Source of the DNA: Clostridia bacterium
Lineage (GTDB): Bacteria > Bacillota > Clostridia > UMGS1883
Direction: 5' to 3'
Assembly (NCBI GenBank): GCA_017547445.1
Contig: JAFYPR010000023.1
Span: 1 to 37,085, forward strand
Length of the DNA: 37,085 bases
Part shown: positions 1-37,085 of the stretch, piece after piece
Layout of the letters: each line of letters opens with the position of its first letter
How positions within the stretch are numbered: position 1 is the stretch's first letter
Notes under the pieces: generated by a model
Told to the model about the DNA's origin: nothing
Seen by the model: only the letters and a program-made list of their open reading frames with translations
Databases searched by the model: none
Made by a program: the position numbers and the translations under genes

Positions 1-97
1 AGGGGTGAATGCGATTAACCCCTCCGATTTTATTTTGGGAAACCTTCTTTCCCAAACCCTTCGCTATTGTGCAGAAAATGACTTTTTCGACAGTCTG
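1..97. other. Left-edge intergenic hairpins
   Basis: No coding signal is visible. Two inverted repeats can be read: AGGGGT at 1-6 with ACCCCT at 18-23, and a perfect 9-bp stem TTTGGGAAA (34-42) / TTTCCCAAA (48-56) with a 5-base loop. Neither is followed by a T-run on either strand, so terminator activity is not supported. They may belong to the 3' region of a gene lying left of the window. Confidence 0.4.
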
Positions 98-126
98 AAC
101 ATCCCGAGCATTCGCTCGGGATGTTT
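98..126 (+). terminator. Rho-independent terminator reading rightward
   Basis: An inverted repeat CATCCCGAGC / GCTCGGGATG with a short loop is followed by TTTT on the plus strand. On the minus strand the hairpin is followed by CAGACTG, with no T-run. It therefore fits the end of a plus-strand gene left of the window better than the end of the minus-strand hydrolase at 179. Its right arm closely resembles the one at 8161-8195. Confidence 0.6.
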
Positions 127-132
127 TCCTTA

Positions 133-163
133 ATTACTAATTACTCATTACTAATTGCTAATT
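133..163. repeat. 7-bp AT-rich tandem repeat, copy 1
   Basis: Four tandem heptads ATTACTA, ATTACTC, ATTACTA, ATTGCTA followed by ATT. The same array, preceded by CCTTA, occurs identically at 8201-8231 and in a variant at 23368-23400. It is sandwiched between the hairpin at 98-126 and the stop-codon hairpin at 164-203. Confidence 0.8.
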
Positions 164-203
164 AAGATATGCACAAAATCACTCGTTATTTTGTGCATAT
201 CTT
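164..203. repeat. 16-bp perfect inverted repeat across a stop codon
   Basis: Bases 164-179 pair perfectly with 188-203 (core GATATGCACAAAAT / ATTTTGTGCATATC), leaving an 8-base loop. The TGA stop of the adjacent hydrolase occupies the junction of arm and loop (179-181), so the mRNA hairpin forms from the last coding codons and the first untranslated bases. The paralogue at 8232-8271 has the same structure with two mismatched positions. Confidence 0.75.
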
Positions 204-1384
204 GCAGCTTCGCACATAGCCAATAAGAATGCACCGACACCAAAGTTCTGTGTTGTGTCATAGCTCATAGCCTGTGTTGCATTAGAGCCGATGTGCTGAA
301 CATAGCCTACCTTACCTGTATCATGCAAAGCTACATCCGCAAGATAATTATAACCTGCTAAAGCTGTATCAAGGTATTCTTCCTTATCAAGGATTCCGTT
401 GTTGATACCCCAGAAGAAGCCATATGTAAAGAAAGCTGTACCGCTTGTTTCATAGCCGTAATCGTTGTCATTATTGCCTGTAGGGTAATTCTGAAGCATG
501 CTCTGTGTCCAGAAGCCGTTGCCCTGACTATCCTTTAACTGGCAAGCCTTGATGGCAGGAGCCATTTCCTTATATGTTGTAAGGAACTCATCATAATGCT
601 TATATGCAGAGGGCATATCGGCAAGTACTTTACAAAGACCGGCAAATACCCAGCCGTTACCTCTTGCCCAGAAGTTCTTTTCATTTTCGTGACCGGGATT
701 AGGCATTAAGGGGTATACAAAATTTGCATCACGGAAGAAAAGGTTTTTGTAATCGGTGGGATCAGAATAGCTTGCACCCTCCTTAAGTCTTGCAGTTGTT
801 GTATAGCCTTCTTCGCTTACAGGAATACCGCCCTTGCCGTCATACATCAGCTCCTTTGCATAACGGAAGTACTTATAAAGTGCATCAAGATACTTTTCGT
901 CACCTGTCTGCTTATAAAGCTTTGTGAATACGGGCATAACCATGTAAAGAGCATCTGCCCACCACCAGTAGTTGTCAACATCCTTTTTCATCTGCTCTTC
1001 AACAACATACATAACTCTGTCTATTGTTGCACCGTCAACACCTGCATTGTAAAGGTCAATATAAACCTGGAAGCAGATTTCCCAATCGCCGAAAATTACA
1101 GCTGCGCTGCCCTGTGTCTGGTTATATTCCCAGAACCACTCAGAGGGGTCAGCGTCCGAATCATTACCCTTCCAGTTACAGAAGTTCGCCCAGTCAATTG
1201 TATACTTAAGTAAATCCTTATCACCTAAAAGCTTGTAAACCTCCATGTTGCCTGTGTGATAAGCCGCCTTATCCCAAAAAGCAGGATGTGCGCCACCGTG
1301 CCAGTCAACAAAATCGTAATTTTCCTGCCAGAAGGTATCCGCTCTTCTTATTTTCTCTACTGCAGCTTCATACGTAAGTGCCAT
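179..1384 (-). CDS. Cytoplasmic GH88/GH105 family unsaturated glycuronyl hydrolase
   Basis: A 401-residue protein with the signature of the (alpha/alpha)6-barrel family containing YteR/YesR and bacterial unsaturated glucuronyl hydrolases. These remove 4,5-unsaturated uronic acid from the non-reducing end of oligosaccharides left by polysaccharide lyases. The motif WWWADALYMVMP (about 140-151) carries Asp144, matching the catalytic Asp of YteR; YNQTQGS (87-93) and HENEKNFWARGNGWV are also family-like. The length equals a single catalytic domain. There is no signal peptide, so it should act inside the cell on imported oligosaccharides. AAGGAGAG lies just before the ATG. It follows the HAD gene by 15 bases, probably in one transcript. 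The closest relative in the window is the C-terminal domain of the protein at 8247-13286. Family GH105 rather than GH88, and the exact substrate (rhamnogalacturonan, xanthan, ulvan or other), cannot be decided by eye. Confidence 0.88.
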   Translation of the reverse strand: MALTYEAAVEKIRRADTFWQENYDFVDWHGGAHPAFWDKAAYHTGNMEVYKLLGDKDLLKYTIDWANFCNWKGNDSDADPSEWFWEYNQTQGSAAVIFGDWEICFQVYIDLYNAGVDGATIDRVMYVVEEQMKKDVDNYWWWADALYMVMPVFTKLYKQTGDEKYLDALYKYFRYAKELMYDGKGGIPVSEEGYTTTARLKEGASYSDPTDYKNLFFRDANFVYPLMPNPGHENEKNFWARGNGWVFAGLCKVLADMPSAYKHYDEFLTTYKEMAPAIKACQLKDSQGNGFWTQSMLQNYPTGNNDNDYGYETSGTAFFTYGFFWGINNGILDKEEYLDTALAGYNYLADVALHDTGKVGYVQHIGSNATQAMSYDTTQNFGVGAFLLAMCEAARYAQNNE

Positions 1385-1399
1385 TTTATATCTCTCCTT

Positions 1400-2101
1400 T
1401 TATAATGATTTTAAAAATTCTATCATATCCTCAAAGCTTCCGCGTTTGCCTTCATAGGGTTTAACCCTGCTTGGCTTAACAAAGCCTTCAACCAGAAAGG
1501 TGTCTATCCCCAAAGCTGCCGCCGCGTGCATATCCTCATCCTCGCTGTTACCAATCATCACACAGTCTTCAGGCTCCACGCCTATAGTATCACATACAAA
1601 TTCAAAGTACTTTGGATTAGGCTTTGTAAAGGATGAATTTTCATAGCTTGTCACAAAATCAAAATCATCTTTTGTAAGACCCATCCAGCTCATTCTCGCT
1701 TCCTGCCCCGTCAAGGGAAACAAGGGGTTTGTAGCTAAAACAACCTTATCAGCCTTTTCATGGGCAATAGCCACCGCAACCCTTGCCAATGGGTTTTCCC
1801 CCGCAAAAGCCTTTGCCTCATGGAACTCGTTAGGGTAAAAATCATTGGATGCATCGTAAAAAGGCTTGTAATCAAGATCTGTTTTTTTACCGAATCTATC
1901 CCAGAAAACCTGTTCATTCGTTTTCGTTCCGTCATTTTTATACATACATTTTGTGCCGTCCCATACGGCATCAATAAGAGCCTCGGGTTCAATCCCGAAA
2001 GGGCACAGCTTTTTTGCCAGAAGCTTAAAATATCCTTTCGTGAACACGTCCTCATCCATAGGAAGAAGGGTGCCATCCATATCAAACAAAATTGCTTTCA
2101 T
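1400..2101 (-). CDS. HAD family hydrolase
   Basis: A 233-residue haloacid-dehalogenase superfamily phosphatase-like protein. Motif I is FDMDGT, with nucleophile Asp7 and acid/base Asp9. Motif II is the Thr of VLATNPLFP. A Lys sits in SSFTKPNPKYF, and motif IV is GNSEDEDMHAAAALGI. A cap of about 100 residues after motif I suggests the C1-cap type that acts on small phosphorylated molecules. GAGGTG precedes the ATG. The gene is first in a two-gene unit with the glycuronyl hydrolase, so its substrate could be a sugar phosphate from that pathway; this is inference from position only. Confidence 0.85.
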   Translation of the reverse strand: MKAILFDMDGTLLPMDEDVFTKGYFKLLAKKLCPFGIEPEALIDAVWDGTKCMYKNDGTKTNEQVFWDRFGKKTDLDYKPFYDASNDFYPNEFHEAKAFAGENPLARVAVAIAHEKADKVVLATNPLFPLTGQEARMSWMGLTKDDFDFVTSYENSSFTKPNPKYFEFVCDTIGVEPEDCVMIGNSEDEDMHAAAALGIDTFLVEGFVKPSRVKPYEGKRGSFEDMIEFLKSL

Positions 2102-2121
2102 AAATTCACCTCAACAACGTA

Positions 2122-2150
2122 ATTCTACCACAAATAATACTGCTTGTCTA
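2122..2150 (-). promoter_or_regulatory. Sigma-A-type promoter for the HAD-hydrolase unit
   Basis: On the minus strand, TAGACA (2145-2150) and TAGAAT (2122-2127) are separated by 17 bases; each matches the consensus at five of six positions. Transcription would start about 15 bases before the ATG at 2101. A divergent promoter lies 30-60 bases away. Confidence 0.6.
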
Positions 2151-2183
2151 CACCTAAAAAAAGCGATATTAATTTGCTTTTTC

Positions 2184-2211
2184 TTGCATTATGAAAATAT
2201 TTTGATATAAT
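2184..2211 (+). promoter_or_regulatory. Extended -10 promoter for the surface-protein pair
   Basis: TATAAT at 2206-2211 is preceded by TG at 2203-2204 (TGnTATAAT). A weak -35 candidate TTGCAT lies at 2184-2189 with 16-base spacing. The extended -10 would compensate for the weak -35. The start codon is at 2246. Confidence 0.55.
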
Positions 2212-2245
2212 ATTACTACAGTTTTTGTCATCACGGAGGAAAATC

Positions 2246-4225
2246 ATGAAAAAAGTATTTAAAACTTTAATTCTCTCTATTTTTATATTCACAGGGCTTT
2301 TTATATCTGCAAATGCCGCTTCCGTACCGGAAGAAATCAAAGAACTTGGAAGCAAATATTACATACAGACTCACGCCTTTGATTGCGACAACGACTTTGC
2401 CCTGTATTTTGATAAAACAAAGCTCGTAGGCAAGTTTGATTTTGATATCACTAAATTTTTCCAGTTATCCGTAAGGAACAACTCCACTCTTGACTGGGTA
2501 TACGCAAACGGCAATATAAGCGAAGAAAATTCTGTTGCCGTTGTTGACTTTTCTGCCCTTCCGATGGGCGAATACACCATTCGTGTGGCGTTTAACACCT
2601 CGGGCAATGTGTATACCGACGGATATCAGATTGTTGACTTTACCGCTTTGAAATCATCCTCTTATGAGTGCATTTTTATAACAAGCTCTTCCGTCAAGGA
2701 TTTTGAGAGGCACCTTGACGTATACGGCTGTGTTTCCGCTCAGGACTACTGGTATTACACAGACTATCTTGCGCCGAAAGAGGGCAGCGATCAGTATACC
2801 ATCTTCAAGCCCCTTGCTGACTCTCTTACCAAAAATCTTACCACCGATTATGACAAAGCACGTGCAATTTACACCTGGATTGCGGATAATATTTATTATG
2901 ACTATCCCGCCTGCTTTACAGGCAGCTCAAGTGACAAACAGGCTGCATCAGACCCTGTTACGGTTTTCAACACAAAGCGTGCCATCTGTGGCGGCTATTC
3001 AAGGGTGATGGACATTATGCTCACCCTCTCCGGTATTCCCTCGTTGTATGTATCCGGCGTTGCTTATCCCTCGGGCATAGCACATGCATGGAACGTTGTC
3101 TGCCTGGACGGCACCTGGTGCTATATGGACGTAACATGGGGCTCGGGCAACAAGTATGACAACAACACCTTCACAAAAGGCTCTGTCAACTACCAGTATT
3201 TTGCAGTAACTGCAAGCTTTATTTCTCAGACAAGAACCATAAACCGCGGTTTTTCAAATCTTTGTCTGAACAATATGGAATATGCAGTTTATTACTATCC
3301 CGCTTTAGGCACCTATGAGGCTGTGGCAACAGACTATTTCTCTACCCCCTTTGACACAGTCTATATCCGTGATTATATAGCAGGCATTCCCGTAACAGCT
3401 CTTGATGAGGATTGCTTTCATTATACTGACCCCATTAAGAACATCTATCTTCCCGAAACCATAAAGTATGTAGCAAATGCCTTTGAAGGCATAGATAATC
3501 TTAACCTTTATGTTACGGGCAAAAACACACAGCTTGCCACAGCTTATTACGATTGCGACAACTTAACTGTGTATATGCCCTTCAGCTCTCAGTATTTCAA
3601 AGGTGAGGACGGTTACAGCTTTACAGTTGTCAACACCGATTTTGAAGTAAACGGCATTTCAATTGACGGCAACACTCTTACCGCTACAATCCATAACGGC
3701 TTGTTGAAAACTCAGCCAAAGCTTGTGCTTGCCATTTACGATAATAACAACACCCTTCACAAGGCAATGGTTAAGGATACGTTTGAAGGCATTGATACCT
3801 ATAGCTTTGATATAACAGGCTTTAATTCCAGCTATAGCGTAAAGGCATTTCTTATAAGCGATGCCAATTCACTCATCCCTTACAATACGGCTTTTGAACA
3901 ACGTCTTTCACAGACAATCAATACAGGGATTACTCTGGAATCCTTCCATAAATATCTGCCTGATGATGACGAAACCCGGATTTATGCCTATGATGGAATT
4001 TGTCACAGTATAGACGTAACCTTCAATGAGCAGACCTTTACTGCAGAAAACGACTATATTTATATCTACGATATGAACGATAATTTAATCGGCACCTATA
4101 CAGGCGATGAGTTGTCAGGCAAAACAATCAACATTTTGGGCAACACCGTAAAAATCCGCCTTGTTACAGACAGTAAGGGCAATGCCTACGGCTATAAAAC
4201 AACATCAATTATTGTTGCAAAATAA
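2246..4225 (+). CDS. Exported transglutaminase-like protein with BspA-like repeat segment
   Basis: A 659-residue protein. The ATG at 2246 is chosen because CGGAGGA lies 6-10 bases upstream and because MKKVFKTLILSIFIFTGLFISANA is a good signal peptide; an upstream in-frame TTG at 2225 would overlap that site. The middle has the transglutaminase/protease-like core: Cys248 in RAICGGYSR, His280 in GIAHAWNVV and Asp295 in CYMDVTWGSG form the expected triad. After it, about residues 370-440 read like LRR_5 repeats (IPVTALDEDCFHY, IYLPETIKYVANAF). The last 200 residues are beta-rich with no family recognised. No LPXTG motif or membrane anchor is seen, so the protein is probably secreted or loosely wall-bound. 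The gene ends 11 bases before the LRR gene. Such folds act as peptidases, cross-linkers or binding modules; the activity is not determined. Confidence 0.85.
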   Translation: MKKVFKTLILSIFIFTGLFISANAASVPEEIKELGSKYYIQTHAFDCDNDFALYFDKTKLVGKFDFDITKFFQLSVRNNSTLDWVYANGNISEENSVAVVDFSALPMGEYTIRVAFNTSGNVYTDGYQIVDFTALKSSSYECIFITSSSVKDFERHLDVYGCVSAQDYWYYTDYLAPKEGSDQYTIFKPLADSLTKNLTTDYDKARAIYTWIADNIYYDYPACFTGSSSDKQAASDPVTVFNTKRAICGGYSRVMDIMLTLSGIPSLYVSGVAYPSGIAHAWNVVCLDGTWCYMDVTWGSGNKYDNNTFTKGSVNYQYFAVTASFISQTRTINRGFSNLCLNNMEYAVYYYPALGTYEAVATDYFSTPFDTVYIRDYIAGIPVTALDEDCFHYTDPIKNIYLPETIKYVANAFEGIDNLNLYVTGKNTQLATAYYDCDNLTVYMPFSSQYFKGEDGYSFTVVNTDFEVNGISIDGNTLTATIHNGLLKTQPKLVLAIYDNNNTLHKAMVKDTFEGIDTYSFDITGFNSSYSVKAFLISDANSLIPYNTAFEQRLSQTINTGITLESFHKYLPDDDETRIYAYDGICHSIDVTFNEQTFTAENDYIYIYDMNDNLIGTYTGDELSGKTINILGNTVKIRLVTDSKGNAYGYKTTSIIVAK

Positions 4226-4236
4226 GGAGTCACCAC

Positions 4237-7200
4237 ATGAAAAAAGCTATCTCATTTTTATTGATTTTCGCATTACTTGTAACCGCCCTTCCCCTTTCGG
4301 CAGCCGCTTCAGGGGAAGAATTTACTCAAAAGGAATTAAATAACGATCTTAGGTATGTTATTGATGCCACCGACACGGTAAGCCACCACGGCTACACCTA
4401 CGACGTAGACTATCGTTTGAATGTAAAAACAGGGGAAATTCTGAGCATATCCTTCCCCAATAACAATGTTGTCGGTAACTACATAACAATCCCGCAAACA
4501 TTGGCAGGCTATACAGTTAAGGGTATCGGCAAGGAATTATTCAAGCAGCGTTACTGGCTCTGCGAGGTTATTTTGCCCGAAACTGTGGAATATATCGGTG
4601 AAGATGCCTTCAAGGAATGTGTAAATCTGTATGTTGTTAAAATGGAAAATCCCGAAAAAAGTCAGTTGAAGCACATCGGAAGCAATGCCTTCAATGATTT
4701 AAAGCTGTTGTTTGAAGCACCCATATATGACGGCTTGGAATATATCGGTGAAAATGCATTCTCAGGCACAGAGGCTATCGAGGATATTACTCTTCCCGAA
4801 AGCTTAACTCACTTAGGCGCATATGCATTTTATAATTCCAAGCTCAAAAATGTCACAATTCCTGAGGATTTAACACACATCGGTGCATATGCATTTCATA
4901 AAACTCCCTGGCTGGAAAATTACGATGCAGACTTTGTGGTTGAGGGCAATTACGTACTCATTGCATATAAAGGCGACGAAACTGATGTAGTATTGCCCAA
5001 TAACATCTTTCATATTGCTGACAAGGTTTTTGCCGCAGCCCCTATTACAGGCATCACCTTTAACAAAAGGCTTAAAACAATCGGCGACAGCGTATTCGAA
5101 GGCTGCTCCTATTTAACCCATGTCAGTATTCCCGACACTGTTGAAGCTATAGGCGAAGGGCTTTTCAAAAACTGTAAGGCACTTACAGCAGCCTCCCTTC
5201 CTTCGCACTTAACCCATATCCCCGCTTACACCTTCCAGAACACACGTCTTTTGGAATTTGATTTTTCAAAAATTGAAACCATAGGCTCATACGCCTTCGG
5301 AAGCACCCGCCTTTCGGGAGATTTCACACTCTCCTCACCCATGACATACGTTGGCGACCACGCCTTTTACGGCACAAGCTTCACATCGGTTTCGGTAACG
5401 GATAATGTGTATCTTGCCGACTATGCTTTTTCCCAGTCAACAGGCATGTACGGTCCATCTCCCACAATTACAGAAGTAAATATTGATCTGAGCGTTAAAC
5501 AAATGGGCGGTGAGGTTTTTTACGGCACACCCTGGTACAATGCTCAGAATACCGAATTTTTAATTGTGGGTGACGGCATTTTAATTAAGCATTTTTCAAA
5601 TGCACGTATAGAGCAGCTGATTGTTCCCGATACAGTAAAAGCAATAGCCTCTCAGGCATTTTTAAATACTGCAGGCTATGGGGAAATCATATTGCCCGAC
5701 ACAATTACACATTTAGGCGATTATGCATTAGCTTCTGCCAATGCAGACAAAATTGTGCTTCCCGATACCATCACCGAAATGGGCAAGGGTGTTTTCCAAA
5801 GCTCCACGGTCAAAACCGTCGTATGGCCCGAAAACATAACCGATATCCCCGACTATACCTTCTATCAGTCAAATATTTCATCCTTTGATTTTTCCCATAT
5901 CACTTCAATAGGTGACTATGCCTTTTATAACCCCAAATTTTTAAATGTCACCATCGGAGACTCCGTAAATAAAATAGGCGACTATGCTTTCCGGGGCGGC
6001 AGGGTAACACTTCATCATCTGCCCGAAAGCATGGGAGAATACCCCTTCGGCAACAGCGATACGGCTACATGGAGTATTATCCCCGAATATTATGTGGACG
6101 AGGATGTTTTTCCCTATAACAAGGACGAGGATTATTTAATCCTCCCCGACTGGGTTGACTTCAGCGTATATGTCAACATCACCCCCGAAATCATCGAAAC
6201 AGGTGTTGACTATGTAGTTGTAAAGTTTGCTTCCTATCCTCCCAAGAGCCTCGGCTCCTATTACGGCTCAGGCTATCAGACAATTGACTCCTCCCACTTT
6301 AAATGGCTTGATGAGCAAACTATTAAAATTTCCGATATTTTAGATTGCAACAATCAGAGCATCCGCTTTTTTGAGCATTACAGCGGTTATATAACCTTCC
6401 AATATAACCCCATATATTTAACAGGCATGGGAAGCAGTGATGTCAGTTTTTCCTTATCAAATATCAAATCAATAGGCGCAGATGCACGAAGCACGGCATA
6501 TACAGATTATTTCTTAACCCGTATCCGCTCTCAGGTTGATGAGGTTACACCTACCTTTACCCCTACAACGGGACAAACCTTTGAGCTTTATGCTGATGAA
6601 AGCTGCACCCAATACCTGGGTAATACCATTTCTCTTTCTTATGACCCCGTGACGGTATGGGTAAAGGTCACCTCCCAGAACAATAAGAATTCCGCGGTAT
6701 ACAAATGGGTTTTCGAGTATTATTATCTTGCAAATGCTCCCGCATTTGATATAAAGGAAACGCATTTCAAGAACAGTCTTGACGTTACCATTTCCTCCAC
6801 ATTGGAGGATGGCATGATTTATTACACAACAGACTCCACCGAGCCCTCCATGACAAACGGTTATTTGTATGATGGCGCAATCACCATTACGGAAACTACA
6901 ACCTTTAAGGCAATTGTTTACGCTCCTCATACAAAACCCTCCACCGTTACCGCAATGACCTATACTCTTGCCCGGGATATGGAAATAACTGATGCTTTCC
7001 CAAAGGGCGACAGTGCCACAATTTCCATTTCTCCCCCCACTGTTATCTGCGAGAAGTATTTAACCGCCCACCTTTCTTCTGATGGTGAAAGCTGGGACAG
7101 CACCCACGAGGTTTATATCTACCCCGGGTCAAACACCTTCTCACTTTACGGCTTGTCTCCCGACACAAAATACTATGTAAAAATTACTCTTCCAAGTGCC

Positions 7201-8157
7201 TCAATAACCTCAAATGTGTATTCCTTTACAACAAGCAGCTTTAATTCAAAAACAGGCTTTTCTTACACCTCAGAGGGTTATATAACAGGTATGCCCGAGG
7301 GTGATGGATGCACTGTTCCCGAAAAAATCGGCACTACAAAAATTGTGGGCATTGCTCCTTACGCATACGATTACGTATACGGCACAATCACAATCCCCAA
7401 AACAATAACCGATATTTCTCCCATAGGCGCAAATGCCTCCATAAGCTTCAGTGTGGCATCTGCCAACAGTGTATATAAATCCGATAACGGCTCACTTTAC
7501 AATAAGGATATGACAAAGCTTATACGTGCAGGCTTTATGGGCAAATCCAATAAAGAGATGGTATTTACCGTACCTTCAACTGTTAAGGAAATCGGCGATT
7601 TTGCTTTTTATGACACATACTTTACATCCGTTACCTTAAACGAAGGTCTGGAGACAATCGGAAGCAACGTTTTCTATGGCAGCGCTTTGGATATTATAAG
7701 AATACCCTCATCCGTTACCCATATGGGCGAAAACTTTGCTGCAGGCAGAAATACAGCCGTAATTTTCTTAGGCGCAACACCTCAGTGCAGTAAGAATACA
7801 TTTGGTGAAAACGTTGTCCTTTATTCCCGCATTGAAAACACCACTCTTTATGATAAGAGTGTAAGGCTTACGGCAAATGCACTCTCCGATTTTACAAGCT
7901 TCTTTAAACCCTCCGTTTATTCTAATTCCGTTGATGTTTCCTGGTGCAGTGAAGTCGATTTTGACGAAAATACCGCAGTCATATGCAAAGTGTTGCATAC
8001 AGACGGAACAATTGAAGTTTTAACAAAGCTTCTTTCCGAATGCTACAGTAATGATTGCTTCTTTAACACTAAATCAAAAATTAAATCAGTTAAAATCTTC
8101 TTCTGGAACAAAGATAATCTTTCGCCCTATGCATACAGTGAGGAAATAAATTTCTAA
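4237..8157 (+). CDS. Exported BspA-like leucine-rich-repeat surface protein
   Basis: A 1306-residue protein with signal peptide MKKAISFLLIFALLVTALPLSAAAS. Residues of about 80-640 are LRR_5/BspA-like repeats, with recurring phrases such as IGEDAFKEC, LPESLTHLGAYAFYNSKL and IPDTVEAIGEGLFKNC. About 830-900 resembles a chitobiase/beta-hexosaminidase C-terminal-type domain (GMIYYTTDSTEPS, then ITITETTTFKAIVYA). About 905-1005 resembles fibronectin type III (LYGLSPDTKYYVKITL). About 1005-1180 is a second LRR_5 block. The C-terminal 120 residues are unassigned. AAGGAG lies 9 bases before the ATG and the gene is coupled to the transglutaminase-like gene. BspA-like proteins commonly bind host or plant surface molecules; no cell-wall sorting signal or SLH domain is visible, so the mode of attachment is unknown. 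Confidence 0.88.
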   Translation: MKKAISFLLIFALLVTALPLSAAASGEEFTQKELNNDLRYVIDATDTVSHHGYTYDVDYRLNVKTGEILSISFPNNNVVGNYITIPQTLAGYTVKGIGKELFKQRYWLCEVILPETVEYIGEDAFKECVNLYVVKMENPEKSQLKHIGSNAFNDLKLLFEAPIYDGLEYIGENAFSGTEAIEDITLPESLTHLGAYAFYNSKLKNVTIPEDLTHIGAYAFHKTPWLENYDADFVVEGNYVLIAYKGDETDVVLPNNIFHIADKVFAAAPITGITFNKRLKTIGDSVFEGCSYLTHVSIPDTVEAIGEGLFKNCKALTAASLPSHLTHIPAYTFQNTRLLEFDFSKIETIGSYAFGSTRLSGDFTLSSPMTYVGDHAFYGTSFTSVSVTDNVYLADYAFSQSTGMYGPSPTITEVNIDLSVKQMGGEVFYGTPWYNAQNTEFLIVGDGILIKHFSNARIEQLIVPDTVKAIASQAFLNTAGYGEIILPDTITHLGDYALASANADKIVLPDTITEMGKGVFQSSTVKTVVWPENITDIPDYTFYQSNISSFDFSHITSIGDYAFYNPKFLNVTIGDSVNKIGDYAFRGGRVTLHHLPESMGEYPFGNSDTATWSIIPEYYVDEDVFPYNKDEDYLILPDWVDFSVYVNITPEIIETGVDYVVVKFASYPPKSLGSYYGSGYQTIDSSHFKWLDEQTIKISDILDCNNQSIRFFEHYSGYITFQYNPIYLTGMGSSDVSFSLSNIKSIGADARSTAYTDYFLTRIRSQVDEVTPTFTPTTGQTFELYADESCTQYLGNTISLSYDPVTVWVKVTSQNNKNSAVYKWVFEYYYLANAPAFDIKETHFKNSLDVTISSTLEDGMIYYTTDSTEPSMTNGYLYDGAITITETTTFKAIVYAPHTKPSTVTAMTYTLARDMEITDAFPKGDSATISISPPTVICEKYLTAHLSSDGESWDSTHEVYIYPGSNTFSLYGLSPDTKYYVKITLPSASITSNVYSFTTSSFNSKTGFSYTSEGYITGMPEGDGCTVPEKIGTTKIVGIAPYAYDYVYGTITIPKTITDISPIGANASISFSVASANSVYKSDNGSLYNKDMTKLIRAGFMGKSNKEMVFTVPSTVKEIGDFAFYDTYFTSVTLNEGLETIGSNVFYGSALDIIRIPSSVTHMGENFAAGRNTAVIFLGATPQCSKNTFGENVVLYSRIENTTLYDKSVRLTANALSDFTSFFKPSVYSNSVDVSWCSEVDFDENTAVICKVLHTDGTIEVLTKLLSECYSNDCFFNTKSKIKSVKIFFWNKDNLSPYAYSEEINF

Positions 8158-8160
8158 CAA

Positions 8161-8195
8161 AAAATCCCGAGCTTTTGAAAAGCTCGGGATTTTTT
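8161..8195. terminator. Bidirectional rho-independent terminator
   Basis: A perfect stem AATCCCGAGCTTTT / AAAAGCTCGGGATT is followed by T6 on the plus strand and on the minus strand by T6 (the complement of the A-run at its left edge). It lies between two convergent genes, 3 bases after the stop of the LRR gene and about 50 bases after the stop of the large hydrolase, and can serve both. Confidence 0.9.
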
Positions 8196-8200
8196 CCTTA

Positions 8201-8231
8201 ATTACTAATTACTCATTACTAATTGCTAATT
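8201..8231. repeat. 7-bp AT-rich tandem repeat, copy 2
   Basis: The same four heptads as at 133-163 (ATTACTA, ATTACTC, ATTACTA, ATTGCTA, ATT), again preceded by CCTTA and flanked by a terminator hairpin on the left and a stop-codon hairpin on the right (8232-8271). Confidence 0.8.
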
Positions 8232-8246
8232 AAGATATGCACAAAA

Positions 8247-11200
8247 TCACTCGTTATTTTCCGCATATCTTGCAGCTTCACAGCACGCAAGAAGGTAAGC
8301 GCCTACACCGAAGTCCTGTGTAGTGTCGTAGGGCGTTGCCTGTGTTGCGTTGGAGCCGATAGGCTGAACATAACCAACCTTACCCGAAGAGTGAAGAGCA
8401 ACATCCTTCAGATAGCCCCATGCACGTACAGCGGGTTCAAGGTAAGTTTCCTCATCAAGGAAGCCGTTGTTGATACCCCAGAACAAGCCGTATGTGAAGA
8501 ATGCCGTACCGCTTGTTTCGTAGCCTTCATTATTGCCGTTATTACCAACGGGGTAATTCTGAAGCATACTCTGTGTCCAGAAGCCGTAGCCGTCAGAGTC
8601 TGTCTTCTGACAAGCAATAATCGCAGCTGCCATTTCCATATATGTGTTGTAGAATTCGTCATAATGCTCGTAGGTTGCAGGCATATCAGATAAAACCTTT
8701 GCAAGACCTGCAAATACCCAGCCGTCGCCTCTTGCCCAGAAGTTCTTTTCATTTTCATGACCGGGGTTGGGGTTTAAGGGATATACATAACCTGAATCAC
8801 GATAGAAGAGATATGCATAATTATCGGGGTCAGAATACTGCGCACCATTCTTAAGCGATGCACTGGTTGTATAACCATCGGCACTTGTAGGAATACCGCC
8901 GGGGCCGTCATACATATATTCCTTTGCGAACTTGAACCACTTATAAAGAGCATCAAGATACTTTTCGTCTTCTGTATGCTTATAGAGCTTACTCATAACA
9001 GGCATTACCATGTAAAGAGCATCTGCCCACCACCAGAAGCCGTCTTCTTCCTTGGATACCTGGTAGTCCATAACCTCAAATACTCTGTCAACATTTGCAT
9101 CTGCTACGCCAAACTCGTACATATCAAGATAGCTCTGGAAGCATATCTGCCAGTCACCGAAGAGCACCGCATCAGAGCCCTGTGTCTGGTTATAGCCCCA
9201 TGTCCATCTTGACGGGTCACCTGTATAGTCGTTACCCATCCACTTGTTGTAGTTAGCCCAGTCGATAGAGTGCTGGAGATAAGTCTCATCTTCTATAAGT
9301 CTGTAAACCTCCATGTTACCTGTATGGTAAGCAGCTCTTGCCCAGAATGCAGGGTGAATGCCGTTTGTCCATGTGGAGGGTGAGTAATTACTCTGCCAGT
9401 AATCGTTGGCTTTTCTTATTGTTTCAACCGCACTGTCATATGTGGGAAGCATATTGTAAACCTCTTCAGACATATATCCCGATACGGGAACATCCTTAAC
9501 ATATATCACATCTGCAACAGGCTCTATATTACCCGTCCAGAGGTATATAACGCTGTTCTTGTGAACTTCTGCGTTATATGCAATGCTCTTTGAGAAGGTT
9601 ACCTCTTCACCTGTACGGCTATAGATTGTCTCCCCTTCAGTTACCGCATTTGTCAGTTCGCCATCACCGTTATAGTCAGCGATTATAATCCTGACAGTTT
9701 CATCTGTCTTTTTAGTGTTAAGAACCTTTGCCGTAGCAGTAAGAGTGTAGCTGGTCTGTTCAAAGTTATCAGCCTTAATCTTAACAGCTAAATCACCCTC
9801 AATAGCTTCCTTCATAACAAAATAGAGGTGAATTTCCTGATTAAGACTGTTCATTGCAATGCTCTGACCTATTTCAGTTACATCACCTTCAATTTTGTCA
9901 AGCTCATAAAGATTACCGAGGTACTCTCCATAGCTTTCATCAAGTGTAAAGGATGAACCGAAAGCCTTGTTTATTCTCTTTTCCTCGTCAAGCTCGCCAT
10001 CTTTATAGATATAAAGCACCAGATCGCCGCCAACCTGTCCGTTGTATTCGGGGAATACAGTTACATTTGCAGTAGCCGTTACATCTGTTCCTAAGATAGT
10101 ACCCTCCACTTCAAATACGCCCTTTTCTGCGTAAGCGGAAGAGTCAATTGTTTCCCACTGTACCGCAAAGATTGCACTATGGTTTCCGGAATAAACATTC
10201 AGTACTCTCGGAAGTGTAGGTGCTTTACCCACGTATGTTCTTACACTTACATTGTCGCATCTTACATCCTCTGCCTTTTCGTAAACAACTTCAATCACAT
10301 CTTCGCCTGTTACGGCATCAATGGTAAGACTGGACAATTCCTCATTTACTGCATAAATTGTATTATTATAGCTTACAAGAGCATCCGCTACGTTATATGT
10401 GTAGCCTTCGCCCATTACTCCGTAAACTACAGAAGAAGAAATCTCATTACCCTCTGTATCTACTCTCTTTACGATAATAGGTGTACCTTGCTGATAGATA
10501 ATAAGCTCGGGAGTTTTGCCCTCTTCTCCTGCTTCGCTTGTCAGAATATATGCCACATCGCTGCCGCAGGTAAGAAGGAAGCTGAAGCCCTCTGCAGCAT
10601 GCTCCTTTACAAATTCTGTAACATCCCATTGCATATAGAAGTCCTTCATCTGACCTGTCGCAATCTGTGTATCCAGAAGCTCACCCGCCGTTGAAACACC
10701 CAAATCAGTAATAGTGCCGCCCAACACTTCGGAGTAGTTATTCATAGTAACAGCATCAACATCCCAATTGTCACTATCTCCGGTTAAGCCGTAGCAATAA
10801 TACTCATCATCACCTGCATTATCAACAAGTGTTACATATACACTTAAAATTGCTTTTTCGCAGTTTGCGGCGGATGCAATTTCACCCACGGACATTTCAC
10901 CGGTTCTCATTAAGCCATAACGTGTATATGCCGCACCGTTGTTAGAGGAAACCAACAGCTGTACTTCGCCGTTTATATTAGTGTCGGGGTATTTTCCGCT
11001 AAGCTCAACGTCCTCTGTAATCGCAATTACGGTTTTGGGCATAGACTCATAATCCACCGGCGCATCAGAAGGCTTCTTTGCATTATAAAGCTCTGCTACC
11101 TCACTTGAACTGAGCGCTCTGTCGTAAAGGCGGATTTCGTCCATCTTGCCCTTGAATTCGGGGTTTGTCGATGCATTGGAAGAATCAAATGCCCACTGAG

Positions 11201-13286
11201 TCTTACCAATCCAGAAGCCGTAATTGGAGCTCGAGGAGGATACAGCGGCACCAAAGGGACGTGTAAGTGTTGTAAGGGAATTATCAAACTCATATCTTTC
11301 AACACCGTCAATATAGATATGCGGTGTATAATATTCTCCCTCTGTACTCTTTTCATAGGTTACAACAAGATGTGCCCATTTGTCCGCAAAGGGATTGTCT
11401 TCTAAGGTTGCGGAAATAAGAGAATTTTCATCGCTGCTGCCTGATGCAATACCTCTGTCCTGGAAGGTTGTTTCACCTGTGGAAGGCACATATCTGAAGA
11501 AGAAGGAGTCTCTCAAATCATTACCAAAGTCAAAAAATCTCTGCAAGCCGGATGCGTAACGATAGTCAGTATCCGCATAAATCCATGCCGCATATGTAAA
11601 TTCTTCTGCTCCCTCATTGATTCCGTCAGGCATACGGATAGCAGGACCGGAGAAAAATCTGTTTCTCTGGTTTCTGCCGCCAAGTCCCACATCTTCACCG
11701 ATAATCGCACCGGGGAAATTAAGCACACCGTCTGTAACAGTCATTTTTCTTTCAACAACTGTTGTTGTACCGCCGCCACCCCAGTTACCGCCGGAAGAAA
11801 CCTCCTGATAAAGGTTATGTACACTTGCATTATTGTTATTACCGGAAGCATCAATAATCGTATCGGGATTTTCTGCGTCATCATTAAAGGTATAATATGC
11901 CAGAAGCCCCTGATTAAGTGTGCTTGTATCCTTTTTGATAACTACTACCTTAACCTCAACATAGCTGCCATCCTCTGTGTAACCGCCTGCCATGAAGCTT
12001 CCTTCCTGGGCATACTTATCGGAAGAGATAACATCCCAGGTAACGCCAATTTTCTTTTCAGCGCCTGTATTGTAGTATACAGTTACATTTTCGGGCAAAA
12101 GAGGATAATCACCCGCAAGAGTTACCACATCCTCTGCATAGTAGCCGGTTACTTCAATATTGCCCTCAGGACAGGTTGTTTCATAAAGGTATTTTACCTG
12201 ACCCTCTGTCAAGCCGCGGTTATAGATACGGATTTCGTCCATCTGTCCCTTGAAGTCAGGGTTATCAGCCACTTCCTGATTTGTTGCACCCCAGACTGTA
12301 CGTCCGATAAAGAAGCCGTTGTTTACATCTGTCAATTCACCCAAATCGGAAAGGGCACGTGTGTAAACATCTGTTGTGGTAAGCTCGGGAACCTCTTCAC
12401 CGTTCACATAAACCTTTGTCTCAAAATAGCCGGTCTCCTCATTCTTTTCATAAACGAATGTAAACAGACCCCAGACATCCGTAAATGGACGGGCGGAAAT
12501 TGTATGCTCCTGATATACGTTTACACTTCTGTCCTGGATACGTAAAAGACCGGAAGAAGATGTATATCTGGCAAAAATACTGTTATAGGGGTTGTTTGTG
12601 CCGCTGCCAAGATTACCGAAGTCAAAGAATCTTGTCATTTTGTTTGCAGAAGAGTATTCACCGTCAGCCTTTATCCATGCAGAGAAGGAAAAGCTCTCTA
12701 CGTCGGAGTTGATATTATTGGGTAATTTCAATGCCGCACCCAGATAATTAGTCCACCAGCTGCTTGTGTTACCGGGGAAGGAAGCAGTACCGTCCTCTGT
12801 AATTGTAAGAACGTTATTTGCCCCGGGGTTCCAGCCGCCGTCACCCTGAACAACAGTATTCAATACTCTTGCATCATTTCCGTTACCCGAAACATCGGGA
12901 ATAACTGAAGGAGTGGAGCCGATATTATTAAAGTCATAATATGCAATAAGTCCCTCTGTAACCTCTATATCAGAATAAGCCTCCATAACTATGACCGTTG
13001 TTTTAACCTCATAGCCTGACTCACTTACGCCTGTTGCCTCAAAGGTGCCCACAGAGCTAAGCAGTCTTTCGTCAAACATCTGCCAGGTAACGAATTCCAC
13101 CGAAACCGTTCCGTCAGATAAAGTCAGAGCCACACTCTCCGGAAGAACGGGAAGTGAGCCTACAGTTGTAACTGCATCGCTTATTTCATAGCTCACGACC
13201 TCTCTGTCGTCAGCCAATACAGTTGGCATAGCACCAATCAGCATTGTCAAAGCAAGCAGTAAGCTTAAAGCTTTTTTCATTTTCAT
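8247..13286 (-). CDS. Exported multidomain protein: Ig-like, LamG and C-terminal GH88/GH105 hydrolase
   Basis: A 1679-residue protein. The signal peptide covers about residues 1-25 (MKMKKALSLLLALTMLIGAMPTVLA). An Ig-like (Big_4-type) domain spans about 30-105, a LamG/concanavalin-like domain 110-370 (GLIAYYDFN, MDEIRIYNRGL), a second Ig-like 378-450 and a second LamG 458-735. A DNRLRE/CBM96-like beta domain covers about 752-931, a MucBP-like segment 933-1003 and a third Ig-like region 1005-1078, followed by beta-rich spacers. A complete GH88/GH105 catalytic domain covers about 1280-1679, with WWWADALYMVMP and the expected catalytic Asp near 1422. The modules suggest an extracellular enzyme held on a polysaccharide by its carbohydrate-binding-like domains, cleaving terminal unsaturated uronates outside the cell. 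No sortase, SLH or dockerin signal is visible. AGGAGG precedes the ATG by 9 bases. Domain names other than the signal peptide, LamG and hydrolase are tentative. Confidence 0.87.
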   Translation of the reverse strand: MKMKKALSLLLALTMLIGAMPTVLADDREVVSYEISDAVTTVGSLPVLPESVALTLSDGTVSVEFVTWQMFDERLLSSVGTFEATGVSESGYEVKTTVIVMEAYSDIEVTEGLIAYYDFNNIGSTPSVIPDVSGNGNDARVLNTVVQGDGGWNPGANNVLTITEDGTASFPGNTSSWWTNYLGAALKLPNNINSDVESFSFSAWIKADGEYSSANKMTRFFDFGNLGSGTNNPYNSIFARYTSSSGLLRIQDRSVNVYQEHTISARPFTDVWGLFTFVYEKNEETGYFETKVYVNGEEVPELTTTDVYTRALSDLGELTDVNNGFFIGRTVWGATNQEVADNPDFKGQMDEIRIYNRGLTEGQVKYLYETTCPEGNIEVTGYYAEDVVTLAGDYPLLPENVTVYYNTGAEKKIGVTWDVISSDKYAQEGSFMAGGYTEDGSYVEVKVVVIKKDTSTLNQGLLAYYTFNDDAENPDTIIDASGNNNNASVHNLYQEVSSGGNWGGGGTTTVVERKMTVTDGVLNFPGAIIGEDVGLGGRNQRNRFFSGPAIRMPDGINEGAEEFTYAAWIYADTDYRYASGLQRFFDFGNDLRDSFFFRYVPSTGETTFQDRGIASGSSDENSLISATLEDNPFADKWAHLVVTYEKSTEGEYYTPHIYIDGVERYEFDNSLTTLTRPFGAAVSSSSSNYGFWIGKTQWAFDSSNASTNPEFKGKMDEIRLYDRALSSSEVAELYNAKKPSDAPVDYESMPKTVIAITEDVELSGKYPDTNINGEVQLLVSSNNGAAYTRYGLMRTGEMSVGEIASAANCEKAILSVYVTLVDNAGDDEYYCYGLTGDSDNWDVDAVTMNNYSEVLGGTITDLGVSTAGELLDTQIATGQMKDFYMQWDVTEFVKEHAAEGFSFLLTCGSDVAYILTSEAGEEGKTPELIIYQQGTPIIVKRVDTEGNEISSSVVYGVMGEGYTYNVADALVSYNNTIYAVNEELSSLTIDAVTGEDVIEVVYEKAEDVRCDNVSVRTYVGKAPTLPRVLNVYSGNHSAIFAVQWETIDSSAYAEKGVFEVEGTILGTDVTATANVTVFPEYNGQVGGDLVLYIYKDGELDEEKRINKAFGSSFTLDESYGEYLGNLYELDKIEGDVTEIGQSIAMNSLNQEIHLYFVMKEAIEGDLAVKIKADNFEQTSYTLTATAKVLNTKKTDETVRIIIADYNGDGELTNAVTEGETIYSRTGEEVTFSKSIAYNAEVHKNSVIYLWTGNIEPVADVIYVKDVPVSGYMSEEVYNMLPTYDSAVETIRKANDYWQSNYSPSTWTNGIHPAFWARAAYHTGNMEVYRLIEDETYLQHSIDWANYNKWMGNDYTGDPSRWTWGYNQTQGSDAVLFGDWQICFQSYLDMYEFGVADANVDRVFEVMDYQVSKEEDGFWWWADALYMVMPVMSKLYKHTEDEKYLDALYKWFKFAKEYMYDGPGGIPTSADGYTTSASLKNGAQYSDPDNYAYLFYRDSGYVYPLNPNPGHENEKNFWARGDGWVFAGLAKVLSDMPATYEHYDEFYNTYMEMAAAIIACQKTDSDGYGFWTQSMLQNYPVGNNGNNEGYETSGTAFFTYGLFWGINNGFLDEETYLEPAVRAWGYLKDVALHSSGKVGYVQPIGSNATQATPYDTTQDFGVGAYLLACCEAARYAENNE

Positions 13287-13323
13287 ACATATCGTCCTCC
13301 TTTTACTAATCGAGACATATCTG

Positions 13324-13347
13324 ATTATATATTATCACACCCTTTTC
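13324..13347 (-). promoter_or_regulatory. Possible promoter of the large secreted hydrolase
   Basis: On the minus strand TATAAT (13324-13329) lies 37 bases before the start codon, with GATAAT overlapping just upstream. The only -35-like hexamer is TTGGAA, 15 bases away, which is short spacing. The region is AT-rich and free of genes. The -10 is convincing, the -35 is not. Confidence 0.4.
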
Positions 13348-13389
13348 CAATTAGCAACCAAAACTTTGTTAATTTTTTGTGTTCAACGC

Positions 13390-13418
13390 AAAAAAGTGCG
13401 GTATTAACCGCACTTTTT
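13390..13418 (-). terminator. Rho-independent terminator after panD
   Basis: Read on the minus strand, AAAAAGTGCGGTT and AACCGCACTTTTT arms (loop about 3 bases) begin at the panD stop codon and end in a T-run. The position closes the long minus-strand gene run. The symmetric A/T flanks mean it could also work rightward, though no plus-strand gene enters from the left. Confidence 0.85.
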
Positions 13419-13810
13419 CAAATCTCCTCAAAAAGCTCGCCCGCTTTTTCGTAATGAGCCTTTTTAACAATTTTATTTTCTTTATTAACAAAGCAAACCC
13501 TCGGCTTAAAGCCGTCTGCCTCTTCCATATCCATCTGGGCATAAGCCATAATAATTATCCTGTCGCCAACCTCACAAAGCTTAGCCGCGGCACCGTTGAG
13601 GCATATCACACCGCTTCCTGCCTCACCCGCAATTGTGTAGGTTTCAAGGCGGTTTCCGTTTGTAATATCCACAACCTGCACCTTTTCATATTCAAGTATA
13701 CCTGCCGCCTCCAGAAGAGTGCTGTCAACAGTAATACTGCCTATGTAATTAATTTCCGCCTGAGTCACCTTTGCACGATGAATTTTGCCCTTAAGCATAG
13801 TAATTGTCAT
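13418..13810 (-). CDS. panD: Aspartate 1-decarboxylase precursor
   Basis: Converts L-aspartate to beta-alanine for pantothenate synthesis. The 130-residue protein has the family layout: [25 protein letters not shown] carries Gly24-Ser25, where the proenzyme self-cleaves to create the pyruvoyl group on Ser25. [22 protein letters not shown] is the conserved second half. The length is typical (about 126-130). The start matches the family, and AAGAAGGTGA lies 8 bases upstream. It is the last gene of panB-panC-panD, separated from panC by a 340-base repeat cluster. Confidence 0.96.
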
Positions 13811-13849
13811 AGTATGTCACCTTCTTTGTAAACTAAAACCCACAATCAA

Positions 13850-13893
13850 GGCTCCCTCTTCGAGGGAGCTGTCAGCGTAGCTGACTGAGGGAG
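13850..13893. repeat. Small double-hairpin repeat inserted in copy A
   Basis: Two adjacent hairpins: GCTCCCTC / GAGGGAGC with a 3-base loop, then GTCAGC-GTA-GCTGAC, ending CTGAGGGAG. Partly repeated host sequence (TAAAACCCAC before, TAAAGCCCAC after) flanks it. From general familiarity, very similar short elements are scattered through gut Clostridia genomes; that is recollection, not a search. Confidence 0.65.
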
Positions 13894-13996
13894 TGTCTCT
13901 TCCCTAAAGCCCACTTCGCGGGACAGTGGGTGAAAAGACATCCGCAGATGTCCTTTTGCAAAGCGTCTCCCGATTTGCAAAAGCAGCCCTGTCCCC

Positions 13997-14095
13997 GTAC
14001 CTTTGCTGAGCTATCCGAAGCGTCAGCGAGGCGAATAGCTCGTATGCGAAAACTGTCTGCGATTGACGAGCCATTGGCGACGTCAGAGCAGGTAC
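13997..14095. repeat. 99-bp palindromic insertion in copy A
   Basis: It begins GTACC and ends GGTAC, with imperfect inverted ends (GTACCTTTGCTGA against TCAGAGCAGGTAC, outer five and inner four bases pairing). Inside, GAGCTAT / ATAGCTC forms a 7-bp stem. It is absent from the other copies of the 127-bp repeat, which run straight from CTGTCCC to the tail, so it is best read as a secondary insertion. Confidence 0.55.
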
Positions 14096-14150
14096 AGTTG
14101 ACCGCTATAAAATTGTTGCAGTTACCTGATCAAACCTAACTGCAATTCAC

Positions 14151-14987
14151 TCACACCATAAAATTATCAATCAATCTTGTCTTCCCTATATATACCGCCA
14201 TTGCAAAAAGCGTGTCCTTTTCTGCTTCTTCTACATCCTGCATACTGCCATCTACCGCCTGAACATAGTCAATTTTTGCAAGCGGTTCTTTTTTTATATG
14301 TTCAATCATAGCTGACAAAATCACTTTTGTGCTCTTCTCGCCCTTTTCAACCATTTCCATGCCGATTTTAACTGCCTCGGAAAGGCACAACGCCGCTTTT
14401 CTTTCCTCTGCATTTAAATATGTATTACGGCTACTCTTTGCCAAGCCATCCTCTTCACGGATAATGGGACAGCCGATAATTTCAACGCCGAAATTCAAAT
14501 CTCTCACCATGCGCTTTATAATTGCAAGCTGCTGAGCATCCTTCTGACCGAAAAACGCCTTATCGGGTGTAACGATATTAAAAAGCTTACCCACAACCGT
14601 ACAAACACCGCCGAAATGGATAGGTCTTGTCTTACCGCAAAGGTTTTTACTTAAAACATCAGGCACAATTGTAGTTGTAGCATCTGCAAAATACATCTCG
14701 CTTGCCTCCGGGTGGAAAACACAATCTGCACCGCATTCCGTCAGAAGAGCCACATCATGCTCAAGATCCCTTGGATATGCTTCAAAATCCTCATTGGGCG
14801 CAAACTGTGTGGGGTTAACAAAAATGCTGACAATTGTCACGTCACATTCCGCCACGCTCTTTTTTACCAAAGATGCATGACCCTCGTGCAGATAACCCAT
14901 AGTAGGCACCAATCCGATGGTTTTACCCTGCATTCTCTGATTTTTTACGTATTCTCTTACTTCTTTAACAGTAGTTAAAATTTTCAT
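14151..14987 (-). CDS. panC: Pantothenate synthetase (pantoate--beta-alanine ligase)
   Basis: Joins pantoate and beta-alanine with ATP through a pantoyl-adenylate. The 278-residue protein is normal length. PTMGYLHEGHASL has the HIGH-type nucleotide-binding motif His34-Glu-Gly-His37. FVNPTQFAPNEDFEAYPR, FGQKDAQQLAIIKRMV and KSSRNTYL (the KMSKS-like position) are family signatures. GGGGAG lies upstream of the ATG. It sits between panB and panD, with a structured repeat on each side. The three enzymes supply pantothenate apart from ketopantoate reductase, which is not in this window. Confidence 0.97.
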   Translation of the reverse strand: MKILTTVKEVREYVKNQRMQGKTIGLVPTMGYLHEGHASLVKKSVAECDVTIVSIFVNPTQFAPNEDFEAYPRDLEHDVALLTECGADCVFHPEASEMYFADATTTIVPDVLSKNLCGKTRPIHFGGVCTVVGKLFNIVTPDKAFFGQKDAQQLAIIKRMVRDLNFGVEIIGCPIIREEDGLAKSSRNTYLNAEERKAALCLSEAVKIGMEMVEKGEKSTKVILSAMIEHIKKEPLAKIDYVQAVDGSMQDVEEAEKDTLFAMAVYIGKTRLIDNFMV

Positions 14988-15009
14988 AGCAATATCATTC
15001 TCCCCTCAC

Positions 15010-15136
15010 TAAAACCCACAACACGGGACAGTGGGTGAAAAGACCTCCGCAGAGGTCCTTTTTGAAATCGTCTCCCGATTTCAAAAAGCAGCCCTGTCCC
15101 TGTTCCTCTTAAAACTGTTGTAATTACTTAATCAAA
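15010..15136 (+). repeat. 127-bp structured repeat, copy B
   Basis: Complete copy between panB and panC. The outer stem pairs 15020-15031 with 15094-15104 (AACA-C-GGGACAG / CTGTCCCTGTT, one bulge). Hairpin I is GACCTC (15042-15047), CGCA, GAGGTC (15052-15057). Hairpin II pairs 15059-15070 with 15076-15087. Compared with copy C, hairpin I has a paired A-T to C-G change and hairpin II has several paired changes. The 3' tail runs into panB and encodes its last three residues and stop. Confidence 0.88.
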
Positions 15137-15966
15137 GCTGCCTGCAACCCACTTAATGCTTCTTCATCCATTTTATATGTATATTCTTCCGTGGGGAATA
15201 CGCCCGTCTTTACTTCTTTATCGTACTTTTTAAAAGCATTTACCATAGCTTCCCCTAAATTATCATACTTCTTTACAAACTTAGGGGTGAAGTCAGAGTA
15301 CAAGCCTAACATATCCTGATAAACGAGCACCTGACCGTCACAGTTTTTACTTGCACCGATACCGATTGTGGGTATGGTAAGCATATTCGTTATAATATCC
15401 GCCAGAGGCGCAGGTATTCCCTCAAGCACAATGGCAAATGCACCTGCTTCTTCTACCGCCTTTGCATCTGCAATTATCTTTTTTGCCGCCTCTGCACTCT
15501 TCCCCTGAATTTTAAATCCGCCGAATGCCTTTACGGACTGTGGTGTCAATCCCACATGACCGCATACGGGTATACCTGCCTTTACGATGGCACTTATCTG
15601 CTCTTTAACGTCAACTCCGCCTTCAAGCTTAACCGAGTCTGCACCGCATTCCTGTATAAATCTGCCTGCATTTTTCACTGCATCATAAATGCTTGTCTGA
15701 TAGCTCATAAAGGGCATATCCGCCACAACAAGAGCATTTTCGGCACCTCTCACAACTGCCTTTACGTGGTGTATCATGTCCTCCATTGTAACACGGGTGG
15801 AGTCGGGGTATCCGAGCATTACCATGCCTAAGGAATCGCCTACAAGGATAGAATTAATGCCTGCCTTATCAACTAATTTCGCAGTTGAATAATCATATGC
15901 CGTAAGCATAGTTATCTTTTCGCCCTTTTTCTTCATTTCTGCAAAGGTCTGTGTTGTATTTTTCAC
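15124..15966 (-). CDS. panB: 3-methyl-2-oxobutanoate hydroxymethyltransferase
   Basis: Makes ketopantoate from 2-oxoisovalerate and 5,10-methylene-tetrahydrofolate, the first committed pantothenate step. The 280-residue TIM-barrel protein shows [32 protein letters not shown] near the N-terminus (Mg2+/substrate loop), [11 protein letters not shown] and [10 protein letters not shown] with the likely catalytic Glu. The start is GTG at 15966, preceded by GGGAGGA at 7-base spacing; the overlapping ATG one base upstream runs straight into TGA. The extreme C-terminus (LIK-stop) is encoded by the end of repeat copy B. The gene is 18 bases downstream of the radical SAM gene. Confidence 0.97.
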
Positions 15967-15984
15967 ATTAATTCCTCCCGTCTG

Positions 15985-16587
15985 TTATTTTATCAATTCT
16001 CTCACTCTGAATCTAACACCGATTTCTTCTGCAATCTGTCTGCAAGAGTCAATATCTTCCTTATCCATAACGTCAACTACAGAAAAAACAACCTCGGGCA
16101 CATATTCCTTTGCTCTCTTTGCAAAGTCAAGCATACCGTAAAAGCCTTCTTCTCCGTATTGGCACCTGCAGATTTCCTGATATTTTCTCGCATCGGGTGC
16201 ATTTAAGCTTATTGACACAATGTCTATAAGTCCTTCCATTTCATCTGTTACGTCACGCCCTGCAATTAAATTAGCATGACCGTTAGTATTTAATCTTACC
16301 TTTACGGGACAGTATGCCTTAATTTGCCTTACAACCTCAAGCATATCGGAATATCTTTCCGTAGGCTCACCGTAACCGCAAAGCACTAACTCCTTGTAAT
16401 TTTCAATACCCTTTGCCTTAATGTCTGCCACCATCTCTTCTACAGCAGGCTCTTTATCAATCCATAAGTCATAGCCCATACCCGAATCGGTAGTGGTCCT
16501 TACACAAAAGGCACATGCATTTGTGCAACGGTTTGTTAAATTAAGATATAAACTATCCCCAATAGGATAAGCTATAATGTTATTCAT
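15985..16587 (-). CDS. TatD-associated radical SAM protein
   Basis: A 200-residue radical SAM protein with the cluster motif CTNACAFC (Cys21, Cys25, Cys28) that binds a [4Fe-4S] cluster and S-adenosylmethionine. GYGEPTERYSDML is the glycine-rich SAM-binding strand and RLNTNGHAN follows. Its short length and its position next to tatD match the family annotated as TatD-linked radical SAM proteins (TIGR04038-type), whose reaction is unknown. It follows tatD in transcription order, with repeat copy C in between, and precedes panB by 18 bases. A role in tRNA or nucleic-acid modification has no direct support here. Confidence 0.88.
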   Translation of the reverse strand: MNNIIAYPIGDSLYLNLTNRCTNACAFCVRTTTDSGMGYDLWIDKEPAVEEMVADIKAKGIENYKELVLCGYGEPTERYSDMLEVVRQIKAYCPVKVRLNTNGHANLIAGRDVTDEMEGLIDIVSISLNAPDARKYQEICRCQYGEEGFYGMLDFAKRAKEYVPEVVFSVVDVMDKEDIDSCRQIAEEIGVRFRVRELIK

Positions 16588-16603
16588 AATCTACCACTCC
16601 CAC

Positions 16604-16730
16604 TAAAACCCACAACACGGGACAGCGAGTGAAAAGACATCCGCAGATGTCCTTTTGCAAAACGTCTCCCGATTTGCAAAAGCAGTCCTGTCCCTGCTCC
16701 TTATAAAAATGTTGCAGTTACCTAATCAAA
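16604..16730 (+). repeat. 127-bp structured repeat, copy C
   Basis: Complete copy between tatD and the radical SAM gene. It starts TAAAACCCACAACAC and ends GTTGCAGTTACCTAATCAAA. It holds the outer GGGACAG / CTGTCCC stem, hairpin I GACATC-CGCA-GATGTC, and hairpin II TTTTGCAAA / TTTGCAAAA around CGTCTCCCGA. Length is identical to copies B and D. It ends 13 bases before the tatD stop. Confidence 0.88.
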
Positions 16731-16743
16731 TTAAACTAAAGCC

Positions 16744-17511
16744 TCAGTCGATTTCAAAAAAATCTTTCGCATTCTTTTCCGTAACCGCAATAACCTCGTC
16801 AACATCCATACCCTTTAATTCGGCAATTTTCTCCGCCACCGCATGGATATAAAGTGACGAATTTCTCTTGCCCCGGTATGGCACAGGTGCAAGGTAGGGG
16901 CAGTCCGTTTCTATCATCAAATCGCTAAGGGGCACATACTTCACAACTTCAACTGTTTTCACATTGTTTTTAAAGGTTAAAACACCGCCGATTGAAATTT
17001 TCATGCCTAAATCAAGGATTTTTTTAGCAGTCTCTTTACTTTCGCTGAAGCAATGCATCATGCCTCTTCTTTCACCCATATCCGAGCCTTTCAGTATCTC
17101 AACACAATCACGGGTGGAGTCACGGTTATGCACCTGAAAGGGCAGATTAACCTCCTTCGCAAGGGCAATCTGACGGGCAAAAGCCTCTCTCTGAATTTCC
17201 TCAGTTTCCTTGCCGTAGTAGTAATCAAGACCTATTTCGCCGATTGCAACTACTTTAGGGTGCTTTGCCATTTCTTTAATTCGGTCAAAATCCTCGTCCG
17301 TCATAAGATGAGCGTCCGAAGGATGAAAACCAACCGCCGCATACATAAAAGGGTACTTTTCAGCCAGAGCAATACTGTCCATGCTCGACTTTAAATTATA
17401 ACCAATATTTATAATATGACCAACGTTATTTTCAGGCATTGAGGACAGGATGATATCCCTGTCCTCGTCAAAACGCCCGTCATCATAATGTGCATGCACA
17501 TCAAATAACAT
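16744..17511 (-). CDS. tatD: TatD family metal-dependent hydrolase
   Basis: A 255-residue amidohydrolase-superfamily TIM barrel of the TatD type (3'-5' exonuclease / DNase activity is known for members). Metal ligands are visible: His6 and His8 in DVHAHYDD, Glu in AIGEIGLDYYYG, His in LPFQVHNRDS, His in GMMHCFSES and Asp in IETDCPYLAPVPYRGKRN. The length is standard. Only one base separates it from the metG stop, so the two are co-transcribed; metG-tatD linkage is common in Firmicutes. It is followed by its radical SAM partner gene. Confidence 0.96.
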   Translation of the reverse strand: MLFDVHAHYDDGRFDEDRDIILSSMPENNVGHIINIGYNLKSSMDSIALAEKYPFMYAAVGFHPSDAHLMTDEDFDRIKEMAKHPKVVAIGEIGLDYYYGKETEEIQREAFARQIALAKEVNLPFQVHNRDSTRDCVEILKGSDMGERRGMMHCFSESKETAKKILDLGMKISIGGVLTFKNNVKTVEVVKYVPLSDLMIETDCPYLAPVPYRGKRNSSLYIHAVAEKIAELKGMDVDEVIAVTEKNAKDFFEID

Positions 17512-17512
17512 T

Positions 17513-19465
17513 TTACCTTACCTCACTGCCGTTTGCGATTTCCTTAACGGGTGCAACAAGGCTTAACTCCTCATCGTTTGCCGCAGAGAGTATCATACCC
17601 TGACTGAGCTCACCGCAAAGTGTAACAGGCGCTAAGTTTACAACTGCCACAACCTGCTTGCCGATTAAGTCCTCAGGCTTATAATATTTTGCAATACCGG
17701 ACACAATCTGTCTCTGTTCATATCCAAAGTCAAGCTGAAACTTTAAAAGCTTACTTGATTTCTTAACCTTTTCGCAGCTGAGAACAGTACCGACTCTTAA
17801 ATCCATTCTGCAGAAATCGTCAATAGTGATTTCTTCCTTTGCTTCAGGCTTTTCCACTGCTTTCTTCGCAGGCTCTTCCTTAGGCTTCTGCGCACTCATA
17901 ATCTTTTCAACCTCTGCCATTATATCCTCAAGCTTTAGTCTTGCAAAAAGCATTTCGGGAGAAACAGTCACCTTACCCTCTTCGGGGTAAAGACCGCTCT
18001 TTTCGCACTCCTCAAAGGAACGGAGAGGACAATTGAGCTGCTCTGCTATAGCCTTTGCAGTTCTGGGCATGAAGGGCTCAATAAGACTTGCAATTGTAAT
18101 AATACAGTCACAAAGGTTGTACATTACCTCGCTTAATCTATCACTGTTTGCTTCATCCTTAGCAAGTACCCAGGGCTCTGTTTCGTCAACGTACTTGTTA
18201 CAACGCTTTATAGCCGTAAAGATTTCTGTAATAGCGTCAGCAACACGGAGGTTATCCATCTTCGCCTTTACCTTATTGACAGCTTCTGTTACAACTGCCT
18301 TTAAGTCAGCATCCATATCGCCTGTTACGCCTGTTTTCTTAACAGTGCCGCCAAAGTACTTGTTTGTCATGGAAATTGTTCTGTATACAAGGTTACCCAA
18401 TGTATTAACAAGGTCGGAATTGAATCTTTCCACCATTAATTCCCAGCTTATAACGCCGTCGTTTTCAAAGGGCATTTCGTGAAGAACAAAGTATCTTACC
18501 GCATCAACGCCGAAAAGACGAACCAGATCGTCAACGTAGATTACGTTACCCTTACTCTTACTCATCTTGCCGTCACCCTGTAAAAGCCAGGGATGGCCAA
18601 ACACCTGCTTCGGCAGCTCTTCGCCCAATGCCATAAGGAAAATAGGCCAGTAAATAGTATGAAAACGGATAATATCCTTACCGATAAGGTGCAAATCTGC
18701 AGGCCAGAGCTTTTTATACTGCTCTGTGGAATTACCGTCCGCATCATAGCCTATACCTGTAATGTAGTTTGTAAGGGCATCAAGCCATACGTATACAACG
18801 TGTCTTGAGTCAAAATCAACGGGAATGCCCCACTTGAAGCTTGTTCTTGACACGCACAGATCCTGAAGACCGGGAAGAAGGAAATTGTTCATCATTTCGT
18901 TCTTTCTGCTTACAGGCTGGATAAATTCGGGATGTGTGTTGATGTGTTCAATCAGTCTGTCTGCGTACTTACTCATTTTAAAGAAGTATGCTTCTTCCTT
19001 GGCTCTCTTTACTTCTCTTCCGCAGTCAGGGCACTTGCCGTCAACTAACTGGCTTTCTGTCCAGAAGGATTCACAGGGAGTGCAGTATAAGCCTTCATAA
19101 GCACCCTTGTAAATATCACCCTGGTCATAGAGCTTTTTGAAAATCTTCTGAACCTGTCTTTCATGGTCCTTATCTGTTGTACGGATAAACTTGTCATAGG
19201 ATGTGTCAACCATATCCCATAACTCTTTAATAACGCCGGCAACAGAATCAACAAAATCCTGACAGGACAAATTTGCATCTGCCGCCTTTAATTCGATTTT
19301 CTGACCGTGCTCGTCTGTACCTGTCTGGAAGAATACATCATAGCCGTCTTTTCTCTTAAATCTCGCAATAGAATCCGCAAGCATAATCTCATAGCTGTTG
19401 CCGATATGAGGCTTGCCCGAGGTATATGCTATTGCAGTTGTAATATAATATTTACCTTTGCTCAT
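17513..19465 (-). CDS. metG: Methionyl-tRNA synthetase
   Basis: Charges tRNA-Met. The 650-residue protein has the class I Rossmann fold with the HIGH variant HIGN (residues 20-23) and KMSKS near residue 300 (GDGKMSKSKGNV). A zinc-knuckle segment CTPCESFW...CPDC lies at about 127-148. The anticodon-binding helical domain follows, then a linker rich in Lys/Glu/Pro (about 525-545). A C-terminal tRNA-binding OB-fold domain (IDDFCRMDLRVGTVLSCEKV onward, about 548-650) is typical of dimeric bacterial MetG. AAAGAG precedes the ATG. It lies between pyrD and tatD. Confidence 0.98.
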   Translation of the reverse strand: MSKGKYYITTAIAYTSGKPHIGNSYEIMLADSIARFKRKDGYDVFFQTGTDEHGQKIELKAADANLSCQDFVDSVAGVIKELWDMVDTSYDKFIRTTDKDHERQVQKIFKKLYDQGDIYKGAYEGLYCTPCESFWTESQLVDGKCPDCGREVKRAKEEAYFFKMSKYADRLIEHINTHPEFIQPVSRKNEMMNNFLLPGLQDLCVSRTSFKWGIPVDFDSRHVVYVWLDALTNYITGIGYDADGNSTEQYKKLWPADLHLIGKDIIRFHTIYWPIFLMALGEELPKQVFGHPWLLQGDGKMSKSKGNVIYVDDLVRLFGVDAVRYFVLHEMPFENDGVISWELMVERFNSDLVNTLGNLVYRTISMTNKYFGGTVKKTGVTGDMDADLKAVVTEAVNKVKAKMDNLRVADAITEIFTAIKRCNKYVDETEPWVLAKDEANSDRLSEVMYNLCDCIITIASLIEPFMPRTAKAIAEQLNCPLRSFEECEKSGLYPEEGKVTVSPEMLFARLKLEDIMAEVEKIMSAQKPKEEPAKKAVEKPEAKEEITIDDFCRMDLRVGTVLSCEKVKKSSKLLKFQLDFGYEQRQIVSGIAKYYKPEDLIGKQVVAVVNLAPVTLCGELSQGMILSAANDEELSLVAPVKEIANGSEVR

Positions 19466-19483
19466 TTGTAATCACTCTTTCTT

Positions 19484-20398
19484 TTACCAAGGTTTAACAG
19501 CACCTATAAGCTCATTTACATCCTCGATGCCGTGCTTTGTCATATATTCTTCAATTCCGTAGACTGTCTTCACTGCCGCATAGGGGTCAACAAAATTCTG
19601 TGTGCCCACACTTACAAGGCTTGCACCCGCAAGCATAAATTCAACAGCATCATTACCGTCCTGTATACCGCCCATACCGATAATGGGAATATTTACATTG
19701 TTTGCTACCTGCCATACCATTCTCACCGCAACAGGCTTAACGGCAGGGCCGCTCATACCGCCCACGTTGTTATTCAAAATGGGCCGACGGGAATTGATAT
19801 CAATCTTCATGCCCAAAAGTGTATTGATAAGGCTTAAGCCGTCAGCACCCGCCGCTTCTGCCGCCTTTGCAATGGCTGCAATATCTGTAACATTGGGGCT
19901 GAGCTTTACAACAAGAGGCTTATTGCACTGCTCCTTTACCTTACAGGTAATTTCCGAAACCATACAGGGGTCTGTGCCGAAAGCAACACCGCCGTGCTTT
20001 ACGTTGGGGCATGAAATGTTCATTTCAACCAGATCAACATTGCTCTGAGAAATAAGTCTGCCCATTTCAATATAATCCTCTAATGTATTACCTGCAATGT
20101 TTGCGATAATCTTGCACTTTGAAAATTTTTTCTTCAAAAAGGGCAGATCGTTAACGAGAAAGTTCTCCAGACCGGGATTTTGCAGACCTACACTGTTTAA
20201 AATACCGCCGTAAACCTCTGCAATTCTGGGGGGCTTGTTACCCTCCCTCGGTTTTAAGGTTAAACCTTTAACGCTGATACCGCCGATTTCATCCAGGTTA
20301 TAATACTGGGAATATTCATATCCGAAGCCGAATGTGCCACTGCCTGTGACAACGGGGTTTTCAAATTCCACTCCGCAAAAATTCACCTTTGTGTTCAT
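19484..20398 (-). CDS. pyrD: Dihydroorotate dehydrogenase B, catalytic subunit
   Basis: Oxidises dihydroorotate to orotate at FMN in UMP synthesis. The 304-residue protein is class 1B: Cys130 in NISCPNVKHGG is the catalytic base (class 2 enzymes have Ser). GSGTFGFGYEYS, SVKGLTLKPREGN, VKLSPNVTD and GMGGIQDG are FMN- and substrate-binding segments. The partner subunit gene pyrK overlaps by 4 bases (ATGA), implying translational coupling. Electrons pass through PyrK to NAD+, which suits an anaerobe. Confidence 0.97.
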   Translation of the reverse strand: MNTKVNFCGVEFENPVVTGSGTFGFGYEYSQYYNLDEIGGISVKGLTLKPREGNKPPRIAEVYGGILNSVGLQNPGLENFLVNDLPFLKKKFSKCKIIANIAGNTLEDYIEMGRLISQSNVDLVEMNISCPNVKHGGVAFGTDPCMVSEITCKVKEQCNKPLVVKLSPNVTDIAAIAKAAEAAGADGLSLINTLLGMKIDINSRRPILNNNVGGMSGPAVKPVAVRMVWQVANNVNIPIIGMGGIQDGNDAVEFMLAGASLVSVGTQNFVDPYAAVKTVYGIEEYMTKHGIEDVNELIGAVKPW

Positions 20399-21141
20399 TC
20401 AAACTCCACCTCGCTTGCCTTAAATACAGGGCCCTTCTGACAAACCTTGTCGTAGCCTGACTTTGTCTTGCATACGCATACAAGGCACGCACCGATACCG
20501 CAGCCCATTCTCTGTTCCATACTGATTTCTGCTTCAATGCCCTTTTCCATGGCAATCTGTTTAACAGCCTTAAGCATAGGTGTGGGACCGCAGGCATATA
20601 TAATGTCGCAATCGTCCATTGCCTCTTTAGCCGCATTGATTGCAAAGCCGTTGTAGCCGTAGGTGCCGTTATCAGTTGCAATAACTGTAGGTCCGCAGGC
20701 TGAGAAGTCTTCTTCCATACAAACCATTTCCTTGTCACGGAAGCCAAGGAACACCTTGGGGCTTGTCAGATTTTTTGCAAGGTATAAAAGGGGGAAAGAG
20801 CCTAAGCCGCCGCCTAAAACAACTGCTTTAGCATCTTTTTTTACAGTAAAGCCTGTGCCCAGAGGTCCAAGAAGGTCAAGTGTTTCTCCAACATTCTTTT
20901 TGGAAAGTATCTCTGTACCTTCACCCTTGATTTCAAACACAATTCTTGTAATATTGTCGTAAGCGTCACAAATTGAGATAGGTCTTCTTAAAATGTTCTT
21001 TTCGCTTCCGATGTTTATATGCACAAACTGACCGGGCAGAGCTTCCTTTGCCAAAATCTCATTTTCAAGGAGTAATTCCACCTGGTTCTTAGCAATTTCT
21101 CTTTTGCCCACTATTTTACAAAATTTTACCTGAGTATGCAT
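20395..21141 (-). CDS. pyrK: Dihydroorotate dehydrogenase B, electron-transfer subunit
   Basis: A 248-residue ferredoxin-reductase-like subunit carrying FAD and a [2Fe-2S] cluster that passes electrons from PyrD to NAD+. RRPISICDAY is the FAD-binding motif, LGGGLGSFPLLYLAK the NAD-binding loop and YACGPTPMLKAV a family signature. The C-terminal cluster ligands are Cys214, Cys219, Cys222 and Cys234. The N-terminus overlaps pyrF by 16 bases. No catalytic residue appears missing. Confidence 0.96.
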   Translation of the reverse strand: MHTQVKFCKIVGKREIAKNQVELLLENEILAKEALPGQFVHINIGSEKNILRRPISICDAYDNITRIVFEIKGEGTEILSKKNVGETLDLLGPLGTGFTVKKDAKAVVLGGGLGSFPLLYLAKNLTSPKVFLGFRDKEMVCMEEDFSACGPTVIATDNGTYGYNGFAINAAKEAMDDCDIIYACGPTPMLKAVKQIAMEKGIEAEISMEQRMGCGIGACLVCVCKTKSGYDKVCQKGPVFKASEVEFE

Positions 21142-22046
21142 TTCTTAAGTGCCTCCTTCATATTGAGGGCTTCCTCTCTCGCTGCCAGACCGAACTGTTC
21201 ATCCTTCCAGTCGCCCTTTTTGTATGCGCACATAATACCGCGGGAGGAGTTAACAATACCGCCAAGACCGTTCTTGTCAAATGCAAGAGCGCAGTCCTCT
21301 GCCTTACCACCCTGTGCGCCATAGCCGGGGATAAGGAAGAAGGTGTTGGGCATTACTTCACGAAGCCTCGATATCTGCTCGGGGTATGTTGCGCCTGTTA
21401 CCGCACCCACACGGTTATAGCCGTATTCACCGATACTGTCTGCGCCCAATTCTCTTACGATTGCCGCTGTCTTTTCATAAATAGGTGTGCCGTCAATTAC
21501 TAAATCCTGTAATTCACCCGACGAGGGGTTAGATGTCTTAACAAGAATGAAAATGTCCTTGTCATGCTCATTACAATCCTTAACAAAGGGCTTTAAGCCG
21601 TCTGTGCCAAGGTAGGGATTAACTGTTATACAGTCAGGCGTGAAGCTTCTTGCCTTCTTGCCCATATAATCAGTTTCTCCGATATATGCCGCACTATACG
21701 CCTCTGCAGTTGCGCCTATGTCGCCTCTCTTTACGTCAAGAAGAACATACATGCCCTTTTCTTCGGCATACTTCATTGTCTTTTCAAGGCAGATAATACC
21801 TTCCACACCGTACATTTCGTAATATGCACTCTGGGGCTTAACAGCAGGCACGATGTCATAAAGGTTGTCGATTAAAACCTTGTTGAACTCAAAGAGTGCA
21901 TCTGCCGCACCCTTAGAGAAGTTATCTCCTGCCTTTTCCATGCAGGGGATTTTTATAAAATCCGGTACGTAATCAAGCTTGGGGTCAAGACCTGCCACTG
22001 TAGGGTTCATATCTTTTTCTATAATCTTTTTAATAAGCTTATCCAT
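21126..22046 (-). CDS. pyrF: Orotidine 5'-phosphate decarboxylase (long type)
   Basis: Decarboxylates OMP to UMP. The 306 residues identify the longer 'type 2' bacterial form, as opposed to the ~235-residue form. The active-site segment LLDVKRGDIGATAEAY (about 102-117) contains the Asp-Lys-Asp array, and ITVNPYLGTDGLKPF and IPGYGAQGG are conserved. Overlap of 8 bases with pyrC and 16 bases with pyrK suggests coupled translation. pyrE, which makes the substrate, is not in the window. Confidence 0.96.
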   Translation of the reverse strand: MDKLIKKIIEKDMNPTVAGLDPKLDYVPDFIKIPCMEKAGDNFSKGAADALFEFNKVLIDNLYDIVPAVKPQSAYYEMYGVEGIICLEKTMKYAEEKGMYVLLDVKRGDIGATAEAYSAAYIGETDYMGKKARSFTPDCITVNPYLGTDGLKPFVKDCNEHDKDIFILVKTSNPSSGELQDLVIDGTPIYEKTAAIVRELGADSIGEYGYNRVGAVTGATYPEQISRLREVMPNTFFLIPGYGAQGGKAEDCALAFDKNGLGGIVNSSRGIMCAYKKGDWKDEQFGLAAREEALNMKEALKKCILR

Positions 22047-23313
22047 TATACATTACTCTTCCTTCCACAATAGTCATATGTGCCTTACCTGAAAGTGTAT
22101 AACCGTCATAAGGCGAATTTTTACTCTTTGACTTGAATTCATCAACCTTAACTGTCCATATTTCATCAGGGTCAAAAATTGTCAGATCGGCAATTGCGCC
22201 GAGTGCAATTTCACCAAGACCAAGATTGAGAATATCCGAAGGATTATATGTCATCTTCTTAAGCATTTCGCCCAAAGACAATTTACCTGTCTTAACAAGG
22301 TATGTGATAGAAAGTGCCAGCGAAGTTTCCAGTCCTACAATGCCGTTGGATGCATAATCAAATTCAAGATTCTTTTCGTCAACATGGTGGGGTGCATGGT
22401 CTGTGATGATAGCGTCAATTGTGCCGTCAACAAGACCTTCAATAATAGCATCCACATCCTCCTGACCTCTTAAGGGAGGGTTCATCTTTGCGTTTGTATC
22501 AAAGCCGTTAACCGCCTCGTCTGTCAAAGAGAAGTAATGAGGAGCAGTTTCGCACGTTACCTTAACGCCTCTCTTTTTAGCCTGACGGATTAATTCAACA
22601 CTGCCCTTTGTGCTTACATGAGCAATGTGTACTCTCTTACCTTCGTGCTCGGCAATTAAAATATCACGTGCAACCATAGCCTCTTCAACTGCAGGCACAA
22701 TGGGACGGAGACCAAGACGTGTACAGGTCTCGGAATCGTTCATACTTCCCGAGTCAAGAAGCGATAATTCTTCGCAATGGCTGATTACGGGAAGGTCAAA
22801 ATGGTCAGAATACAAAAGCGCTCTTCTCATAACAGAGCCGTTTGATACAGGTCTTCCGTCATCGGAAACTGCAACGATACCTTCCTTCTTCATTTCGCCC
22901 ATTTCAGCTAATTCTTCACCCTTTAAGCCCTTTGTAATTGCGCCTACGGGGAAAACTCTGCAGTAGCCAACCTTGTCAGCTCTTGACTTGATATAGCTTA
23001 CAACAGCAGGGTTATCACATACAGGATTTGTGTTGGGCATGCAGCAAACAGATGTAAAACCGCCTGCTACTGCAGCAAGAGTACCTGTTCTGATATCTTC
23101 CTTGTATTCATAGCCGGGCTCACGCAAATGCACGTGCATATCAATCAATCCTGCGGAAACTACCATTCCCTTTGCGTCTATAACCTCAGCCTCGCCATCT
23201 TCAATCTTTTCTGCAATCTGTACAATAACACCATCTAAAATGAGGATGTCACCATACATATCTATCTCATTCTTAAGGTCAATAATATGACCATTCTTTA
23301 CAAGTAATTTCAT
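22039..23313 (-). CDS. pyrC: Dihydroorotase
   Basis: Cyclises N-carbamoyl-aspartate to dihydroorotate. A start at 23313 (424 residues) is preferred over the upstream in-frame codon at 23349 because AAAGGGGT lies 8 bases upstream and MKLLVKNGHIID matches the family N-terminus. Metal ligands His60 and His62 are in DMHVHLREPG. VISHCEE, VHIAHVSTKGSVELIR and ITDHAPH are the other metal- and substrate-binding segments. It belongs to the type I, amidohydrolase-like bacterial dihydroorotases. It is separated from pyrB by 133 bases holding a repeat array and hairpin. Confidence 0.96.
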   Translation of the reverse strand: MKLLVKNGHIIDLKNEIDMYGDILILDGVIVQIAEKIEDGEAEVIDAKGMVVSAGLIDMHVHLREPGYEYKEDIRTGTLAAVAGGFTSVCCMPNTNPVCDNPAVVSYIKSRADKVGYCRVFPVGAITKGLKGEELAEMGEMKKEGIVAVSDDGRPVSNGSVMRRALLYSDHFDLPVISHCEELSLLDSGSMNDSETCTRLGLRPIVPAVEEAMVARDILIAEHEGKRVHIAHVSTKGSVELIRQAKKRGVKVTCETAPHYFSLTDEAVNGFDTNAKMNPPLRGQEDVDAIIEGLVDGTIDAIITDHAPHHVDEKNLEFDYASNGIVGLETSLALSITYLVKTGKLSLGEMLKKMTYNPSDILNLGLGEIALGAIADLTIFDPDEIWTVKVDEFKSKSKNSPYDGYTLSGKAHMTIVEGRVMYNG

Positions 23314-23335
23314 AAGGTCTACCCCTTTCAATTCA

Positions 23336-23362
23336 AAATAATTTTGCACAGCAAAATTATTT
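23336..23362. repeat. 12-bp perfect inverted repeat in the pyrC leader
   Basis: AAATAATTTTGC (23336-23347) and GCAAAATTATTT (23351-23362) form a perfect stem with a 3-base loop. It ends about 20 bases upstream of the pyrC start codon, just before the ribosome binding site. No T-run follows on the minus strand. It directly adjoins the heptad array. Confidence 0.7.
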
Positions 23363-23367
23363 CCTTA

Positions 23368-23400
23368 ATTTCTCATTACTAATTGCTCATTACTCATTAC
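23368..23400. repeat. 7-bp AT-rich tandem repeat, copy 3
   Basis: Heptads ATTTCTC, ATTACTA, ATTGCTC, ATTACTC and partial ATTAC, preceded by CCTTA as in the copies at 133 and 8201. It lies between a perfect hairpin and a fragment of the 127-bp repeat. Confidence 0.75.
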
Positions 23401-23442
23401 AAAAATGTTGCAATTACCCAATCAAAGTAGTTTAAAGCCCAC
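23401..23442 (+). repeat. Fragment (copy E) of the 127-bp structured repeat
   Basis: Bases 23401-23426 match the 3' tail of the repeat (AAAAATGTTGCAATTACC, then CAATCAAA), with two differences from copy C. After GTAG, TTTAAAGCCCAC (23431-23442) matches the 5' start of the element. The order tail-then-head is what an incomplete head-to-tail pair, or a deletion product, would leave. Confidence 0.65.
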
Positions 23443-23446
23443 CTAA

Positions 23447-24367
23447 TTATTCATTACACAAAATATCCAAAACTGCCATTCTTACCGATACACCGTTAGT
23501 AACCTGTTCGTTGATAACTGAGTTTTCACAGTCTGCAACATATGTGGAAATTTCGATACCTCGGTTTACGGGACCGGGATGCATAATAAGTGCATCAGGC
23601 TTTGCAAATTTCAATCTGTCAAGGCTCATGCCGAAAAATTCGCTGTATTCACGAACTGTGGGGAAAAGAGCCGACTTCATTCTCTCAAGCTGAATTCTTA
23701 AATTTATAATAACATCCGCTTCATAAATAGCCTCTTCAACACTTTCGCAAATTGTTACATTGCCCATCTTTTCAAAATCACGGGGAATAAGCGTAGGAGG
23801 ACCTGCAATAAATACCTCTGCTCCAAGCTTTGTAAGTGCAAGGGTGTCACTTCTTGCAACACGGGAGTGTGTAACATCACCGATGATTGCAACCTTCAAG
23901 CCTTCAATTCTGCCCTTCTTTTCACGGATTGTAAACATATCCAAAAGCGCCTGTGTAGGGTGCTCGTTCATGCCGTCACCTGCGTTTACAACGCTTGCCT
24001 TGACATTTTTCGCCAGAAGATGAGGTGCTCCCGAAGCACTGTGACGGATAACAATTACGTCTGTGCCCATGGAATCAAGAGTTTTACCTGTATCTATGAG
24101 GCTTTCACCCTTCTGTATAGATGAGCCTGAAGCTGCGATATTTGCACTTGATGCGCCCATATACTTGCTGGCAAGCTCAAAGGATGTTCTTGTTCTTGTG
24201 GAGTTTTCGTAGAAAAGTGTAATAAGACTTCTCCCTTGCATATTGGGTATTTTCTTATTGTCCGATAAAACCACCTTCTTCATTTCGGCGGCCTTATCCA
24301 GAATATAGAGAATTTCCTCTTTTGACAATTCACAAATACCAAGTAAATCTTTTCTTCCCGAAAGCAT
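23447..24367 (-). CDS. pyrB: Aspartate carbamoyltransferase, catalytic subunit
   Basis: Condenses carbamoyl phosphate with aspartate, the first committed pyrimidine step. The 306-residue protein carries the carbamoyl-phosphate loop Ser56-Thr-Arg-Thr-Arg60 ([15 protein letters not shown]), [13 protein letters not shown] and the aspartate-side MHPGPVNRG. The length is standard for the catalytic chain. No regulatory chain gene (pyrI) lies next to it. Two bases separate it from the rluD stop, so it is read with the ileS-lspA-rluD genes upstream. Confidence 0.97.
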
Positions 24368-24369
24368 AT

Positions 24370-25296
24370 TTAATCCTCTCTTTCTCTTCTGTTATGAAGT
24401 ATATCCAACACCTTTTTGAAATCCTCAGGCAAAGCTGCTTCATATTGAACCTTTTCTTTGGATTTTGGGTGTATAAATCCTATTTTTCCTGCATGAAGAA
24501 GCTGACCTGTCAGGTTAAACTCCTCCTTCTTCACACCGTAGGTCTTATCCCCTGCAATGGGGTGACCAATGTGCTTCATGTGTACTCTTATCTGGTGAGT
24601 ACGACCTGTTTTTAATTTGCACCGCACAAGGGTGTATAACCCGAAGCGCTCCTCCACAAAAAAATCCGTTATGGCTTCTCTGGAATTTTTACAGGTAACC
24701 GTCATTTTCTTGCGGTCGTTTTCACTTCGGGCAATGGGGGCATCAACTCTGCCCTCATCCTCTTTAATATTACCATGAACCAGGGCGTAATATTCTCTCG
24801 ACAGGCTTCTGTCCCCCAACTGGTCAGACAGGAACATATGTGCATCATTTGTCTTTGCCACAACTAAAAGTCCCGTCGTGTCCTTGTCAATTCTGTGCAC
24901 AATCCCCGGGCGCATCTTGCCGTTAATACCCGAAAGATTGCCCTTGCAGTGGTATAAAACTGCATTTACAAGTGTACCTGAGCCATTTCCCGGTGCCGGG
25001 TGCACAACCATGCCCCGCTCCTTGTTTATAACAAGCAATTCCTCGTCCTCATAGACGATATCAAGAGGTATATCCTCGGGGAAAGCATCAATCTCCTCCG
25101 CTTCGGGAAGGGTAAATTCAATCACATCCCCTGCCTTCAGCTTGTATGATGCGCTCTTAACCTGTCCGTTGACGGTAATTTTCCCATCGTCAAACAGATT
25201 TTTTATATATGAGCGGGAAACCCCCTCCAGATTCTCAGCAACGTATTTGTCGCACCTTATATTCTCATTTGCAGTAAGCACAATTTTCTCTTCCAT
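24370..25296 (-). CDS. rluD: RluA/RluD family 23S rRNA pseudouridine synthase
   Basis: A 308-residue pseudouridine synthase. The start at 25296 is chosen because GGGAGGG precedes it; the upstream in-frame extension lies inside the end of lspA. Residues of about 13-60 are an S4 RNA-binding domain ([30 protein letters not shown]). The catalytic Asp137 sits in [15 protein letters not shown] and [20 protein letters not shown] is the conserved C-terminal motif. RluD-like specificity (positions near 1911-1917) is the usual annotation for the lspA-linked gene, but RluC/RluD subgrouping by eye is uncertain. Twelve bases separate it from lspA. Confidence 0.93.
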
Positions 25297-25307
25297 ATTG
25301 CCCTCCC

Positions 25308-25811
25308 TTAATCCCTTACGTTCAGAAAGGCATAAAGCATAAGAAGACCTGCACCTATGCATATAACACAGTCAGCAAAATTGAAAATATAGAAATTTAT
25401 AAACTGCACATCTATAAAATCCCTTACATAGCCTAAAAACACTCTGTCAATAAGATTGCCCACCGCACCGGAGGCAACAAGGCTTACAGCTGCAAGGAAA
25501 AGCGTGTTTTCGGGTCGATGCTTTATAAAATAGTATATCCCAAAAGCAAAAACCAGCACGGTAACACAGATAAGCGCAATCCGCTGTCCGCTGAAAAGTC
25601 CCATACTTGCGCCGTAGTTTTTAAGGTAAGTAAAATTAAGGACATTCTTTATAATTATAAAGCCTTTCCCTTCAACACCGCCCGAGGCATTAACCATCCA
25701 CATTTTACTGAGCTGGTCAATCACCGTAAGTGCAACTGCAAGCATGCCCCAAAGGGAGTATTTTACCCATCGGTTCAATTTCAAATCAATCTCTCCATAT
25801 ACAATCGTCAC
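25308..25811 (-). CDS. lspA: Lipoprotein signal peptidase (signal peptidase II)
   Basis: Removes signal peptides from lipidated prolipoproteins in the cytoplasmic membrane. Four hydrophobic membrane segments are visible. The catalytic Asp pair is in GAVGNLIDRVFLGYVRDFID and FNFADCVI, and VIDQLSKMWM is the N-terminal family motif. The start is uncertain: GTG at 25811 has AGGAGG 9 bases upstream, while TTG at 25784 has GGAGAG 5 bases upstream and places the first conserved Asp near residue 23, as in well-studied members. The AGGAGG and GTG lie in an 11-bp hairpin after the ileS stop. It lies between ileS and rluD. Confidence 0.93.
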   Translation of the reverse strand: MTIVYGEIDLKLNRWVKYSLWGMLAVALTVIDQLSKMWMVNASGGVEGKGFIIIKNVLNFTYLKNYGASMGLFSGQRIALICVTVLVFAFGIYYFIKHRPENTLFLAAVSLVASGAVGNLIDRVFLGYVRDFIDVQFINFYIFNFADCVICIGAGLLMLYAFLNVRD

Positions 25812-25837
25812 AGAAGAATACCTCCTCTGTGACGACA
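25811..25837 (-). promoter_or_regulatory. Hairpin enclosing the lspA ribosome binding site
   Basis: On the minus strand, GTCACAGAGGA and TCTTCTGTGAC form an 11-bp stem (one G-T pair) with loop GGTAT. The AGGAGG and the GTG candidate start of lspA both lie inside it. It begins just after the ileS stop. No T-run follows, so a terminator is unlikely; it could limit lspA initiation or favour the downstream TTG. Confidence 0.5.
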
Positions 25838-25842
25838 AAATT

Positions 25843-28581
25843 TTATTCTAAATTAGCAGCACATCTTGCACAGATTGTGGGGTGGTCTGCGTTTGTGCCG
25901 ACAGTCTTTGATACTGTCCAGCATCTTTCGCACTTTTCGCCCTCTGCTGCAGCAATAGTAATATTATCTTCGCCCTCAGAGACACTTACGGAAGATACGA
26001 TGAAGATTTCTGCAAGGTCACCCTCGATGCCCTTTAAGAACTCATAGTCAGCCTTTGCTGTTATTTCAACGCTTGCCTCTAAGCTCTTACCAATCTTCTT
26101 TTCGCTTCTTGCTTCTTCCAGAGCCTTTAATACTCTTTCTCTTACTTCAAGAATCTTCGCCCACTTTGCTTCAACTGCTTCGTTTGCAAATTCAGCATTC
26201 GCTTTGGGCATATCGTTCATAAGAACGGAGAATTCTTCAGCATTCTTCACATGAGGCATATAGCTCCAGATTTCTTCCGATGTATAGCAAAGGAAGGGAG
26301 CAATAAGCTTAACGAGAGAGTCAAGAATAATGTACATAGCAGTCTGTGCACTTCTTCTTGTCTTACTGTCTGCCTTATGTGTGTAAAGACGGTCCTTAAT
26401 AATATCAAGATAAACATTACTCATATCAACAACGCAGAAGTTGTGGATATTGTGGTAAATCATATGGAATTCGTAGCTTTCGTAAGCTCCTGTAACCTTT
26501 TCAACAAGCTTATTGAGCGAGTTAAGTGCCCACTTATCCAGCTCGTCCATTTCGCTGTAAGCCACCATATCGCAATCGGGGTTGAAATCTGCAATGTTAC
26601 CTAAAATGTAACGGGCAGTATTTCTTATCTTTCTGTAAGCTTCACTTAACTGCTTAAGAATTTCATCAGAAATTCTCATATCAGTCTTATAGTCAGCGGA
26701 AACAACCCACAATCTTAAGATATCTGCGCCGTACTTTTCGATAATATCGTTAGGCGCAATACCGTTGCCCTTACTCTTACTCATCTTTGCGCCTGTCTGG
26801 TCAACAATCATACCGTGAGTGATAACTGTCTTATAGGGTGCGCAGCCACGTGCAGCAACACTCGTCAAAAGAGAAGACTGGAACCAGCCGCGGTACTGGT
26901 CGTTACCCTCAAGGTAAACGTCAGCAGGGAAAGTAAGAGACTTCTTAACATCAAGCACGCCTGCATGGCTGCTGCCTGAGTCAAACCAAACGTCCATGAT
27001 ATCCTTTTCCTTTGTGAAGGATGTGCATCCGCATTCACACGCCGTTCCTGCAGGCAAAATATCGTCGTCTGTTACCCATGCAATGGAGCCCTTTTCGCCA
27101 AAGCGTGTTGCAACAGCTTCAATAGACTCATCTGTAATAAGAGGCTTCTTACAGTCAGCACAGTAGAAAATCGGGATGGGAACACCCCATGTTCTCTGTC
27201 TGGAAATACACCAGTCGTTACGGTCTATTACCATTGATTTTATTCGATCTTCGCCCCATGAGGGAATCCACTTAACGCCTTCAATAGCCTTTACCGCTTC
27301 TTCCTTGATGTCGTCAACAGAAGCAAACCACTGCTCTGTAGCGCGGAATACAATAGGCTCGTGGCATCTCCAGCAGTGAGGATACTGGTGGATAATGGGA
27401 GTAAGTGCAAAGAGTGCGTTATCTGCTTTAAGTCTTTCAATAATCTTATCGTTACTCTTTTCGTAGAAGAGACCGTTAAATTCGCCTGCAAGCTCATTTA
27501 AGTAGCCCTTTTCGTCAACAGGAACGATAATGGGAATTTCCTTATACTTCTGACAAACAATATAGTCCTCCACACCATGACCGGGAGCTGTATGAACACA
27601 GCCTGTACCTGCATCAAGTGTAACGTGGTCGCCTACGATAATAAGGCTTTCACGGTCAATAAAGGGGTGGTAGCACTTAACATATTCAAGCTCAGACCCC
27701 TTTACTGTAGCTACAGTTTCATATTCTGTGATGCTTCCTGCCGCCATAGCAGATTCAACAAGCTCTGTTGCAACAACGTAAATCTCTTCCCCTGCCTTAA
27801 CAAGAGAATATTCAAAGTCGGGGTTAAGGGAAATTGCAACGTTTGCAGGAAGTGTCCATGTGGTTGTTGTCCAGATTACAAAGTAAACCTTTGATTTATC
27901 AATACCAAGTTTTTCAAATGTGCCGTTGTCTTCCTTAACGTTGAACTTAACGTAGATGGAATTAGCCTTATCCTCAGCGTACTCAATTTCAGCCTCGGCA
28001 AGAGCTGTTTCACACTCAGGGCACCAGTAAATGGGCTTAAGAGCACGGTACATATAACCCTTCTTAGCCATTGCACCGAAAATACGGATCTGCTCTGCTT
28101 CAAACTTAGGGTCTAATGTTACATAGATATCGTCCCAGTCACCGATGGAGCCAAGGCGCTGAATCTGCTTCTTCTGGTTTTCAACATAACCGAGCGCAAA
28201 GTCACGGCAGATTTCACGGAACTTAACAGGACCTGCCTGATCACGGTTAACACACAGCTTCTTTATCGCCTGTCTTTCGATGGGAAGACCGTGTGTGTCC
28301 CAGCCGTGGATGTAAGGAGCCTTAAAGCCACTCATATTCTTATAACGTGTAATAATGTCCTTAAGGGTCTTGTTAAGCGCATGACCCATATGCATATCAC
28401 CGTTTGCATAGGGAGGACCATCGTGCAGAATAAAGAGAGGCTTGCCCTCGTTATGCGCCATAAGACGGCCGTAAAGGTCCTCGTCAAGCCATTTTTTAAG
28501 TATTTCGGGTTCTCTCTGAGGAAGGGATGCCCTCATGGGGAACTCAGTTTTCGGAAGATTCAGTGTCTGACTGTAATCCAT
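25843..28581 (-). CDS. ileS: Isoleucyl-tRNA synthetase
   Basis: Charges tRNA-Ile and edits Val-tRNA-Ile. The 912-residue protein starts at 28581 because AAGGAG precedes this ATG and MDYSQTLNLPKTEFPMRASLPQREPE is the conserved IleS N-terminus; the longer reading frame lies within divIVA. HMGH occupies residues 64-67 and KMSKSKGNGI lies near 600. The CP1 editing domain (TTTTWTLPANVAI, GTGCVHTAPGHG) is present. The C-terminal zinc finger is CERCWTVSK...CARC. The start overlaps the divIVA end by 38 bases. No T-box leader is possible immediately upstream, because the upstream DNA is coding. Confidence 0.98.
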   Translation of the reverse strand: MDYSQTLNLPKTEFPMRASLPQREPEILKKWLDEDLYGRLMAHNEGKPLFILHDGPPYANGDMHMGHALNKTLKDIITRYKNMSGFKAPYIHGWDTHGLPIERQAIKKLCVNRDQAGPVKFREICRDFALGYVENQKKQIQRLGSIGDWDDIYVTLDPKFEAEQIRIFGAMAKKGYMYRALKPIYWCPECETALAEAEIEYAEDKANSIYVKFNVKEDNGTFEKLGIDKSKVYFVIWTTTTWTLPANVAISLNPDFEYSLVKAGEEIYVVATELVESAMAAGSITEYETVATVKGSELEYVKCYHPFIDRESLIIVGDHVTLDAGTGCVHTAPGHGVEDYIVCQKYKEIPIIVPVDEKGYLNELAGEFNGLFYEKSNDKIIERLKADNALFALTPIIHQYPHCWRCHEPIVFRATEQWFASVDDIKEEAVKAIEGVKWIPSWGEDRIKSMVIDRNDWCISRQRTWGVPIPIFYCADCKKPLITDESIEAVATRFGEKGSIAWVTDDDILPAGTACECGCTSFTKEKDIMDVWFDSGSSHAGVLDVKKSLTFPADVYLEGNDQYRGWFQSSLLTSVAARGCAPYKTVITHGMIVDQTGAKMSKSKGNGIAPNDIIEKYGADILRLWVVSADYKTDMRISDEILKQLSEAYRKIRNTARYILGNIADFNPDCDMVAYSEMDELDKWALNSLNKLVEKVTGAYESYEFHMIYHNIHNFCVVDMSNVYLDIIKDRLYTHKADSKTRRSAQTAMYIILDSLVKLIAPFLCYTSEEIWSYMPHVKNAEEFSVLMNDMPKANAEFANEAVEAKWAKILEVRERVLKALEEARSEKKIGKSLEASVEITAKADYEFLKGIEGDLAEIFIVSSVSVSEGEDNITIAAAEGEKCERCWTVSKTVGTNADHPTICARCAANLE

Positions 28582-29038
28582 CTTTACCACTCCTTGAATT
28601 AAGAATTTGTGCAACAAGTTGTTTCTGTGCATCAAGTATCGAATCGATCTGTACACTGTATGTATACAAATCGCTTGCAAGCTTTTCCTTTTCCTTAAGG
28701 GTCCGGTTAGCAGTAACCCTTGCACCCTCACGGATTAATTCGGCGTCATTTTCAGCCTTCTGTATAATGGCGTTAGCCTTCTCTGCCGCACTCTTACCTA
28801 AATCGTCGGCAGCCTTCTGTGCCACAATAAGTGTATCACGCATGGTGTCCTCCATGCTCTTGTATTTATTAACAAGGTCCTCTAAAACCTCAAGACGGTC
28901 GCGGAGACGTATGTTTTCCTTGTAAAGTGTCTCATAATCCCCCGCGATGACAGCAAATGTCTCGTCAACGTCGGCGGGCACATACTTGCCCAGTTTCTTT
29001 GTGAATTCAATCTTCTGAATTTCAAGTGGAGTAAGCAT
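28544..29038 (-). CDS. divIVA: DivIVA domain protein
   Basis: A 164-residue DivIVA-type septum or pole-targeting protein. The N-terminal LTPLEIQKIEFTKKLGKYVPADVDETFAVIAGDYETLY is the membrane-binding head with the conserved F-x-K start. Long coiled-coil heptads (about 36-70 and 85-150) follow. It lies between ylmH and ileS, the usual Firmicutes position. Its last 12 codons overlap the ileS start in another frame, so the final Ser/Glu/Asp-rich tail may be little constrained by function. Confidence 0.94.
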   Translation of the reverse strand: MLTPLEIQKIEFTKKLGKYVPADVDETFAVIAGDYETLYKENIRLRDRLEVLEDLVNKYKSMEDTMRDTLIVAQKAADDLGKSAAEKANAIIQKAENDAELIREGARVTANRTLKEKEKLASDLYTYSVQIDSILDAQKQLVAQILNSRSGKDGLQSDTESSEN

Positions 29039-29052
29039 TTTTCATCCCTGCC

Positions 29053-29817
29053 TTACATATATTTTTGTACTGTTATAAAAATACGCCCTTTTTTGCTTTT
29101 GCCGCTTATTTCACTAAGCCGCGCCTTGCCGTGATGCCTCACGGTAAGTATATCATTCTCCTTAATCTCCCTGTCGCACTTTGTGCACAAAAGCTGATTA
29201 AGGTAAAATTTCTGTCCTTCGATATATTCCTGTGCCTTGCTTCGGGAGGTTTTCAGCATAACCGAAACAACGCTGTCTGCCCTGAGCGAATTAACCGTGC
29301 CCGTGATTTCTTCAAACCTTATATCAATTTTCACGTCACCAACTTCACACTCAGCGCAATCTGTATACACACCGCCAACCTCTTTTAAGCTTTCCTGTAT
29401 GTATGATGCGATATTATCTTCGCAGAAGATTATCCATTCGCCCTCACCCCTGACAATGTCGCCTACGCTTTTTCTTTCAAGCCCTAAGCTCATAATACTG
29501 CCCAAAAGGTCGGGGTGCTTTAAATTTTCAATCCCCCGTCCCATCACCCTTACAGCCTTTATAGGGAATACTTCATCCTCGTAATGAGAGAAGCACAGCA
29601 TCACTCTGCCTGCTCCCTCATATCCGCCGAAGGTATGGTAAGGAATGGAATCAATATGTTTTTTACGCTCTTCAACTATTGCAAATTCCCTCTCCGATAA
29701 AAAAGAGGTGAACATTGCCATACCTTTCCTTTCAGCTGCCTGAGCCTTATCAAAAACCTTCGCTAATATTTCCCTGTCCTCGCCTGCCGAGGCAAGGAAT
29801 TTTTCACGGTTATTCAT
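29053..29817 (-). CDS. ylmH: YlmH family S4-domain RNA-binding protein
   Basis: A 254-residue protein linked to division and translation in Firmicutes. The N-terminal region (YHTFGGYEGAGRVMLCFSHY) matches YlmH. An S4 RNA-binding domain lies at about 180-245 (LRADSVVSVMLKTSRSKAQEYIEGQKFYLNQ, ENDILTVRHHGKARLSEI). Its start codon shares one base with the sepF stop. In some Firmicutes YlmH/RqcP-related S4 proteins act in ribosome rescue; whether this one does is inference. Confidence 0.92.
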   Translation of the reverse strand: MNNREKFLASAGEDREILAKVFDKAQAAERKGMAMFTSFLSEREFAIVEERKKHIDSIPYHTFGGYEGAGRVMLCFSHYEDEVFPIKAVRVMGRGIENLKHPDLLGSIMSLGLERKSVGDIVRGEGEWIIFCEDNIASYIQESLKEVGGVYTDCAECEVGDVKIDIRFEEITGTVNSLRADSVVSVMLKTSRSKAQEYIEGQKFYLNQLLCTKCDREIKENDILTVRHHGKARLSEISGKSKKGRIFITVQKYM

Positions 29818-30254
29818 CAGATGTCAAGGGAGAAGTCAGCCGAGCCCATAAGCTCTGCCGCCACGTCGCCTTCGATTTCAATACCGTTAGGAGTAATGAG
29901 GAAGATGTCGTTTGATACCTTCTGCATACTTCCGTCAACAGCAAAGGTTGCGCCGTAGATAACGTCCACAACTCTTGCGGCGTCATTTCTGTCAAGACGC
30001 GCGATGGAGAACACTACAGGCACTCTTTCCTTAAGGTGGTTGATGATAGGCTTAACGCTTGCGGAAGAGTCAAGCTTTGCAATAACAATCTTGCTTGCGT
30101 TTCCGCTTGAAATGGGGACAACCCTTGCTCTTCTCATGCCTGTAAAAGAGCTTTCCTCCCTTACTCTCGCAGGGGCTTTTTCTTCAATTTCCATTTCGTC
30201 ATCTTCATCAACGTCGGGGACAATGAATTTCTTGATAGTATCTATAATTGCCAT
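29817..30254 (-). CDS. sepF: Cell division protein SepF
   Basis: A 145-residue FtsZ-binding protein that aids Z-ring assembly at the membrane. The N-terminal amphipathic region (MAIIDTIKKFIVPD) fits membrane tethering, an acidic linker follows, and the SepF fold is seen in VVFSIARLDRNDAARVVDVIYGATFAVDGSMQKVSNDIFLITPNGIEI. It lies between yggS and ylmH. The membrane protein gene ylmG, often found between sepF and ylmH, is absent here. Confidence 0.95.
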   Translation of the reverse strand: MAIIDTIKKFIVPDVDEDDEMEIEEKAPARVREESSFTGMRRARVVPISSGNASKIVIAKLDSSASVKPIINHLKERVPVVFSIARLDRNDAARVVDVIYGATFAVDGSMQKVSNDIFLITPNGIEIEGDVAAELMGSADFSLDI

Positions 30255-30268
30255 AATACTTCTCTCCT

Positions 30269-30943
30269 CTATATTCTTTTTCCGAAAATCAGGGAGCCTA
30301 CACGGACCATGGTTGCGCCCTCTTCAACAGCCACCGTATAATCACCGCTCATGCCCATTGAAAGTGTATCAAAATCCACGTTGTCTTTTCTGTAAAAATC
30401 AAACAGCTCACGAGCCTTTTTGAAAACCCATCTTACCATCTCGGGCTCGTCGCACTTAGGCGCCATTGTCATAAAACCTCTTACCCTTATAAACGCAAGT
30501 TCCCTTATCTTAATTATTATATCTTTTATTTCGTCTGTTGTCAAACCATATTTACTGATTTCACCCGATATATTTACTTCCAAAAGCACATCCTGAATGA
30601 CATTTTTCTTTTGGGCAATGCGGTTTATCTCTTCCGCCAGCTCAAAGGAGTCAACCGAGTGAATTAATTCCGCCTTGCCTACCACATATTTTGCCTTATT
30701 TTTCTGCAGATGTCCGATAAGATGCCAGCTTGCTTCGGGGAAAGAATCAAACTTGTCCATCATTTCCTGAACACGGTTTTCGCCAAATGTACTGCACCCA
30801 TGGTCATAAGCTTCTCTTATAAGGTCAACACCATGGGTTTTAGTCACCGCAATAAGAGTAACCCCGTCCTCTCTGCCTGCTCTTTTTTTTGCTTTTTCTA
30901 TTTCGTTTTCAACAAATTCCAGTTGTGTTTTTACATCTGCCAT
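30269..30943 (-). CDS. YggS/PROSC family pyridoxal phosphate homeostasis protein
   Basis: A 224-residue alanine-racemase-like barrel with PLP on Lys35 (LIAVTKTHGVDLIREAY). GENRVQEMMDK, WHLIGHLQKNKAKYVV and LSMGMSGDYTVAVEEGATMVRVGSLIFGKR are family signatures. The start at 30943 is chosen because GCAGGGA precedes it by a few bases and because it lies one base past the stop of the aroE-aroK fusion gene; the upstream in-frame extension would overlap that gene. The family buffers free PLP; it is the ylmE equivalent of the Firmicutes division cluster. Confidence 0.94.
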   Translation of the reverse strand: MADVKTQLEFVENEIEKAKKRAGREDGVTLIAVTKTHGVDLIREAYDHGCSTFGENRVQEMMDKFDSFPEASWHLIGHLQKNKAKYVVGKAELIHSVDSFELAEEINRIAQKKNVIQDVLLEVNISGEISKYGLTTDEIKDIIIKIRELAFIRVRGFMTMAPKCDEPEMVRWVFKKARELFDFYRKDNVDFDTLSMGMSGDYTVAVEEGATMVRVGSLIFGKRI

Positions 30944-30944
30944 A

Positions 30945-32279
30945 TCAATCCCTGCCCATATAAAGCTCAAGTATTATATCTGCCGCCTGACCTCTTTCAA
31001 GGTTTGTGACATCAACTGTAAAGTCGCAGTTTTTGTATGCTTCACGCCTTGAGTCCAGAAGAGCTTTTGCCTCTTCCTTTGTTTTACCCGACAAAAGAGG
31101 ACGCGATGCGGTATTACCGCCAATATTTTCAAAAACCTTGTCAATATCAGCCTCTAAGCAGAAAACCATATTATTTTCCCTTAAAAGGTCAATATTTTCT
31201 CTTCTTATAACCGCGCCTCCGCCCAGAGAAATAACTGCGCCTTTTTTATTTTTAAGCCTTTTTATAACTTCACTTTCTTTATTGCGGAAATGCTCTTCGC
31301 CAAACGCGGCAAAAATGTCCTTTATCTCCATTCCCGTTTCTTTTTCGATAATTTCGTCCGTGTCGATAAACTCCGCTCCCGTAAGGGCGCAAAGCCTTTT
31401 TGCCACCGTGGTTTTACCCGTACCCATAAAGCCTGTCAAAACAATGCTTTCTTCAAGCTCTGTCATTCGGTAAAGATAATCAACCGTCTCTTTTGAGACC
31501 TCGTTTCCCGTGAAAAGCTCAAAGGCAATAACCGCCTGATTTATGAGCATTCCTATACCGCCAACGGTTTTAAAGCCTGCCTCTCTTGCCATTTTTAAAA
31601 ATGCCGTCTCACGGGGACAATATACAATATCACATACAACAGCTTCTTTTTTCAGCATATCAAGGTTATCTGTTGGTGTTTCATCGGAATTCATACCAAC
31701 GCTTGTTGTATTGACAATAATATCCGCCTTGAAATCTCCTTCATAGCAACAGGCAAGGTCGGGATAGTATGTATTTATTCTTTCTGCCAGCTTTTCTGCT
31801 TTTTCTTTTGTTCTGTTTATGATACCGATTTTTTCTGTGCCCGCATCTGCAAGTGCCATCGCCACTCCCTGTGCCGCACCGCCTGCACCTATAACTACAA
31901 CTGCTTTCCCCTTCACATCAATGCCCTTATATTCAAGCGAGCGGATAAACCCCGCTCCGTCTGTGTTGTAGCCTTTTATTACGCCGTTTGTGTTCACAAG
32001 CGTGTTACAGGCACCCATTTTTTCTGCAAAGGGGTCAACCTCGTCACAAAGCTCAAATGCCTTGATTTTGTGAGGGATGGTTACATTAAAGCCCCTGATG
32101 TTAAGCGCACGCATACCGTCTATCGCCTTGCCTGCCTCACCTTCTGTGACACGGAAAGCCGAATATGTATAATCAAGGTTCATTTTTTCAATCATTGTAT
32201 TGTGCAGCCGGGGTGATATGGAATGGCTTACGGGGTTTCCTATAACACCCAGCTGAATTGTCCTGCCTGTTATGTTCAT
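30945..32279 (-). CDS. Fused shikimate dehydrogenase / shikimate kinase
   Basis: A 444-residue bifunctional protein catalysing two successive steps of chorismate synthesis. Residues 1-272 are AroE: GNPVSHSISPRLHN (shikimate site), catalytic Lys71 in NVTIPHK, Asp107 in GYNTDGAGF, and NADP-loop GAGGAAQG (131-138). Residues of about 276-444 are AroK: Walker A GFMGTGKTT, Asp-x-Asp (FIDTDEII), FR of GEEHFRNKE, GGG in ISLGGGAV and lid RPLL. No stop or frameshift separates the halves. GGAGA precedes the ATG; 4 bases separate it from yqeG. AroE-AroK fusions are known in some Clostridia, so this is uncommon rather than new. Confidence 0.95.
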   Translation of the reverse strand: MNITGRTIQLGVIGNPVSHSISPRLHNTMIEKMNLDYTYSAFRVTEGEAGKAIDGMRALNIRGFNVTIPHKIKAFELCDEVDPFAEKMGACNTLVNTNGVIKGYNTDGAGFIRSLEYKGIDVKGKAVVVIGAGGAAQGVAMALADAGTEKIGIINRTKEKAEKLAERINTYYPDLACCYEGDFKADIIVNTTSVGMNSDETPTDNLDMLKKEAVVCDIVYCPRETAFLKMAREAGFKTVGGIGMLINQAVIAFELFTGNEVSKETVDYLYRMTELEESIVLTGFMGTGKTTVAKRLCALTGAEFIDTDEIIEKETGMEIKDIFAAFGEEHFRNKESEVIKRLKNKKGAVISLGGGAVIRRENIDLLRENNMVFCLEADIDKVFENIGGNTASRPLLSGKTKEEAKALLDSRREAYKNCDFTVDVTNLERGQAADIILELYMGRD

Positions 32280-32283
32280 ACTG

Positions 32284-32772
32284 TCATCTCCTGATAAAGG
32301 GTTTTTCCCCTATACGCTTGAGCTTTATATACCACGGTTCATTTTTCTCATCTATAGGCTTAACTAAAATCGTAAGACAACCTGCTCTGTTTCCGCCCCA
32401 TATGTCGGTAAAAATCTGGTCACCTACAGCCGCTGTCTTCTCTGCCTCAATGCCCATAACCTCTGCCGCCTTCAGGTACCCGTAGGCACGGGGTTTTAAT
32501 GCGTCGGACACAAAATTTTCAATCCCTATCCTTTCGGCAAAAGCCTTTACCCTCTCATAATTGTTGTTTGAAACAACGCAGATTCCAATGCCGTTATCCT
32601 TCATATCCCTGAGAAAATTTTTCACATTTTCCGTAGGATTGGGGTCATCATGAGGCACTAAGGTATTATCTATATCAAGCACCACAGCCTCCATACCCAT
32701 TTTTGTGAGCATGGAGGCAGTGATTTCACTTATATTTTCCGCATAAAGGTCCGGATATAAATTTCTCATCAT
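32284..32772 (-). CDS. YqeG family HAD IIIA-type phosphatase
   Basis: A 162-residue HAD-superfamily protein: [13 protein letters not shown] is motif I, CVVSNNN motif [12 protein letters not shown] supplies the Lys, and [15 protein letters not shown] motif IV. YqeG-type proteins include phosphatidylglycerophosphatase-like members; the substrate here is unknown. The start is ATG at 32772, whose ATGA overlaps the leuB stop (a second ATG follows at 32769). Upstream in-frame starts lie inside leuB. Confidence 0.9.
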
Positions 32773-33827
32773 AATCTTTCTACCACGGCGTCGCCCATTT
32801 CCTTGCAACCGACAAATTCCCCGCCGCCTGCGATATCGCCTGTTCTTATTCCGTCCTCCAAAACCTTTGCAACCGCATTTTCAATGCAATCAGCCTCGTC
32901 CTTCATGTCAAAGGAATAGCGGAGCATCATAGCACCTGAGAGGATAGTTGCCAGAGGGTTAGCCTTATTTTCACCTGCAATATCGGGTGCAGAGCCGTGT
33001 ACAGGCTCGTACATACCGAACGTGCCGTCACCTAAGGATGCTGAAGGAAGCATACCTATAGAGCCTGTAATCTGGCTTGCCTCGTCAGAGAGGATGTCGC
33101 CGAAGATATTGCTTGTTGCAATAACGTCAAACTGACGGGGGTTTCTCACAAGCTGCATGGATGCATTGTCAACATAAAGGTAGTCAACACTCACTTCGGG
33201 GTACTTAGGCGCAACCTCTCTCGTTACCTCTCTCCAGAGACGGGAGGATTCAAGTACGTTTGCCTTGTCAACAACCGTAACGTGCTTATTTCTCTTCATT
33301 GCAATTTCAAATGCGTGGATTAAAAGGCGTTCAACCTCACTTTTTGAATAGCTTTCTGTATCGTATGCCCAGTCGCCCGTTTCATTTCTTCCGCTTTCGC
33401 CAAAGTAAATACCGCCTGTCAGTTCACGTACAATCATAATGTCAATACCGTCGCCGATGATTTCGCTCTTTAAGGGAGAAGCAGAGCTTAACTCCTTATA
33501 CATCGTGGCAGGACGAAGGTTTGCATAAAGGTTTAAGCCTCCTCTGAGACCTAAAAGTGCCTGTTCGGGACGGATACCGGGGATGTTTTCCCACTTGGGA
33601 CCGCCAACAGCGCCTAAAAGCACGCTGTCACTTGCCTTTGCCCTCTCAAGGGTTTCTTCTGTAAGCGGCTTGCCGTATTCGTCAATACTGCAGCCGCCTG
33701 CAAGCAAATATTCGTACTTAAACTCGTGACCGAACTTTTCAGCCACCTTGTCCAAAACCTTTATTGTTTCTTTTACAACCTCGGGACCAATTCCGTCCCC
33801 GGGAATAACCGCTATATTCTTAATCAT
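32769..33827 (-). CDS. leuB: 3-isopropylmalate dehydrogenase
   Basis: Oxidative decarboxylation of 3-isopropylmalate, the third leucine step. The 352-residue protein has [11 protein letters not shown] at the N-terminus, [20 protein letters not shown], the substrate/Mg2+ segment [26 protein letters not shown] and [31 protein letters not shown] precedes the ATG. The 179 bases between leuD and leuB hold repeat copy D. Confidence 0.97.
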
Positions 33828-33851
33828 TTTAATTTTCCTTTCTTTTGCTAC

Positions 33852-33978
33852 TTTGATTAGGTAACTGCAACAGTTTTATAAGGAACAGGGACAGGGCTGC
33901 TTTTTAAAGTCGGGAGACGACTTTAAAAAGGGCATCTGCGGATGTCTTTTCACCCGCTGTCCCGTGTTGTGGGCTTTA
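33852..33978 (-). repeat. 127-bp structured repeat, copy D (reverse orientation)
   Basis: Complete copy between leuD and leuB, oriented opposite to A-C. Read on the minus strand it starts TAAAGCCCACAACACGGGAC and ends GTTGCAGTTACCTAATCAAA. Hairpin II (CTTTTTAAAGTCG / CGACTTTAAAAAG) is a 13-bp stem, with changes on both arms relative to copies B and C. Hairpin I has one unpaired change (GATGCC). In the leu mRNA the element therefore appears in the sense opposite to that in the pan mRNA. Confidence 0.88.
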
Positions 33979-34006
33979 GTCCATTTGTTCCTTAATTCTT
34001 CATTTA

Positions 34007-34495
34007 TTATAATTTCTGCTGTGCGTAGCCTACCAAGCCGCCGCATTCAACGATTTCCTGGATGAATTCGGGGAAGGGTGTTGTAGTATATTCCTTACCC
34101 TTTGTTTCGTTACGGATAATACCCTTCGACAAATCAGCAGATATAATATCGCCTTTCTCCGCCTCGTTAACACATTCTTCACTTTCTAAAATGGGAAGAC
34201 CGATATTGATACTGTTACGATAGAAGATACGTGCAAAGCTCTTTGCAATAATAAGGTCGATACCGCTTGCCTTTATTGCAATGGGTGCATGCTCACGGGA
34301 GGAGCCGCAGCCGAAGTTCCATCCGCCTATCATAATATCGCCAGAGGCTACATTATCAACAAAGGTCTTGTCGATATCCTCCATGCAATGTGCCGCAAGC
34401 TCCTTCTCTACACTCGTATTAAGATATCTTGCAGGGATGATAACGTCTGTATCAACATTATCGCCGTATTTAAAAACATTTCCTTTTACGTTCAT
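34007..34495 (-). CDS. leuD: 3-isopropylmalate dehydratase small subunit
   Basis: Small subunit of isopropylmalate isomerase. The 162-residue protein has [15 protein letters not shown] at the N-terminus and the swivelling-domain motif [17 protein letters not shown], followed by [16 protein letters not shown]. The length matches the archaeal/clostridial type paired with the ~420-residue LeuC. Two bases separate it from leuC. Confidence 0.97.
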
Positions 34496-34497
34496 GA

Positions 34498-35760
34498 TTA
34501 GTCCTCCTTAGGTGCTGTAATGTAGCCTGTAAGCGCACTTTCTGCCGCAACACGGGGAGATGCAAGATAAACCTCACTGTCCACATGACCCATTCTGCCT
34601 ACAAAGTTACGGTTAGTTGTTGCAATTGCTCTCTCGCCGTCAGCGAGTATCCCCATATGCCCGCCAAGACAGGGTCCGCAGGTGGGAGGTGATACAATGC
34701 AGCCTGCATCCATAAATATGTTAAGAAGACCTTCATTCAATGCTTCCTTATAAATCCCGGGTGTTGCAGGTATAACGATAACACGAAGATTTTCCTTAAC
34801 CTTTTTGCCCTTTAAAACCTCTGCAGCAATACGAAGGTCGGTAATTCTGCCGTTTGTACAGCTTCCGATTACAACCTGGTCAAGCTTTACGCCAAGCTTT
34901 TCGGCTTCATCTGCCGTCTTGCCGTTGGAAGGAAGATGTGGGAACGCGACCATGTAAGGCACTTCGCTTAATTCAATATCCATTACGTATTCGTAAGGAG
35001 CATCAGGGTCGGGAGCATATGTTGTATATTCCTTAACGCCTGCTTCTTCCATATAAGCAATTGTCTTTTCGTCTGCAATAAAAATACCGTTTTTACCGCC
35101 GGCTTCAATTGCCATATTTGCAATTGTAAAGCGGTCATCCATAGTAAGTGCCGATACGCCGTCACCGAAAAATTCCATAGACTTGTAAAGAGCACCGTCA
35201 ACGCCTATTTTAGCAATAATGTATAAGATAAGGTCCTTACCGGAAACGCCCTTTTTAAACTGCCCCTTAAGATTAAAGCCTATGGCAGAGGGCACCTTCA
35301 TCCACGCCTTCGCCTTGCTCATACCAATAGCCATATCGGTTGAGCCTACGCCTGTAGAAAATGCATTGAGCGCGCCGTATGTACAGGTATGGCTATCTGC
35401 GCCGATAACTGCATCGCCCGCCTTTACAATACCCAATTCGGGCAAAAGTGCATGTTCAACACCTGCACAACCGCCCTCGAAGAATTTCTTAATACCGTGT
35501 TTTGCGCTGAATTCTCTTACTTGCTTACAGTTCTGCGCACTCTTTATATCCTTTGTAGGCGTAAAGTGGTCAAGGACAAAGCAAACCTTATCAGGGTCTG
35601 TAATTGTAAGATTGCCCTTCTCAAAAACATTTACCGCAACGGGACCCGTTACGTCGTTTGCCATGGCGAGGTCAAGATTGATTAAAACCAGATCGCCCGC
35701 CTTTACAGAATCAAGACCTGCCTTGCGGGCAAGAATTTTCTGTGTCATAGTCTGTGCCAT
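34498..35760 (-). CDS. leuC: 3-isopropylmalate dehydratase large subunit
   Basis: Aconitase-family subunit carrying a [4Fe-4S] cluster; isomerises 2- to 3-isopropylmalate. The 420-residue protein has [23 protein letters not shown], the cluster ligand in VIGSCTNGR (about 301) and the pair CGPCLGGH (about 361 and 364), then [18 protein letters not shown] precedes the ATG. It is the first gene after the promoter at 35809-35837. Small relatives include homoaconitase-type enzymes, but adjacency to leuD and leuB supports leucine synthesis. Confidence 0.97.
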
Positions 35761-35808
35761 ATATGTATAACCTCCTAATAAATTTCTACTTATAATAATA
35801 TTTATGCT

Positions 35809-35837
35809 ATTATAAGCCTAAAATGGTGTTTCGTCAA
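35809..35837 (-). promoter_or_regulatory. Strong sigma-A promoter of the leu operon
   Basis: On the minus strand, TTGACG (35832-35837), a 17-base spacer and TATAAT (35809-35814). Transcription should start near 35802, giving a leader of about 40 bases ending in AGGAGG before leuC. That is too short for a T-box or leader-peptide attenuator, so leucine control, if any, would act at the promoter. Confidence 0.8.
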
Positions 35838-35898
35838 GGGCAAACAGCCCCCAAAAAGGGCAGGAATAAAATATTTTTGAAAATTTTTAAAAAAACAC

Positions 35899-35927
35899 TT
35901 GCATTTTCTGTTTTTCTTTGCTACAAT
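35899..35927 (+). promoter_or_regulatory. Sigma-A promoter of rpmB
   Basis: TTGCAT (35899-35904) and TACAAT (35922-35927) with exactly 17 bases between, preceded by an A/T-rich tract (35870-35895) that could act as an UP-like element. The leader to the ATG at 36010 is about 75 bases. It is divergent from the leu promoter, with about 60 bases between the two -35 elements. Confidence 0.72.
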
Positions 35928-36009
35928 AAGCAATGCATTAATTGATAATCGGTCTTTGTGCCCCGCACAGGACTTAATTTTTGACTTTTGGCTAAGGAGG
36001 TTTATTGGT

Positions 36010-36198
36010 ATGGCAAAGTGTGATGTATGCGGTAAGGGTGTTACATTCGGCATCCAGGTGAGCCACTCTCATCGTCGTTCTAACAGAACATGGAAGGCTA
36101 ACGTAAGAACAGTTAAGGCCCTTGTAAACGGTACTCCCAAGACTCTCCATGTATGCAGCCGTTGCCTTCGCAGCGGAAAGATCGTTCGCGCTATCTAA
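36010..36198 (+). CDS. rpmB: 50S ribosomal protein L28
   Basis: A 62-residue large-subunit ribosomal protein. MAKCDVCGKGVTFGIQVSHSHRRSNRTWKANVRTV is the typical L28 N-terminus. Four cysteines in two pairs (Cys4-x2-Cys7 and Cys-x2-Cys in HVCSRCLRSG) mark the zinc-binding (C+) form. The ATG at 36010 is chosen because AAGGAGG lies 9 bases upstream. It stands alone between a promoter and a terminator. Confidence 0.97.
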   Translation: MAKCDVCGKGVTFGIQVSHSHRRSNRTWKANVRTVKALVNGTPKTLHVCSRCLRSGKIVRAI

Positions 36199-36221
36199 GA
36201 GCGGATTTGAGAGAGAAACAG

Positions 36222-36250
36222 AAAGCGAGAGGAAATCCTCTCGCTTTTTT
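36222..36250 (+). terminator. Rho-independent terminator after rpmB
   Basis: AAAGCGAGAGG / CCTCTCGCTTT form an 11-bp stem around an AAAT loop, followed by further Ts (TTT up to 36250). It lies 24 bases past the rpmB stop. Confidence 0.92.
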
Positions 36251-36255
36251 GTTAA

Positions 36256-36927
36256 GTGGGTTTCAGGAAGTTGGTGGTTAAAATAAAAAGATTTATATCA
36301 ATAATTTTAATATTGATAATGTCTCTTTCTTCATTGTCTGTCGCAGCCGTCGATTATGATGAGGAAGGAGCATACCGGGAATGTTATACCCTTTATCCCG
36401 ATTTTATCAACAGGATTAAAGCTGAGGGTATAACAGAGAAACAGCTTATGAGCTTTGTTAAAAGTGTTGAAAAGAAAGTTCTTGAGCACAATATTCCTCT
36501 CACGGAGGAAAATTTTGACACTCTGATGTTTCAGGGCTTTAAGGATGCCTTTGGCTTGCGAACCAATATCAAGGTGAGGGATGCATTGGCTTCTGTTTAC
36601 CCCGAATCTGTAGCACAGGCAATGGACGGAGCTATAACAGAGGAATTTATGCCCATCTATATTACGGTAAAAAGATTTCTTTTAGGCATTACCACCCCTG
36701 TTGTAACCCTGAGCGGTGATAAGAGCAATACCCTTGTTCATTATGTGCACATGAGTGAAGCTGCCACTATTTTTGTAGCCTTTTATACCCCCGAAGGCGA
36801 CCTGTTAAAGGCATACAAAAACCCCGAAGGCGAAATGGAATGTGAAGGAGCTTTTTTTGCAAAGGCATTTGCATTTGAGCCGGATTCACTTTCCCCTCTG
36901 TGTGAAAGCTTTATACTGAATTTTTAA
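36256..36927 (+). CDS. Exported protein of unknown function
   Basis: Up to 223 residues. The N-terminus has a basic stretch (VVKIKRF) and a hydrophobic run (ISIILILIMSLSSLSVAA), a typical signal peptide with cleavage after about Ala31. The mature part is acidic and mixed alpha/beta with no motif recognised. A helical first half (DFINRIKAEGITEKQLMSFVKSVEKKVLEHN) is followed by a C-terminal beta-sandwich-like stretch (TTPVVTLSGDKSNTLVHYV, TIFVAFYTPEGDLLKAY). The start is uncertain: GTG at 36256 lacks a ribosome site, while GTG at 36274 has AGGAAG only 3 bases away. It begins 6 bases after the rpmB terminator with no evident promoter, so expression may depend on read-through. A hairpin follows the stop. 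Confidence 0.7.
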   Translation: MGFRKLVVKIKRFISIILILIMSLSSLSVAAVDYDEEGAYRECYTLYPDFINRIKAEGITEKQLMSFVKSVEKKVLEHNIPLTEENFDTLMFQGFKDAFGLRTNIKVRDALASVYPESVAQAMDGAITEEFMPIYITVKRFLLGITTPVVTLSGDKSNTLVHYVHMSEAATIFVAFYTPEGDLLKAYKNPEGEMECEGAFFAKAFAFEPDSLSPLCESFILNF

Positions 36928-36948
36928 AAGCACGCTTCGGCGTGCTTT
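36927..36948 (+). terminator. UUCG-loop hairpin after the unknown exported protein
   Basis: AAAGCACGC-TTCG-GCGTGCTTT is a perfect 9-bp stem with the very stable UUCG tetraloop, starting at the stop codon. The tail is TTTCAG, a short T-run, so it is a moderate terminator candidate. Confidence 0.65.
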
Positions 36949-36950
36949 CA

Positions 36951-37085
36951 GAGTGTCGATAAAGTATTATCGACACTCGACCTCAAAGGCGGATTACATC
37001 CTTCAGCACTTTGAGGTCTGTAATTTCTAATGAACAAAGTGCCGATTTCTCGTGCAAGACTCCCTACGGGAGCCCTAAAATCAGC
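36951..37085. repeat. Hairpin cluster at the right edge
   Basis: No gene is visible. A perfect 12-bp stem GAGTGTCGATAA (36951-36962) / TTATCGACACTC (36967-36978) with a 4-base loop is followed at once by a 10-bp stem GACCTCAAAG (36979-36988) / CTTTGAGGTC (37009-37018). CTCCC-TAC-GGGAG follows near 37059-37071. This resembles a nested or tandem palindromic intergenic repeat, cut by the window end. Confidence 0.55.

Follow-up and report, generated by a model that had tools for sequence, protein, structure and literature searches.

Probable copying of a gene end between two paralogous GH88 hydrolase genes, and a dispersed heptamer array at stop codons, in gut Clostridia

Two paralogous hydrolase genes of an uncultured gut Clostridia bacterium, S and L, end in an identical block of 69 bases, which is a composite of about 29 bases peculiar to this pair of genes and 40 bases of a dispersed heptamer array. 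From a comparison with orthologous gene ends, we infer that the end of S was copied onto L by a recent, short conversion, with respect both to the direction from S to L and to conversion as the process. The last codons of S, its stop codon, a hairpin spanning that stop codon, the array, and part of the terminator would have been transferred by short ectopic gene conversion. The explanation as a whole, in which the end of S was converted onto L and the dispersed stop-codon array acts as a termination spacer, is given a probability of about 0.68.

The window, i.e., the whole stretch of 37,085 nucleotides that was analysed, is contig C10 of a metagenome-assembled genome (G000) of 1.58 Mb in 122 contigs, which is 60 % complete. 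Its named close relatives are Clostridia assembled from the gut metagenomes of goat and roe deer. Orthologues of S and L are present in four genomes of the genus (G000, G001, G002, and G003); the S copy of G003, broken between two contigs, was excluded from the identity comparison. A search of the whole window against Rfam yielded no family above its gathering score. The features used in the analysis are listed here.

179 to 1384, minus strand: gene S, encoding a GH88 family hydrolase of 401 aa (open reading frame; Pfam PF07470, Glyco_hydro_88, E = 5.9e-60), with the stop codon TGA at 179-181
8247 to 13286, minus strand: gene L, a paralogue of S encoding a protein of 1679 aa with Laminin_G_3 and Big_4 domains and a C-terminal GH88 domain (open reading frame; Pfam; 71.4 % DNA identity to S over GH88)
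124 to 192, minus strand: S copy of the 69-base identical run (longest exact match)
8192 to 8260, minus strand: L copy of the 69-base identical run (longest exact match)
164 to 203, minus strand: perfect palindrome across the stop codon of S, with 16-base arms (188-203, coding; 164-179, mostly 3' flank) and an 8-base loop; RNA fold of -19.1 kcal/mol, z -7.5
8232 to 8271, minus strand: the same palindrome at L, imperfect, with GCGGAA in the coding arm and a flank arm complementary to the GCACAA of S; fold of -14.8 kcal/mol with one internal mismatch
128 to 163, minus strand: heptamer array of S, five units ending in AATTAAGG (unit count)
8196 to 8231, minus strand: heptamer array of L, with the same sequence as at S (unit count)
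23363 to 23398, minus strand: another array of the family, the third in the window, located between two genes with a hairpin after it; present in G002, absent in G001
98 to 125, minus strand: terminator-like hairpin of S with a stem of 12 bp, without a T-run in the window; contig C73 shares the hairpin exactly and continues with a T-run
8159 to 8195, minus strand: hairpin of L resembling a terminator, with T6; the convergent gene at 4237-8157 shares it

The identical run covers the last codons AAT AAC GAG and the stop codon TGA of both genes as well as about 55 bases past the stop. A preliminary description had put it at roughly 68 bases (123-192 and 8193-8260), which proved right to within one base. 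S (401 aa) and the C-terminal domain of L are 71.4 % identical in DNA over the aligned GH88 regions. In the last 600 coding bases, 60-base windows range from 36/60 to 53/60 identical positions, and the longest exact coding match, with the last 20 bases left out, is 30 bases. The probability of an exact run of 69 bases at 71 % identity is approximately 1e-10 (0.714^69), so the run is no product of chance. The adjoining terminator arms had likewise been described as matching: CCCGAGC..GCTCGGG is indeed common to S and L, which differ, however, in their loops (GAAT vs. TTTTCAAAA) and in the surroundings of the stems.

In gene sense, the block reads AAT AAC GAG TGA, TTTTGTGCATATCTT, and the array AATTAGC AATTAGT AATGAGT AATTAGT AATTAAGGAAAA, after which the hairpin follows. 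A blast search with the block found 18 places in G000, and at those beyond S and L, only the array or one hairpin was matched; a match on contig C53 extends about 15 bases further at 83 %. The roughly 29 bases around the stop codon (the AATAACGAGTGATTTTGTGCATATCTT part) are found in full only at S and L. The suspicion that the block is simply a repeat occurring at many unrelated genes thus holds for the array but does not extend to the part around the stop codon. No match was obtained in a distant blastn search of a plasmid collection.

The palindrome across the stop codon probably carries a trace of its origin. At S, its outer arm repeats the gene's own end in inverted form. Two coding bases of the L stem differ from those of S, a single mismatch is present in this stem, and the flank arm of L pairs with the S codons GCA CAA rather than with the GCG GAA of L itself. 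The RNA folds of S and L in G002 were left out of this comparison.

The DNA identities of S between G000 and G002 (83.9 %) and of L between the same genomes (82.1 %) are both higher than that between S and L (71.4 %), which places the duplication before the species and makes the paralogues older than the genus. The end of S in G002 is orthologous to that in G000 (AATAACGAGTGATTTT..ATATCTTAATTAGCAATTA..ACATCCCGAGC), with the same loop AACGAGTG, the same start of the array, and the same terminator stem. Both hairpin arms have changed, however, the array has 21 fewer bases, and the longest exact match between the two ends (24 bases) lies in coding DNA. The S genes of G001 and G003 carry an unrelated palindrome and another heptamer. 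The L orthologues of G001, G002, and G003 all end differently, and the S-type end at L, being present in G000 only, is thus new in the lineage of G000. Just before the identical run, L of G000 has kept a GAA codon that is also present in L of G002 and G003, which indicates that the tract starts at about this point. On the left, homology beside the tract is present (GAAGCTGCAAGATATGC); on the right, it consists of the terminator stem alone. The paralogues are older than the tract, and the tract is discordant with orthology, as is expected of gene conversion. Of the three explanations offered in the preliminary description, recent gene conversion is supported: the genes predate the genus, the S-type end is common to S of G002, and L carries it in G000 only.

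Palindromes with at least 12 net matches across a stop codon were found at 4/132 gene ends in G000, 12/446 in G001, and 17/452 in G002, and at 1/62 in G006, 0/100 in G008, and 0/54 in G014; at internal control positions, searched with slightly different settings, they numbered 0/1811. Many of them lie between convergent genes and are simply bidirectional terminators. A further group is AT-rich, does not resemble terminators, and has arms that co-vary between species. At one orthologous site (P5), the arms are TGATAACTAATTGATT in G002, TACAATGATAACCAATT in G001, and TGATTACTAATTG in G003 (one mismatch), each with a matching right arm, and the arms at S also change together between G000 and G002. 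Such co-variation could result from selection on the RNA or from template switching during replication, a process described in PMC8794818. As in the template-switch mutations presented there, which make and keep hairpins, perfect inverted copies of local sequence with co-changing arms are seen here, but at stop codons and sometimes beside dispersed repeats, whereas the cases described there concern RNA genes.

It is conceivable, though unlikely, that a recurrent process operates in the genus in which replication, folding back at the stop codon, would write an inverted copy of the last 12-20 bases of the gene and then jump to a heptamer array, or a chain of hairpins, and a terminator at another place in the genome, the arrays being portable tuners of termination that would spread by a better end of transcription. 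If so, a single step would equip a gene with a hairpin across its stop codon, a spacer rich in stops, and a terminator. Support comes from site P1, where G001 has the palindrome as well as the array and three relatives have neither, from site P2, where both are present in G001 and G003 and neither in G002 or G000, and from heptamers of different families that abut palindromes. Against it stand the weak association of palindromes with a following repeat, as judged by blast in the sampled genes (6/15 vs. 91/522, p = 0.04), and the fact that most arrays lack a palindrome. Because of the weakness of this link, it was set aside as the main explanation. Stop-spanning palindromes (at least 12 bases) were not enriched at gene ends with AATKAG arrays compared with those without, either in G000 (1/10 vs. 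3/123) or in G002 (0/13 vs. 10/123).

An assembly artefact, in which the end of L was built from S reads or vice versa, is improbable. In a fragmented metagenome assembly that is 60 % complete, the S/L case could be a chimera; S lies about 100 bases from the contig end, the first 97 bases of the window are a dispersed repeat, and the apparent true neighbour of S is on contig C73. The block at L, however, is located within the contig and flanked on either side by sequence specific to L, so that two false joins would be needed, and the end of S is confirmed by its orthologue in G002. As to the contig start itself, positions 1-97 are 99 % identical to C8:118-216, and contig C73 opens with the same 28-base terminator of S followed by the apparent neighbour of S as in G002; this discrepancy reflects either a strain variant or a misjoin.

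There is little probability that the same mobile 3' module reached S and L independently, without any recombination between the genes. In favour of this, the array half is dispersed, and stretches of up to 40 bases are identical, unit order included, between unrelated gene ends in G002, which points to copying rather than to local slippage. Nevertheless, the approximately 29 bases around the stop codon, found in full at no other place in G000, have their orthologous counterpart at the end of S in G002, and an independent insertion would not carry the codons and the hairpin arm of S. The mobile 3' module of the preliminary description is supported for the array half, which is dispersed and has been gained and lost between species. 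Purifying selection holding both 3' ends identical, with the hairpin or the array as an RNA control element of fixed sequence, is very improbable, for despite the strong fold (z -7.5) and the palindromes that stay paired while their sequence changes, the orthologues have not kept the sequence, as seen in the altered arms, the shortened array, and the 24-base coding match of S in G002 and in the unrelated ends of S in G001 and G003. Strong selection on the 3' sequence, also proposed earlier, and selection on the exact array or hairpin sequence are accordingly not supported.

The array that forms part of the shared block belongs to a family with the consensus (AATKAGN)n-AATTAAGGAAA, in which the AATTAAGGAAA end is frequent. 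In 147 genomes, with overlaps counted, the 20-base pattern AATKAGNAATKAGNAATKAG gave 40 matches in G000, 61 in G002, 124 in G008, 96 in G014, and 8 in G004, 1 in G003, and 0 in G001. It is carried by 9 of the 147 genomes, with more than one copy in five alone and 0 or 1 in the other 142, and a reversed control pattern gave 0 matches in G000, G002, G004, G008, and G014. The distribution of the array is therefore patchy within one bacterial family. G001 has other heptamers in the same position, of the GTAATAAG, ATGCAGA, and AGGTAAT types.

Sixty distinct array loci were analysed (23 in G000, 32 in G002, and 5 in G004), 54 of which consist of 3 to 5 units. A stop codon of an open frame on the same strand is located between 70 bases upstream and the array end at 57/60 loci, and at 28 loci, the stop codon is formed wholly or in part by the array. 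Using a tighter window, a same-strand stop was found at 53/60 loci vs. 12/60 on the opposite strand, 634/4680 random placements, and 542/2340 random intergenic placements. A hairpin of at least 6 pairs follows within 60 bases at 54/60 loci, while 6/60 lack one by that measure; several of the hairpins have no clear T-run, and arrays of the type seen at SITE5 are inverted pairs flanking a hairpin instead of one sense copy. Placement at stop codons holds for the genus of the window and for the five loci of G004, and is looser in G008 and G014. In these last two genomes, of another genus, AATTAGG/AATGAGG arrays (L122-L132) are followed by a longer conserved AATAYTGRCGGGGCAG-like sequence; in one place, the two occur three times at 111-base spacing, apparently as a larger repeat element. 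A dispersed repeat of about 117 bases, with two inner hairpins and an outer inverted repeat GGGACAG..CTGTCCC, is also present four times in the window (13919-13998, 15022-15137, 16616-16737, and 33850-33966) and in many further copies in the genome.

Fourteen orthologous sites (S, L, SITE1-6, SITE8, and P1-P5; SITE5 with two genomes only) were compared, and arrays had been gained, lost, or replaced among them. Any heptamer array is missing from at least one relative at 13 of the 14 as judged by eye, S being the exception, in a set picked for an array or palindrome present in one genome. SITE4 holds an array in G002 but is empty in three relatives; at SITE3, three species each have a different array, and G003 has none. 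At SITE6, the same terminator (GGCGGTC..GACCGCC) is present in G000, G001, and G002, and an array lies between it and the stop codon in G000 and G002. Counted by eye, it is 1 nt from the stop codon in G001, which has no array, and approximately 24 nt and 42 nt from it in G000 and G002, respectively. At SITE1 and P5, a different dispersed repeat occupies the same point in G000. At L164 (G000:C112:13100-13700) and L247 (G000:C112:12200-12700), a CCCTCAGTC..AGCTCCCTCGGGGAGGGAGCC hairpin repeat is found where relatives have heptamer arrays, which indicates that several repeat families use the same points. Another class of dispersed repeat, chains of small hairpins with GATAT-type spacers, fills gene junctions in G001 and G002 (L174, G001:C18:4900-5500; L134). 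At L175 (G000:C116, near 34971-34999), the reading frame was apparently shifted by a small deletion just before an array, which now provides the stop codon.

The position of the arrays suggests a role in termination. T-rich hairpins without an array start at a median of 6 nt after the stop codon in G000 (n = 21) and 5 nt in G002 (n = 97), and about 90 % of hairpins without an array begin within 27 nt. With an array, the median distance from stop to terminator is 36.5 nt in G000 (n = 8) and 36 nt in G002 (n = 13), a greater distance that arises partly by construction since the array fills the space. Li and colleagues reported that in E. coli, ribosomes repress the terminator tR2 when it lies near a stop codon, and that termination is maximal at distances beyond 27 nt (PMC4824070). 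Measured against that distance, the length of the arrays and their stop codons would suit them as ribosome-clearing spacers. In the proposed mechanism, a dispersed array would settle directly 3' of a stop codon, ahead of a terminator-like hairpin, and provide a spacer of 25-45 nt with stop codons in all frames that would hold the terminating ribosome off the hairpin. Its arrival might thereby strengthen termination behind the gene. This role of the array in freeing the terminator from the ribosome is deduced from the distances and, by analogy, from the E. coli experiment.

The array resembles the stop-codon heptamers GGGAATC and GGGGA(T/C)T of Xanthomonas and Nostoc, the function of which is not established (PMC4692102), in its position and its number of units; its sequence and its partner hairpin are different. 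Common features are units of seven bases, a preference for four units, the sense strand, a position near or overlapping stop codons, and use of the same gene junctions with a sequence that varies between related species. Unlike those heptamers, which are G-rich and form G-quadruplexes, the arrays described here are A/T-rich (AATKAGN), often with the AATTAAGGAAA end and then a hairpin, and their AAT[TG]AGN units contain no G-tract of three, as a quadruplex would demand. The TAACTGA direct repeats of Beggiatoaceae, cyanobacteria, and Bacteroidetes (PMC4679880) are also stop-rich intergenic heptamers with a patchy occurrence and length steps of seven, but their unit is another one, and those of Beggiatoaceae lie upstream of start codons, whereas the present arrays lie behind stops. 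The pneumococcal SPRITE, BOX, and RUP elements of the MITE class (PMC10969869) are likewise small dispersed intergenic repeats, one of them terminator-like, that nest in each other; unlike these, the array shows no terminal inverted repeats or consistent target duplication, as judged by eye at empty and filled sites. A literature search, in which only a minority of subscription papers was covered, listed no paper that presents such arrays in Clostridia in its title or at the start of its abstract.

In conclusion, heptamers at stop codons, already known from Xanthomonas and Nostoc, also occur in uncultured Clostridia of the gut. Four species allow filled and empty orthologous sites to be compared there, and the repeat has a fixed place between stop codon and terminator. 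The hairpin scar at L reveals which paralogue would have been the donor of the conversion tract. A terminator whose distance from the stop codon is 1, about 24, or 42 bases, as at SITE6, makes the function of the repeat testable with reporters.
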